From contig JAQXQU010000081.1 of NCBI GenBank assembly GCA_029101345.1, forward strand, positions 1-60,643: a DNA stretch of 60,643 nucleotides. Direction: 5' to 3'. Below, piece after piece: positions 1 through 60,643 of this stretch. The notes under the pieces were generated by a model, which ran no database searches, had not been told where the DNA came from, and saw only the letters and a list, made by a program, of their open reading frames with translations. The first letter of the stretch is position 1, and every line of letters begins with the position of its first letter. Position numbers and translations under genes: made by a program. Source of the stretch: Erysipelotrichaceae bacterium (GTDB lineage Bacteria; Bacillota_I; Bacilli_A; Erysipelotrichales; Erysipelotrichaceae).

Positions 1-1
1 T

Positions 2-1759
2 GCGCTCAAGTTCAACGTAAGGTCAGCGCTTGTCCAGTTCGGCAACATCCCTAACGGACTTGGCATCCTTGCTTCGCAGGACAGGAAGTGGAAGAGCCAG
101 GTCTACAAGGGCGTTTCGCTATGGGCAGGCGACATGAAGAACGATGCAAGGCTGATAGACCAGTCTCCGTTCATGTCATCGAGGTTCTTCGACTATGATG
201 ACGGCGACCGTTCGTTCAGACAGAAAATGGACAATGTTGCCGACTTCATGATGACCAAAGGCGACCAGATCGCAGCAGAGATGATCTGGTACTCCGCATA
301 TGTTCAGAGCGAGGGCAACAATCTCGGAATGGATTCCATCGAGTATGCCGACTACGTCACAAGAAGCGCAATCGCAGGAAGGGACCATGGCGACATTCCG
401 ATTGCAATGCAGCAGGACATCATCAGATTCCTTCTGCCGTTCCAGATCGAGGTGAACAACCAGTGGCAGACGATGTCAAGGTTCGCAAACACGAAGAATG
501 CCAAGGCATTGGCAACCATCTTCATTGCATCGTTCATCCTTAACCAGCTGTTCAGGGGAATCGGACTTCCAGATGATCCATTGAGCGATCCGATTACGCC
601 TGTCTTCAACGAGCTGACTGGAAAGGAATCCGTATGGGAACTTATTTCCGACAAAGGCGAAGAGATGGGCGGACTGATCGGCGGCGAGACGGACATCGGA
701 ACATTCATGTCCAATGTCATTTTGGGTGAAATCGGCGAAGCGATGTCAGCAATGCCAGGCGGATCATACATAGGACAAAGCCTTGGCGACAGCTTCAACG
801 AGGCAATCGGCGACCATTCGCCATCAAGATATGGATCAGGCACGTTCGGTCTGACAGGAATCGGTGACATCTTCGGCTACATGGCCGATGGAAACCTCTA
901 TGGTCTGGGCGAGGAGATCGCATCGAACTACCTTCCTGGCGGAACGCAGGCGATCAGGACTGCCAAGGGCCTACAGTCAATGGGAGCACTTCCTAAGCCA
1001 GTAGGAAAAGGTGACAATTTCAGATGGGACATGTCACCAGTGAACTACACCAGCAGCGGAAAGAGGATCTCATTCGTGAATGATCCGAAGAACGTATTCG
1101 ACTGGATGAAGGCAGCTGCATTCGGAAAATGGGCAACAGGCCCAGCCCAGGACTACATCGAGTCAGGATTCAAGTCTGCATCTCCGACTGCATCAAACGT
1201 CTTCCAGGCAATGGCATCGGTGGATGGAAACGCATCGAGCGACCTCTTCAAGGAAGCGATGTCCTATGGGCAGGCTTCGAACGAATCATCCGACAGGCTT
1301 GCCGAATCCCTGAAGGAAAGGGATGTCTTCGACGAGTACATCGAGCAGATGAACAGAGCGTACGAGGAATCGGACAAGAGCAGGACCTACTACCAGTTTG
1401 CAAACACATACGGCCTCACCAAGAAGACTCTGACGGAAAACGGCTATTCATACTCGGAAACCGATAATGTCAAAAACCAGGGCATTTTCGAGGCCTGTGA
1501 GTGGAATGACGAGCAGAAGGACTCATACCAGAAGGCAATCGACATCGAGCCAGTGCTCAATGAAGACGGCACAAGGGTAAGGAACTCCGAACAGCTTGCC
1601 ACAAGACGTGCAATGGAGGATGCTGGAATCTATGATGACGTAATCGCGTACATCAGCGAGAACGGAATCGATCCAGCCGACTACGGCCTTGGAAAGCAGG
1701 TCATGTCATATGACTCTGAAAAGTTTGCGGAAGAATACGAGAAGGTATTCGGAAAATAA
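2..1759 (+). CDS. Prophage/ICE large polyvalent protein, C-terminal part (5' truncated by window)
   Basis: The frame is open from base 2 through the first ATG (134) to the TAA at 1757-1759, so this is the C-terminal 585 residues of a larger protein. I recognise the style of the giant polyvalent or internal virion-type proteins of phages and integrative elements (LPD38-like tail): hydrophilic, Gly/Asp-rich, with one hydrophobic stretch near residues 170-180 of the visible part and a FGKWATGPAQDY-type motif two thirds along. Codon use (ATC, GGA, AAG, TTC rich) and GC content differ sharply from all other genes here, which indicates transfer. A strong terminator follows at once, then phased repeats and tRNA-His, a common integration target. 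The family assignment is from memory of such proteins and is not certain. Confidence 0.6.
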   Translation, partial: ALKFNVRSALVQFGNIPNGLGILASQDRKWKSQVYKGVSLWAGDMKNDARLIDQSPFMSSRFFDYDDGDRSFRQKMDNVADFMMTKGDQIAAEMIWYSAYVQSEGNNLGMDSIEYADYVTRSAIAGRDHGDIPIAMQQDIIRFLLPFQIEVNNQWQTMSRFANTKNAKALATIFIASFILNQLFRGIGLPDDPLSDPITPVFNELTGKESVWELISDKGEEMGGLIGGETDIGTFMSNVILGEIGEAMSAMPGGSYIGQSLGDSFNEAIGDHSPSRYGSGTFGLTGIGDIFGYMADGNLYGLGEEIASNYLPGGTQAIRTAKGLQSMGALPKPVGKGDNFRWDMSPVNYTSSGKRISFVNDPKNVFDWMKAAAFGKWATGPAQDYIESGFKSASPTASNVFQAMASVDGNASSDLFKEAMSYGQASNESSDRLAESLKERDVFDEYIEQMNRAYEESDKSRTYYQFANTYGLTKKTLTENGYSYSETDNVKNQGIFEACEWNDEQKDSYQKAIDIEPVLNEDGTRVRNSEQLATRRAMEDAGIYDDVIAYISENGIDPADYGLGKQVMSYDSEKFAEEYEKVFGK

Positions 1760-1766
1760 AAAATTA

Positions 1767-1793
1767 AGGGCACCAGCACGGTGTCCTTTTTTT
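1767..1793 (+). terminator. Rho-independent terminator after the phage-like gene
   Basis: An 8-bp stem AGGGCACC/GGTGTCCT (one G-T pair) closes a 5-nt loop and is followed by seven T residues. It starts 7 nt after the stop codon of the phage-like gene. Confidence 0.9.
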
Positions 1794-1802
1794 GTTTGGA
1801 TA

Positions 1803-1856
1803 AAAAACCAAAAATAAACCAAAACAAGCCAGAATAAACCAAAAATAAACCAAAAT
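1803..1856. repeat. Helically phased CCAAAA repeats beside tRNA-His
   Basis: Five copies of an 11-mer-like unit (ATAAACCAAAA and variants) place CCAAAA/CCAGAA at 1808, 1819, 1829, 1839 and 1850, spacings of 10-11 bp. They sit between the foreign gene and the tRNA. Such phased short repeats resemble integrase arm-type or other protein-binding sites, but function is inferred only from position and periodicity. Confidence 0.7.
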
Positions 1857-1941
1857 GATTGCAAGATTTCTTGTCAACATGCAAAGTATTATTGTTATTT
1901 GAATGTTCAATAAAGCCGATAAAATGCGCGTTTGCAAAAGA

Positions 1942-1963
1942 AAATCCCTATTTCTAGGGATTT
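1942..1963 (-). terminator. Terminator of tRNA-His
   Basis: Perfect 9-bp inverted repeat AAATCCCTA/TAGGGATTT with a 4-nt loop. It lies just downstream of the tRNA on its own strand and is followed by TCTTTT in that direction. Confidence 0.75.
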
Positions 1964-1979
1964 CCATTCTTCGATTTTT

Positions 1980-2058
1980 TGGGGCGATCGATGGGACTCG
2001 AACCCACGGAATGCCAGAGCCACAATCTGGTGTGTTAACCAACTTCACCACGACCGCC
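1980..2058 (-). tRNA. tRNA-His (GTG)
   Basis: The reverse strand gives a complete cloverleaf. The acceptor GCGGTCG pairs with CGATCGC (one G-T), an extra G-1 faces C73 as is diagnostic for histidine tRNA, the anticodon loop TTGTGGC carries GTG, the T-loop is TTCGAGT, and CCA is encoded. The foreign gene lies on its 3' side, so this tRNA end is the likely attachment site of the mobile segment. Confidence 0.95.
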
Positions 2059-2112
2059 ATAATGCTTTATTAGTATATAAGAAAGAAGATAAAAAGTAAA
2101 GAAGCATTATGT

Positions 2113-2118
2113 TAAAAT
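2113..2118 (+). promoter_or_regulatory. -10 box 6 nt before the start codon (leaderless)
   Basis: TAAAAT ends 6 nt before ATG 2125 and no Shine-Dalgarno sequence fits in between. Transcription would start at or next to the A of the ATG. No good -35 box is visible. Confidence 0.5.
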
Positions 2119-2124
2119 TTAAAC

Positions 2125-2793
2125 ATGATAGAAATTGATGGCAAGAGAATAGAAGTAGATATTATCCATAAAGATATGCTCAATATGTATCTTAGGATCA
2201 AAGAGGGCAGGATTGTTGTGACCTGTCCATATCTTATGCCTGAATACAAGGTCTACCAGTTCATCAATTCCCGCAAGGATTGGATCAGGAACCATTTGCA
2301 AAGAATGGAAAGAAAGAAATCATATATTTACGACGGTGGCGATGAATTCCGTCTTTTTGGTGATAACCATCCCATTTTATTTCAAAGCGGCAACAAATCC
2401 TGCAACTTGATCAATGGAAAGATCATTGTTTCATCAAGAACTGATGACAGGCAAAAGCTGATTCCTTTTATCTATCAGAACCTCAATTGTCTTTTATATC
2501 AGAAGGGTTTGTTCATGATGGAAAAGCATTTGCAGATGCTAAGGGATTATGGCTATAATCAAACACCATCAATTGAAATAAAAAAGCTCAAGGGCAAGTG
2601 GGGCTTATGCTATACAAGGGAAAACAGAATAGTATTGAGCTCCTATCTTATCCATTATCCTATGATTGTTCTTGAAGCTATCGTAGTCCATGAACTGGCT
2701 CATTTTATAGTCAATAATCACTCCAAACGTTTCTATGCGGTAGTTAGAAATGAGCTTGCTGAATATGACAATGCTATTAAAATGCTAAAGTGA
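2125..2793 (+). CDS. YgjP/WLM-like zinc metallopeptidase
   Basis: A 222-residue protein of the DUF45/YgjP family, zinc metalloproteins whose substrates are poorly known. The zinc motif HELAH is at residues 189-193, with a third ligand candidate His at 199 (HSKRF), the usual layout of this family near the C-terminus. The N-terminal half is the family's beta-rich part; I see no signal peptide, so it is probably cytoplasmic. The gene stands alone between tRNA-His and the leader of the ankyrin gene. It has no ribosome-binding site, and its ATG lies 6 nt after a TAAAAT box. The family call is firm; the substrate is unknown. Confidence 0.85.
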   Translation: MIEIDGKRIEVDIIHKDMLNMYLRIKEGRIVVTCPYLMPEYKVYQFINSRKDWIRNHLQRMERKKSYIYDGGDEFRLFGDNHPILFQSGNKSCNLINGKIIVSSRTDDRQKLIPFIYQNLNCLLYQKGLFMMEKHLQMLRDYGYNQTPSIEIKKLKGKWGLCYTRENRIVLSSYLIHYPMIVLEAIVVHELAHFIVNNHSKRFYAVVRNELAEYDNAIKMLK

Positions 2794-2803
2794 TGAAAAT
2801 TAC

Positions 2804-2831
2804 TTGCAAAAAAATGTTAAACGCTTACAAT
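2804..2831 (+). promoter_or_regulatory. Promoter of the ankyrin/EF-G-like operon
   Basis: TTGCAA (2804-2809), a 16-nt spacer, then TACAAT (2826-2831). A start near 2838 gives a leader of about 150 nt before the ankyrin gene. The stretch TTAAACGCTTACA over the -10 box partly resembles a catabolite-repression (cre) site. Confidence 0.6.
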
Positions 2832-2855
2832 ATAGTTAAGGCAAGGTAATACATA

Positions 2856-2936
2856 ATGGAAAGACAAACATACGGAAAAATTGTTTTCGTCTTAGGGGTA
2901 GAAGTACCCCAGGTGTTACTTTTGTGTGGTTTTTAG
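2856..2936 (+). CDS. Candidate 26-residue leader peptide
   Basis: An ATG with a weak AAGG site 9 nt upstream opens a 26-codon frame that ends in TAG at 2934-2936, one base before the 5' arm of a terminator hairpin. Its second half encodes a hydrophobic stretch (VPQVLLLCGF), and a 6-bp hairpin GGGGTA/TACCCC (2895-2910) lies inside it. The geometry is that of translation-dependent attenuators: a ribosome held at the end of this frame would cover the terminator arm. No protein family can be assigned to so short a frame, and its expression is inference. Confidence 0.45.
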   Translation: MERQTYGKIVFVLGVEVPQVLLLCGF

Positions 2937-2937
2937 G

Positions 2938-2962
2938 ATGAACGGGTCTATCGTTCATTTTT
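2938..2962 (+). terminator. Attenuator-like terminator before the ankyrin gene
   Basis: The 7-bp perfect stem ATGAACG/CGTTCAT has a 7-nt loop and is followed by TTTT. It starts one base after the stop codon of the leader ORF and ends about 28 nt before the ankyrin start codon. Confidence 0.65.
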
Positions 2963-2990
2963 ATTTGTTTGAGTACGGAGGTAATAATTT

Positions 2991-3662
2991 ATGGATCAAA
3001 CAATTACATTGGAATTATTTAATGCATGTGCAAGTGGTGATTATGCAAAGGTCTGCGCTTGCATAGCAAAAGGTGGCGATGTCAATTATGCCAACAATGA
3101 TGGAAGAACAGGTCTGATGCGTTCTGCCAAGAGAGGTTATGATGATATCGTTACTACATTGCTTGATAATGGAGCAAATGTCCGTGCAAGAGACAAGAAC
3201 AACAAGACCGCTCTGATGGGCGCTGCCAAGAAGGGTCATCTTTCAATCTGCAAGGCTTTATGTGAAGCTGGTTCTGATGTCAATTCCCATGATAATAATG
3301 GCAGAACATCTTTGATGAGAGCTGCCTTCCAGGGTGAACTGGAAGTCGTTGAATTCCTTGTTGAAAAGGGCGCTAAGCTTGATGAAGCCGATAACAAGGG
3401 ACGTACAGCTCTGATGGAAGCTACCAATGCTTTCAAGGTTGATGTCATCAAGTACCTCCTGGAAAAGGGTGCTGATATCAATAAACAGGATAATGAAGGC
3501 TGCACAGCATTAATGCGTGCAAGCTATGGTGGATATACTGATCTGGTTCTTTATCTGCTTGAAAAGGGCGCTGATAAGGAAGTTGTTGATAATCGTGGTT
3601 TCAAAGCAGTTCATTACTTGCGTACAGAATGCCTTGCTGACCTCAAGAACATATTGAAATAA
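2991..3662 (+). CDS. Ankyrin-repeat protein
   Basis: A 223-residue protein made almost wholly of about six 33-residue ankyrin repeats (residues about 35-215). Each carries the NGRTALM-type start and a following helix pair ending LLEKGADIN. No signal peptide or membrane segment is visible, so it is a cytoplasmic protein-binding scaffold. GGAGG (spacing about 9) precedes the ATG. It lies 12 nt upstream of an EF-G paralogue and certainly shares its transcript. An interaction with that GTPase or with ribosome-associated partners is a reasonable but untested inference. The operon has an attenuator-like leader. Confidence 0.88.
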   Translation: MDQTITLELFNACASGDYAKVCACIAKGGDVNYANNDGRTGLMRSAKRGYDDIVTTLLDNGANVRARDKNNKTALMGAAKKGHLSICKALCEAGSDVNSHDNNGRTSLMRAAFQGELEVVEFLVEKGAKLDEADNKGRTALMEATNAFKVDVIKYLLEKGADINKQDNEGCTALMRASYGGYTDLVLYLLEKGADKEVVDNRGFKAVHYLRTECLADLKNILK

Positions 3663-3674
3663 TGGAGTAATCAT

Positions 3675-5750
3675 ATGAAAGACTATTTAGCTAATGATAT
3701 TAGAAATGTTGTATTAATGGGTCATGCTGGTGCAGGCAAATCGACCTTGATTGAAGCATCATTGCTCTTTACCAAGGCAATCGATCGCATGGGCAAGACC
3801 CTGGATGGCACTTCAACAGTGGATTTTGACCCTGAAGAAGTCAAGAAAGGCCAGTCAATCTATACGGCTATTGCTCCAGTGGAATGGCGTGGCAAGAAAA
3901 TCAATTTCATTGATACACCAGGTTACCTTGATTATGAGGGTGAAATGGTATCCGGTTTCTCTGTGGGCGATAATGCCTTGATTGTTGTTTCAGGCAAGGA
4001 CGGTGTTGAAACTGGTACATTAAAGGCATGGAAGATGGTCAATAAGAAGAAGGTACCAGGCATCTTCTTTATCAACAAGATGGATGACGAAAATGCTAAC
4101 TTTGAAAGTGTCTTTGCTGACTTAAGGGATGCTTTTGGCAAATCTGTCATTCCATTTGAAATGCCAATGGTCAAGGATGGCAAGGCCATTGGTTCAATCA
4201 ATATTCTAAGGAACAAGGCTTGGTTCTATTCTGACATGAGCAAGCCACAGAATGTTCCTGATGAATATGCTGCTGAAGTTGAAGACTACTATAATCAGAT
4301 TGCCGAAGCTATTGCCATGACTGATGATGAACTGATGGAAAAGTTCTTTGAAGGTGAAAGGTTCTCAGAAGAAGAAGTAGCCAAGGGTTTAAGAATTGGT
4401 GTCAGAAGCGGTGATATCCATCCTGTCTATTGTGGATCAGCAACGGAAGGCAAGGGCATTGAAAGACTGCTTGATCTGATTACTGAATATCTTCCTTGTT
4501 ATGCAGAAATCGGTACGGTTATGGCTACTGATGAAAATGGCGATGAAGTCATTCTGGAAACCAATGAATCAGAAATGGTCTCTGCCCAGGTATATAAGAC
4601 AATTGTTGACCCATTTGTTGGCCGTATCTCTTACCTGAAGGTCATGACTGGTGTTCTTTCAACTGATTCAGTCCTTTTCAATACCAAGAAGGAAACAAAT
4701 GAAAAGATCAACCAGATTTATGTCGTCAAAGGCAAGAACCAGATTGCTGTTGGCAAGCTGTTTACTGGTGATATCGGTGCTGTTACCAAGTTAGCTGTAA
4801 CTGAAACCAATGATACACTATGTGCTAAGGAGCTGAAGGTTTCTTATCCGGATATTGAGTTCCCTAAACCAATGCTAGGCATGGCTATTGCGCCAAAGAC
4901 CAAGGCTGATGAAGATAAGATGTCTGATGCTTTGAAGAGAATTCTCGATGAAGATAAGGCTTTGAGTCTTGTCAAGAATACTGAAACCAGTGAACAGGTG
5001 CTCTATGCGATGGGTGATCAGGCAATTGATGTTGTCGTCAATAAGCTCAAGTACAAGTACAAAGTGGAAATCACTTTGAAAGAGCCAAAAGTCCAGTATC
5101 GTGAAACAATCAGAGCTAAGGTTGAAGCTCAAGGCAAACATAAGAAGCAGACTGGTGGTGCTGGCCAGTATGGTGATGTCTGGATCAGATTTGAACCATC
5201 CGATACTGAAGAAATGGAATTCGCTACTGATATCTTTGGCGGTTCAGTTCCAAGACAGTTCTGGGCTCCTACTGAAGCCGGCTTAAGAGAGTGCATGGAA
5301 CATGGCATCCTGGCAGGCTATAAGGTTGTTGGTGTCAAGGCTACCCTTTATGATGGATCAACTCATCCGGTAGATTCCAAGGAAGTTGCCTTCAAGGCAG
5401 CTGCTCGTTTGGCTTTCAAGGCTGCAATGCCTAAGGCGAAGCCAATCCTGCTTGAACCAATTGGCAAGGTTGTCATTATTGCCCCTGAAACATATACCGG
5501 TGCAATCATGGGTGACCTGGCTAAGAGAAACGGTTCAGTATTGGGCATGGAAATGATTGATGGTGGTGATCAGAGAATCGAAGCTGAAGTTCCAATGGCA
5601 GAAATGATGAAGTATGCGACTGAACTTCGTTCAATGACCCAGGGTACTGGTTCTTACACCATTGAATTTGATCGTTATGAACCTGCTTCAGCAGAAGTTA
5701 CCAAGAAGGTTGTCGCTGCTGCTGAACTTGAAAAGGACGACGAAGACTAA
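3675..5750 (+). CDS. EF-G-like translational GTPase (FusA2-type paralogue)
   Basis: At 691 residues it has the full EF-G length and domain order: G domain, OB domain II (from about 300), and domains III-V with the EF-G IV region near 485-600. G1 is GHAGAGKST (16-24), G3 is DTPGY (80-84) and G4 is NKMD (134-137). Canonical EF-G has AHIDAGKTT and DTPGH. The Tyr at 84 replaces the histidine that activates water in translational GTPases, as in the second EF-G class known from clostridia and mycobacteria. The translocase EF-G is presumably encoded elsewhere. Co-transcribed with the ankyrin gene; its role, perhaps ribosome rescue or regulation, is unknown. Confidence 0.88.
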   Translation: MKDYLANDIRNVVLMGHAGAGKSTLIEASLLFTKAIDRMGKTLDGTSTVDFDPEEVKKGQSIYTAIAPVEWRGKKINFIDTPGYLDYEGEMVSGFSVGDNALIVVSGKDGVETGTLKAWKMVNKKKVPGIFFINKMDDENANFESVFADLRDAFGKSVIPFEMPMVKDGKAIGSINILRNKAWFYSDMSKPQNVPDEYAAEVEDYYNQIAEAIAMTDDELMEKFFEGERFSEEEVAKGLRIGVRSGDIHPVYCGSATEGKGIERLLDLITEYLPCYAEIGTVMATDENGDEVILETNESEMVSAQVYKTIVDPFVGRISYLKVMTGVLSTDSVLFNTKKETNEKINQIYVVKGKNQIAVGKLFTGDIGAVTKLAVTETNDTLCAKELKVSYPDIEFPKPMLGMAIAPKTKADEDKMSDALKRILDEDKALSLVKNTETSEQVLYAMGDQAIDVVVNKLKYKYKVEITLKEPKVQYRETIRAKVEAQGKHKKQTGGAGQYGDVWIRFEPSDTEEMEFATDIFGGSVPRQFWAPTEAGLRECMEHGILAGYKVVGVKATLYDGSTHPVDSKEVAFKAAARLAFKAAMPKAKPILLEPIGKVVIIAPETYTGAIMGDLAKRNGSVLGMEMIDGGDQRIEAEVPMAEMMKYATELRSMTQGTGSYTIEFDRYEPASAEVTKKVVAAAELEKDDED

Positions 5751-5756
5751 TAAGCA

Positions 5757-5784
5757 AAGAGGAGAAACAATTCTCCTCTTTTTT
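5757..5784 (+). terminator. Terminator of the EF-G-like gene
   Basis: The 10-bp stem AAGAGGAGAA/TTCTCCTCTT with a 4-nt loop is followed by more T residues, just after the stop codon. Confidence 0.9.
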
Positions 5785-5795
5785 CATGCAAATGA

Positions 5796-5819
5796 AAAGA
5801 TGGCTTAATCACCATCTTT
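5796..5819 (-). terminator. Terminator of htrA
   Basis: The inverted repeat AAAGATGG/CCATCTTT (8 bp, 8-nt loop) abuts the htrA stop codon. Together with the neighbouring hairpin it separates two convergent genes. Confidence 0.75.
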
Positions 5820-5820
5820 G

Positions 5821-6894
5821 TTAGTTGGTTGTAGCTTCATGCAAGGTGACATTAAAATCCATCTTGTTATTGTTTCTTAGGATATGCAATATGACTTGAT
5901 CACCAATCACGTAGTTTTCCAAAGCTTTGCTTAGATCAGCATAGCTGTTGACCGATATATCATCAATGCCCACAATGACATCACCGGCCATAATGCCAGC
6001 CTGATCAGCACCGCCATCCTTGATGACATCAGATATCAGCAGACCGCTGGATGTGTAATATGAGGAATCGGAATAGACTCTGACTCCCAGGGTTGGCCGA
6101 TTCTTGACATAGCCATAGTTCATGAGATCTTCCATGACCTTGATGATAGTGTTAGAAGGAATTGCATAACCCATGCCTTCGACATTTGATGAAAGGCTGG
6201 AACTGGTCTTGGCATTGACAATGCCAACTAGATTGCCTTGCAAATCAAAGAGCCCACCACCGGAATTTCCTTCATTGACTGCAGCGTTGGTCTGAATCAG
6301 ATCCATATAGACATTGTTGATATAGACTTCCTTCTGCAAAGCTGAAATGATGCCATTTGATACAGAGATGCCAAGTCCTAGAGGATTGCCGATGGCAATG
6401 ACTTCCTGTCCTAATACCAGCTGTGATGAATCAGCTAAGGTAGCATAAGGCAAATCAGTCTTTTCAATTTTGAGGATAGCCAAATCAGTTTTGGCATCTG
6501 CACCGATGACTTTAGCGCTGATCGTTTCATTTGTTGAAAGGGTTACTTCAACACTTGAACTGTTTTCAATGACGTGATTGTTAGTGATGATATAGCCATC
6601 ATCAGAAATGATGACGCCTGACCCCTGGGACTCTCCTTCTAAAGTGCCATAGAATGTGGAACTCATTTTGGTCTTGCAGTTGACAACAACGACACTATTG
6701 ATAGTTTTTTGAACAGTATTGGTATAGCCACCAACTATCTCATTGCTATAGCTGGTTTGTGTTATCTTCAAAGAAGATGCAGGTTTATCTTCTTCGTGAA
6801 TGCCCATTATCGCATAGGTTCCAAGTGAAGCTCCCAAAAGAGCGGTCAAGAAGATGATAAACAGGTTTTTTATATCCAATTTCATAAAATTCAC
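5821..6894 (-). CDS. htrA: Membrane-anchored HtrA/DegP-type serine protease
   Basis: A 357-residue S1C protease for envelope protein quality control. A single N-terminal membrane anchor (residues about 8-31) leads to a trypsin-like domain with catalytic His107 (TNNHV), Asp137 (KTDLAIL) and Ser211 (GNSGG). One PDZ domain (about 268-355) binds substrate C-termini. Layout and length match Firmicute HtrA. The start is supported by AAGGAAGTG upstream of the ATG and a TATAAT box at 6915-6920. It is a single gene, convergent with the EF-G-like gene and downstream of the FAD oxidoreductase on the same strand. Confidence 0.93.
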   Translation of the reverse strand: MNFMKLDIKNLFIIFLTALLGASLGTYAIMGIHEEDKPASSLKITQTSYSNEIVGGYTNTVQKTINSVVVVNCKTKMSSTFYGTLEGESQGSGVIISDDGYIITNNHVIENSSSVEVTLSTNETISAKVIGADAKTDLAILKIEKTDLPYATLADSSQLVLGQEVIAIGNPLGLGISVSNGIISALQKEVYINNVYMDLIQTNAAVNEGNSGGGLFDLQGNLVGIVNAKTSSSLSSNVEGMGYAIPSNTIIKVMEDLMNYGYVKNRPTLGVRVYSDSSYYTSSGLLISDVIKDGGADQAGIMAGDVIVGIDDISVNSYADLSKALENYVIGDQVILHILRNNNKMDFNVTLHEATTN

Positions 6895-6914
6895 TTCCTT
6901 ATCCTTGTGCTTAG

Positions 6915-6942
6915 ATTATAAAACGATATTTCTTAAAAGAAA
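6915..6942 (-). promoter_or_regulatory. htrA promoter with adjacent palindrome
   Basis: TATAAT on the minus strand lies at 6915-6920, 20 bp before the htrA ATG. The palindrome TTTCTT-AA-AAGAAA (6929-6942) lies just upstream in the spacer/-35 area and could be an operator. The base composition makes chance occurrence possible. Confidence 0.45.
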
Positions 6943-6943
6943 C

Positions 6944-8476
6944 TTAAAAACTCTTTAATTTGCTTAGCAGTGCATCAGCGCAGCGAATGCCATCAAGAGC
7001 GCAGGACATGATGCCTCCACCATAACCTGCTCCTTCGCCCATTGGATAAAGGCCTATGGTATTGATTGATTGAAGGTCAAGTCCTCTTTTGATTCTGATA
7101 GGGCAGGAAGATCTGGTTTCTGGTCCAATCATGATGCCGTATTCAATAAAGCCTTTGATTTTCTTGTCGAAGTTCAAGAGGGCTCGTTTGAAAATATCGT
7201 TCTCTTCTTTTGTGAACAGCTCATTGAAGTCATATTCAATAGTACCCAAGGGATAGGATGGCTGATGAATGAGTGCATTTCTTGTGCCATAGATGTAATC
7301 CTTGATATTCATGCTGAGTGCTTTGTAACTGCCTGAGTATTCATAGGCACGATGCTCGATGTCTTCAAGATATTTGAATCCATCAGCAAATTCTGTGCAG
7401 GGTTTTTGAATAAGAATAGCAGAATTGGCATATTGATTATCTCTTGCGGCAAAGGACATGCCGTTTGTGACAATGGTGTTCTTTTCGCTCTGGGCAGGTA
7501 TGACAAAGCCACCAGGGCACATGCAGAATGAATAAACGCCTTTAAGATCCTTATGGGTCAAAAAGTATTCAGCATGTTCAAGCAGCTTATGCTTTTTGCC
7601 ATTATATTGGTTTTCATCAATCATGCTTTGCGGATGTTCAACCCTAAAGCCAATGGAGATATCCTTGTTTTCCAGATAGACGCCCTTGTTTTTCAAAGCT
7701 TCAATTGTATCTCTGGCACTATGGCCAATACCTAACATGACATAGTCACTATGATATTCATTCAGATCAGTGATGATGCCTTTGATCCTGTTATCTTCAA
7801 TGATGAAATCCTCGACTCTTTCTTTAAAGTGGAATTCAACGCCCTTGCTTATCAGCTCATTGGTCAATTCAGCAATTACTTCTCGCATCTTGTCAGTACC
7901 AACATGGGCATGGTTGACATAGGCAATTGAAGGATCAGCACCATTGCTGATCAGGGTATCAGTAATATATTCAATTTTAGGGTCCTTGATTCTTGTTGTA
8001 AGCTTGGCATCAGAGAAGGTACCAGCGCCACCTTCACCGAATTGGATATTGGAGTTCTCATCCAGTATGCCTTCAGCAAAGAAGCGATCAACATCCTTCC
8101 CCCGCTCTTTGACTCTTTTTCCTCTTTCAAAGACCAAAGGCTTAAGTCCAGCATCAGCTAGACGTTTGGCACAGAAGATGCCAGCTGGTCCATAGCCGAC
8201 AATTATTGGACGTATGGCAGCTGATACCTTTGATGGAGAGATATCAGCCTTGCTATATCTTTCAACATTTTTCAGATGATAGTACTTCTGTTCATTATTG
8301 ATGCCAATGGCAACGGAGTAAACATATTGCAGTTCTTTGCGGCAATCAAGTGAACGGCGTTTGATAATCAATTCCAGAATATCCTTTTCCTGTACTTTCA
8401 GTTTTCTTGCCACTAGTCTTTTCAGAATAGAAGGGCTATCATCAATGCTGGTTTTAAGTTCGTTAATCAGTAACAT
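6944..8476 (-). CDS. FAD-dependent oxidoreductase, COG2509 type
   Basis: A 510-residue flavoprotein of the uncharacterised FAD-dependent dehydrogenase family. After an N-terminal family-specific region of about 90 residues comes the dinucleotide-binding motif IIVGYGPAG (about 90-99), then GEGGAGTFSD, and a C-terminal FAD-closing motif GEGAGYGGGIMSCALDG. The reaction is unknown; the fold is that of NAD(P)H/FAD oxidoreductases. I start it at 8476 (MLLINEL) and not at the in-frame ATG 8494, because TATAAT on this strand (8483-8488) overlaps the upstream codons and leaves exactly 6 nt to ATG 8476. It is therefore predicted leaderless. Divergent from the CPBP gene. Confidence 0.85.
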   Translation of the reverse strand: MLLINELKTSIDDSPSILKRLVARKLKVQEKDILELIIKRRSLDCRKELQYVYSVAIGINNEQKYYHLKNVERYSKADISPSKVSAAIRPIIVGYGPAGIFCAKRLADAGLKPLVFERGKRVKERGKDVDRFFAEGILDENSNIQFGEGGAGTFSDAKLTTRIKDPKIEYITDTLISNGADPSIAYVNHAHVGTDKMREVIAELTNELISKGVEFHFKERVEDFIIEDNRIKGIITDLNEYHSDYVMLGIGHSARDTIEALKNKGVYLENKDISIGFRVEHPQSMIDENQYNGKKHKLLEHAEYFLTHKDLKGVYSFCMCPGGFVIPAQSEKNTIVTNGMSFAARDNQYANSAILIQKPCTEFADGFKYLEDIEHRAYEYSGSYKALSMNIKDYIYGTRNALIHQPSYPLGTIEYDFNELFTKEENDIFKRALLNFDKKIKGFIEYGIMIGPETRSSCPIRIKRGLDLQSINTIGLYPMGEGAGYGGGIMSCALDGIRCADALLSKLKSF

Positions 8477-8482
8477 GTAAAT

Positions 8483-8513
8483 ATTATACATCAAGTAAAA
8501 AATGTTTTATAAT
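8483..8513. promoter_or_regulatory. Back-to-back leaderless promoters
   Basis: TATAAT occurs on the minus strand at 8483-8488 (6 nt to ATG 8476) and on the plus strand at 8508-8513 (8 nt to ATG 8522). Only 45 bp separate the two start codons, so each -35 area overlaps the other gene's -10 area. Confidence 0.6.
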
Positions 8514-8521
8514 ATTAGCAC

Positions 8522-9442
8522 ATGTCCAAAAAGCAAGCAAAAACTGTTACGGTATCTTATGCGAAAAAGGAATTTGCTGGTGTTGGTATTACTATCATTC
8601 TCTATTCTTTATTGATGCTATATATTCCAAAAGCTTTGAAGCTTCTTTTGGAGGAGACTGACAGTTTTATCATCCATGACAGATTTCTTTTCTACGGCAT
8701 CTACTATATTCTGATGGTCATTGGAACCATTCTGCCTTTTTCATTGCTCAAATACTATTGCAATATTTCTGTCAGGAACATCAGAAACAAGACCCATCTG
8801 TCCTTTACGACCCTGATAATGAATACAATGGTCTATTTTTCAATTGCATCGCTTTTGATATTCTTTACCATGATGATTCTCAATCGCTTTAAAATATCGG
8901 GTTCCCTGGCTTCTGATATTGCTGTATCCATCGATGCTAAATCCATGGACAACTGGCTATACCTTCTGATGTTTGTCATTCTCTCGCCATTCCTGGAGGA
9001 ATATGCTTTCCGGGGCATTCTGCTTAAGACTCTTGATCGCTATGGCAAGAGATTCGGCATCATAGCAACATCAATCATCTATGCCTTGGCCCATCATTCC
9101 TTTATTGATATGATTCCCGCCTTCTTCATGTCCTCTATGCTTTGCCTGATTGTTGAAAGCTACAAGAGCCTGCAGCCAACGGTTTTCATCCATATGCTGT
9201 TCAATCTGTTTCTGGTAGTTTTGATCAAGACTCCAGCCAGCTATGCTAACTATATGACTTATTGTCTGACTGCCCTTTATCTTTTATCCTTCCTTTTTGT
9301 CATCAAGCGAGGTTCCAAGGCCATCATTCTTATGCCATCAGATAATGGCAATGTAGCCTTTGGACTGTTCTTCAGCAGCTTTCCAGTCATTCTGGCCTGC
9401 ATTGTACTGATTATCCATTCAGTTCTTGCCATCTTCATCTAA
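8522..9442 (+). CDS. CPBP (CAAX/Abi) family intramembrane metalloprotease
   Basis: A 306-residue multi-pass membrane protein with about eight hydrophobic helices. It has the three family motifs: EExxxR at 159-164 (EEYAFR), a HH pair at 191-192 in the next helix, and HxxxN at 224-228. These build the metal site of type II CAAX-prenyl endopeptidase-like glutamic/metallo proteases; bacterial members process peptides or act in immunity and signalling, mostly without a known substrate. There is no linked bacteriocin or small peptide gene. The ATG follows a TATAAT box by 8 nt without a ribosome-binding site. A bidirectional terminator follows. Confidence 0.87.
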   Translation: MSKKQAKTVTVSYAKKEFAGVGITIILYSLLMLYIPKALKLLLEETDSFIIHDRFLFYGIYYILMVIGTILPFSLLKYYCNISVRNIRNKTHLSFTTLIMNTMVYFSIASLLIFFTMMILNRFKISGSLASDIAVSIDAKSMDNWLYLLMFVILSPFLEEYAFRGILLKTLDRYGKRFGIIATSIIYALAHHSFIDMIPAFFMSSMLCLIVESYKSLQPTVFIHMLFNLFLVVLIKTPASYANYMTYCLTALYLLSFLFVIKRGSKAIILMPSDNGNVAFGLFFSSFPVILACIVLIIHSVLAIFI

Positions 9443-9447
9443 TGAAA

Positions 9448-9470
9448 AAAAGTCCATAAAATGGACTTTT
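9448..9470. terminator. Bidirectional terminator between CPBP gene and tRNA-Trp
   Basis: The stem AAAAGTCCAT/ATGGACTTTT (10 bp, 3-nt loop) has A-runs before and T-runs after it, so it serves both convergent genes. Confidence 0.88.
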
Positions 9471-9480
9471 GATCTTTAAA

Positions 9481-9554
9481 TGGCAGGGGTGGTAGGAATC
9501 GAACCCACCTCTGTGGTTTTGGAGACCATCATTCTACCGATGAACTACACCCCT
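9481..9554 (-). tRNA. tRNA-Trp (CCA)
   Basis: The reverse strand folds with acceptor AGGGGTG/CACCCCT, anticodon loop CTCCAAA (anticodon CCA), T-loop TTCGATT, and encoded CCA after discriminator G. It is 74 nt long. Confidence 0.95.
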
Positions 9555-9600
9555 AAATTGCTTTATTATATTAACTTAATTTCTCCAAAAAGTAAAGACT

Positions 9601-10143
9601 ATGGCTTATCACTTATTTAAACCTGATTCCTCATTTCTATCGCTTATCAAGGATTACCAGGATTCATTCAAAAGGAACAATGAGACTAATGATGGCACTA
9701 TGCGGCTATCTGAATATGATAATCTTGAAGCTTGGTTGGCTGAACTGGCCCTTTTTGAAAATGAAGCCTATCTGCTAGAAGGCTTTTGCAATAGCTACCA
9801 ATATGCTTATGGTGATGAGAATATGATAGTTGGCATGATCAATATCCGCACAAATATTGAAAGAAGTCCATTTCTAAGGATGTATGGTGGTCATATTGGC
9901 TATGCCATCAGAAAAGAGCTAAGGGGAAAGGGCTATGGCAAAAGGATGCTTGAAGAACTCCTTTGCCTTGCAAGTGATGAATTTGGTTTGAAGGAAGTGA
10001 TGGTTACTTGCCTGAAGGGGAATACTGCTTCCAGAAGACTTATTGAATCGGTCGGTGGCAAATATCTTGATATGATCTATTTCAATCCGGAAAAAGATGA
10101 TGTATTAAGGTATATCATTGAATTATCAGCATTAAAAAAGTAA
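9601..10143 (+). CDS. GNAT-family N-acetyltransferase
   Basis: A 180-residue predicted acetyl-CoA-dependent acyltransferase. Motif A is intact: beta strand GHIGYAI followed by the pyrophosphate loop RGKGYGK (108-114). The C-terminal part GNTASRRLIESVGG is the usual motif B region. The N-terminal about 80 residues match the subgroup that acetylates small molecules, but substrate cannot be told. No clear ribosome-binding site is present before the ATG. It lies upstream of a small anchored protein gene (24-nt gap), probably in one transcript. Confidence 0.88.
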   Translation: MAYHLFKPDSSFLSLIKDYQDSFKRNNETNDGTMRLSEYDNLEAWLAELALFENEAYLLEGFCNSYQYAYGDENMIVGMINIRTNIERSPFLRMYGGHIGYAIRKELRGKGYGKRMLEELLCLASDEFGLKEVMVTCLKGNTASRRLIESVGGKYLDMIYFNPEKDDVLRYIIELSALKK

Positions 10144-10167
10144 AATTCTTAATGAGGTACTCTTATT

Positions 10168-10611
10168 ATGTTTGCAAATCTATCTTTAGGAACCAAGATC
10201 CTTTATGGGGTTTCAGCAGTATTGCTGGTAGCTGGCGTTGGCTATCTGGCTCTAGGCATGTATCGCTATTTCAAGCCTGTTTCCATCTTCAAGAAGGCTG
10301 AAGAAGTCTATGTTCATGCTCGTTTAGTCAAAAAGAGAAAGATCATCAAGAAACAGAAAGACAGATCAGCCGTTCAGCTGACATCAGTCAAGGATTACAA
10401 TGTTTTCCAAGCAGATTTTTTGCTTGATGATGGTTCTGTCCTGATGACAACGATTGGTGAATGGAATTATGGCCGCTATCATGTTGGTGATACTGGAACA
10501 CTTGGCTATAAGCCAATTGGCGAATATGGCAATATCTTCTGTGATTTTGATGTTGAAATCAAATCAGCTGAGGAAGATAGCCAGGAGACAATCGAAACCA
10601 AAGAAGAGTAG
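10168..10611 (+). CDS. Membrane-anchored protein resembling DUF2500
   Basis: A 147-residue protein with one transmembrane helix (about 10-32), a basic linker with many Lys/Arg (40-62), and a small beta-rich domain. Its GDTGTLGYK stretch near residue 110 and the preceding DDGSVLMTT strand resemble the DUF2500/YhhM layout. The C-terminus is acidic. Function is unknown. AATGAGG about 10 nt before the ATG supports the start. It follows the GNAT gene and ends within its own terminator. Confidence 0.65.
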   Translation: MFANLSLGTKILYGVSAVLLVAGVGYLALGMYRYFKPVSIFKKAEEVYVHARLVKKRKIIKKQKDRSAVQLTSVKDYNVFQADFLLDDGSVLMTTIGEWNYGRYHVGDTGTLGYKPIGEYGNIFCDFDVEIKSAEEDSQETIETKEE

Positions 10612-10628
10612 AACTCTTCTTTTCTTTA
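10601..10628 (+). terminator. Terminator of the DUF2500-like gene
   Basis: The stem AAGAAGAGT/ACTCTTCTT with a 3-nt loop contains the stop codon of the preceding gene and runs into TTTTCTTT. Confidence 0.8.
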
Positions 10629-10645
10629 CAATCTGATTATTGTTC

Positions 10646-10651
10646 TATAAT
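10646..10651 (+). promoter_or_regulatory. -10 box of the MATE gene
   Basis: A perfect TATAAT lies 31 nt before ATG 10682, with a possible TTTACA 15 nt upstream (10625-10630) as -35. Confidence 0.5.
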
Positions 10652-10681
10652 GAAATAGCAAGTTGCATATCGAGGTTTCCA

Positions 10682-12001
10682 ATGAAAAAGATTATAACAA
10701 TCATCATACCTATTGCCTTTCAGAATCTAATTGCCTTTATTGCATCGGAAATTGATATTCTCATGCTGGGAAAGATATCTGGCAATGCTTTTTCAGCCTG
10801 CAATCTGGCAAATCAGGTCTTTTTCCTGGCAACGCTGGTCATCAGTGGTGTTTCTGCTGGCTGCAATATCCTTTCATCCCAATACTGGGGCAAGGAAGAT
10901 CGCAAGAGCATCTATAAGGTCATGTCCTATGGACTTGGCATGGTCATCTTCTTTGTTGGCCTATTAAGCATCGTCTGCTTCCTAAGGCCAGAATCTGTCA
11001 TGTCCCTGTTTACCAACATTCCAGAACTTATCAGCATCGGTGCTGAATATCTTAAGATTGCCTGCATCTATTATGTCTTCTATGGCATTTCTTCTGTCAT
11101 TACCCAGACACTCAGATCTGTCCATAATATCAAGCCGGCAGTATTCTTTTCCATTATTACCCTTATTGTCAATGCCTTTTTAAACTATTGCCTAATCTTT
11201 GGCAATTTCGGTTTTGAAGCACTGGAATTAAGAGGAGCAGCTATAGCCACCGTTATTGCCCGTCTTATTGAAATGGTGCTTGTTCTCTTTTATCTATTGG
11301 CTATTGAAAAGAATCTTCATCTCAGAATCCATGATCTCTTCGCCTTTGACAAGACTATCTTCAGACTTTATCTCTTAACAGCTATTCCTGTCATTTTTTC
11401 CGAGACTTTATGGGGCTTAGGTGAAAGTGTACTGGTAGCTTTCATTGGCAGATTAAATGAAGATATCATCCATTCCTATTCCATCTATAATGTCGTCTCC
11501 CAGGTTGCTGGAATTCTAATGGGTGGTTGTGTTTCGGCTGGTTGCATTATGATTGGCAATGAACTAGGAGCAGGGAAGGATATCAGGCCTCTTTCAAAAG
11601 CTCTTGACAGATTGGCCATTGGCGTTGGCGTCTTTGATGCCTTGATTGTCATCATGAGCATCTTTATTATGCCAATGCTTTATGAATTGACTCCACAGGC
11701 TTTAATATACATGCGTTCAATATTGTTGGTTGGCATTATCATTGAATTCTATCGACCAAGAATGTGCATGGTGCAAAGCGGAGTTCTAAGAGGAATGGGA
11801 GATGTCAATTTCTGTTTTCTTAATGATACGCTGTGGCTTTGGTTCTACATTGTTCCGCTTGCTTATTTGACCATCTTCCATACATCGCTTCCATTCTTCG
11901 TCTGCTTTTTCATCATGAAATCTGATCAGATTACCAAACTCTTTACAGCAAGATATCGAAGGGAAAAGCTATTCAAAAAGCAAGTAAAGGCTCTGGTCTA
12001 G
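10682..12001 (+). CDS. MATE-family multidrug/sodium antiporter
   Basis: About 439 residues with roughly twelve hydrophobic helices arranged as two six-helix halves, as in MatE transporters that expel organic cations against sodium or protons. The opening helix PIAFQNLIAFIASEIDILMLG and the mid-protein repeat with GGCVSAGCIMIGNELGAG are typical. I chose ATG 10682 because GAGG ends 6 nt upstream; an in-frame TTG at 10640 overlaps the promoter. Drug specificity cannot be told. Uridine phosphorylase follows after 54 nt with its own -10 box. Confidence 0.9.
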   Translation: MKKIITIIIPIAFQNLIAFIASEIDILMLGKISGNAFSACNLANQVFFLATLVISGVSAGCNILSSQYWGKEDRKSIYKVMSYGLGMVIFFVGLLSIVCFLRPESVMSLFTNIPELISIGAEYLKIACIYYVFYGISSVITQTLRSVHNIKPAVFFSIITLIVNAFLNYCLIFGNFGFEALELRGAAIATVIARLIEMVLVLFYLLAIEKNLHLRIHDLFAFDKTIFRLYLLTAIPVIFSETLWGLGESVLVAFIGRLNEDIIHSYSIYNVVSQVAGILMGGCVSAGCIMIGNELGAGKDIRPLSKALDRLAIGVGVFDALIVIMSIFIMPMLYELTPQALIYMRSILLVGIIIEFYRPRMCMVQSGVLRGMGDVNFCFLNDTLWLWFYIVPLAYLTIFHTSLPFFVCFFIMKSDQITKLFTARYRREKLFKKQVKALV

Positions 12002-12021
12002 AGTGATGGATGATCTTGTTG

Positions 12022-12027
12022 TATAAT
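12022..12027 (+). promoter_or_regulatory. -10 box of udp
   Basis: TATAAT lies 28 nt before the udp start; GAGGAG (12041-12046) follows. No convincing -35 box. Confidence 0.5.
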
Positions 12028-12055
12028 GGTTTATATCAAAGAGGAGAATAAAATA

Positions 12056-12835
12056 ATGATAGATTATACAGAAGGATCTGGTAAGGAATACCATATTGGC
12101 GTTGGCAAGGGAGATGTTGGCGAATATGTCATTTTGCCTGGTGATCCTAAACGCTGTGAGAAAATAGCAGCTTATTTTGATAATCCAGTCCTTGTTGGTG
12201 ATTCAAGGGAGTACGTGACCTATACAGGCTATCTTGATGGTGTCAAAGTTTCCGTGACCTCAACAGGAATTGGCGGTCCTAGTGCTTCTATTGCCATGGA
12301 AGAACTTGTCAAATGCGGCGCTCATACTTTTGTCAGAGTTGGCACTTGTGGTGGCATGCAACTGGATATCAAGGGTGGTGACATTGTGATTGCTACTGGC
12401 GCTATTCGCTTTGAAGGCACTTCCAAGGAGTATGCTCCAATTGAATTTCCAGCGATTGCTGATCTCAAGGTAACAAATGCCCTGATTGATGCAGCTAATC
12501 GCCTTGAGATCAGAAACCATTATGGTGTTGTTCAATGCAAGGATTCCTTCTATGGCCAACATCGGCCGGAAACTCTGCCAAATGGAAGTGAACTGCTTAG
12601 GCTTTGGGATGCTTGGGTCAAGCTTGGCTGCAAGGCTTCAGAAATGGAATCTGCTGCCTTATTCATTGTTGCTCAATATCTGCATGTTCGTTGTGGTTCC
12701 TGCTTCCTGGTTGTCGCTAATCAGGAAAGAGCCAAGGCTGGTCTAGAAAACAAGCAGGTTCATGATACTGACCTGGCTATCAAGGTGGCAGTTGAAGCCA
12801 TCAGAACCCTGATCAGGGATGATCATGCGAAATAA
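12056..12835 (+). CDS. udp: Uridine phosphorylase
   Basis: A 259-residue nucleoside phosphorylase I family enzyme. It splits uridine with phosphate to uracil and ribose-1-phosphate in pyrimidine salvage. Family marks are LPGDPKR near residue 27, the phosphate/ribose part [25 protein letters not shown], and the ESAALF stretch near 195. Uridine phosphorylase is favoured over purine phosphorylase DeoD by the QxxR-type pattern [12 protein letters not shown], though the substrate is not proven. The start is ATG 12056 behind GAGGAG (9-nt spacing). It overlaps the next gene's start by 11-17 nt. Confidence 0.88.
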
Positions 12836-13343
12836 GATCAGAATTCTTAATCTGCTGGCGCTAATCTTGCTGATAGTGCCAGCATTTTACTTGGATCCTT
12901 TTAGAGAAAACTATTCACACTTGACTATTTTTCCTCTAGGCCATTTCTATGTTCTGGTTCTTGCGGCTTCCATTGGGATTACCTTGTATTTGGAACTTGC
13001 TGTTTCCAGCAAAAGACAGGGTCTTGTGGCATTCTTTTGCTTTATGGTCCCTGCACTTGTTGCTTATGATGAACCAGCTACCTTGCAAGCTAATATTCAT
13101 ATCCTCCTGTCCTATGCTGGCTTTTATGCTATTGCCATATTGCATATTTTCAATCTCTATATGAAAAGTGTTGGAAATGCAAAGAGATTGCTATTTGCCA
13201 GAAGAATAACTGTTGTTCTTTTTTCCATAACCATCTATTCCTATTTGAACTTCCTTTGTGTCAATACCTTATCAGAACTCTCCTTTGCGAGCGGAATATT
13301 AGTCAGCAATTATCTTCTGTATATTGAAAAAACCACTGCCTAG
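12819..13343 (+). CDS. Small integral membrane protein, unknown function
   Basis: A 174-residue protein with five to six hydrophobic helices and short loops; no family recognised. ATG 12819 or ATG 12825 may start it. Both lie inside the end of udp behind AGGGATGATC, so translation is coupled to udp. A role in nucleoside transport is conceivable from context but not shown by any motif. The stop codon lies in the loop of the terminator. Confidence 0.65.
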
Positions 13344-13352
13344 CAGTGGTTT
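13330..13352 (+). terminator. Terminator of the udp transcript
   Basis: AAACCACTGC/GCAGTGGTTT, a 10-bp stem with a 3-nt loop that holds part of the stop codon; only a short T tail follows. It may also serve tRNA-Leu on the other strand. Confidence 0.75.
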
Positions 13353-13363
13353 GGTTTATCTAG

Positions 13364-13448
13364 TGGTCCCCAAGGTCGGGCTCGAACCGACACGGATTTC
13401 TCCTCACGATTTTGAGTCGTGCGCGTCTGCCAATTCCGCCACTCGGGG
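13364..13448 (-). tRNA. tRNA-Leu (CAA)
   Basis: The reverse strand gives an 85-nt class II tRNA: acceptor CCCCGAG/CTTGGGG, anticodon stem CACGA/TCGTG around loop CTCAAAA (anticodon CAA), a long variable arm, T-loop TTCGAGC, discriminator A and encoded CCA. Confidence 0.94.
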
Positions 13449-13493
13449 GCTTTTTTATATTATCTTATTTCTTAGATTATTGCAAACGAATGT

Positions 13494-13499
13494 TAGAAT
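13494..13499 (+). promoter_or_regulatory. -10 box 6 nt before recG (leaderless)
   Basis: TAGAAT is followed by ATTTAT and then ATG 13506. There is no Shine-Dalgarno sequence. -35 match weak (CTTAGA at 17 nt). Confidence 0.55.
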
Positions 13500-13505
13500 A
13501 TTTAT

Positions 13506-15488
13506 ATGGAATTAGCGAAATTGAAGCTTACTGCCAAGCGAAAAACTATCTGTGATAAGCTTGGGCTAAAGGATAGTGATGATATCCTTTCATATTATCC
13601 TTTTCGCTATGAGAACTATCAGGTCACGCCTATTTGTGATTTCATTGAAGGTGGAAACGTCTTTTTTGAGGCAGAACTGCTAACCTATCCATCAACTTTC
13701 CGTTATGGAAGAAAGTCAAGGACTTCCTTCAAGGTTCTCTATGAAGATGAGGAGCTCTCAGTTTCCATTTTCAACCGTCCTTGGTTAAAAGGACTGGATA
13801 TTGGTGATAAGATTGTCATTGCCGGCAAATATGATGGGAATCATAAGATCACTGCTAACCAGTATTATCTGAAAAGCATTGAGGAGATAAAGGGGATCAT
13901 CCCTGTTTATCCAAGTGTTGCTGGGATTGGCCAGCATGAAATCAGAAAACTGATCGAATCAGTTTATGGGCAATTGACTGCTAGCTTAGAGGATGACCTG
14001 CCTTTGGAATATATCCAAAGGCACCGTCTGGTTGACTATCGGACTGCTATTTCCAATATCCATTTCCCAAAAAGCGAGATGCTATTGAAGATGGCTCTGG
14101 CTCGTCTGAAGTATGAGGAATTTGTCAGATTCTACCTGGCAATGGAACTCATCAGGGATGAAAAGGTCAAAGCTAAAAAAGGCAAATCCTTTGATGAAAG
14201 AAAGCTTTCCTCTTTTATTGATAACATTGGATTTCCTTTAACTGACGACCAGAAGAAGGCTACAAGGGAAATCCTCGCTGATATCAAGTCATCGAGGATC
14301 ATGTATCGTTTATTGCAGGGCGATGTTGGTTCTGGCAAGACGGCTGTAGCGATGATTGCCTTTTATGCCAATTATCTAGCTGGCTATCAGGGAGCTTTCA
14401 TGGCTCCAACGGAAATATTGGCCAAGCAGCACTATGAGAGCATAAATGGACTTTTTGGCGATTGTCGGATTGTTCTTCTGACGGGCAGCAGCAAGAATTC
14501 CGATAATCTGAAAAAAGAGATTGCCGATGGCAATGTTGACCTTGTGATTGGTACCCATTCCTTATTTCAGGATGATGTAAGCTTTAAGAAGCTTGGCCTG
14601 GTTGTTGCGGATGAACAGCAGCGCTTTGGCGTCAAGCAAAGAAGAAAGCTCAAGAACAAAGGTCCTGATGCAGATTTTCTGATGATGAGTGCTACCCCAA
14701 TTCCCAGAACACTGGCTTCAAGCATCTATGGTGATATGGATGTTTCAACAATCGAAGTTCTGCCAGCGGGAAGAAAAGGCTGTGATACTTATCTTATCAA
14801 GGAGAATTCCCTTAGATCCTTTCTAGATGCCATCAGAAAGACCCTCAAGGAAGGACAGCAGATCTATATTATTGGGGCTGCCATTGACCATAATGACAAT
14901 ACCAATATCAAAGATGTCAGAGAGCTAAGCCAGGCTATTGGCCAATTGCTTAAGGAATATAAGGTTGAGTGTTTGCATGGCAGGCTAAGTGATGAAGAAA
15001 AAGAGACAATTATGGCAAGATTTCATGCCAATGAAGTGCAAGTTCTTGTTTCAACGACAGTTGTTGAAGTTGGCGTCAATGTTCCTAATGCCACAATGAT
15101 GATCATCTATGATGCTGATCGTTTTGGCCTCTCCCAACTCCATCAGTTGCGAGGAAGGGTTCAACGTGGAAATCTCAAGGGTTCCTGTTACCTGTTAACA
15201 GCAAGCAAGGACAAGGATGTCATTGCCCGCTTGGCTTTCCTTGCCAATTGCAATGATGGCTTTGAAATATCCAAATATGATCTCAAAACAAGAGGACCCG
15301 GTGATCTGCTTGGCTATCGCCAAAGTGGATTGCCACCACTGGTGTTAGGAAATCTATTGAATGACGAAAAAATTTCCAAGGCCGCAAGAGCTGATGCTCA
15401 TGAGATAATAGGCAGAACAGATGATTTTGAATGCCAGAATCTGATTGCAAAGCTCAAGGCAGCTGCATTTAAAAAGTATATTGATTAG
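13506..15488 (+). CDS. recG: ATP-dependent DNA helicase RecG
   Basis: A 660-residue superfamily 2 helicase that remodels stalled replication forks and Holliday junctions. The N-terminal OB wedge domain (about 55-150) precedes motif I GDVGSGKT (about 271-278). Motif II is DEQQRFG (about 368), in place of the common DEQHRFG. Motif III is SATPIPRTLA, and the C-terminal helicase motifs HQLRGRVQRG are intact. Length is near the usual 680. Predicted leaderless. It is followed after 14 nt by rnc, whose own promoter overlaps the recG stop. Confidence 0.95.
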   Translation: MELAKLKLTAKRKTICDKLGLKDSDDILSYYPFRYENYQVTPICDFIEGGNVFFEAELLTYPSTFRYGRKSRTSFKVLYEDEELSVSIFNRPWLKGLDIGDKIVIAGKYDGNHKITANQYYLKSIEEIKGIIPVYPSVAGIGQHEIRKLIESVYGQLTASLEDDLPLEYIQRHRLVDYRTAISNIHFPKSEMLLKMALARLKYEEFVRFYLAMELIRDEKVKAKKGKSFDERKLSSFIDNIGFPLTDDQKKATREILADIKSSRIMYRLLQGDVGSGKTAVAMIAFYANYLAGYQGAFMAPTEILAKQHYESINGLFGDCRIVLLTGSSKNSDNLKKEIADGNVDLVIGTHSLFQDDVSFKKLGLVVADEQQRFGVKQRRKLKNKGPDADFLMMSATPIPRTLASSIYGDMDVSTIEVLPAGRKGCDTYLIKENSLRSFLDAIRKTLKEGQQIYIIGAAIDHNDNTNIKDVRELSQAIGQLLKEYKVECLHGRLSDEEKETIMARFHANEVQVLVSTTVVEVGVNVPNATMMIIYDADRFGLSQLHQLRGRVQRGNLKGSCYLLTASKDKDVIARLAFLANCNDGFEISKYDLKTRGPGDLLGYRQSGLPPLVLGNLLNDEKISKAARADAHEIIGRTDDFECQNLIAKLKAAAFKKYID

Positions 15489-15490
15489 GG

Positions 15491-15496
15491 TATAAT
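15491..15496 (+). promoter_or_regulatory. -10 box 6 nt before rnc (leaderless)
   Basis: A perfect TATAAT starts 3 nt after the recG stop codon and is followed by GACCAT and ATG 15503. TTTAAA at 15468-15473 gives a 17-nt spacer as a weak -35. Confidence 0.65.
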
Positions 15497-15502
15497 GACC
15501 AT

Positions 15503-16186
15503 ATGAATGTTTTTGATTTTTTAGATAAGCATGGGATTGCGTATAAGAACAAGGATCTGATTATCCAGGCTTTTACCCATTCATCCTATGTCAATGAACA
15601 TAAGAATCTCCATGAAGACAATGAAAGACTTGAATTCATGGGTGATGCCGTCCTGCAAGTCTATTCAGCAAGACGCCTTTATGACATCAAACCTAAGCTC
15701 AAGGAAGGTGCGATGTCCCCAATCCGTTCCAATCTGGTTTCAGAAAAGGCCTTGGCTTCCTATGTTAGGGAATTTGGTTTGAATGAATTCCTTTTATTAG
15801 GTCTTGGCGAGGAGAAGACAGGCGGTCGAAACCGCGATTCTGTAATAGCTGATATGTTTGAAGCCTTTGTTGGTGCCGTCTATCTTGACACCGGTTTTGA
15901 TAATGCCTTCAAGCTTCTTGATTGTCTGATGCTTGAACATATCAATAATACTGACCGTAACCAATATTTTGACTATAAGACAAGATTGCAGGAATATGTT
16001 CAGGCTGACTCTCGCAAGTCCATTGTCTATGAACTGCTTTATACCAAAGGACCTTCCAACAAGCCGGAATTCAAGATGGCTGTCAAGATTGATGGTTTGA
16101 CTTATGGTACTGGTGTTGGCATGACCAAAAAGGAAGCACAGAAGAATGCTGCTAAGGATGCACTGGAGAAGATGGCTTTGCTATGA
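15503..16186 (+). CDS. rnc: Ribonuclease III
   Basis: A 227-residue endonuclease that cleaves double-stranded RNA in rRNA and mRNA processing. The catalytic signature ERLEFMGDAVL (about 41-51) and the second acidic cluster DMFEAFVGAVY (about 116-126) are intact. The C-terminal dsRNA-binding domain occupies about 152-225 with GxGxxKKEAQKNAA. It overlaps polC by 4 nt (ATGA), so the two are translationally coupled. There is no ribosome-binding site before the ATG. Confidence 0.96.
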   Translation: MNVFDFLDKHGIAYKNKDLIIQAFTHSSYVNEHKNLHEDNERLEFMGDAVLQVYSARRLYDIKPKLKEGAMSPIRSNLVSEKALASYVREFGLNEFLLLGLGEEKTGGRNRDSVIADMFEAFVGAVYLDTGFDNAFKLLDCLMLEHINNTDRNQYFDYKTRLQEYVQADSRKSIVYELLYTKGPSNKPEFKMAVKIDGLTYGTGVGMTKKEAQKNAAKDALEKMALL

Positions 16187-19100
16187 AATTTGAAATAAAT
16201 GATTTTTTAGACAAATATGCCTATGACAGCGATAAAAGGTCTTTTTTTGCTGATTTTGCAATAGTCGAAGTCCTCTATCGCAAATCCAAGGACTTGATCA
16301 TGCTAAAGATTCACAATAGCTGCATCCTTCCTTATGAACTGCATAGGGATTTTTCCGCTTATCTCAAAACACTGGGCCTCAATAACTTCTCCCTTTACTT
16401 CAAAGTTGAAAACCAGAATCTATCCTTAAGGGAGTTTTCGCTCTATCTCAAGGAATTTGCCAATGAATATTCCATCTATTCGGAAGCTATCTGTGAATGT
16501 GATGAAATGGGAATCTTCCTTTCCTACCTGGATCATGATCTTTACGATCGGGATAAGGCCTATATTGATGATCTTAAGCTTTATTTCTATAATCTTGGCT
16601 ATCGCAAGGATATTCCTATTCGCATGAAAAAAATCAATGATGAACCTGTCATTATTGAAAAGGAACCTCTTAAAGCCATTCAAAAGGAAGAAAAGCCGGC
16701 ACCAGCTGCTGAAAAGAAATCCTATTACAAGCCACGCAATAAGACCTATACTCATGTGGTTATTGATGATCTGGTCGATGATCTTTATAACGTCTCTTTT
16801 GAAGGAACCATTTTCAAGGTTGAAGAAAGGGAAACAAGAACTGGCATGCTTGTTCAGACCCTATATGTCAAGGATGTCGATAATGCTGTAATTGTCAAAG
16901 TCTTGGGAAGAGGAGCTTTTAACAAGGAAACCCTTGCCTTGAACAAGGAAGGCAAGACAGCTATCTTCTATGGCAATTACCGTTATGATTCTTTTCTTAA
17001 TGATCGTCTGTTTGAACCTGACAAGATTGAATTTGTTGAAAAGAAATCTGAGCTTGTTGATAATGCGGAAGTCAAGCGCGTTGAACTCCACTGTCATACC
17101 AACAAGTCCGAAATGGATGGCGTATGTTCAACTGAAGAAATGGTCAAGGCAGCTTTTGCCATGGGCCATAATGCGATTGCCATTACCGATCATCTCAATG
17201 TCCAAGGCTTCCCACGAGCCCAGCATACAGCTGCTGCTTTGACTAAGGGAACAGATCGCAAATTCAAGATTCTTTATGGTTGTGAATTCAATGTAGTTGA
17301 TGAAAGGTTACATCTAGTCTATAACAAGACCAATGAAGCTCTTTCCGATAAGGAATATGTTGTGTTTGACCTTGAAACAACTGGCCTATCAACAAGACAT
17401 GATCATATCATTGAATTCGGTGCTGTTTTAATGAAAAGAGGCATGGTTGTTGAAAAGAAAGATTTCTTTATCAAGCCACCGATTGCAGTATCGGATACAA
17501 TCAAGGAACTGACCAATATAACAGAGTCCCAACTCGCCAATGCCCGAACTTTCAAAGAGGCCAAGGATGAAATCCTGGACTTCCTTAAAGCCAATGATGA
17601 CGATATTGCCAAAAGAAGAGTATTAGTAGCCCATAATGCTTCCTTTGACTATGGCTTCCTCAATGAGGAACTCAAAAGGATTGGCTGCCCAATCATCGAG
17701 AATCCAGTTATTGATACTTTGGATTTAGCTAAAGCCCTCTATCCTCATCGCCGTAACTATCGACTAGGCAATATCGCACGCCAATTTGATGTGCCTTATG
17801 ATGAAGAAGTAGCCCATCGTGCTGATTATGATGCCAATGTTCTGGCTGATATCTTCAACTTGATGCTAAAGGAACTTTCCAAGATGGGCATTACGACCTT
17901 AAAGCAACTTGAAGAAAAGCAGGATGAAAAGACTGCACTTGTCAAGAACCGTGCTTACCATTGCATAGCCTTATGCAAGAATGCCAAGGGCCTTAAGGAT
18001 CTTTTCAAACTGGTATCGATATCCAATACTGAAACCCTGGCTGTAACTGGCAAGACCGGTGGCAAAGGGGAAGGCGGTGGCGAAGTCGTTGCTGAGCCAC
18101 GCCTTTACAAGCGCTGCTTACAGGAATATCGTGAGAATCTTCTGTTAGGTTCAGCCTGTGTCAATGGTGAAATCTTTGAAATCGCCCATACCAGATCAAA
18201 GGAAGAGCTCGCTAAAGCCATTTCTTTCTTTGATTATATTGAAATTCAGCCTTTGGAGAATTACCGCTTCCTGCTTGAAAGGGGAACATTTGATCTTGAG
18301 CGACTAAAGACCTATCTGCGCGATATCATTGCTGAAGCCAAAAGGCAAAATAAGATCATTGTCGCTACTGGTGATGCCCACTATGCTCTAAGAGAAGAAA
18401 AGATTCTTCGCGATGTCTATATCAATGCCCAAGGCATTGGTGGTGTCCACCATCCTTTGTTCATTTACAACAAGGATAAGCGCAAGACAGCAACTGCTCC
18501 TGACCAGCATTTCCGTTCAACCGATGAGATGCTTGAATGCTTCAAATGGCTTGATGATCGGCAATTGGTGCAAGATCTTGTCATCAATAATACCAATCGC
18601 ATTGCCGATATGATCGAAGAGATCAACCCAATCCATTCCGGTCTTTTCCCACCAACTATTGAAGGATCAGCTGATAAGCTGACTGATCTTGTTTGGAGCA
18701 ATGCCCGCAAGATCTATGGTGAGAAGCTTGATCCGCTCATTACAGCAAGAATTGAAAAGGAACTGAAGGCCATTATTGGCCATGGATATGCCGTTATCTA
18801 CTATGTTTCACATCTTTTGTGCAAAAAGTCCAATGATGATGGCTATCTGGTTGGTTCAAGAGGCTCAGTTGGATCTTCGCTGGTTGCGACCTTCTCCAAC
18901 ATCTCTGAATGCAATCCCTTGCCACCACATTACATATGTCCACATTGCCACTATCTTGAATGGACTGAACATGTCAAATCTGGCTATGATTTGCCGGAAA
19001 AAAACTGTCCTGTCTGTGGTCATCCACTGAATGTTGATGGCCAGAACATCCCATTTGAGACCTTCTTGGGCTTTAAAGGTGATAAGGTTCCAGATATTGA

Positions 19101-20532
19101 CCTTAACTTCTCTGGCGATTATCAGCCAACTGCCCATCTCTATATTCGTGAGATGTTTGGCGAAGATCATGCCTATCGTGCAGGTACAATAGGCACTGTC
19201 GCTGAAAAGACGGCCTTTGGCTATGTTTTAGGCTATTGTGAAGAAAAAGGCATCGAGAATATGTCCAAAGCCCAGAAACAAAGGCTGGCATCAGGCTGTG
19301 AAGGCGTCAAAAGAACAACAGGACAGCATCCGGCAGGCATTATTGTCATTCCACATGATATGGATGTCTATGACTTTACACCAGTCCAATATCCTGCTAA
19401 TGACCCATCATCTTCTTGGAAGACAACCCATTTTGATTTCCATGAAATACATGATAATGTTCTGAAATTTGATATTCTTGGCCATGTTGATCCAACAGCC
19501 ATGCGTTTGTTTGAAACAATATCAGGAATTGATGTTAGAACCATTCCCATGAATGATCCAAAGGTCATGTCCATCTTCAATTCCTCCAAGGAACTCAATA
19601 TCATCAATCCTGATTATCATGAAGAAACAGGTGCCTGCGGTTTGCCGGAATTTGGAACAAAATTTGTCCGTGGCATTTTGGAAGAAACACGGCCTTCCAA
19701 GTTCTCGGAACTGGTTCAGATATCTGGTCTTTCCCATGGTACTGATGTATGGCTAGGCAATGCCAAGGATCTGATTGATGGTGGCTTGAAACTGGCTGAT
19801 GTCATTGGTTGTCGTGATGATATCATGTCAGATCTTTTGTCCTATGATCTTCCATCCAAGGATGCCTTTGACATCATGGAAAAGGTTCGAAAGGGCAAGG
19901 GTGTCAGCCCGGAATTTGAACAGGAAATGCTCGAACATAATGTGCCTAAGTGGTATATCGAGTCCTGCAAGAAGATCAAATACATGTTCCCGAAAGCCCA
20001 TGCAGTGGCTTATGTCATCATGGCAGTTCGTGTTGCCTGGTTCAAGGTCTATCATCCTGAATACTATTATGTTTCCTACTTCACTTTGCGTTGTGATGAT
20101 TATGAAATCGAGACCATGATCAAAGATGCAGATGGCATCAAGAGACGTCTTGATCAATTAGGGGACATCATCAATGACAAGACCCAAAGTCCATCTAAAA
20201 AGGATCGTGATATCTATAATACATTGGAAATTTCCTTTGAAATGGCTTCAAGAGGCTATCGGATGTCCAATATTGATCTCAATCGTTCGATGGCGAAGGA
20301 ATTCATTGTTGATCCGGATGATAACCATTGCCTGATTCCACCATTTAGAATCATTGCTGGTCTAGGCGATAACGTAGCAGAATCAATTGTCGCTGCTAGA
20401 AACAGCCAGCCCTTCCTATCCAAGGAAGATTTGCTGGCCAGAACTCAGCTTTCCTCAACTCTTATCAAAAAGCTTGATGATCTTGGTGCACTTAAAGGCT
20501 TGGATGATACCAATCAGATGACACTGTTTTAA
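16183..20532 (+). CDS. polC: DNA polymerase III PolC-type alpha subunit
   Basis: At 1449 residues this is the Gram-positive replicative polymerase with built-in proofreading. Domain order: N-terminal region (1-190), OB fold (about 195-290), PHP domain opened by VELHCHTNKSEMDGV (about 302), and a DEDDh exonuclease inserted into PHP with VVFDLETTGLS (about 391) and HRADYDANVLAD. A zinc-binding CPHCHY/CPVCG cluster lies near 917-945. The palm contains PDIDLNFSGDYQ (about 969), with thumb/fingers to the end. Length matches B. subtilis PolC (about 1437). Its start overlaps rnc. Confidence 0.97.
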   Translation: MKFEINDFLDKYAYDSDKRSFFADFAIVEVLYRKSKDLIMLKIHNSCILPYELHRDFSAYLKTLGLNNFSLYFKVENQNLSLREFSLYLKEFANEYSIYSEAICECDEMGIFLSYLDHDLYDRDKAYIDDLKLYFYNLGYRKDIPIRMKKINDEPVIIEKEPLKAIQKEEKPAPAAEKKSYYKPRNKTYTHVVIDDLVDDLYNVSFEGTIFKVEERETRTGMLVQTLYVKDVDNAVIVKVLGRGAFNKETLALNKEGKTAIFYGNYRYDSFLNDRLFEPDKIEFVEKKSELVDNAEVKRVELHCHTNKSEMDGVCSTEEMVKAAFAMGHNAIAITDHLNVQGFPRAQHTAAALTKGTDRKFKILYGCEFNVVDERLHLVYNKTNEALSDKEYVVFDLETTGLSTRHDHIIEFGAVLMKRGMVVEKKDFFIKPPIAVSDTIKELTNITESQLANARTFKEAKDEILDFLKANDDDIAKRRVLVAHNASFDYGFLNEELKRIGCPIIENPVIDTLDLAKALYPHRRNYRLGNIARQFDVPYDEEVAHRADYDANVLADIFNLMLKELSKMGITTLKQLEEKQDEKTALVKNRAYHCIALCKNAKGLKDLFKLVSISNTETLAVTGKTGGKGEGGGEVVAEPRLYKRCLQEYRENLLLGSACVNGEIFEIAHTRSKEELAKAISFFDYIEIQPLENYRFLLERGTFDLERLKTYLRDIIAEAKRQNKIIVATGDAHYALREEKILRDVYINAQGIGGVHHPLFIYNKDKRKTATAPDQHFRSTDEMLECFKWLDDRQLVQDLVINNTNRIADMIEEINPIHSGLFPPTIEGSADKLTDLVWSNARKIYGEKLDPLITARIEKELKAIIGHGYAVIYYVSHLLCKKSNDDGYLVGSRGSVGSSLVATFSNISECNPLPPHYICPHCHYLEWTEHVKSGYDLPEKNCPVCGHPLNVDGQNIPFETFLGFKGDKVPDIDLNFSGDYQPTAHLYIREMFGEDHAYRAGTIGTVAEKTAFGYVLGYCEEKGIENMSKAQKQRLASGCEGVKRTTGQHPAGIIVIPHDMDVYDFTPVQYPANDPSSSWKTTHFDFHEIHDNVLKFDILGHVDPTAMRLFETISGIDVRTIPMNDPKVMSIFNSSKELNIINPDYHEETGACGLPEFGTKFVRGILEETRPSKFSELVQISGLSHGTDVWLGNAKDLIDGGLKLADVIGCRDDIMSDLLSYDLPSKDAFDIMEKVRKGKGVSPEFEQEMLEHNVPKWYIESCKKIKYMFPKAHAVAYVIMAVRVAWFKVYHPEYYYVSYFTLRCDDYEIETMIKDADGIKRRLDQLGDIINDKTQSPSKKDRDIYNTLEISFEMASRGYRMSNIDLNRSMAKEFIVDPDDNHCLIPPFRIIAGLGDNVAESIVAARNSQPFLSKEDLLARTQLSSTLIKKLDDLGALKGLDDTNQMTLF

Positions 20533-20546
20533 AAATCAAAAAAGCA

Positions 20547-20609
20547 TTGTATTTGAAAGGTTTTTGTTGTATATTTTATTCAGTAATAGGAGCGAGAAAT
20601 CGCTCCTAT
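20547..20609 (+). promoter_or_regulatory. Promoter and 5' stem-loop of the rimP-nusA-infB operon
   Basis: TTGTAT (20547-20552), 17-nt spacer, TATATT (20570-20575). Transcription from about 20582 would put a perfect 10-bp hairpin ATAGGAGCGA-GAAA-TCGCTCCTAT (20586-20609, GNRA tetraloop) at the very 5' end of the mRNA. No T-run follows, so it is not a simple terminator. Confidence 0.6.
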
Positions 20610-20634
20610 CTTTATGCCTAAAAGGAGGTATATC

Positions 20635-21069
20635 TTGAATCTTGATTTAATAACGAAGGCTCTGAAAGAACATCTTGATGAAAAAGGCCTGCATCTTTAT
20701 GAACTTAAGTATTCCAAGGGTGATAGCATTCTGCATGTCTGTCTTGATGACTCGCTTGATATGAATCAGGTTGAAGAAGCTTCCCGGGATATTTCTGATT
20801 TCATGGACAAGTTTGAAGACCAGTTTGACGAATATCTGCTTGATGTCTATACCATTGGCATTGAAAGGCCAATCAGAAACAAAGAGGAACTCATTCAGGC
20901 GGTTGGTTCCTACATCTTTGTCAAAGGCAAGGATTTCAAGCTTTATGGCACTTTATTGTCATTTGCTGATGACGTCTTGACTCTAAGCTACAAGGAAAAG
21001 AACATCACAAAGACAATAACTATCAATTACCAATCAATTAAGGAAATGCGCTATGCAGTTGAAATATAA
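20635..21069 (+). CDS. rimP: Ribosome maturation factor RimP
   Basis: A 144-residue 30S assembly factor of the DUF150 family. The N-terminal alpha/beta domain contains the segment LDMNQVEEASRDISDFMD. The motif LDVYTIGIERPI (about 75-85) is the family's conserved VSSPGLxRPL equivalent, and the C-terminal SH3-like barrel follows. The start is TTG 20635, because AAGGAGG at 20622-20628 is placed 6 nt before it. The in-frame ATG 20614 would put that site inside the coding sequence. First gene of the nusA operon. Confidence 0.92.
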   Translation: MNLDLITKALKEHLDEKGLHLYELKYSKGDSILHVCLDDSLDMNQVEEASRDISDFMDKFEDQFDEYLLDVYTIGIERPIRNKEELIQAVGSYIFVKGKDFKLYGTLLSFADDVLTLSYKEKNITKTITINYQSIKEMRYAVEI

Positions 21070-21081
21070 AGGAGAAGAAAA

Positions 21082-22839
21082 ATGAGCGGCATTAATCTAA
21101 AGAGCAAGGCTTTCCTTGAAAGCCTGCGCCTATTTGAGGATGAAAAGAAAGTAGATCCACAATTCGTCCTTGAAATTCTTGAAGAAGCAATCATCAAGAC
21201 CTATCAAAAGCATCTTGATGCGCCAGAAGCCAGAGTCAGAGTAGACATGAATGGAAGTGCAATGCATGTCTATCATCAGCTCGAAGTCGTTGATGATGAA
21301 TGTGAAACATTTGATGATACTCTTGATATTCTTCTCGAAGAAGCTAAGACTATCAATCCTGATGTTCAAATTGGCGATACAGTTGAAATTGAAGTTGATT
21401 TCAAGGAAATTGGCCGTACATCCATCAATGTTGCCAAGCAGATGCTGAAGCAGAAGATCAAGGAACATGAAAAGGAAAGAGTCTATGATGAATATCATGA
21501 TAAGGAAACTGAACTCATCAATGGCATTGTCAAGACTGTTGAAGACAAATTTGTTTTGATTGATATCAAAAACACTATTGGCATTATGCTGAAGAATGAA
21601 CAGATTCCTGGTGAAACCTATCGTGAAGGCCAGTCTATCAGAACCATCATCAAGGAAGTATCCAAGAATTCCAAGGGTTCTCAGGTTGTCTTATCACGTG
21701 CTGATTCCTTATTTGTCAAGAGACTGTTTGAAAAGGAAGTTCCAGAAATTGCTCAAGGCATTGTTGAAATCAAGGCTATTGCCAGAGAAGCTGGCGAAAG
21801 AACAAAAATGGCAGTCTATTCCCGCAATGATGATGTTGATCCAATTGGCGCATGCATTGGTCCAAGAGGTTCAAGAGTCCAGGCTGTCATTTCTGAAGTC
21901 AAGGGTGAAAAGATTGATGTCTTCCAGTGGAATGATGATATTGGCGAATTAGTCAAGAACTCACTATCACCTGCAGAAGTCAAGGCTTGTTTCTACTCAA
22001 ATCCAACAATTGATCCATCATTGACTATGGAAGATATTGAAAAGGCTGCACGTCGCTACAAACGCCCATTGTGTGTTGTTGTTGATGATGACAAGCTAAG
22101 CGTTGCCATTGGCAAGAAGGGTAAGAATGCTAAACTTGCTGTCAAACTGACTGATCGCAAGATTGATATCAAGACTGTTTCTGATATGGAAGCTTTGGGC
22201 ATTGATATAGATGAAGAAGTGGCAATGTTCAGAGCTGATCAGGCAAGAATCGCCAAAGAGAAGGAAGCTGAAAGATTCCAGAAACTGCAGGAAGAAGCTC
22301 TTAGAAAGAATGAAGAATTTGAAAAGAGCCTACAGGAATATGATACTGGCTTTGACGAGGAAGCGATTGAGGAAATGGATACTGTTGCCCCAATTGAAGA
22401 AGAAGTCACTCATGTTGAGCTGATTGAAGAAGAAAACAAGGAAGAAATTCCTGTTGAAGCTGAAGCGGCTGTTTCAACAGCTAGCGAGGAAAAAGCAGAA
22501 GAAGCTGTTGAAGAAACCAAAGAGACTGAAAAGAAGCCTGCCCGTAAGCCTCTTGTACCTAAGCCTGAATACAAGTCCAAGTTTGAAGAATATGCCAATG
22601 CTTCCAAGAAGGAAGAAACTGTTGTCAAGAAGAAGAGAAAGAACAAGGGTGATGATGATCGCCGTGTAAGAGCTGAAGATCTGCAGAAGAAGGATTATTC
22701 TGAAGAGTTCAAGCCAGTCTATTCTGATGAGGAATTGGAAGAGATTGAAGAAATGGAAGCAGCTCTTGAAGAAAACTCATGGATCAATGATGATGAAATT
22801 GACTTCGATGAGTATGATGACTACTACGAAGAGGATTAG
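21082..22839 (+). CDS. nusA: Transcription factor NusA with long acidic C-terminal extension
   Basis: A 585-residue elongation/termination factor that binds RNA polymerase and nascent RNA. The N-terminal domain (1-130), S1 domain (about 137-205) and two KH domains (about 230-375; GPRGSRVQAV and GKKGKNAKLA) are complete. Firmicute NusA normally ends near 370. Here about 205 extra residues follow: a coiled, strongly charged Glu/Lys-rich tail with a basic patch KKKRKNK near 515 and a highly acidic end. GGAG supports the ATG. The tail is likely disordered; its role is unknown. Confidence 0.95.
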   Translation: MSGINLKSKAFLESLRLFEDEKKVDPQFVLEILEEAIIKTYQKHLDAPEARVRVDMNGSAMHVYHQLEVVDDECETFDDTLDILLEEAKTINPDVQIGDTVEIEVDFKEIGRTSINVAKQMLKQKIKEHEKERVYDEYHDKETELINGIVKTVEDKFVLIDIKNTIGIMLKNEQIPGETYREGQSIRTIIKEVSKNSKGSQVVLSRADSLFVKRLFEKEVPEIAQGIVEIKAIAREAGERTKMAVYSRNDDVDPIGACIGPRGSRVQAVISEVKGEKIDVFQWNDDIGELVKNSLSPAEVKACFYSNPTIDPSLTMEDIEKAARRYKRPLCVVVDDDKLSVAIGKKGKNAKLAVKLTDRKIDIKTVSDMEALGIDIDEEVAMFRADQARIAKEKEAERFQKLQEEALRKNEEFEKSLQEYDTGFDEEAIEEMDTVAPIEEEVTHVELIEEENKEEIPVEAEAAVSTASEEKAEEAVEETKETEKKPARKPLVPKPEYKSKFEEYANASKKEETVVKKKRKNKGDDDRRVRAEDLQKKDYSEEFKPVYSDEELEEIEEMEAALEENSWINDDEIDFDEYDDYYEED

Positions 22840-22841
22840 TA

Positions 22842-23099
22842 ATGAAGAAGATTCCAATGCGTAGATGTCTGGCAACAGGTGAATCTTTTCCAAAAAAAGA
22901 GCTTTTAAGAATTGTTAGAACACCAGAGGGAACAATAAAAGTCGACACAACCGGCAAGATGAATGGCAAGGGCGCTTATCTTTCCAAAAGCCCCGAAGCT
23001 TTGAAGATTGTCATAGACCGCAAGCTTTTAAACCGTGCTTTCCAGATGGAAGTCGGTGAAGAAGTCTATCTGGAGATTGAAAAGGTCATCAATGGATAA
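22842..23099 (+). CDS. rnpM: RnpM/YlxR (DUF448) RNA-binding protein
   Basis: An 85-residue basic protein of the YlxR family, reported to modulate RNase P. The family start MRRCLATGE followed by ELLRIVRTPEG and the RAF region near the end are present. It sits between nusA and ylxQ as in most Firmicutes, with a 2-nt gap after nusA and an 8-nt overlap with ylxQ. Confidence 0.93.
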   Translation: MKKIPMRRCLATGESFPKKELLRIVRTPEGTIKVDTTGKMNGKGAYLSKSPEALKIVIDRKLLNRAFQMEVGEEVYLEIEKVING

Positions 23100-23394
23100 G
23101 GTCTTATCACTATTTGGACTATGTTATCGGGCTGGGAAGATTCTTCTTGGAGAGAATTGCCTTGATAATATGGCTAAAGTCAAACTTGTTGTCGTTGCTT
23201 CAGATATCTCCAGCAAAAGCAAGGAACGATATCTGAAGAAATGCCATTACTACAATGTATCTCTAATTGATACATTCAGCAGCTATGAATTATCCAGAGC
23301 TCTAGGAAGGGGCCTTGTCAAATCTTTTGGCATTACAGATGAGGGCTTTGCCAAGGCTATCAAAGAAAAATACAAAGGAGGATTAAATGGCTAA
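23092..23394 (+). CDS. ylxQ: YlxQ, L7Ae-family ribosomal-type protein
   Basis: A 100-residue L7Ae/L30e/S12e/Gadd45-fold RNA-binding protein of the nusA-infB operon. Family features are the opening [18 protein letters not shown], the strand [17 protein letters not shown] and the C-terminal [20 protein letters not shown] start it at ATG 23092, which overlaps the end of rnpM; the longer frame from 23035 is a read-through of the other frame. Role probably in RNA structure recognition; poorly defined in the family. Confidence 0.9.
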
Positions 23395-25222
23395 ACAAGT
23401 ACATAAGAAACATAACAATAATAATCGCAGGAACAGCAGCAATAAGCCTTTTCAGCCACGCAAGGCTGAAGAGAAAGTGACTGCCATAAAATATACCGAT
23501 GGAATTACAGTGTCGGAACTAGCTGAGAAGATCCATAAGAATTCATCAGACATCATTAAGGTTCTCTTCATGCTTGGAAATATGGTTACTATCAACTCTC
23601 CGCTTGATGACGAAAGCGTTGAGCTGGTCTGTATGGAGTTTTCCATCACTGCAACAAAGGAAGAACCAAAGGAAGACGATTCATTAGCGGATGAAGCAGA
23701 CGATCCAGCTGATCTTGTAGCTCGTCCGCCTATTGTCACCATCATGGGCCATGTTGACCATGGCAAGACCACTCTTCTTGATACAATTCGTTCTACGAGG
23801 GTTGTTGATGGCGAATTTGGTGGCATAACGCAACATATTGGTGCTTACCAGGTTGATGTTCAGGGCCAGAAGGTCACCTTTCTTGATACTCCAGGTCATG
23901 AAGCCTTCACTGCCATGCGTGCTCGTGGTGCCTCAGTCACCGATGTATCCATTATCGTTGTTGCGGCTGATGATGGCGTTATGCCTCAGACGAGAGAAGC
24001 AGTTGACCACTCCAAGGCAGCTAATGTCCCAATTATTGTCGCAGTCAATAAGATGGATAAGCCAGGCGTTAATCCCGAAAAGGTCAAAAACGCCTTGTCT
24101 GAGCTTGATCTGATGCCTGAAGAATGGGGAGGCGATACTATCTATGTCCACTGTTCCGCAAAGACTGGTATGGGTATTCAGGATATTCTTGATTCCATTT
24201 TGGTTGTTGCAGAAGTAAGAGATCTAAAAGCCAATCCAAAGAAGATGGCTACAGGTACTGTCATAGAGGCAAGGCTTGATAAGGGCCGTGGTCCTGTTAC
24301 TACCTTGCTGATCCAGAATGGTACTCTTAAGCAGGGGGATTCCGTTGTTGTCGGTACCTGCTATGGCAAGGTCAGAAAAATGACAGATGACAGAGGACGT
24401 GAGCTCAAGACTGCCGGTCCGTCAACACCAGTGGAAATCATCGGCTTGAATGATGTACCAGTTGCTGGTGATAACTTCAAGGCCTTTGAATCCGATAAAG
24501 ATGCCAGAGCTGTTGCGACTCATCGATCACAGGCTAAGATCGATAAGGAAAGAAGAGCTTCTTCAGCGATGTCTCTTGATGATCTCAAGGCTCAGATTGA
24601 TGCTGGTGAGATCAAGGAAATCCCGGTAATTGTCAAGGCTGATGTACAGGGTACAGCTGAAGCGGTCGCTGCATCACTGGCAAAGATTGATGTTGATGGC
24701 GTCAAAGTCAATATCATTCGTTCATCTGCTGGCTCAATTTCTGAAAGTGATGTCATTCTCGCCTCAGTTTCCAAGGCGGTAATCTATGGCTTCAATGTCC
24801 GTCCGGATGCTAATGTCCGTAAGAAGGCTGCGGAAGAGGGTGTTGAAATCAGATTGCACAATATTATCTACAAGGCTGTTGAAGAAATGGAAGCTGCAAT
24901 GAAAGGTATGCTTGCCCCAGTCTATGAAGAAGTTGTCATTGGTCAGGCTGAAGTGCGTAAGACATATAAGGTATCCAAGGTCGGTACAATTGCTGGCTGT
25001 ATGGTTACTGAAGGCAAGATTGTCAGGGATTGTGGCATCCGACTGATCAGAGATGGCATTGTTGTCTATACTGGCAAACTTGGCTCATTGAAGAGATTTG
25101 AAAATGATGCCAAGGAAGTTAATAATGGTTATGAATGCGGTATGACTATTGAAAACTTCAATGATATCAAGGAAGGCGATATCATTGAAGGTTATCAGGA
25201 ACAGGAGGTCAAGACAGCCTGA
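23387..25222 (+). CDS. infB: Translation initiation factor IF-2
   Basis: A 611-residue GTPase that delivers initiator tRNA to the 30S subunit. A short basic N-terminus (1-30) and an IF2N domain (about 35-85) precede the G domain with GHVDHGKTT (about 120-128), DTPGH and NKMD. Domains II, III and the C-terminal tRNA-binding domain C2 follow. It is shorter than B. subtilis IF-2 (716) because the N-terminal linker is reduced. GGAGG lies before the ATG. It overlaps ylxQ and rbfA. Confidence 0.97.
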
Positions 25223-25563
25223 TGGCTCGTACTGATCGTATTGATTCTTTATTGCTAAAAGAAATATCAAACATTATCATGTTTGAAATCAATGATCCTA
25301 AACTTGGTTTTACAACCGTTTCAGAAGTCAAAACTGCCCCAGATCTCTCAATTGCCAAAGTCTTTGTCTCAATCTTTGGCAAAGGGTATGAGAAAAGGGA
25401 TGGTTTAGCTGTCTTGAGGAAATCCAAGGGCTTTATCAAAAGTGAATTGGCCCATCGTTTGAATATGCGAAAGATTCCTGATCTCATCTTTGTCATTGAT
25501 GATTCCCTTGAGAAGGCATCAAGAATTGATGAATTGATTGAAAAGAACCATAAGGATGAATAA
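25222..25563 (+). CDS. rbfA: Ribosome-binding factor A
   Basis: A 113-residue KH-like factor for 16S rRNA 5'-end maturation and cold adaptation. It has the family opening RIDSLLLKEISNII, the middle DLSIAKVFVSIFG and the KSELAHRLNMRKIPDLIFVIDDS signature spread over residues about 73-95. The ATG overlaps the infB stop by one base. Last gene of the operon; a strong terminator follows. Confidence 0.95.
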   Translation: MARTDRIDSLLLKEISNIIMFEINDPKLGFTTVSEVKTAPDLSIAKVFVSIFGKGYEKRDGLAVLRKSKGFIKSELAHRLNMRKIPDLIFVIDDSLEKASRIDELIEKNHKDE

Positions 25564-25564
25564 T

Positions 25565-25590
25565 AGGATGTACTTCTGTACATCCTTTTT
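25565..25590 (+). terminator. Terminator of the nusA-infB operon
   Basis: Perfect 9-bp stem AGGATGTAC/GTACATCCT, 4-nt loop, then TTTT. Confidence 0.9.
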
Positions 25591-25624
25591 ATGTTATTAT
25601 TGAGTTATATTCGGAGGAATTATA

Positions 25625-27088
25625 ATGGATCACTCACCACGTCGAAGCGTTGCTTTTATTGGCTCAGAATGCCATCCTTTTGTTAAAACTGGGGGATTGG
25701 GCGATGTCATGTATGCATTGCCTCAAGCTCTCAACAAGATGAACTGTGATGTCAGAGTTATTCTGCCACGTTATGAATGCATACCACAGAAATACCAGGA
25801 TAAGATGGTTTATCGTGGCGAATTCTATATGGATCTTGGTTATACAGGAAGGGATTATTATGTTGGCATCATGGAATATGTCTGTGATGGCATCGTCTAT
25901 GATTTCATTGACAACAAAGAGTTCTTTGATGGCAAAAAACCTTATTCCAATCTTGTTGATGATATTCCTAAATACATCTTCTTCTCCAAGGCTGCATTGG
26001 CTGCCTTGTTATATATGGATTGGATTCCTGATGTCATTCATTGCCATGACTGGCAAGCAAGTCTCGTTCCCTTGTTCTTAAGAACAATGTTCCAGGATAG
26101 CAAGCTCAATCGAAGCAAGACCATATTGACCATTCATAATCTGCGATTCCAAGGCGTTTACAATGTTGGTACTATCAAATACTGGAGTGGTTTGCCTGAT
26201 TATCTATTCAATGATGATGTCTTAACTCAGAACTGGTCTAATGCCAATATGTTCAAGGGTGGTCTATCATATTGTGACCGCATTACAACAGTAAGCCCAA
26301 CCTATGCCAAGGAGATTCAGACAAGCGAATATGGTGAGAATCTGGAAGCTCATCTACGCTACCATAGTGGCAAGCTCTCTGGTATTATCAATGGCATTGA
26401 TTGCGAAGTATTCAATCCTGCATCTGATGCAATGCTCACTGCTAATTATGATATCAATTCTGTTCTATCTGCTAAGCGTATCAACAAGAAAGCCTTACAG
26501 GAAGAATTGGGACTTGAAGTTGATGAAAACAAAATGGTACTTGGGCTAATTTCCCGTCTGACAGATCAGAAGGGGCTTGATCTATTCAATTCCATTATTC
26601 CTTATCTTCTTGATGGCAATACCCAGATTGTGGTCTTAGGTACTGGTGAAAAAGTCTATGAAGATGCTTTCCGTCAGTTTGAATATGATAATCGTGGTTC
26701 TTTCAGTGCTTGTATCCAATATGATGAAGCCAGAGCTCATCGCATCTACTCAGCAGCAGATGCAATGCTGGTACCATCAAGATTTGAACCATGTGGCCTC
26801 ACTCAGCTTAATGCCATGCGTTATGGTACTATTCCAATTGTCAGAGAGACGGGCGGATTAAAGGATACAGTTGAACCATATAACCAATATGCTTCATCTG
26901 GCAACGGCTTTACCTTTGACCGCTATGAGGCCAATCTCTTCCTTGATGCCATCAATCGCGCCAAGAATCTTTATTTCACCAAGCGTGACAAGTGGAATGA
27001 AATGATTAAGAGAGATATGGAGAAAGACGTATCCTGGGAAAATTCTGCCAAGGTTTATCGTGACCTCTATCTAAGTATTACCAATTAG
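25625..27088 (+). CDS. glgA: Glycogen synthase (ADP-glucose, GT5)
   Basis: A 487-residue bacterial starch/glycogen synthase that adds glucose from ADP-glucose to the non-reducing end of glucan. The KTGGLGDV motif is at residues 21-28, and the GT-B C-terminal half has SRLTDQKG, the PSRFEPCGLTQLNAMRYG stretch and ETGGLKDTV. Length is typical (about 480). GGAGG precedes the ATG. No glgB, glgC, glgD or glgP is in this window, which is unusual since they are commonly clustered. It converges on ppdK. Confidence 0.95.
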   Translation: MDHSPRRSVAFIGSECHPFVKTGGLGDVMYALPQALNKMNCDVRVILPRYECIPQKYQDKMVYRGEFYMDLGYTGRDYYVGIMEYVCDGIVYDFIDNKEFFDGKKPYSNLVDDIPKYIFFSKAALAALLYMDWIPDVIHCHDWQASLVPLFLRTMFQDSKLNRSKTILTIHNLRFQGVYNVGTIKYWSGLPDYLFNDDVLTQNWSNANMFKGGLSYCDRITTVSPTYAKEIQTSEYGENLEAHLRYHSGKLSGIINGIDCEVFNPASDAMLTANYDINSVLSAKRINKKALQEELGLEVDENKMVLGLISRLTDQKGLDLFNSIIPYLLDGNTQIVVLGTGEKVYEDAFRQFEYDNRGSFSACIQYDEARAHRIYSAADAMLVPSRFEPCGLTQLNAMRYGTIPIVRETGGLKDTVEPYNQYASSGNGFTFDRYEANLFLDAINRAKNLYFTKRDKWNEMIKRDMEKDVSWENSAKVYRDLYLSITN

Positions 27089-27107
27089 CCTCCAAAGGAG
27101 GCTTTTT
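27087..27107 (+). terminator. Terminator of glgA
   Basis: AGCCTCC/GGAGGCT stem with an AAA loop, then TTTT. The stop codon overlaps the 5' arm. Confidence 0.88.
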
Positions 27108-27129
27108 CTTTTCATTTTAGCAATAAAAA

Positions 27130-27150
27130 AGGAGGCAACTTGTGCCTCCT
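27130..27150 (-). terminator. Terminator of ppdK
   Basis: AGGAGGCA/TGCCTCCT with a 5-nt loop; on the minus strand it is followed by TTTTTTATT. Confidence 0.9.
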
Positions 27151-27158
27151 AATGGCTT

Positions 27159-29789
27159 TTATCGAGGATATTTGATAGCGGCTTGAGCAGCAGCCAGACG
27201 TGCAATTGGTACACGGTATGGTGAACATGAAACATATGACAAGCCTGTCTTGTGGCAGAATTCGATAGATGCTGGATCACCGCCATGCTCACCACAGATA
27301 CCTAACTTGATATCTGGACGAGTTGAGCGACCAAGCTCAGCAGCCATCTTGACTAGTTTGCCAACACCTCTCTGGTCAAGCTTCTGGAATGGATCCTGTT
27401 CATAGATCTTAGCATCATAGTATGAACCTAAGAACTTAGCAGCATCATCTCTTGAGAAACCGAATGTCATCTGAGTCAGGTCATTTGTACCAAATGAGAA
27501 GAATTCAGCTTCTGTAGCAATTTCATCAGCAAGCAGAGCAGCACGTGGAATTTCAATCATTGTACCAACATGGTAGTTGAGTTTGACATCAGACTTGGCA
27601 ATGATTTCATCAGCAGTCTTGACAACGATATTCTTGACATACTTCAATTCCTTGACTTCGCCTACAAGTGGAATCATGATTTCAGGAACAACAGTCCAAT
27701 CTGGATGTCTTCTCTGAGTGTTGATTGCAGCTTCGATGACAGCCTGTGTCTGCATTTCAGCGATTTCAGGATAAGTAACAGCTAAACGACATCCTCTATG
27801 ACCCATCATTGGATTAACTTCATGTAATGAATCACAAACAGCCTTCAGTTCTTCGACTGTCATATTCATTTCAGCAGCTAGTTCAGCAATTTCCTTTTCA
27901 CCTGTTGGAACGAATTCATGCAGAGGTGGATCTAAGTAACGGATAGTTACAGGGTTGCCATTCATTGATTCATAAATGCCTTCGAAGTCTTCTCTTTGGA
28001 GATCCAGAACTTTTGCAAGAGCAGCTCTACGCTGATCAGCGGTAGTGGAAACAATCATTTCTCTGATAGCCTTGATCTTTTCGCCATCGAAGAACATGTG
28101 TTCAGTTCTGACAAGACCAATGCCTTCAGCACCAAAATCATATGCCTGCTTAGCATCTCTTGGAGTATCAGCATTAGTTCTGACCTTCAGCTGTCTTCTT
28201 TCATCAGCCCACTTCATGAACTTGTCGAAGTTACCGGAAATTGTAGCTGGAACAGTAGGGATAGCTTCACCATAGACAGCACCAGTAGTACCATCCAATG
28301 AAATCCAATCGAATTCATGATATGTTCTATCGCCAATTGTAAATTCCTTCTTTTCAGCATTGATCTTGATTTCACCACAGCCTGATACGCAGCATTCACC
28401 CATGCCTCGAGCAACAACGGCAGCGTGTGATGTCATACCACCACGTACTGTCAAGACGCCTTCAGCAGCAGCCATGCCTTCGATATCTTCTGGTGAAGTT
28501 TCAAGTCTGACAAGAACAACCTTCTTGCCAGCAGCATGTTCTCTAGCTGCATCTTCAGCAGTGAAGACAACCTGGCCGCAAGCGGCACCTGGTGAAGCAG
28601 CAAGACCATGAGTAACTGGCTTAGCATTTTTCAAAGCAGTTGGATCAAACTGTGGGTGAAGAAGAGCATCAAGCTGCTTAGGTTCAACCATGAGGATTGC
28701 CTGATCAATTGTAACCTTTCCTTCTTCAACCATATCAACAGCAATCTTCAAAGCAGCGTTAGCTGTTCTCTTGCCGTTTCTTGTCTGCAGCATGAAGAGG
28801 TTGCCACCTTCAATGGTGAATTCCATATCCTGCATGTCATGGTAATGGTTTTCCAGAATATTGCAGATTTCAACAAACTGCTCATAGGCATGAGGCATTA
28901 CTTCCTTTAGCTGATCAATAGTCTGAGGAGTTCTGACACCTGCAACGACATCTTCACCCTGAGCATTCATCAGGAATTCGCCAAACAGTTTGTTTTCACC
29001 AGTTGCAGGGTTTCTTGTAAAGGCAACACCTGTACCACAGTCATTGCCCATATTGCCAAATACCATCATCTGGACATTGACAGCTGTACCCCATGAAGAA
29101 GGGATATCGTTTTCCTTACGATAGAAGATTGCTCGATCATTGTTCCATGAACGGAAGACAGCCTCGATTGCTCTTTCCAGCTGAAGCTTAGGATTCTGTG
29201 GGAATTCTTCATTTAAGTTAGCACGATAGAATTCCTTGAATCTTTCAACCATGGTCTTCATGTCATCAGCATCAAGTTCAGTATCAAGCTTAACGCCTTT
29301 TGCTTCCTTCAGTTCATCAATGATGACTTCGAATCTGCTCTTTGGAAGACCCATAACAACATCAGAGAACATCTGAATGAAACGTCTGTATGAGTCATAA
29401 GCGAAACGTGGGTTACCAGTCTTCTTGGCAATTGTTTCCACTACGACATCGTTGATGCCAAGGTTAAGGATTGTATCCATCATGCCTGGCATTGATGCTC
29501 TTGCACCAGATCTTACTGATACCAGTAATGGATTTTCATCATCACCTAATTTTTTGCCACTCTGTGCTTCTAGCTTCAAAAGGGCGGCATCAATCTGTTC
29601 CATAATGTCAGCACCGATTTTTTCGCCATCCTCGTAGTATCTGGTACATACATCAGTAGTGATGGTGAAGCCGTATGGAACTGGAAGACCAATGTTAGTC
29701 ATTTCCGCAAGGTTGGCACCTTTGCCACCAAGCACTTCACGCATGCTTGCATTGCCTTCTGCAAACATATAAACATACTTGTTGCTCAT
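27159..29789 (-). CDS. ppdK: Pyruvate, phosphate dikinase
   Basis: An 876-residue PEP-utilising enzyme that interconverts pyruvate + ATP + Pi with PEP + AMP + PPi. In anaerobes it often works in glycolysis. The N-terminal nucleotide-binding domain starts with the GGKGANLAEM glycine loop (about residues 22-31). The swivelling phosphohistidine domain has GGMTSHAAVVARGMG, and the C-terminal PEP-binding barrel carries MGHRGCRL and the GTNDLTQ stretch. Length matches the bacterial enzyme. AAGGAGG supports the ATG. No PPDK regulatory kinase gene is adjacent. Confidence 0.97.
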   Translation of the reverse strand: MSNKYVYMFAEGNASMREVLGGKGANLAEMTNIGLPVPYGFTITTDVCTRYYEDGEKIGADIMEQIDAALLKLEAQSGKKLGDDENPLLVSVRSGARASMPGMMDTILNLGINDVVVETIAKKTGNPRFAYDSYRRFIQMFSDVVMGLPKSRFEVIIDELKEAKGVKLDTELDADDMKTMVERFKEFYRANLNEEFPQNPKLQLERAIEAVFRSWNNDRAIFYRKENDIPSSWGTAVNVQMMVFGNMGNDCGTGVAFTRNPATGENKLFGEFLMNAQGEDVVAGVRTPQTIDQLKEVMPHAYEQFVEICNILENHYHDMQDMEFTIEGGNLFMLQTRNGKRTANAALKIAVDMVEEGKVTIDQAILMVEPKQLDALLHPQFDPTALKNAKPVTHGLAASPGAACGQVVFTAEDAAREHAAGKKVVLVRLETSPEDIEGMAAAEGVLTVRGGMTSHAAVVARGMGECCVSGCGEIKINAEKKEFTIGDRTYHEFDWISLDGTTGAVYGEAIPTVPATISGNFDKFMKWADERRQLKVRTNADTPRDAKQAYDFGAEGIGLVRTEHMFFDGEKIKAIREMIVSTTADQRRAALAKVLDLQREDFEGIYESMNGNPVTIRYLDPPLHEFVPTGEKEIAELAAEMNMTVEELKAVCDSLHEVNPMMGHRGCRLAVTYPEIAEMQTQAVIEAAINTQRRHPDWTVVPEIMIPLVGEVKELKYVKNIVVKTADEIIAKSDVKLNYHVGTMIEIPRAALLADEIATEAEFFSFGTNDLTQMTFGFSRDDAAKFLGSYYDAKIYEQDPFQKLDQRGVGKLVKMAAELGRSTRPDIKLGICGEHGGDPASIEFCHKTGLSYVSCSPYRVPIARLAAAQAAIKYPR

Positions 29790-29823
29790 TTTTCCTCCTT
29801 ATGTTTATCAATTTGACTAATTA

Positions 29824-29851
29824 ATTCTAGCATATCTTCATGAAAAGATAT
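29824..29851 (-). promoter_or_regulatory. ppdK promoter with inverted-repeat operator candidate
   Basis: On the minus strand TAGAAT (29824-29829) lies about 35 nt before the ppdK ATG. The spacer just upstream holds the perfect inverted repeat ATATCTT-CATGAA-AAGATAT (29832-29851), suited to a dimeric repressor. Confidence 0.5.
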
Positions 29852-29895
29852 ATTTGCTAAGTACATTTTGCATGGAGTTTTTTGCATTAAAATGA

Positions 29896-29901
29896 TATAG
29901 T
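29896..29901 (+). promoter_or_regulatory. -10 box 6 nt before atpI (leaderless)
   Basis: TATAGT followed by TCTAAT and ATG 29908; no ribosome-binding site. The whole atp operon would be read from here. Confidence 0.5.
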
Positions 29902-29907
29902 TCTAAT

Positions 29908-30270
29908 ATGAGCAGAAAAATAATCGGCAATCGCTTTAAAAACCTGATTGCCATTGCCATTTCCCTCATTGCAGCCTTATTCAATTGGCGGATATCTCTA
30001 GGCTTTCTTTTGGGAATTGCCTTTTCAAGAATCCATATGATTATCCTATCAGCCAGATTGAATGCAATTCTTGACTCTTCATTAAAAGACAAGGAGCCTA
30101 ATGCTTTCCTTGTTTTCTTTGGTGGAATCATTGATCTTCTGGTTCTGGCAATCCCTCTTGCTATTTCCTACTTCCTTGGTGGCTATATCCATTGGCTAGG
30201 AGTTGGCATCGGTCTTCTTTTTGAGAAGCTGCTCATGTATATCAGTGCATTGCTGAAGAAAGATGTGTAA
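29908..30270 (+). CDS. atpI: AtpI-like small membrane protein of the ATP synthase operon
   Basis: A 120-residue protein with about four hydrophobic segments (residues 12-25, 27-40, 65-85, 90-110). It occupies the atpI position directly before the a subunit. AtpI proteins help c-ring assembly or ion supply and diverge strongly in sequence, so the assignment rests mainly on size, topology and position. Predicted leaderless: the -10 TATAGT ends 6 nt before the ATG. Confidence 0.7.
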   Translation: MSRKIIGNRFKNLIAIAISLIAALFNWRISLGFLLGIAFSRIHMIILSARLNAILDSSLKDKEPNAFLVFFGGIIDLLVLAIPLAISYFLGGYIHWLGVGIGLLFEKLLMYISALLKKDV

Positions 30271-30273
30271 ATA

Positions 30274-30975
30274 TTGACTATTAATATAACAATCCAATCA
30301 CATGTGCCGGTTGTCATTGGCATTACAATAGCCTTGCTTGCATTGATGTTTGTGGCTAATCGCAAGCTGGTCAAAGCTGATCCTCTTGCTAAACCTGAGG
30401 GTCTTGTTTTGCTATGCCTAATGGTTGTTGAAATGATTGATGATATGGTGGAAGATATCGTATCACCGAAATATGTTGAGCATATGGGCCCTTATATTGG
30501 ATCAATTGCGCTCTATATTCTTACAGCCAACTATGTTGGCCTTTTGGGCTTGGATAATCCGACCAGAAACTTCAGCTGTACCTTGGCCCTAGCTTTCTGT
30601 AGCTGGGTCTTGATCCAATATGCTGATATAACCTCATCCGGTCTTAAGAACTATATCCATGGCTTCTTTGAACCGATTGCCCCATTTGTCATTCCCAATA
30701 TCTTTTCAACATTATCCCCAATGGTTTCCATGTCCCTGCGACTTTTTGGAAATATCCTTTCCGGATCAATCATCATGTCCCTGGTCTATAGCTTTACTGG
30801 CTTTTTGACTAAAGCCATTTTGCCATTTGCTGAAGGGCTTGATATCTTTGGTCCAATTCTGGCTCCTGCCCTCCATGCATATTTTGATATCTTCTCAGGG
30901 GCAATCCAGATGTACATATTCATTATGCTTACGATGGTCTTTACTGGTGTTAAGATACCAGATGAGGCCAAGTAA
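30274..30975 (+). CDS. atpB: F-type ATP synthase subunit a
   Basis: A 233-residue membrane subunit that forms the ion half-channels next to the c-ring. The essential arginine helix is present as SLRLFGNILSGSI (Arg about 153), along with PTRNFSCTLALAF upstream and the last helix before the C-terminus. The frame starts with TTG 30274, 3 nt after atpI, with only a weak GAAAG site; GTG 30304 is an alternative that would shorten the N-terminus. Confidence 0.93.
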   Translation: MTINITIQSHVPVVIGITIALLALMFVANRKLVKADPLAKPEGLVLLCLMVVEMIDDMVEDIVSPKYVEHMGPYIGSIALYILTANYVGLLGLDNPTRNFSCTLALAFCSWVLIQYADITSSGLKNYIHGFFEPIAPFVIPNIFSTLSPMVSMSLRLFGNILSGSIIMSLVYSFTGFLTKAILPFAEGLDIFGPILAPALHAYFDIFSGAIQMYIFIMLTMVFTGVKIPDEAK

Positions 30976-31001
30976 TAACTCAAATAGGAGGTAAAATTTC
31001 G

Positions 31002-31241
31002 ATGAGTGAGTTAGGTATGATCGCAATCGCTGCTGCTATTGCCACATTTGAAGGTGCTCTTACTACCATTTCCCAGGGTAGAGTTGCTGAAAAGGCAGTT
31101 GAATCAGTCTGCAAGAACCCTGAAGCTGAAAGCAAGATTCGTACAACCATGATTCTTGGCTGTGGTTTGGCTGAAACATGTGCAATCTATGGTATGCTTG
31201 TTTCTTTCCTGATCATCTTCTTCTTAGGTGGAAAGATCTAA
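31002..31241 (+). CDS. atpE: F-type ATP synthase subunit c, sodium-type ion site
   Basis: A 79-residue hairpin of two helices forming the rotor ring. The ion site in the Ilyobacter-type alignment is Gln25 (SQG), Glu58, Thr59 and Tyr63 (LAETCAIYG), which is the sodium-binding signature (Gln, Glu, Ser/Thr, Tyr). The loop KAVESVCKNPEA is conserved. The helix 1 GxGxGxG packing motif is reduced to Gly18-Leu20-Thr22-Ser24, and an extra Glu17 lies in helix 1. AGGAGG precedes the ATG. Sodium coupling is inference from residues, not shown. Confidence 0.94.
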   Translation: MSELGMIAIAAAIATFEGALTTISQGRVAEKAVESVCKNPEAESKIRTTMILGCGLAETCAIYGMLVSFLIIFFLGGKI

Positions 31242-31255
31242 TAAGGTAAAAAGGC

Positions 31256-31771
31256 ATGAGTATTAACCTTGATATTCAAGGAGCTCTATTTCCCAATATC
31301 TTTACTATTCTTGTGCAACTTGCGGCCACATTGGTGCTCTTTTTTGCGGCAAAGAAACTGCTATTCAAGCCTGCAAGAAATATGCTTGCCAAAAGGGCAG
31401 AAGTCATGCAATCATCGCTTGATGAAGCAAAGAATGCAAGGATTATCGCTGAAACAAATCTCAACAATGCCAAGGAAGAACTGAAAAATGCCAAGGCTGC
31501 TTCGGAGAGAATCATCATTTCTGCCAGAACAGAAGCCCAACAATTAAGGGATGAAATGGTCAAAAAGGCAGAGAATGATGCTCAAGCCAAGATTGATGAG
31601 GCAGATCGGCGCATTCTGCAGCATCAGAAGGAGATTGAAAAGGAAATACGTGAAGAAATGGTCAATGTAGCGATGACAGCTGTTGCCAAATTGCTTGATG
31701 AAAAGGCAACTAGTGCTGATGATAACGCTGCTATTGATCGTTTTGTCAAAGAGGTCTCCGATAAATCATGA
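31256..31771 (+). CDS. atpF: F-type ATP synthase subunit b
   Basis: A 171-residue peripheral stalk subunit. One N-terminal transmembrane helix (about 13-33) is followed by a long charged, Ala/Glu/Lys-rich coiled helix (about 45-150) ending in a delta-binding tail. It overlaps atpH by 4 nt (ATGA). Single b-type gene, so a homodimer is expected. Confidence 0.95.
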   Translation: MSINLDIQGALFPNIFTILVQLAATLVLFFAAKKLLFKPARNMLAKRAEVMQSSLDEAKNARIIAETNLNNAKEELKNAKAASERIIISARTEAQQLRDEMVKKAENDAQAKIDEADRRILQHQKEIEKEIREEMVNVAMTAVAKLLDEKATSADDNAAIDRFVKEVSDKS

Positions 31772-32316
31772 ACATAGCTGCGAAGAAATATGCTGAAGCA
31801 TTCTTCTCCTTAGGACTTCAACTAGATAAGGTTGGAGCTTTTAAGAAGGATTGCCAGCTGATTGAAAGCTCTTTTGATTTGACGGATGGAATATTGGGAT
31901 TTTTGTCCTGTGTTGATATTCCCAAAGAGGAAAAGAAGAATATCCTTGCAAAGAGCTTTGAAGGACAAATTGACAGGATGTCAATGAATTTCCTTTTTGT
32001 TCTGGTTGATAAGAACAGGGCAAGTGAATATAAGGAGATCTTCCATCAGTATTATCAATTGGCCAATCCGGAATTAGGAATCAAGGAAGGCTATGTTGAA
32101 TCAGTAAGGCCTTTGGATGAAAAGAGAATCAAGGCACTTGAAGATGTCTTGAGTACTAAAGAGCTAAAGGTCGAATTAAAGCAAAGAATAAATGATAATC
32201 TCATTTCTGGCTTCCGCGTTGTCTTTGATGGAGAAATCATTGATGCATCCATGAAGGAAAAGGTCCGGAAGATGAATGAGATGCTATTAGGAAAGGATGG
32301 TAGTTTATGGAATTGA
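31768..32316 (+). CDS. atpH: F-type ATP synthase subunit delta
   Basis: A 182-residue stalk subunit (OSCP homologue). Opening [13 protein letters not shown], a helical N-terminal domain, and the C-terminal family motif [20 protein letters not shown] near residues 148-166. Overlaps atpF by 4 nt and atpA by 10 nt. Confidence 0.94.
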
Positions 32317-33827
32317 AGCCAAGTGAAATAAGTGCCCTGATCCGTGAACAGATAAGCCATTATAATGACCAAATCGATAATGATGATGTTGGTACTGTTG
32401 TCAAGGTAGGTGATGGCATTGCCATTGTCCAAGGATTATCCAAAGCCATGTCATCAGAACTCTTGCTATTCCCTGGAGATGTCTATGGCATGGTATTGAA
32501 TCTTGAAGAGGATTCTATTGGTGCAGTCTTGATGGGTTCGGATACCAATATCAAGGAAGGGGATGAAGTCAAGAGAACAGGGCGGATTGTTGAAGTTCCG
32601 GTTGGTGATGAAATGCTCGGCCGTGTTGTCAATTCCCTTGGTCAGGCTATTGATGGTGGTCCTGCTATCAATGCAAAGAAGACAAGGCCACTTGAACGTG
32701 TAGCTCCTGGTGTTATGACCAGAAAGTCTGTCCATCAGCCTTTGATGACAGGTCTAAAGGCTATTGACTCCATGATTCCAATCGGCAAGGGCCAGCGTGA
32801 GCTGATCATCGGTGACCGCCAGACTGGCAAGACTGCCATTGCAATCGATACAATTTTGAATCAGGCCGACAAGAATGTTCTTTGCATTTATGTTGCTATT
32901 GGCCAGAAAGCATCAACAGTTGCTCAGATTGTTGAAAAGCTCCGCCAACATGATGCAATGAAATATACGACAGTTGTAGTTGCGACTGCATCCGAACTTT
33001 CGCCTTTGCAATATATTGCACCATATGCTGGCTGTGCAATCGGTGAAGAATGGATGGAGCAGGGCAAGGACGTCCTTATTGTCTACGATGATCTAAGCAA
33101 GCATGCCGTAGCTTATCGTACTATGTCCTTGTTGCTACGTCGTCCTCCAGGAAGAGAAGCTTATCCAGGTGATGTCTTCTACTTGCACTCCAGGCTTCTG
33201 GAAAGAGCTGCCAAGCTGAATGATGAATTGGGTGGCGGTTCAATGACAGCACTTCCGATCATTGAAACCCAGGCTGGCGATATTTCCGCCTATATACCAA
33301 CTAATGTCATTTCCATTACAGATGGCCAGATCTTCTTACAGACAGAACTGTTCAATTCCGGTATGCGTCCAGCTGTTGATACAGGCCTTTCCGTCTCTCG
33401 TGTTGGTGGTTCAGCTCAGACCAAAGCTATTAAATCTGTTGCTGCTTCCATGAAACTTGAATTAGCCCAATATGCTGAACTGCTATCTTTTGCCCAGTTC
33501 GGATCAGATCTTGATACAGCTACTAAGTCAACAATTGAACATGGCGCAAGACTTCAGGAACTGCTTAAGCAGGCCCAGTATTCGCCAATGACTATGCCTC
33601 AGCAGTATCTGTCACTATTTGCGGCCAAATTCGGCTTCCTTAAGACTATTCCTGTTGAAGAAGTATCTAAGTTTGAAAACTTCATGCACAAATATTTTGC
33701 CAATAATCATGCATCCTTTATTGCTGAAATAGCAGAAAAGGAAGCTGTCAGTGATGAATTGAAAACCTCTATTATGGATGCAATGGCGGCTTGTGTAGAA
33801 GAATTCAAGCAAAGCTATGGTGAATAA
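32307..33827 (+). CDS. atpA: F-type ATP synthase subunit alpha
   Basis: A 506-residue non-catalytic nucleotide-binding subunit of F1. The N-terminal beta barrel and central domain with P-loop GDRQTGKTA (about 168-176), [11 protein letters not shown], and the family signature [13 protein letters not shown] are intact. Length is canonical. The start lies inside atpH; atpG follows after 2 nt. Confidence 0.97.
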
Positions 33828-33829
33828 TC

Positions 33830-36464
<2,635 letters not shown>

Positions 36465-36466
<2 letters not shown>

Positions 36467-36482
36467 CAGGTTCTATCCTGCT
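36465..36482 (+). terminator. Weak hairpin after atpC
   Basis: AGCAGG/CCTGCT, 6-bp stem with a 6-nt loop, followed only by AATTTG, so termination may be partial. Confidence 0.45.
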
Positions 36483-36485
36483 AAT

Positions 36486-36515
36486 TTGCTTATATAAGCA
36501 TCAATAAAGTATAAT
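36486..36515 (+). promoter_or_regulatory. Promoter of the gls24-fakA pair
   Basis: TTGCTT (36486-36491), 18-nt spacer, TATAAT (36510-36515), then GGAGG (36525-36529) before ATG 36538. Confidence 0.65.
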
Positions 36516-36537
36516 AGAAATATTGGAGGTTATTGCT

Positions 36538-36896
36538 ATGCCGATTAACAAAACAACTGGTTATGGTCAGATCAGAATATCTGATAATGCCATTGCTTCT
36601 ATTGCTGGAAGTGCAGTTATTGAATGTTATGGTGTTGTAGGTGTTACACCAAAGAATCCCATCAAAGATGGTTTCAATGATTTGTTAAAAAAGGAAAACT
36701 ACTCTAAGGGAGTTATTGTTAGAAATAAGAATGGAATATTGGATATTGATCTCTTTATCATTGTCTGCTATGGTGTCAAGATCTCTGAAGTAGTCAATGA
36801 AGCTCAGAAAAGAGTCAAATACAATCTGGAAAAGACTTTGAATATGGACATCAATTCTGTCAATGTCTATGTTGAAGGCATTAAGGTGGTTGACTG

Positions 36897-36897
<1 letters not shown>
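36538..36897 (+). CDS. Asp23/Gls24 family protein (YloU-like)
   Basis: A 119-residue alkaline-shock/Gls24 family protein. Family features are the NAIASIAGSAVIECYGVVGV stretch near residues 14-32 and the C-terminal VNVYVEGIKVVD. Members bind membrane anchors or act in envelope stress; exact role open. ATG 36538 is preceded by GGAGG. The stop overlaps the start of fakA by one base, the usual yloU-yloV order. Confidence 0.9.
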
Positions 36898-40552
<3,655 letters not shown>

Positions 40553-40625
40553 TAAGAGGGCATTTCTTAATCATTCTTAATATCATTATTGGAAATGCCT
40601 ATGTTAAGATATTTTTGGTGATACT

Positions 40626-41237
40626 ATGAAAAAACAACAGACTAAAGAAAAGAAAAAGATGTCAAAAGGGACTATAGCCCTGATTGTTGGCATCATCATT
40701 ATTCTGATTCCTTGTTCAGTTTTTGGCTATATTCTGATCAGTGCTTCCATCAAAAACCATGAACCTGTCATTGGCAATCGTTATGAGAGTGATCTTGATC
40801 CTGCCATTACTGATGAAAACATCTCAGCAATCCAATCTGCTGTCTCTTCTCTTGATAAGGTTGAAAACTGTACTGTCGAACTGACTACTTCCCAATTGAG
40901 AGTCAATGTTGACTGCAATAATGACATTACAGATGAGGATGCTCAACTTCTAGTTGATGTTGTCTATCAAACTGTAGCAGAGAAACTGCCTGTTTCAACC
41001 TATTTCACAAGCAGCTCATCAATGAAGATGTATGACTTGGCTATCAATGTTTACAACGAAATCGGCTCAGAAAACTTCATCTATTACCTTCTGACCAAGA
41101 ATTCAAATATGGCTGAGCCTTCAGTCCAGCTCGTATCTGAAGCCAAAAATGAGAGCATTGCCAAAGAGCTGCGTGGTGAAACAAGTGACCAGGGCGAAAC
41201 TGGTTTGCAAAATACCGGAGATATTCCTGAGGAATAG
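40626..41237 (+). CDS. Membrane-anchored extracellular protein, unknown function
   Basis: A 203-residue protein with a Lys-rich cytoplasmic start (1-15), one transmembrane helix (about 17-40) and an extracytoplasmic alpha/beta domain (about 55-180). A strand-forming pattern with a DCNND turn lies near residue 100. The tail is Glu/Gly-rich. No family recognised. GGTGAT precedes the ATG at short spacing. It lies between ligA and the rRNA methyltransferase gene, where some Firmicutes carry camS, but it does not resemble CamS. Confidence 0.7.
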   Translation: MKKQQTKEKKKMSKGTIALIVGIIIILIPCSVFGYILISASIKNHEPVIGNRYESDLDPAITDENISAIQSAVSSLDKVENCTVELTTSQLRVNVDCNNDITDEDAQLLVDVVYQTVAEKLPVSTYFTSSSSMKMYDLAINVYNEIGSENFIYYLLTKNSNMAEPSVQLVSEAKNESIAKELRGETSDQGETGLQNTGDIPEE

Positions 41238-41240
41238 CAT

Positions 41241-41264
41241 AAAGCTTCAGATATCTGAAGCTTT
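41241..41264 (+). terminator. Terminator of the anchored-protein gene
   Basis: AAAGCTTCAG/CTGAAGCTTT, 10-bp stem with an ATAT loop, then T-rich sequence that also forms the next gene's -10 box. Confidence 0.85.
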
Positions 41265-41270
41265 TATATT
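41265..41270 (+). promoter_or_regulatory. -10 box 5 nt before the rRNA methyltransferase (leaderless)
   Basis: TATATT is followed by AATTT and ATG 41276. No ribosome-binding site. A -35 box would fall in the preceding terminator stem. Confidence 0.45.
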
Positions 41271-41275
41271 AATTT

Positions 41276-42589
41276 ATGAAGAATGATATTGTAAGAGCAA
41301 AATGTGTTGATATGAGTGTTGATGGACAAGGCATCTGCAAAGCAGATGGACTTGTCATTTTTGTGAAGGGAATAATTGTTGATGAGATAGCTGATGTCAA
41401 GATCATATCCGAGAAGAAGAATCTCTGTTATGGCATTATTGATAAGCTGATTGAAAAGAGTCCTTATCGCCGGGAATCCGAATGTCGCATTTCCTATAAA
41501 TGCGGAGGCTGTGATTGGCGCTATATTGACTATGATTACCAATTGGTACTCAAGAAGAAGACTTTGGATAATACTTTCAGGGGACTTGATGTCAAAGTTT
41601 CGGATGTAGTCAAATGTGCTGATCCTTTCCATTATCGCAACAAGGTACAGGTACCATTTAGGAATCATCTTCTTGGCTTTTATCGTAAATACTCCAATGA
41701 TATTGTTGAATTTGATGATTGTTACATCGAATCAAAGGAAGCTAATGATATCATTCTGGATTTAAGAAAACTGCTTGTTGACAAGAAGATTGATGGCTAT
41801 TTCCGTCACATTCTGATCAAGCATGCTTTTGGCAGTAATGAAATCATGCTTGGCTTTATTGTCAGGGATCTTGCTGTTCCTCATATTGAAGAAATAACAG
41901 ATTGTCTAGTTAAGAAATATCCAAATATCAAGTCAATCATCCTTAATCTCAACACCCGTGATGATAATGTCATTCTTGGGAATGATGAGAAGGTTATTTA
42001 CGGGAAAGACTATATCATGGATATCTATGATGGCATCAAGGCAAAGATTTCCCTGAAGTCCTTCTATCAGGTCAATCATGAGATGATGGTCAAGCTTTAT
42101 AGCAAGATCAAAGACTTGGCAAATATCAATGAAGATGATGAAGTCCTTGATCTCTATTGTGGCATTGGCACTATAGGCATGTTCCTGTGTCGCTATTGCA
42201 AGCATGTCACAGGTGTTGAAATTGTTGAATCAGCAATTATTAATGCTAAGGAAAATGCTAAGATCAATGGCTTTTCAAATATTGACTTCGTTTTAGGTGA
42301 TGCTTCAAAGAATATGAGTGAATACCTGAGAAACAAGGATGTTGTCGTTGTTGATCCTCCACGCAAAGGCCTTGGCAGCAAGCTGGTTAATGAATTGCTT
42401 GCTTCTGATGTCAAAAAGATTGTTTATGTTTCCTGCAATCCGGCTACCCTGGCTAGGGATCTTGATTTGCTTAAGGAAAAGTATTCCTTTGACACCATTT
42501 ATCCTTATGATATGTTTCCTTATACAACCCATGTAGAATCAGTTTGCCTTCTAACTAAAGTGAAAACTCGAGACAAATCGACAAGATAG
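41276..42589 (+). CDS. rlmD: 23S rRNA (uracil-5-)-methyltransferase, RlmD/RlmCD type
   Basis: A 437-residue SAM-dependent RNA m5U methyltransferase. A TRAM-like RNA-binding domain (about 1-55) is followed by a [4Fe-4S]-type cysteine set (C-x-K-C-G-G-C near 66-75 with a further Cys about residue 110). The Rossmann domain has LDLYCGIGTIG (about 287-297), DPPRKGL and the catalytic motif YVSCNPATLARD (nucleophile Cys about 386). In Firmicutes one such enzyme often modifies two 23S uridines. Which position is modified here is not decided by sequence. Confidence 0.92.
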   Translation: MKNDIVRAKCVDMSVDGQGICKADGLVIFVKGIIVDEIADVKIISEKKNLCYGIIDKLIEKSPYRRESECRISYKCGGCDWRYIDYDYQLVLKKKTLDNTFRGLDVKVSDVVKCADPFHYRNKVQVPFRNHLLGFYRKYSNDIVEFDDCYIESKEANDIILDLRKLLVDKKIDGYFRHILIKHAFGSNEIMLGFIVRDLAVPHIEEITDCLVKKYPNIKSIILNLNTRDDNVILGNDEKVIYGKDYIMDIYDGIKAKISLKSFYQVNHEMMVKLYSKIKDLANINEDDEVLDLYCGIGTIGMFLCRYCKHVTGVEIVESAIINAKENAKINGFSNIDFVLGDASKNMSEYLRNKDVVVVDPPRKGLGSKLVNELLASDVKKIVYVSCNPATLARDLDLLKEKYSFDTIYPYDMFPYTTHVESVCLLTKVKTRDKSTR

Positions 42590-42627
42590 TAAGGATATAA
42601 CTACATAAAGAGAAGGTGGGTTACAGT

Positions 42628-42925
42628 ATGAATATGATAGTAACATTTTTCAGGAAGAATAACAGGCAACTGTTATCCTATTGTAGATTGCATACAGCGA
42701 GAAGAGGATACTTTCATTGATTTTAAGAACCTTAATATTCATAGTTGTGACAATTGTGGTTATGAATGCTTTGATGGTAATGCTAATATAGGGATGAATA
42801 TATAATCTTTATGAAATTTAAATAATTATGACAAGGTTATATTAGTTGTTCCAATGTATTGTGGTAATCCTTCGTCACTCTATTTCATTTACAAATGAAA
42901 GATTTTGTATCTTCAGTCGCTCACT
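42628..42925 (+). pseudogene. Decayed flavodoxin/NADPH-dependent FMN reductase family gene
   Basis: An AAGGTGG site and ATG 42628 open a frame that dies after about 30 codons. A second frame then yields HSCDNCGYECFDG (from 42740), the Cys motif of iron-sulfur flavoproteins. After two in-frame stops the same frame yields YDKVILVVPMYCGNPSSLYF (from 42827), the typical flavodoxin-family strand. A further frame gives FTNERFCIF (from 42888). One shift before the Cys motif, two internal stops and a late shift mark it as a pseudogene. The missing C-terminal half is not visible downstream. Confidence 0.75.
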
Positions 42926-43269
42926 CATCAGCGTACAATTCAGCACAGGTCGCTGACTGTACAAAATGCTTCTTTACAAAGCACTCGGTTAATTGATATT
43001 TCTTTTTTCATTAATGATTCGATTAGCCATCATCATTCCATAAACTCAAGAGTCTAAACCCAATGCATTGAGAAATCGAGTGCTGATAGTTGGTGTATCA
43101 AATTTTTAATGTGATGTACCTTATTGAATTCATCCAAACTGTTATTCCCATTTTTTGTTAGATATCTAACTTATCGATTTCCATCTCTTCCAAGGATCAT
43201 CGATTGTCTAGAAAATCCTTTTCTTTATGCTTTGAAGATATTACCAAAGCATATAATCTATAAAATAAT
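42926..43269. other. Non-coding remnant region with inverted repeats
   Basis: No convincing reading frame is present on either strand. Visible structure: AGCACTCG (42980-42987) and its complement CGAGTGCT (43077-43084) bracket about 105 bp, with AGAAATC/GATATTTCT extending the arms. The segment TCAGCG...CGCTGA near 42928-42955 is another short inverted repeat. ATGCTTTG/CAAAGCAT (43227-43252) forms an 8-bp hairpin without T-run. This could be a miniature element or decayed sequence. Confidence 0.5.
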
Positions 43270-43270
43270 A

Positions 43271-43431
43271 TTGTAATAATAACAAATATGCTATAATAAT
43301 TATGTTTTTAGACAAAGTATCTAGGGGTATGCGAGACAAACATAGATCCTGAAATAAATGATGAAGTTTGCTGTTTGCAATCATTTGCAGAAGGACGCTA
43401 TATAGCGTTTTTATTTTGAAAAGATATTATA
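43271..43431 (+). promoter_or_regulatory. Promoter and structured leader of the lipoprotein/kinase unit
   Basis: TTGTAA (43271-43276) and TATAAT (43292-43297) are separated by 15 nt. The leader from about 43304 can form ATCTA/TAGAT closing an internal segment with CTAGGGG and GCGAGAC. It can also form the arm AAATGAT/ATCATTT around GTTTGC repeats, and it ends in a terminator hairpin. No known riboswitch class is recognised. Confidence 0.45.
43395..43417 (+). terminator. Attenuator-like terminator in the leader
   Basis: The palindrome ACGCTATATAGCGT (5-bp stem plus ATAT) is followed by TTTTTATTTT, 38 nt before the lipoprotein start codon. Confidence 0.65.
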
Positions 43432-43455
43432 TTGCATATTGGATGGGGGAATAAT

Positions 43456-45303
43456 ATGAAAAAACTGATTTGCTTATTGCTGGTATTGCTAATGACATCA
43501 GCTATTCTTAGTGGATGTTCAAATCAAAATACTGTTGATTCTTCAGCTGACAATGAGAAGGAGAAGGTTGTTGTTGCCTGCTGGGGCAATCAGATGCTTG
43601 ATTCCTATGCTGAATATCTTTGCAATCTCTTTCCTGATGTTGAATTTGAATTCGTTTTAGCTGCAAATTCAACAGACTATTATCGGTTCCGTCAGGACCA
43701 TGATGATATGCCTGACATTTTGACTGTTAGACGTTTTGCACTGAAGGATGCTGTCCTATTGAAAGATTATCTATATGATCTTAGCAATACCGAGCTCGCT
43801 AATACCTATTACGGTTCCTATATTGACAGCTATACTTATGATGATGGTTCGGTAAACTGGCTGCCAACTTGTGCTGAAGTTGATGGCATCATTATCAATA
43901 AGACACTATTTGATGAATACAATGTTTCAGTTCCAACAGATTATGCCAGTTTTGTTGAAGCCTGCGAGGCTTTTGAGTCTGTGGGCATTCGTAGCTTTGT
44001 TTCTGATTTTTCGGCTGATTATACGTGCATGGAAGTGTTACAGGGCGCATCAATCCCTCTTCTGCAGAGTATTGAAGGCCGTAAATGGCGTCAGCAATAT
44101 GAAAGCGGCCTGACTAATCAACTATCGGAAGAAGTTTGGCTTCAGGTTTTTGATAACTTCTTTGCTTTTGTGAAAAATACAGGTCTAGGTGCTGAAGATG
44201 CAACATATCCAAATCGAACGCCAAAGGAAATGTTTACAAATGGTGAAGCTGCAATGTATCGTGGAACAGGTGCTGATGTCATTTCCTTCAAGGGTCGTGG
44301 TGATGATGAAGTATTGTTGTTGCCTTATTTTGGTGAATCTGAACAGGATAATTGGTATTTGACATATCCAACATTTCAGATTGCTGCCTCAAGCAAAGGA
44401 ATGGATGATCCTGAACGGGAAGAGCTGATTCTTTCGATTATGACTGCAATGGTCAATCAGCAGGGACAGGATCATATTTCCTATGGCAAAAACATGGTTC
44501 CATACAAGAAAGATGTTACTTTGGAATTGATGCCGGAAATGGATAACCTAAAGCCTTATCTAAAAGATAACAAGTTGTTCATTCGACTGGCTTCAAACGA
44601 AATGTTCAGAATCTCAAAAGATGTTGTCCAGATGATACTAAACAAAGAGCTTGATACAGCAAAAGAAGCTCTTGACAAGTTCAATGAAGAATTATCTGGA
44701 ACTGAACCAGGAACAGAAATTGTTGCCCATATCGATACTGCTTTAAGCAATAGTTTCACAGATGAATATGGCAATCAGGCTGCTTCTGCTATCGCCAATA
44801 CCATAAGAGCTATTTCCGGTGTCGACATGGTCTTCGTGCAATCATGCTATGTTGCTAGTGATATTTACAGTGGTGACTATTCAGCCAATGATCTGGCTTA
44901 TCTCGGAAAGAATGATGGTGGCTGGCCTGGCCTCATGCATCTGACTGGCGAACAGATCTATAAACTTGTTGAAACTACTTTGTCGTTACGTGGCAATCGA
45001 GGAGAAGTGTGCAATGACTCTACATTATATGTCTCCAGTGGTTTTGCGATGGAAATTACAAGGGCAGACAATGGCTATGCACTTAATTCCTTGACCATTG
45101 ATGGCAAGGATCTTGATAGGGAAAAAACCTACTCATTTCTGATTTATGGTGATCGTGACTGGTATATGAGCAAAATCATGGAAGAAATTGAAGTAAAGGA
45201 AATAGACAATTCTGGTCTGAAGATCGAAGGCTATTTGAATCAGCGCCTTGTTGTTGAAGGGGGACAGCTAGAAGCTCCGACTGACTATATCACCATCCAT
45301 TAG
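43456..45303 (+). CDS. Lipoprotein: solute-binding domain fused to a 5'-nucleotidase C-terminal-like domain
   Basis: A 615-residue lipoprotein. Signal peptide with lipobox LSGC (Cys21). Residues about 30-410 have the pattern of family 1 extracellular solute-binding proteins of carbohydrate ABC importers (PDILTVRRF, a GEAAMYRGTG stretch). Residues about 430-600 resemble the 5'-nucleotidase C-terminal substrate domain (NQAASAIANTIRAISGVD, the LTGEQIYKLVE helix, KTYSFLIYGDRDW). The metallophosphatase catalytic domain is absent, so it probably binds rather than cleaves. No permease or ATPase is adjacent; the next gene is a hybrid kinase. GGGGG 7 nt before ATG 43456 sets the start. Confidence 0.75.
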   Translation: MKKLICLLLVLLMTSAILSGCSNQNTVDSSADNEKEKVVVACWGNQMLDSYAEYLCNLFPDVEFEFVLAANSTDYYRFRQDHDDMPDILTVRRFALKDAVLLKDYLYDLSNTELANTYYGSYIDSYTYDDGSVNWLPTCAEVDGIIINKTLFDEYNVSVPTDYASFVEACEAFESVGIRSFVSDFSADYTCMEVLQGASIPLLQSIEGRKWRQQYESGLTNQLSEEVWLQVFDNFFAFVKNTGLGAEDATYPNRTPKEMFTNGEAAMYRGTGADVISFKGRGDDEVLLLPYFGESEQDNWYLTYPTFQIAASSKGMDDPEREELILSIMTAMVNQQGQDHISYGKNMVPYKKDVTLELMPEMDNLKPYLKDNKLFIRLASNEMFRISKDVVQMILNKELDTAKEALDKFNEELSGTEPGTEIVAHIDTALSNSFTDEYGNQAASAIANTIRAISGVDMVFVQSCYVASDIYSGDYSANDLAYLGKNDGGWPGLMHLTGEQIYKLVETTLSLRGNRGEVCNDSTLYVSSGFAMEITRADNGYALNSLTIDGKDLDREKTYSFLIYGDRDWYMSKIMEEIEVKEIDNSGLKIEGYLNQRLVVEGGQLEAPTDYITIH

Positions 45304-45330
45304 GACATTTCGGAAAGTATAGAGGACTGC

Positions 45331-47508
45331 ATGCAGGAGAATAACAAAACAAACAATTATCTAGTTCCTATCGCCCTAGCCGCAACACTTGTAGTGCTGT
45401 TGGTTTTTGGCATCTTCTACATGCGTAATTCACTTTTGAAAATGACAGCTGAAGAAAGATCCAATCAGCTAGAGGAAATGGTTATCCAGATCAATACCAA
45501 CTTGACTAATGGTCTTCAGACCCATTGGAATCTAGTTGAGGGAATTGACCAAGCTATGAGTGGAAAGCATTATGCAGATAAGAATGAAGTATGTGCTAAT
45601 ATCGCCCTAATGGAAGATTTTTTCTGCACAGATCTTTATGGAAGCCATGTAATGTTGCTGGATAATCAGGGAATTGGCTATCTAAGTTCAGGTTCAGTTG
45701 GAATCTGGAATGATGTCAATCATTTGATTGATGGAAATGAAAAGCATACCTTTGTCTCAGAAACGGATAATATCAATGGTTCCCATCTCATCTTTTCCAA
45801 GGAACTATCTGAACCAATCACTATCGATGACAATAACAGTTTTAATCACGTAGTCCTTTTAAAGGATATCAAGACAGTAAAACAATATTACACAACAACA
45901 ACTTATGAAGGAAAAGCATCCACTTATTTTATCAGGAACAATGGTATTCTTGCCTATTATGATTCTGAAGTCGAGGATGTCATTGCCTCCAGGAATATCT
46001 TTAAGGCCTTAGCAGAAGTTGAATATATCCAGAATGAAAGCTTTTCTGACATCAAGGAAGAACTTGCTGAAGATGGTATTGCGACAGCAGACATCAGAAT
46101 ATCTGGTAGCGAATATTTCTATTGTTTAGCTTCGCTTCAAGGCTATGACATGTATTTGATGCTTCTGGTACCCGCAAAGTCTGTAGCTGTCAGCACAATG
46201 AATATGATGAATAGTACCGTCAGAACCGAAACGGTCTTTGGGTCCATTCTAATGCTGATGACTTTTCTGGTATTCTATGGTTTTGTCAAAGTTCAAAGAA
46301 GCAGCCAATTGGTCAAACTTGAACAGGAAACCAATAAGGAACTTAATCGTCTGCGCAATATTGCGGAATCGGCTAATGCTGCTAAGAGCACTTTTCTAAA
46401 CAACATGTCTCATGATATCCGTACGCCTATGAATGCCATAATTGGCTTCACAAACATTGCTTTAAAAAACAATCCAAGTCCGGAAATCAAAAACTGTCTT
46501 GAAAAGATTTCTGATAGCTCTGATCATCTGCTGGCCCTTATTAATGACGTACTTGATATCAGCCGGATTGAAAGTGGGAAGATACATTTTGCACCAGTTG
46601 TCGTTGAACTATCAGAGATAACTGCAGCAGTTCTTTCAATAATGGACGGTTATCTTTCAAACCGTGAGTTAAGATTTGAATACAATATTGAAAAGCCAAT
46701 TGTTCCATTTGTCATGACTGATGCCGTAAGAATCAGAGAGGTATTAGTCAACATTCTTGGCAATGCTGTCAAATTTACTCCTGATGGTGGAACTATCCAT
46801 TTTGATACCAAATATCAAATAAAGGATGCAAATACAATAGTTGTCCATTATTTCATTTCAGATACCGGCATTGGCATGTCGGAAGAATTCCTCAGCCATA
46901 TCTTTGATGAATTTTCCCAAGAAGATCATGGTGCAAGAACCCAATATAAAGGTACTGGTCTAGGCATGACTATTTCCAAGCAATATATTGATATGATGAA
47001 TGGTACCATTTCCGTTGCCAGCAAGAAAAATGAAGGTTCAAGCTTTTTAGTTGAAATACCAATGACTATCGCAGATGGAACAGCTATTGCTAAACAAGAA
47101 AACAATTCTGCCTATTGCGATTTGAATGGTACTGGAATTCTTTTGGTAGAAGATAATGATCTGAATGCAGAAATCGCTATTGTTCAGCTAGAGGAATATG
47201 GTTTTGACATTACAAGAGCAAGCGATGGAAAGGAAGCAGTTGAAATCTTCAATTCAAAGCCAGAGGGAAGCTTTGATATCATTCTGATGGATGTCATGAT
47301 GCCAAAAATGAATGGTTATGAAGCAACAAAAGCTATTCGAAACCTGCAAAATCGTCCTGATGCCGCACAAATTCCAATAATCGCTATGACCGCTAACGCT
47401 TTTGCCGAGGATGTTCAGGCATCTTTGGATGCAGGCATGAATGGACACTTATCAAAGCCAATTGTCATCAACGAAGTAATTAAGGCTATTGAAAGAAACA
47501 TTCACTAA
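45331..47508 (+). CDS. Membrane hybrid sensor histidine kinase
   Basis: A 725-residue kinase. Helix 1 (about 12-30), an extracytoplasmic sensor of about 260 residues (dCache-like size), and helix 2 (about 302-322) are followed by a short coiled linker. HisKA carries MSHDIRTPMNAI (His about 360). The ATPase domain has N-box NILGNAVKF, SDTGIGMS and GTGLGM. The C-terminal receiver has the phospho-acceptor Asp in ILMDVMMPKMNG (about 653) and the usual TAN/SKP Lys. No HPt domain and no DNA-binding partner are adjacent. It lies 27 nt after the lipoprotein gene behind GAGG; the lipoprotein probably presents ligand to this sensor (inference). Confidence 0.9.
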   Translation: MQENNKTNNYLVPIALAATLVVLLVFGIFYMRNSLLKMTAEERSNQLEEMVIQINTNLTNGLQTHWNLVEGIDQAMSGKHYADKNEVCANIALMEDFFCTDLYGSHVMLLDNQGIGYLSSGSVGIWNDVNHLIDGNEKHTFVSETDNINGSHLIFSKELSEPITIDDNNSFNHVVLLKDIKTVKQYYTTTTYEGKASTYFIRNNGILAYYDSEVEDVIASRNIFKALAEVEYIQNESFSDIKEELAEDGIATADIRISGSEYFYCLASLQGYDMYLMLLVPAKSVAVSTMNMMNSTVRTETVFGSILMLMTFLVFYGFVKVQRSSQLVKLEQETNKELNRLRNIAESANAAKSTFLNNMSHDIRTPMNAIIGFTNIALKNNPSPEIKNCLEKISDSSDHLLALINDVLDISRIESGKIHFAPVVVELSEITAAVLSIMDGYLSNRELRFEYNIEKPIVPFVMTDAVRIREVLVNILGNAVKFTPDGGTIHFDTKYQIKDANTIVVHYFISDTGIGMSEEFLSHIFDEFSQEDHGARTQYKGTGLGMTISKQYIDMMNGTISVASKKNEGSSFLVEIPMTIADGTAIAKQENNSAYCDLNGTGILLVEDNDLNAEIAIVQLEEYGFDITRASDGKEAVEIFNSKPEGSFDIILMDVMMPKMNGYEATKAIRNLQNRPDAAQIPIIAMTANAFAEDVQASLDAGMNGHLSKPIVINEVIKAIERNIH

Positions 47509-47530
47509 AGCAAGCATTGCTTGCTTTTTT
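47508..47530 (+). terminator. Terminator of the kinase gene
   Basis: AAGCAAGC/GCTTGCTT with an ATT loop, then TTTT. Confidence 0.88.
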
Positions 47531-47582
47531 ATTTGATTGCTTATGTTCTATACTGGAAATATCATATTGTTGAGGTGAAATT

Positions 47583-47744
47583 ATGAACAACAAGACAACT
47601 ACATCAGTCGTTAAGAATGGGATTACTTTTGGAAGTGCTTTGGCAATGGTCATATCCTATGCCAATTGGCATTCAGTCTTGTGGGCAATCTTTCATGGCT
47701 TGCTTGGTTGGGTCTATGTCATCTATTATTTGATTGTTTATTGA
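47583..47744 (+). CDS. 53-residue membrane protein
   Basis: An ATG behind GAGGTGA (short spacing) opens a 53-codon frame. The product has a polar start (1-12), a helix about 13-25, and a hydrophobic Trp/Tyr-rich segment about 28-52 (AIFHGLLGWVYVIYYL). Small proteins of this pattern with KNGITFGSAL starts are, as I recall, conserved in Firmicutes without known function. Its stop is one base before the next gene's ATG, which has no ribosome-binding site of its own, so the two are translationally coupled. Confidence 0.7.
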   Translation: MNNKTTTSVVKNGITFGSALAMVISYANWHSVLWAIFHGLLGWVYVIYYLIVY

Positions 47745-47745
47745 T

Positions 47746-49029
47746 ATGGTAAAGGATTATCTAAAAGAGTATCGTTATTCAGATGGTGAACTGCAAAGAG
47801 TTCATGTCTTTTTGTGTGAAAGCTTTAATGATCTTTTATTTGGCAATACATCTGAAGATTCTGCTTCATTTAGGACCATCTGCGATATCTATGACAATTA
47901 TCTGATCAAAGCAGCTCCTTATATCTTCAAACGATATCTCCTTTTTCATTTGCCAAATAGCAATTATTTGCAAAGGCTTGGGATTCAAAGGCTCTTTCAG
48001 ACACATATCAGAATCAAAGCTAATGGCACCGTTGTCATCAAAGATGATAGAGCTGCCGAAATCTATGATGAGCTAAATAGGAAAGGTCTTGTTCATATTT
48101 CAAAAGGCTATCTTCCTGGTACTAAAATCATTTCCGTTGGCAATTTTGGCTATTTGAGCAAAGCAGTCAATTGCAAGATGAAAGTCAACTCATCATTCTT
48201 CATCTTTGACCCTTTTGATTGTGCAAGCGAATATGATGAAGTTGGAACACCTTTTGGACTAATGATAAAAAATGGAACAGTCATCAATCCGCCACTATTC
48301 AATCGTGAAGCCTTGCTGGTAAGAGGAAACACGAGCTCTATCAGGAATATTGATCTAAGTGCTGTAGATATTTCAATTAAAGGGCACAAGCCCATTATGA
48401 TCTACAGCCGGCCTTCATATGCCAAGACAGCTGCTCATGAAGGCTATGATGTGATTGTAGTCAAGAATATGGTAGTTGATATCAAAAGGGGCGGCAAAAG
48501 CATAGTACCGGCATCGGGTTTTGTTCTTAGCTATCGTGATCTTGATGATATCAGAATAGGTGATCACGTTGAATATCGTGGCTTTGAAGATGTGGATTTT
48601 GCTATTCAGGTTGGAAATAGTGCAATCATAGGCGGAAAGATAAGCGAACACTTCATTTCATCCTTTTATAACATCCGTAAGCCCTTTATGATTGCTTACC
48701 CGCCAAGCCTCTATCCTTTGGGATATGAAAAGGATCGTGCAGCTAGAGTTGCATTGGGTACAGATTCCGCCAATCGTCCTCATGTCATTCTTTTTGAAGG
48801 CGCTAGCAAGCTTGGCCATCAAAAGGGCAAGGAGAGCTGTGGTGCTTCACTTTTGGAAGTTGGAAAAATCTGCCAAGATCTTGGCTTGGTTAATGCTGTA
48901 AATCTTGATGGTGGGGGATCAGCTGCCCTTTATATTGATGATCAAAGGTCCTTGCGAATAGCTGATCGAAAAATAATTGATGGAAGTGAGGCCGAGCGCC
49001 CGATTCCTTCCTATATCTATCATCTTTAG
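47746..49029 (+). CDS. Phosphodiester glycosidase (NAGPA/DUF2233) domain protein
   Basis: A 427-residue protein. The C-terminal about 150 residues carry the phosphodiester glycosidase domain: DRAARVALGTDSANRPHVIL, then LVNAVNLDGGGSAALY (about 375-390), the family's signature glycine-rich loop. Residues about 110-250 form an unfamiliar beta-rich region and residues 1-100 a helical one. The family hydrolyses sugar-phosphodiester bonds, usually outside the cell or in lysosomes; here no signal peptide is seen, which is odd. The start is ATG 47746, coupled to the small membrane protein; the TTG 47734 frame lies inside that gene. Confidence 0.78.
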   Translation: MVKDYLKEYRYSDGELQRVHVFLCESFNDLLFGNTSEDSASFRTICDIYDNYLIKAAPYIFKRYLLFHLPNSNYLQRLGIQRLFQTHIRIKANGTVVIKDDRAAEIYDELNRKGLVHISKGYLPGTKIISVGNFGYLSKAVNCKMKVNSSFFIFDPFDCASEYDEVGTPFGLMIKNGTVINPPLFNREALLVRGNTSSIRNIDLSAVDISIKGHKPIMIYSRPSYAKTAAHEGYDVIVVKNMVVDIKRGGKSIVPASGFVLSYRDLDDIRIGDHVEYRGFEDVDFAIQVGNSAIIGGKISEHFISSFYNIRKPFMIAYPPSLYPLGYEKDRAARVALGTDSANRPHVILFEGASKLGHQKGKESCGASLLEVGKICQDLGLVNAVNLDGGGSAALYIDDQRSLRIADRKIIDGSEAERPIPSYIYHL

Positions 49030-49058
49030 TAGCATTTTTGTTTTATTAATCCCTTGTA

Positions 49059-49086
49059 TTGAGAGCAAAAACTAGTAGAATAGAAT
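49059..49086 (+). promoter_or_regulatory. Promoter of xpt
   Basis: TTGAGA (49059-49064), 16-nt spacer, TAGAAT (49081-49086). Only about 14 nt lie between the expected start and ATG 49107, too short for a purine riboswitch. Confidence 0.6.
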
Positions 49087-49106
49087 TATGTTTTTGTGAG
49101 GTAAGT

Positions 49107-49685
49107 ATGAAGATTCTTGAAGACAAGATAAGAGCTGAAGGTGTTGTCCTACCTGGCGATATCCTGAAAGTTGACAACTTTCTAAATCATCAGATTGATA
49201 CTAGCTTTGTTCGCTTGATTGCATCAGAATTTGGCCGTATTTTCTATGGTACAGGCATTAACAAGATCATGACTGTTGAAGCATCCGGCATTGCCATTGC
49301 TTATGCTACATCCCAATACTTCAACGATGCACCTGTTGTCTATGCCAAAAAGGGTGCTGTTTCCACGATGTCCAAGGATGTCTATTCAGCTGATGTTCAT
49401 TCCTATACTCATAACAATGACTATAAGTTAAATGTAGCAAAAAAGTTTTTGTCCAAGAATGACAGGATTCTGATTATTGATGATTTCCTGGCGACAGGTG
49501 AAGCCTTGAATGGCTTGACCCAGATTGTTGAAGAATCCGGAGCAACTATTGTTGGTTGCGGTGTTGTTGTTGAGAAGGCTTACCAGAATGGTGGAAAACT
49601 CATTCGTGATAAAGGTTATCAGGTTGTTTCCTTAGCTCGTGTCACAGCTATGAGTGATGATGGTCAGATTGAATTTGAAGATTAG
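49107..49685 (+). CDS. xpt: Xanthine phosphoribosyltransferase
   Basis: A 192-residue purine salvage enzyme converting xanthine and PRPP to XMP. Type I PRT loop ILIIDDFLATGEAL (about 125-138) and the N-terminal DNFLNHQID with SEFGRIF match Firmicute Xpt (194 residues in B. subtilis). GTGAGG precedes ATG 49107; the longer frame from 49059 runs through the promoter. It lies upstream of a nucleoside-binding lipoprotein and its ABC transporter, so purine uptake and salvage are linked. Confidence 0.94.
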   Translation: MKILEDKIRAEGVVLPGDILKVDNFLNHQIDTSFVRLIASEFGRIFYGTGINKIMTVEASGIAIAYATSQYFNDAPVVYAKKGAVSTMSKDVYSADVHSYTHNNDYKLNVAKKFLSKNDRILIIDDFLATGEALNGLTQIVEESGATIVGCGVVVEKAYQNGGKLIRDKGYQVVSLARVTAMSDDGQIEFED

Positions 49686-49725
49686 GTAATGACATCTTAT
49701 GATGTATTACATAAAGGAGAGGAAA

Positions 49726-50961
49726 ATGAAAAAACTATTACTTGCTCTTATTTCAATGCTTCTTTGCCTTAGCCTTGTAGCATGTTCATCAAATGATGAC
49801 AATGTTACTGATGGCGAAAATGACAAGACAGTCTATAAAGTAGGCATGGTCTGCATTGGTGATGACAACGCTGCTTATGACAGAAACTTCTATATGGCTG
49901 CTGATGAAGCTAAGAAGATCCTGGCTGAAAAAGGCATTGACATTGAATGGTCTTATACTTACAACCATCCAGCTGGTGATCCAGTTACAGATGATTGCAT
50001 TGAACTTGCTGAAGATGGTGCAATTGCTGTTTTCTTAAATTCCTATGGTATGGAACCAGCAATGCTGAAGGTTGCCGCTGACTATCCAAATACTGTTTTT
50101 GCCGCTTTGACAAATGAAGGTTCCAAGTCTGATGATCTGGCTAATACTGTCAATGCTTTCCCATCTATCTATGAAGGTCGCTACCTAGCAGGCATTGTTG
50201 CTGGTGCAAAACTTCAGGATATGATTGATAATGGTGAAATCAGTGAAGATGAAGCAATTCTTGGTTATGTTGGTGCTTACACATATTCAGAAGTTGTTTC
50301 TGGTTATACTGCTTTCTATCTTGGTGCCAAGTCTGTTTGCCCATCAGCTAAAATGCTTGTTCAGTTCATTGGTTCCTGGGGTGATCCAGCAAAGGAAAAT
50401 GATGCTGCTCAGGCATTGATTGACCAGCATGCTGTCATCGTTTCCCAGCATTCAGATTCAACTACTCCTGCTACTTGTGCACAACAGAATGGTGTCTACC
50501 ATGTTGGTTACAATATTTCCATGAGCACACCTGAAATTGCACCTGAGGCTTCTCTGGTTTCTTCAAGAATTGACTGGACCAACTACTTTGTCTATGTCAT
50601 TGAAACAATTGTCAATGGTGGAACTGTAGTTCAGGACTACATGGGCCATGGCTTAAAGGATGGCGATATTGTCCTTACTGAAATCAATGAAAAGCTTGTT
50701 CCAGCAAATACCAAGGATCTGGTCAATGCTGCATATGATGCTATTGTAAGTGGCACGCTTAATGTCTTTGATACTTCTGCATTTACTATTGGCGGCCAGG
50801 AACTCACTACTTCCCTTGTTGATATGAACTGTGATTTCGTTGGTGATGAAGGTTATGATGCTGTCTTTGATGGTTGCTATCACGAATCATATTTCAAGTC
50901 TGCTCCAGCTTTTGCTGAAAGAATTGATGGCATTACCTTGCTAAATGAAGCTTTCGAATAA
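49726..50961 (+). CDS. BMP-family nucleoside-binding lipoprotein
   Basis: A 411-residue basic membrane protein/Med family lipoprotein. Signal peptide with lipobox LVAC (Cys about 20), then the periplasmic-binding fold with KVGMVCIGDDN and the DQHAVIVSQHSDST stretch. In Firmicutes such proteins (BmpA, NupN) bind purine or pyrimidine nucleosides for the NupOPQ-type importer, which follows here. GGAGAGG precedes ATG 49726. The hairpin before the ATPase gene probably lowers expression of downstream genes relative to this abundant receptor. Confidence 0.9.
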   Translation: MKKLLLALISMLLCLSLVACSSNDDNVTDGENDKTVYKVGMVCIGDDNAAYDRNFYMAADEAKKILAEKGIDIEWSYTYNHPAGDPVTDDCIELAEDGAIAVFLNSYGMEPAMLKVAADYPNTVFAALTNEGSKSDDLANTVNAFPSIYEGRYLAGIVAGAKLQDMIDNGEISEDEAILGYVGAYTYSEVVSGYTAFYLGAKSVCPSAKMLVQFIGSWGDPAKENDAAQALIDQHAVIVSQHSDSTTPATCAQQNGVYHVGYNISMSTPEIAPEASLVSSRIDWTNYFVYVIETIVNGGTVVQDYMGHGLKDGDIVLTEINEKLVPANTKDLVNAAYDAIVSGTLNVFDTSAFTIGGQELTTSLVDMNCDFVGDEGYDAVFDGCYHESYFKSAPAFAERIDGITLLNEAFE

Positions 50962-50984
50962 TCAATAATCAAAATCTAACATAA

Positions 50985-51012
50985 GCAAAAGAGGACATTA
51001 GTCCTCTTTTGC
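50985..51012 (+). terminator. Intra-operon hairpin between receptor and ATPase genes
   Basis: GCAAAAGAGGAC/GTCCTCTTTTGC, 12-bp stem with an ATTA loop. The T-run is inside the stem, so partial termination or mRNA stabilisation of the receptor gene is likely. Confidence 0.75.
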
Positions 51013-51034
51013 CCGTCATCTAGAAAGGGAGAAT

Positions 51035-52567
51035 ATGGAAACTGTTCATGCTGTTGAGTTTAGAGGCATTACCAAACGCTTTGGTGATGTTATAGCTAAC
51101 AACAATGTAAATCTATATCTTGATCGTGGGGTTGTCATGTCGCTTTTGGGTGAAAATGGCTCAGGCAAGACAACATTGATGAATATGCTCTCAGGCATTT
51201 ATTATCCTGATGAAGGGCAGATTCTCATTGATGGCAAACCAGTCACTATCAGATCACCTAAGGATGCCTATTCCTATGGCATTGGCATGATACATCAGCA
51301 TTTTAAGCTTGTTGAAGTCTTTACTGCTGCTGAGAATATTGTTTTAGGTCTTGAAACTGAAGGAAGACTTGATCGCAAGCAAATCAATCGCAAAGTAAGT
51401 GAGATTGCGTCAAAATATGGTTTTGACATTGATCCAGCCAAAAAAATCCATGACATGTCGGTATCTGAGAAGCAGACTGTTGAGATTATCAAGGTCTTAT
51501 ATCGGGGTGCTGATATTCTGATTCTAGATGAACCTACAGCTGTTCTGACACCACAGGAAACCGCCAAGCTCTTTGATGTCATCAGGGCGATGAAAGCTGA
51601 TGGCAAAGCCATCATCATCATTACCCACAAGCTCAATGAAGTCAAAGAGATTTCTGATGTTGTTGCTATTATGCGCAAAGGTGAACATATTGCTACTGCC
51701 CATACAAATAGTGTTAGTGAAACTGACATGACTGAAATGATGGTCGGCCGCAAGGTTGAACTTAGCATCAGAAGAGAAGAACCGGTCAATATCAAGCCAC
51801 GTCTGACTGTCGCTAATCTGACATGTCGAAATTCCGAGGGTATCAAGAAGCTGAGCAATGTCGGTTTTGTTGCTTATGGAGGCGAAATACTAGGTGTAGC
51901 TGGCATTGCCGGTTCGGGCCAAAAAGAACTGCTTGAAGCCATTGCCGGCTTAAGAAGAATTGAGAGTGGATCAATTATCTATTCACCAGAAGGCAGAACT
52001 ACGATGGATCTTGTTGGCATGTCACCAACTGATATCAAGGATGCCGGTGTTGCTTTGGCCTTTGTGCCAGAAGATCGATTGGGCATGGGCTTGGTTGGTT
52101 CCATGGGCATGACAGATAATATGCTATTGAGGAATTGGAATGCCAAGAAGGGCCTTGTCATTGATAAATCTGAATCGAAAAAGATGGCTGAATCCATCTT
52201 TACGGAACTTGAAGTTGTGGCACCATCAATAGACTATCCAGTCAGAAAACTATCTGGTGGCAATGTGCAAAAAGTATTGGTTGGCAGAGAAATAGCATCT
52301 TCACCATCGGTCTTCATGTCAGCTTATGCTGTAAGAGGTCTTGATATTAATACATCCTATATCATCTATGAATTGATGGCCAAGCAAAAAGATCGTGGCT
52401 GTGCTGTCATTTATGTTGGCGAAGATCTTGATGTTCTTCTGTCTTTATGCGATCGCATAATGGTTTTGTGCGATGGCAAGGTGAATGCTATTGTTGATGC
52501 CAGAGTTACTACAAAGGAAGAGATTGGCTTATTGATGACCAGTCATGATAAGAAGGAGAGTCAATAA
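51035..52567 (+). CDS. Nucleoside ABC transporter, duplicated ATPase subunit
   Basis: A 510-residue protein of two fused ABC domains. The first has Walker A GENGSGKTT (about 38-46), signature VSEKQTVEI and Walker B ILILDEPTAVL. The second has GIAGSGQKEL, signature LSGGNVQK, and a Walker B region lacking the acidic pair (VFMSAYAVRGLDI), usual for the second half of this BMP-type family. Order receptor-ATPase-permease-permease matches NupNOPQ. It overlaps the next gene by one base. Confidence 0.92.
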   Translation: METVHAVEFRGITKRFGDVIANNNVNLYLDRGVVMSLLGENGSGKTTLMNMLSGIYYPDEGQILIDGKPVTIRSPKDAYSYGIGMIHQHFKLVEVFTAAENIVLGLETEGRLDRKQINRKVSEIASKYGFDIDPAKKIHDMSVSEKQTVEIIKVLYRGADILILDEPTAVLTPQETAKLFDVIRAMKADGKAIIIITHKLNEVKEISDVVAIMRKGEHIATAHTNSVSETDMTEMMVGRKVELSIRREEPVNIKPRLTVANLTCRNSEGIKKLSNVGFVAYGGEILGVAGIAGSGQKELLEAIAGLRRIESGSIIYSPEGRTTMDLVGMSPTDIKDAGVALAFVPEDRLGMGLVGSMGMTDNMLLRNWNAKKGLVIDKSESKKMAESIFTELEVVAPSIDYPVRKLSGGNVQKVLVGREIASSPSVFMSAYAVRGLDINTSYIIYELMAKQKDRGCAVIYVGEDLDVLLSLCDRIMVLCDGKVNAIVDARVTTKEEIGLLMTSHDKKESQ

Positions 52568-53640
52568 TGGAAAAGAAACCTTTTGTCAGAATTGCCAAAC
52601 GTGAAAATGCCTCCTATCTGAGTGCGTGGCTGATTCGCCTGCTAGCATTCGTTTTGGCTCTTATTCTTGGTGGCATTGTCTTCATGTGTGCCGGCGCTAA
52701 TCCAATTTCCGCCTATAAGACTATTATAGAAGGTTCCTTAGGCAAAGCTCATCGGATCAGGCAGACTGTCAAGGTAGCTATTCCGCTTCTTGGAACTGCT
52801 GTTGCCTTAGCGCCTTGCTTTCGAATGAAATACTGGAACTGTGGTGCCGAAGGTCAGATTACAATGGGTGCGGTTGGTGCCTCATTCTTTGCTATCTATT
52901 TTGGTGCCAAATGGCCATCTGTTTTGCTTTTGCCAATCATGGGTTTGGCGGGAATTGTCTTTGGGGCTTTATGGAGTCTCTTGCCTGCGATATTCAAGGC
53001 AAGGTGGGGTACAAATGAGACCTTATTTACCCTGATGCTTAACTATATTGCCATTGGTATTGTGGCTTGGCTGCAAGGCGGTCCTTGGGAAGGCATGCCT
53101 GGTTCTCAGATTATTCCTACATTTAAGGAAAGCGCAGTTCTTCCAAGTGTCCTTGGTGTTCATTGCGGATGGATTATGGTTCTGATCCTGATGTTTTTCA
53201 TGTATTTCTATCTGAATTTCACCAAGCATGGCTATGAAGTTGCTGTTCTTGGTGAATCGGAAAATACTGCTCGTTATGCTGGTATGAAAGTTCGAACCAT
53301 TATTCTGAGAACTGCTTTATTGTCTGGTGCTATCTCTGGCCTAGTTGGTTTTATGGTCTGTTCAGGTACTGATCAGACCTTGTTCGCCAATGTTGCTAAT
53401 GGTGTTGGCTTTACAGCTATCACCATCGCCTGGCTTTCACAGCTTAATCCATTTGCCATGCTGATAATATCAATGATGCTGGCAATCTTGTCCAAAGGCT
53501 CATCAGCTTTGCAATCATCCTTATCTGTACCTGCATCTGTTTCCGGTATCATGACAGGCATTCTTCTGATGACGCTGCTAGGTTGCGAGTTCTTCATCAA
53601 TTATCGTTTGATCTTCAATTTTAAAAAGGAGGTCTTATAA
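52567..53640 (+). CDS. Nucleoside ABC transporter permease 1 (NupP-like)
   Basis: A 357-residue BPD_transp_2 family permease with about ten hydrophobic helices. The signature stretch NCGAEGQITMGAVGA near residue 95 and the ATPase-contacting loop LGESENTARYAGM (about 230) are typical. Overlaps its neighbours by one base on both sides. Confidence 0.92.
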   Translation: MEKKPFVRIAKRENASYLSAWLIRLLAFVLALILGGIVFMCAGANPISAYKTIIEGSLGKAHRIRQTVKVAIPLLGTAVALAPCFRMKYWNCGAEGQITMGAVGASFFAIYFGAKWPSVLLLPIMGLAGIVFGALWSLLPAIFKARWGTNETLFTLMLNYIAIGIVAWLQGGPWEGMPGSQIIPTFKESAVLPSVLGVHCGWIMVLILMFFMYFYLNFTKHGYEVAVLGESENTARYAGMKVRTIILRTALLSGAISGLVGFMVCSGTDQTLFANVANGVGFTAITIAWLSQLNPFAMLIISMMLAILSKGSSALQSSLSVPASVSGIMTGILLMTLLGCEFFINYRLIFNFKKEVL

Positions 53641-54626
53641 TGGGTTTCAATTTCATTGGTCTTATCAAGGCTGCTGTAGCAAATGGCACTCCGCTTTTGT
53701 TTGGCACTTCTGGTGAAATACTTACTCAGAAATCAGGAAATATGAATCTGGGTGTTGAAGGCCTGATGTATATGGGCGGTGCCTTTGGACTATGTGGTGC
53801 CTATGTCTATTCACAAATTGCTGGGGATAGTGCTTCCGGTGCTATTGCAATTATCATCTCCATCATTTCAGCCTTTGCTTCAGGGGCATTAGGTGCTCTG
53901 CTCTTCTCTTTTCTGACCGTTTCCTTAAGAGCCAATCAGAATGTATCTGGTCTTGCATTAACCATCTTTGGTACAGGTGTTGGCCAATTTGTTGGTGAAT
54001 TGATGAGAGTCAAGGTGGGTGGCTATGTTTCGGTTCCTAATGCCTTAAAGAATGCGTTTGTTGGACCGGTCTTCCCCGAGCTTTTCCGTAACATTCCTAT
54101 TCTTGGTGAACTGCTGTTCTCATATTGCATCTTTGTCTATTTAGGCATTTTCATTGTCATTTGCATGTGGTATTTCCTCAATAAGACCAAGAAGGGCCTC
54201 TATTTAAGAGCAGTAGGAGAGAATCCATCAACTGCTGATGCTGCTGGCATCTCTGTTACCAAATACCGTTATTTGGCAACCTGCATTGGTGGCGGCATTT
54301 CTGCTATTGGTGGCATGATCTATATCATGACGATCTCTGGCTGTGTTTGGAATCATACAGCCTTATCTGGTGAAGGCTGGATAGCTGTTGCCCTTGTCAT
54401 CTTCTGTTTCTGGAAGCCACTTAATTCCCTTTGGGGTTCTTTGCTATTTGGCGTGCTGCTGGTCTTGTATCTGCGCTTGCCATTGCCATTTATCCCAACC
54501 CAGATCTATAAGATCGTTCCATATATCGCTACTGTTCTGGTTCTGATCTTTGTTTCCATGAAACAGAAGAAAGACAATCAGCCACCAGCAGGCTTAGGAT
54601 TAAACTATTTCCGGGAAGAAAGATAA
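53640..54626 (+). CDS. Nucleoside ABC transporter permease 2 (NupQ-like)
   Basis: A 328-residue BPD_transp_2 permease. It opens with a helix followed by GTSGEILTQKSGNMNLGVEG, the usual start of the second permease, and has the coupling loop VGENPSTADAAGISV (about 195). GGAGG lies at the end of the first permease gene. pheA follows after 2 nt. Confidence 0.92.
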   Translation: MGFNFIGLIKAAVANGTPLLFGTSGEILTQKSGNMNLGVEGLMYMGGAFGLCGAYVYSQIAGDSASGAIAIIISIISAFASGALGALLFSFLTVSLRANQNVSGLALTIFGTGVGQFVGELMRVKVGGYVSVPNALKNAFVGPVFPELFRNIPILGELLFSYCIFVYLGIFIVICMWYFLNKTKKGLYLRAVGENPSTADAAGISVTKYRYLATCIGGGISAIGGMIYIMTISGCVWNHTALSGEGWIAVALVIFCFWKPLNSLWGSLLFGVLLVLYLRLPLPFIPTQIYKIVPYIATVLVLIFVSMKQKKDNQPPAGLGLNYFREER

Positions 54627-54628
54627 AT

Positions 54629-55702
54629 ATGAATAAGCTATTGGTTGCTAGAAATGAAATCGACGCCATTGATAAGGAACTTGCTAATCTTTATGAAAAG
54701 CGTATGCAAGCAGTTGTCAAGGTAGCACAGTACAAGAAGGAAAATGGCATGCCGATCTTTGATGAAAGCAGAGAAAAGGCTGTTATCGAAAAGAATACTG
54801 CTTATCTTTCTGATGATAGTCTCAAATCAGGCTATGTCAAAGTCTTAAACAAGCTGATGGAAGTCTCCAAGGACTACCAGCGCCAGGCAATATACGGAAA
54901 TTCCATTGGCTATCAAGGAATACTTGGGGCCTTCTCTCACATTGCTGCCAAAAGGCTTTTCCCTGATAGCAATCTTCTTTCATATTCTTCCTTTCGCCAT
55001 GTAGTTGATGCAATTGAAGAAGGCACTATTAATGCTGGCATTCTGCCTTTTGAAAATTCCTCAGCTGGTGAAGTAGGTGATGTCATGAATCTTTTATTCA
55101 AGCATCCTGATCTTTATATTGAAGCGTACTATGATTTGAAGGTTGAACAGAATCTGCTTGGCATCAAAGGAGCCAAAAGAGAAGATATTAAAAAGGTCTA
55201 TTCCCATCAGCAGGCTCTTGATCAAGCAAGCAATTATCTAAGACATCGGGGTTATGAGCTCATTTCCTATCCCAATACAGCCCTAGCTGCCAGCTTTGTT
55301 TCCGAAAAAGGTGATTTTGACAAGGCGGCAATAGCTTCTAAGGAAACTGCTGAAATTTATGGTCTGGATATTCTTGAAGATAACATTCAAAATATCGATT
55401 CCAATTATACGCGTTTTGTAATTGTCTCTAAGAAGCCTCATAACACTGGTGAAAAGACAGGCATCTTCTTTACTGTCAAGAATGAAGCCGGTTGTTTGGC
55501 TGAGATTATCAATATTATTTCTGCTTCAGGTTTTAATATGTCATCGCTTATCTCGCATGCGATGCCAGAACTTCCTTGGGAGTACTACTTCTTTGTTCAG
55601 CTTGATTGTTCATCTGATACTGATGATTATCGTCAGATGGCTCAAGAGCTCATAAAGCATTGTCAATCCTATCGTTGCATTGGTTCTTATTCCAAAATCT
55701 GA
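54629..55702 (+). CDS. pheA: Bifunctional chorismate mutase/prephenate dehydratase
   Basis: A 357-residue enzyme making phenylpyruvate from chorismate. The AroQ-type mutase (1-85) has RNEIDAIDKEL and the KENGMPIFDESRE helix. The dehydratase (about 90-270) has GILGAFSHIAAK, ILPFENSSAGEV and the catalytic NYTRFVIV. An ACT domain (about 275-355) follows, but its effector motif, normally GAL...ESRP, reads GCL...SHAMP here. It is the last gene of the nucleoside transporter transcript and lies directly before the aro promoter. Regulation by Phe may therefore differ from the norm. Confidence 0.93.
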   Translation: MNKLLVARNEIDAIDKELANLYEKRMQAVVKVAQYKKENGMPIFDESREKAVIEKNTAYLSDDSLKSGYVKVLNKLMEVSKDYQRQAIYGNSIGYQGILGAFSHIAAKRLFPDSNLLSYSSFRHVVDAIEEGTINAGILPFENSSAGEVGDVMNLLFKHPDLYIEAYYDLKVEQNLLGIKGAKREDIKKVYSHQQALDQASNYLRHRGYELISYPNTALAASFVSEKGDFDKAAIASKETAEIYGLDILEDNIQNIDSNYTRFVIVSKKPHNTGEKTGIFFTVKNEAGCLAEIINIISASGFNMSSLISHAMPELPWEYYFFVQLDCSSDTDDYRQMAQELIKHCQSYRCIGSYSKI

Positions 55703-55705
55703 TAT

Positions 55706-55734
55706 TGAAATGAAACAGCAAAAAGAATACAATG
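55706..55734 (+). promoter_or_regulatory. Promoter of the shikimate operon
   Basis: TTGAAA (55706-55711), 17-nt spacer, TACAAT (55729-55734). The start codon of the leader peptide (55741) is 6 nt after the -10 box, so the transcript should begin with that ATG. Confidence 0.75.
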
Positions 55735-55740
55735 TAAATA

Positions 55741-55800
55741 ATGAAAACAAAAATGTATTATTTTACAGTCTCTTATTATTATTCTTTCAATCATGATTGA
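55741..55800 (+). CDS. Tyr/Phe-rich attenuator leader peptide (19 residues)
   Basis: Codons from ATG 55741 to TGA 55798-55800 encode a 19-residue peptide with Tyr-Tyr-Phe at positions 6-8, Tyr-Tyr-Tyr at 12-14 and Phe at 16: seven aromatic residues of 19. Codons 9-10 are ACA GTC, which is RNA segment 1 of the attenuator that follows. It lies between a good promoter and a terminator in front of aroB. The arrangement matches ribosome-mediated attenuation known for pheA and other amino-acid operons. Translation would be leaderless. Confidence 0.8.
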   Translation: MKTKMYYFTVSYYYSFNHD

Positions 55801-55862
55801 AAATATTTTGACTGTTACAATGACATTTGCTTATTATGACAGTCTAAGGACTGTCATTTTTT
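55765..55862 (+). promoter_or_regulatory. Ribosome-mediated attenuator of the aro operon
   Basis: Segment 1 ACAGTC (55765-55770, inside the leader peptide), segment 2 GACTGT (55811-55816), segment 3 ACAGTC (55840-55845) and segment 4 GACTGT (55850-55855). The 3:4 pairing, extended to ATGACAGTC/GACTGTCAT with a TAAG loop and T-tail, is the terminator (55837-55862). The 1:2 and 2:3 pairings are mutually exclusive alternatives. A ribosome stalled on the Tyr/Phe codons would cover segment 1 and free segment 2 to pair with 3. Confidence 0.78.
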
Positions 55863-55874
55863 ACTGGAGGGCAT

Positions 55875-56873
55875 ATGAAAGTATTGCATGCTGATTTTGG
55901 AACTGATTCCTATGACATTTTCCTTGAACGAGGTTGCTTGCAAAAGGCAGGTGAGTATCTGAACCTTGATCGTAAGGTATTGGTTATTACAGATTCTGGT
56001 GTTCCTTCCGTCTATGCCAAAACGATCAGATCATTCTGCAAGGAAGGCTATATTTCAACTATCCCGGCTGGTGAGAAGTCCAAGAATTTTGAACAGTATT
56101 CCCATCTTTTGCATGACCTGGTTCGTTATGGCTTTTCAAGAAAGGATTGCATAGTTGCCTGCGGAGGTGGGGTTGTTGGTGATTTGGCTGGTTTTGTTGC
56201 TTCGACATATATGCGTGGCATTGACTTTTATAATGTTCCAACCACAACAATTGCCCAGACTGATTCTTCCATTGGCGGGAAATGTGCTATTGATTTTGAT
56301 GGCTATAAGAATATCATCGGTTCCTTCTATCAGCCAAAAGCTGTCCTTGTTGATATGGATACTTTCATGACCCAGTCAAGAAGAGCATTGGTTTCTGGTC
56401 TTGCGGAAGCGATTAAGACAGGATTGATTGGTGATCGTGAACTCTTCGAAATCTTTGAAAGGGGAGAAGCCTTTGACAAAATAGATGAAGTTGTCTATCG
56501 TTCATTGAAATTCAAACGTGATGTTATTGTGGAAGATCCCAAGGAAAAAGGCATCAGAGCAATTTTGAATTTTGGTCATACAATCGGTCATGCCATTGAA
56601 GCAGCAGCGGATTTTAAACTTTATCATGGTGAATGCGTAGGTATTGGCATGGTAAAGATTACTGACGATGAAGCTTTGAAAAATCGGATAATAAATGTAT
56701 TGAAGATGTATGATTTGCCAACAGATTTTGATTATGATAAGAGTAAGGCAATGGATGCCCTTAAACACGATAAGAAGGGCCAGGCTAAGAATACGAAGAT
56801 CATCAAAGTCAATGAAGTTGGAAAGGCGGAGATTGAAATAGTCAAGACAGAGAGTCTTAGACAGTATCTCTAG
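55875..56873 (+). CDS. aroB: 3-dehydroquinate synthase
   Basis: A 332-residue NAD- and metal-dependent enzyme converting DAHP to 3-dehydroquinate. The nucleotide-binding GGGVVGDLAGF (about 97-107), VPTTTIAQTDSSIGGK (about 118-133) and metal-ligand region NFGHTIGHAIE (about 232-242) are conserved. It is slightly shorter than the usual 350-360. GGAGG 4 nt before the ATG follows directly after the attenuator. First gene of the aro operon. Confidence 0.95.
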   Translation: MKVLHADFGTDSYDIFLERGCLQKAGEYLNLDRKVLVITDSGVPSVYAKTIRSFCKEGYISTIPAGEKSKNFEQYSHLLHDLVRYGFSRKDCIVACGGGVVGDLAGFVASTYMRGIDFYNVPTTTIAQTDSSIGGKCAIDFDGYKNIIGSFYQPKAVLVDMDTFMTQSRRALVSGLAEAIKTGLIGDRELFEIFERGEAFDKIDEVVYRSLKFKRDVIVEDPKEKGIRAILNFGHTIGHAIEAAADFKLYHGECVGIGMVKITDDEALKNRIINVLKMYDLPTDFDYDKSKAMDALKHDKKGQAKNTKIIKVNEVGKAEIEIVKTESLRQYL

Positions 56874-56882
56874 GGTGAATGG

Positions 56883-57977
56883 ATGAAAAATACAATTGGC
56901 GACAGTTTTGCAATTACAATCTTTGGCGAATCACATGGTGAATACATCGGCTGTGTCATTGATGGACTTGCAGCCGGCATCAAGCTTGACCTTGCAAAAA
57001 TCAATCATGATCTAACACTCAGAAGACCTGCTGGCGTCATTTCCACTTCCAGAATCGAAAATGATGATTTCAAGATCATTTCTGGCTATTTCAATGGCTA
57101 TACGACCGGTTCAGCTCTGACTATTATCATTCCCAATGCCAATACAAGATCCAAGGATTATGAATCATTGAAATATCTGCCTCGTCCATCCCATGCTGAT
57201 TATGCCGCTAATATGAAATATCATGGCTATCAGGATTATCGTGGTGGTGGCCATTTCTCTGGACGCTTAACAGCGGCTTTGGTTATTGCAGGTTCAATTG
57301 CCAAGCAGATTCTTGAAAATCACAATATTCTGGTTGGATCACATATCCAAAGGTTAGCTGGCATTGATGATGAACTTTTTGCCAATAATCCTATTGAACA
57401 GATAAAAGCCATGAATGATAAGCTTTTTGCGGTTCTTGATAATAACAAGGGTGACTTGATGGTTGAAGCAATAAAGAATGCGGCAGCTAATAAGGATTCT
57501 GTCGGCGGGATTATTGAAACAGCTGTTGTTGGCATGCCAGAAGGCATTGGCGAACCATGGTTTGATACAGTTGAAGGCATCTTGGGGAAGATGATCTTCT
57601 CAGTACCGGCTGTCAAAGGCATTGAATTTGGAGCTGGTTTCAAGATGTCGGATCTTAAAGGATCAGAGGCCAATGATCCTTTTGCCTATGAACACGAAAA
57701 AGTCATTACTTTGAGCAATAATTCTGGTGGCATCAATGGTGGTATTACCAATGGCATGCCAATAATCATCCATACTGCAATCAAGCCAACGGCTTCCATC
57801 GCCAAGCCTCAGAAGACAGTGAATCTTATAAAGAAGGAAAATGCCATTCTTGAAATATCTGGACGTCATGATCCGGCTATTGTCCATCGGGCAAGAATTG
57901 TCATTGATTCAGTAGTAGCTATTGGCCTTGTTGATATATGTTCCATGCATTATGGTACTGATTGGCAAAGGGGTTAG
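56883..57977 (+). CDS. aroC: Chorismate synthase
   Basis: A 364-residue FMN-dependent enzyme eliminating phosphate from EPSP to give chorismate. GESHGEYIGCVIDG near residues 13-26, RPSHADYAANMKY near 100-112 and the RGGGHFSGR signature (about 119-127) are intact, as is the C-terminal GRHDPAIVHRA. Length is typical. The next gene starts one base after the stop. EPSP synthase (aroA), which makes its substrate, is not in the window. Confidence 0.96.
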   Translation: MKNTIGDSFAITIFGESHGEYIGCVIDGLAAGIKLDLAKINHDLTLRRPAGVISTSRIENDDFKIISGYFNGYTTGSALTIIIPNANTRSKDYESLKYLPRPSHADYAANMKYHGYQDYRGGGHFSGRLTAALVIAGSIAKQILENHNILVGSHIQRLAGIDDELFANNPIEQIKAMNDKLFAVLDNNKGDLMVEAIKNAAANKDSVGGIIETAVVGMPEGIGEPWFDTVEGILGKMIFSVPAVKGIEFGAGFKMSDLKGSEANDPFAYEHEKVITLSNNSGGINGGITNGMPIIIHTAIKPTASIAKPQKTVNLIKKENAILEISGRHDPAIVHRARIVIDSVVAIGLVDICSMHYGTDWQRG

Positions 57978-57978
57978 G

Positions 57979-59193
57979 ATGGAGTACGGACTGATTGGTG
58001 AACATCTTGGTCATTCCTTCTCCAAGGAAATCCATGAAATGCTTGGCGGCTACCAATATGAATTAAAAGAGATTCAACCATGTGATGTTGAATCTTTTAT
58101 GCGTAGAAGGGAATTCAAGGCCATTAATGTGACAATTCCTTATAAGCAGACAGTCATGGCATTTCTGGATGAAATAGACGAAAAAGCCAAGGCCATTGGT
58201 GCTGTAAATACTATTGTCAATAATAACGGGCGTTTAATTGGCTATAACAGTGATTATGATGGCATTTTGCACTTGCTAAAAAGAAATGGCATCAATGCAG
58301 AAGGGATGAATGTACTTCTGCTGGGAACTGGCGGTACTTCCCATACAGCTGAAGCAGTCTTTGATGATTTGGGCGCAAAAAGAATTACCAAGGTCTCAAG
58401 ATCCAAGAAGGAGATGGCAATCAGTTATAAAGATGCACTAGCACTAAAGGATACTGATCTCATCTTCAATTGCACACCATGTGGCATGTTTCCGGCAAAT
58501 GATGGATGCCCAATATCCATCGAATCCTTTGATAATCTTAAAGCGGTATTTGATGCCATCTATAATCCCTTGAAAACAAGACTTGTTTTACAGGGGATGA
58601 CTAGGGGCATTATTGCCGATGGGGGACTATATATGCTGGTAGCCCAAGCTGCTGTAGCTTGTGAAAAGTTCATAGGAAAAAGAATCAGTCAGAGCAAGAT
58701 CGAAGAGGTATTCAATTATTTATATAGAAAGAAGCGAAATATCGTCCTGATTGGCATGCCAGGTTCAGGCAAGACAACATTGGGCAAGCTTTTAGGTAAG
58801 GAAAACTTCATCGATAGCGATTTTGAGCTTTCCAAAAGAATTGGCAGTATTGATTCCTTTATCATTAACAATGATGAACATCTGTTCAGGGATGAGGAAA
58901 GTGCTGTTATCAGGGAAATTGCTAAGTTGAGCGGCAAGGTTATAGCTACCGGTGGCGGTGCAGTTCTAAGAAATGAGAACATTGAGAATCTTAAGCAAAA
59001 TGGCATTGTTGTCTATCTTAAAAGAGATCTTGACAAGCTTCAGATTGGCAATAACCGTCCTTTGTCAAATGACTATGAGTCATTATGCAAAAGATTTGAA
59101 GAACGTAAAGACATTTATATGAAATCTGCTGATATTGTTGTTGAGAATAATGGCAGTATTGAAGATTGTCTGAAGGAGTTGATGAAACTATGA
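57979..59193 (+). CDS. aroE/aroK: Fused shikimate dehydrogenase-shikimate kinase (AroE-AroK)
   Basis: A 404-residue fusion. Residues about 1-245 are AroE: GHSFSKEIHEM, catalytic Lys in NVTIPYKQ (about 52), YNSDYDG, and NADP loop LGTGGTSHTA. Residues about 250-404 are shikimate kinase: P-loop IGMPGSGKTTLGK (about 257-269), a DSDFE acidic motif and the ATGGGAVLR loop, with the lid NNRPL. The two carry out consecutive-neighbour steps of the pathway. The canonical AroE NTD motif is NSD here. It starts at ATG 57979 behind AAAGGGG; the upstream frame is the overlapping aroC end. It overlaps aroQ by 4 nt. Confidence 0.92.
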   Translation: MEYGLIGEHLGHSFSKEIHEMLGGYQYELKEIQPCDVESFMRRREFKAINVTIPYKQTVMAFLDEIDEKAKAIGAVNTIVNNNGRLIGYNSDYDGILHLLKRNGINAEGMNVLLLGTGGTSHTAEAVFDDLGAKRITKVSRSKKEMAISYKDALALKDTDLIFNCTPCGMFPANDGCPISIESFDNLKAVFDAIYNPLKTRLVLQGMTRGIIADGGLYMLVAQAAVACEKFIGKRISQSKIEEVFNYLYRKKRNIVLIGMPGSGKTTLGKLLGKENFIDSDFELSKRIGSIDSFIINNDEHLFRDEESAVIREIAKLSGKVIATGGGAVLRNENIENLKQNGIVVYLKRDLDKLQIGNNRPLSNDYESLCKRFEERKDIYMKSADIVVENNGSIEDCLKELMKL

Positions 59194-59627
59194 AAATAAT
59201 GGTTATAAACGGTCCGAATATCAATATGCTTGGAATCAGGGAACCAGATGTCTATGGAAATGAAAACTATGAGGGGCTAGTAGAACTCATAAGAAACTAT
59301 TGCGAATCAAAGGGGCTTGCTGTTGATTTTGTTCAATCCAATCATGAAGGAGTCCTCATTGATGCAATCCAAAGAGCCTATTTTGATAAATATGACGGTA
59401 TTGTTTTCAATCCTGCTGCCTATACCCACACTTCTATCGCTTTGCTTGATGCCCTAAAGGCTGTAAAGATTCCTTGCGTAGAAGTACATATTTCTGATGT
59501 TGATAAACGGGAAGATTTTCGTAGACACTCCTATATTGCAAATGCCTGCATCAAGACCATCAAAGGACTTGGCTTTGCTGGATATTTAAGAGCAATTGAT
59601 GCATTAATGGAAAGCATAGGTGATTGA
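59190..59627 (+). CDS. aroQ: 3-dehydroquinate dehydratase, type II
   Basis: A 145-residue dodecameric-type dehydratase. INGPNINMLGIREPDVYG (about 5-22) with the catalytic Tyr, FNPAAYTHTS (about 75-84), and EVHISDVDKREDFRRHS (about 97-113) are the standard active-site motifs. It starts at ATG 59190, overlapping the aroEK stop. DAHP synthase follows after 2 nt. Confidence 0.95.
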   Translation: MKIMVINGPNINMLGIREPDVYGNENYEGLVELIRNYCESKGLAVDFVQSNHEGVLIDAIQRAYFDKYDGIVFNPAAYTHTSIALLDALKAVKIPCVEVHISDVDKREDFRRHSYIANACIKTIKGLGFAGYLRAIDALMESIGD

Positions 59628-59629
59628 TC

Positions 59630-60643
59630 ATGTTCATTTCCTTACGTAAGAATACACCGGAAAATGAAATCCAAAGAGTAATCGATTTTGCAAGAAGCAG
59701 GAATGTCGAAGTCAATCTTTTCAAAGGTGCGGATTATGTTGTCTTGGGATTATTAGGTGATACTTCTCATATCGAACCGGAAGAGATTAAGGTTTCGCCT
59801 TGGGTCATGGCTGTTCAAAGAGTCTCGGCTCCTTATAAGCTGGCTAATCGCTTGCTTCATCCTAATGACAGCATTATCGATGTCGGCGGCATTCGCATTG
59901 GTGCTGGTGAGCGTATTGCAATTATTGCCGGCCCAGCTACACTTGAAAGCAATGAACATGCTAAGGCGATGGCTCTTAGCATCAAGGGTGCTGGAGCCAG
60001 CATCTATAAAGGGGGTTGCTATAAAGCCAGGACTTCCCCATATTCATTCCAGGGATTGGGTGAAAATGGTCTTGATTATCTAAGTGCTGCTGGCAAGAAT
60101 CTGCAAATGCCTGTTGCTTCTGAATTGCAGGATTCTGAACAGATTGAACTGTTTAATCAGAAAGTTGATCTGATTATCATCAATTCTGGCAATATGTTCA
60201 ATTTCTCACTATTGAAGAAGCTAGGACAGAAGACAAACAAGCCCATTCTTCTGAAAAGGAGCCAATCGGCTACAATTGATGAATGGCTGATGTCAGCTGA
60301 ATATCTGATGGCCAATGGCAATCCAAATGTCATATTATGCGAAAGAGGCGTCAAATCCTTTGATCGATACCATAAAGCCAGCATTGATATGGGTGTTGTT
60401 GCTGCCTTGAAACAAAGGACTCATTTGCCGGTTGTCATTGATCCTAGTCATTCAACCGGTGACTGGCGACTTGTTGAAAGCGTCTTTTTAGCAGGCATTG
60501 CTGCTGGCGCTGATGGCATGATCATTGATGTCCACAATGATCCTCAGCATGCCTTGTCAGATGCATCATTAAGCTTATATTCAGACCAGTTGCAAACCCT
60601 GATTGAAAAGGGCGATAAGATGGCACGGGTCTTGGGCAGGTCC
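59630..60643 (+). CDS. aroF: DAHP synthase (type I-beta), 3' end cut by window, divergent metal ligands
   Basis: The frame is open from ATG 59630 to the window edge (338 codons), close to full family length. An N-terminal regulatory ferredoxin-like domain (1-70) precedes the DAHP/KDO8P synthase barrel with KGGCYKARTSPYSFQGLG, LKRSQSAT and DPSHSTG. It catalyses the first shikimate step from PEP and erythrose-4-phosphate. The usual GPCSVES reads GPATLES, so the metal-ligand Cys is Ala, and the usual VEVH Glu is Asp (IDVH). His of DPSH and Asp of ALSD remain. Last visible gene of the aro operon. Confidence 0.92.
   Translation, partial: MFISLRKNTPENEIQRVIDFARSRNVEVNLFKGADYVVLGLLGDTSHIEPEEIKVSPWVMAVQRVSAPYKLANRLLHPNDSIIDVGGIRIGAGERIAIIAGPATLESNEHAKAMALSIKGAGASIYKGGCYKARTSPYSFQGLGENGLDYLSAAGKNLQMPVASELQDSEQIELFNQKVDLIIINSGNMFNFSLLKKLGQKTNKPILLKRSQSATIDEWLMSAEYLMANGNPNVILCERGVKSFDRYHKASIDMGVVAALKQRTHLPVVIDPSHSTGDWRLVESVFLAGIAAGADGMIIDVHNDPQHALSDASLSLYSDQLQTLIEKGDKMARVLGRS

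Follow-up and report, generated by a model that had tools for sequence, protein, structure and literature searches.

How the operon aroB-aroC-aroE/K-aroQ-aroF is controlled from the interval that separates it from pheA is the question raised by this locus, which lies within a 60,643-nt stretch of DNA from an Erysipelotrichaceae bacterium (the window). A sequence-only reading had proposed a ribosome-mediated attenuator that responds to Tyr and Phe, and this proposal is supported by the anatomy of the locus, its folding energies, a leader of the same design in the genus (genome G008), and aromatic leaders in 71 genomes from 25 genera. As judged from these sequence features, the element is very probably a ribosome-mediated transcription attenuator that would sense charged tRNA-Tyr and tRNA-Phe and control the operon, the genes of which make the amino acids for which the leader codes, as is expected of an attenuator.

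Classical ribosome-mediated attenuators are the trp, pheA, and his leaders of Proteobacteria. The element in the window has in common with these a leader peptide in which the product amino acids abound, four alternating segments, and a U-tailed terminator before the first gene, but it differs in serving the common pathway from aroB onward, in apparently reading two amino acids, in having an apparently leaderless ORF, in its Bacillota host, and in not matching the Rfam leader models. It is of the classical four-segment form and mechanistically ordinary, whereas the family that stands behind it is broader and less so.

Promoter, Leader ORF, and Gene Order

The promoter, the Tyr/Phe ORF, the four segments, and the U-tailed hairpin had all been read from this DNA previously, and all are present at the positions given in Table 1. 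Transcription is predicted to start at approximately 55740–55741, at or beside the leader ATG, which lies 7 nt downstream of the -10 hexamer, and the ORF carries five Tyr and two Phe codons in YYF, YYY, and F clusters. The T-run that follows the terminator stem ends 12 nt before aroB, rather than the 15 nt previously given for the hairpin. No other ORF with an amino acid run preceding a terminator was convincing in a scan of the window.

Table 1. Positions of the leader features and neighboring genes in the window.
Feature	Position	Strand	Remarks
pheA, chorismate mutase + prephenate dehydratase	54629–55702	+	Upstream of the putative attenuator; Pfam
Promoter TTGAAA-N17-TACAAT	55705–55733	+	Between pheA and aroB; 10/12 consensus matches; -35 TTGAAA at 55705–55710, spacer 17 nt, -10 TACAAT at 55728–55733
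Leader ORF MKTKMYYFTVSYYYSFNHD, then stop	55741–55800	+	19 codons + TGA (55798–55800); apparently leaderless
Regulatory codon block 1, TAT TAT TTT (Y6 Y7 F8)	55756–55764	+	
Segment 1, ACAGTC	55765–55770	+	Codons 9–10, between both aromatic blocks
Regulatory codon block 2, TAT TAT TAT (Y12–Y14)	55774–55782	+	F16 at 55786–55788
Perfect palindrome TTTCAATCATGATTGAAA	55785–55802	+	Surrounds the stop codon; hairpin within the 1:2 loop
Segment 2, GACTGT	55810–55815	+	Partner of 1 or 3; begins 10 nt past the stop codon
Segment 3, ATGACAGTC	55836–55844	+	Terminator 5' arm and antiterminator 3' arm; ACAGTC at 55839–55844
Segment 4, GACTGTCAT, with U tail	55849–55862	+	Predicted intrinsic terminator 3:4; GACTGT at 55849–55854; stem 55836–55857, 9 bp, loop TAAG; T-run ends at 55862
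aroB, 3-dehydroquinate synthase	55875–56873	+	Predicted first regulated gene; ATG at 55875; Pfam DHQ_synthase, DHQS_C
aroC, chorismate synthase	56883–57977	+	Pfam
aroE-aroK fusion, shikimate dehydrogenase + shikimate kinase	57979–59193	+	Pfam
aroQ, type II dehydroquinase	59187–59627	+	Pfam
aroF, DAHP synthase	59624–60643	+	Extends beyond the window end; Pfam

A second promoter-like match (TTGACT-N18-TATTAT, 55808–55837) lies inside the leader; it is a pattern match only, and transcription from it would begin in the terminator region, bypassing the attenuator. RNA reading through from pheA has no obvious Shine-Dalgarno sequence at the leader ATG and should therefore fold into 1:2 and 3:4 and terminate, and the element at 55703–55862 may also insulate aroB from pheA in this way.

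Alternating RNA Segments

The pairings are more extensive than the 6 nt at which the segments had previously been set. The 3:4 stem comprises 9 bp and has an energy of -12.6 kcal/mol in isolation, the 2:3 antiterminator prolongs its 6-mer by a G-U pair and one mismatch (-11.2 kcal/mol), and 1:2 adds to its 6 bp the hairpin that forms at the stop codon within its loop (-10.6 kcal/mol). As expected of an attenuator, 1:2 and 2:3 are mutually exclusive. At minimum free energy the terminated transcript adopts 1:2 together with 3:4 (-27.9 kcal/mol, z = -3.86), and none of 200 shuffled sequences equaled this value. Given the terminator, a correctly placed segment 2 and segment 1 arose in 0.005% of dinucleotide shuffles (1/20,000), and in 0.24% when the ORF was codon-shuffled.

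Ribosome Position and the Proposed Switch

Transcription would begin at or next to the leader ATG, and a ribosome would translate the 19-codon leader behind the RNA polymerase. With Tyr or Phe scarce, this ribosome would stall at Y6–F8 or at Y12–F16, and because both positions cover segment 1, segment 2 is proposed to pair with segment 3, pre-empting the 3:4 terminator and allowing the operon to be transcribed. With Tyr and Phe plentiful, the ribosome would reach the stop codon and depart, so that either 1:2 forms or the start of segment 2 is occluded by the ribosome; in both cases 3 would pair with 4, and transcription would stop near 55862.

These steps were modeled by masking the stretch that a ribosome would cover, from -17 to +11 relative to the A site. 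Masking at any of codons 2–19 abolishes 1:2 and leaves 2:3 at a probability of at least 0.99. The stop codon had been described as placed so that a terminating ribosome reaches the edge of segment 2, and such a ribosome does touch it, with its own edge at 55809–55810, but the contact does not by itself secure the OFF state: with the edge at +11 segment 2 is left unblocked, and shifting the assumed edge from +11 to +16 lowers 2:3 from 0.99 to 0.01. The OFF state in the window therefore hinges on the length of the footprint or on 1:2 forming after release. When no ribosome is present, 1:2 has a probability of 0.98 before segment 3 is synthesized, and 2:3 is favored at equilibrium (0.95) before segment 4 is synthesized. 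Once the full terminator has emerged, 3:4 dominates at equilibrium even with a stalled ribosome (0.89–0.99), which means that the switch must be kinetic and set by the order of synthesis, as in known attenuators.

A Leader of the Same Design in the Genus

A recognizable aroB was found in five of the 36 genomes of the genus that were searched, and one of these, G008, encodes an AroB that is 59% identical to that of the window. Its leader, MKNLNFKNYYYFYFFNKDNF followed by a stop codon, starts approximately 10 nt after a TATAAT hexamer, and the peptide has diverged from that of the window. Here 1:2 is a 15-bp pairing of AACTTCAAAAATTAT (codons 5–9) with ATAATTTTTGAGGTT, which overlaps the stop codon, 2:3 is formed by GGTTGC with GCAACC, and 3:4 by AAGCAACC with GGTTGCTT, followed by T's. 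The segments are entirely different in sequence from those of the window, yet 1:2, 2:3, and 3:4 alternate again, and this conservation of logic without conservation of sequence is the strongest single argument, drawn from sequence, that the element is functional. Masking a ribosome at the Y/F codons 9–15 of G008 leaves 2:3 at 0.85–1.00 and masking it at the stop codon reduces 2:3 to 0.00, the stop-codon ribosome clearly blocking segment 2 in this case.

The aromatic leader is absent at the other three of the five congeneric aroB genes, and no further credible aromatic leader was found at pheA loci of the genus. G008 is the sole relative of the same design, and with only one such relative covariation is not countable helix by helix for the window form. 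Covariation had been put forward as a check on the four segments; in G008 the segments are rebuilt with new, mutually complementary sequences, and covariation is seen in the helices of the commonest RNA class in the family (class b, below).

Leaders Across the Family and Alternative Explanations

An aroB match was found in 137 of 273 genomes of the family (evidently Erysipelotrichaceae), and 132 upstream regions were examined. A Tyr/Phe-run leader ORF that survived inspection is present in 71 genomes representing 25 of 45 genera, and such a leader is absent from the other 61 of the 132 regions; a comparison of related aroB leaders, proposed previously as a check for conserved Tyr/Phe codons and segments, thus bears out the aromatic ORF in many relatives and, in G008, new but complementary segments, though not a leader at every aroB.

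Of the 426 codons in the block from -2 to -7 relative to the stop, 345 specify Tyr (203) or Phe (142), an exact proportion that is inflated because the ORFs were selected for aromatic content; TTR and TAR codons are nearly absent from these positions, and Trp accounts for 2 of 979 codons in the family leaders. The filling of the block by both residues across the relatives fits the sensing of both end products. It argues against the reading that attenuation is coupled to translation but answers a general slow-down of translation or a single amino acid, rather than Tyr and Phe as such, which is unlikely, even though the stall blocks of the window are Tyr-heavy (five Tyr codons to two Phe) and translation speed could be reported by ribosome position alone.

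The same survey bears on whether the ORF is translated at all. It could be a chance occurrence between a plain promoter, which alone would set expression, and a constitutive partial terminator, the hairpin serving to insulate aroB from pheA read-through. A terminator right behind a promoter can simply reduce expression, TAT and TTT codons arise easily in AT-rich DNA, and the ORF is missing from many aroB upstream regions, as noted above. However, when an aromatic ORF was strictly required to have five or more F/Y among its last 12 codons and its stop 60–160 nt before aroB, 61 of 131 regions had one. Dinucleotide shuffling (40 rounds) yielded 1.35 on average and never more than 3, the reverse strand yielded two, and the 127 stretches lying 300 nt farther upstream yielded none. 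A loose rule gave 73 matches against a mean of 4.0 in shuffles (about 3%), from which the ORF calls in G166 and G187 were dropped as false positives. Together with the fixed position of the aromatic block relative to the stop, and with alternating segments that are rebuilt in G008 and covary in class b relatives, these counts make a chance ORF very unlikely. Least probable of all, and to be held highly improbable, is a switch worked by a T-box, a metabolite riboswitch, or an RNA-binding protein stabilizing 2:3 in place of leader translation: the host genome has 16 T-box matches, nine of them above the curated cut-off, and T-boxes lie upstream of sister-family aro operons, but none lies upstream of the window aroB, the Rfam scan of the window returned three tRNAs only and no T-box or other regulatory element, no Rfam family matched the leader (at the gathering score or at a permissive threshold) or 16 related loci, and between the congeners sequence diverges while peptide composition and pairing logic are kept.

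The leader peptide had also been described as itself leaderless, and under the attenuator reading this trait is borne out in relatives: of 71 leaders, 14 have their best -10 hexamer exactly 6 nt ahead of the ATG and 21 have it no more than 9 nt ahead, which suggests a recurrent leaderless start, the related species not being independent and the start sites being predicted. A second mode at 21–24 nt would leave room for a Shine-Dalgarno sequence.

At two further loci (L033 and L034, in G234 and G233, respectively), a terminator (CGAACAGGTTATCCGTTCGG, then T's) and GCGCGGCTGATATCTGAAAGG are kept approximately 60–130 nt before aroB, with a weak aromatic ORF or none (MKWRYTYY and a stop codon in L034). 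These are possibly decaying copies of the leader.

Comparison With Known Systems

The sequence-only reading had considered a translation-coupled switch unusual for Bacillota. T-boxes, to which Bacillota usually resort, do precede the sister-family aro operon, but leader-peptide attenuation as a kind is already known in this phylum: His leaders replace T-boxes in bacilli (PMC2965389), and His-leader attenuators have been published for Erysipelotrichales, Peptostreptococcaceae, and the Bacillus cereus group (PMC9413887), making the window less exceptional than had been stated. These His leaders resemble the window in attenuating transcription through a leader peptide in Bacillota, even in the same order, and in having been exchanged for T-boxes, and differ in serving histidine genes with His codons, the window serving aromatic genes. 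The uORFC-13-1 motif of Acholeplasma aroF is a proposed Phe(/Tyr) uORF with a terminator before a shikimate pathway gene (PMC8632094); compared by its description, it differs in gene and lineage and in that its uORF is preceded by an RBS. Also similar to the window are two candidate uORFs containing F and Y that have been proposed in the vicinity of shikimate genes (PMC6429828). The attenuator leader peptide trpL of Sinorhizobium meliloti is encoded by an RNA that begins at its ATG (PMC7298713), and is thus leaderless like that of the window, but it concerns Trp and an alphaproteobacterium. No description of the aroB leader system was found in the open-access literature searched, although subscription papers lay outside the search and this absence is no proof; nor did this aroB family give an Rfam match.

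The T-box riboswitch (RF00230), which is absent from the window, senses tRNA directly, with no peptide. In the sister family, it was found upstream of aro genes at nine of the 20 aroB loci scanned (L006, L008, L013, L014, L016, L017, L020, L021, and L023), either upstream of aroB or of the gene preceding it. These results indicate that in much of a Bacillota family entry into aromatic amino acid synthesis is regulated by translating a Tyr/Phe peptide, whereas the orthologous genes of a sister family from that order have T-boxes before them. Nature thus offers a well-sampled example in which one regulatory logic takes the place of another. The results also provide several RNA architectures built upon one peptide signal, and a group of Bacillota leader peptides that are apparently leaderless.

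RNA Architectures Downstream of the Stop Codon

Several architectures can be distinguished downstream of the leader stop codon (the window type and classes a, b, and c), and most relatives seem to use a different switch, centered on the stop codon. In class b, the commonest (36 aligned leaders, alignment A2), covariation is seen in the terminator as well as in the competing helices upstream. For S2:S3 and the terminator, 96.4% of cells pair, against 28–38% when slid, and 9 of 19 pairs have changed on both sides. For S1:S2 and S3:S4, 88.7% pair against 37–51%, and both partners have changed in 6 of 16 pairs. The evidence for S3:S4 partly overlaps the terminator columns, although the loop pairs 71–124 and 72–123 by themselves supply 5 and 6 double changes. 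S0:S3, in which S0 is the last codons of the leader with the stop, pairs in 85% against 21–49%. Unconstrained RNAalifold predicts S2:S3 and the terminator. In A2 columns 10–17, 36–41, and 116–122, three GATAA-like strands, namely the leader end with the stop codon, S2, and the terminator loop, compete for one TTATC strand.

It is tentatively suggested that an undescribed system spans the Erysipelotrichaceae, with the window at its simple end, and that the commonest form of this system could be a mechanistically new, five-segment attenuator centered on the stop codon, though this is rather less than an even proposition. In such a model, S3 (GGCATTATCTAA) would be contested by S0 (the leader 3' end including the stop codon), S2, and S4 (the terminator loop), with S1 (GGGC) located just past the stop codon. 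To cover S0 and still leave S1 free, a ribosome would have to stall a few codons ahead of the stop, and this state alone would turn the operon ON; it would be OFF when the leader is untranslated and likewise when the ribosome sits at the stop. In the masking computations for class b, a stop-codon ribosome gave S2:S3 at 0.85 and S1:S2 at 0.00, with stalled positions intermediate, and the ensemble was split when no ribosome was present (S0:S3 0.40, S1:S2 0.39). For class a, RNAalifold predicts the terminator only, and for class c an outer stem, an inner stem, and the terminator; both classes seem to share a stem opening right past the stop, an inner hairpin whose 3' side is rich in U, and the terminator, as assigned by eye in class a beyond the terminator.

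Distribution and Other Genes

A covariance model built from class b (R1) was searched across the order with a cut-off of E ≤ 0.001, and identified 49 genomes, all within the family, with one site each that nearly always lies before aroB. This search of the order returned nothing outside the family, and the window form is not detected by R1. Weak R1 matches in G069, G150, G193, G243, and G276 were not accepted; that in G069 was inspected and has no leader.

Among the exceptions that were inspected, a class b leader in G232 (L277; C51, 11155–11263, minus strand; ...KGFYYFYYR, then stop) precedes aroF, encoding DAHP synthase, rather than aroB, and the gene next to this aroF is tyrA-like, as named by eye. 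Two clear Y/F leaders with weak R1 scores and a terminator, L278 (G170:C42:5962-6076; SFFFFFR, then stop) and L280 (G223:C91:2807-2922; NYYYFYYS, then stop), precede ABC_sub_bind (PF04392) transporter genes, which suggests that these transporters are importers of aromatic amino acids.
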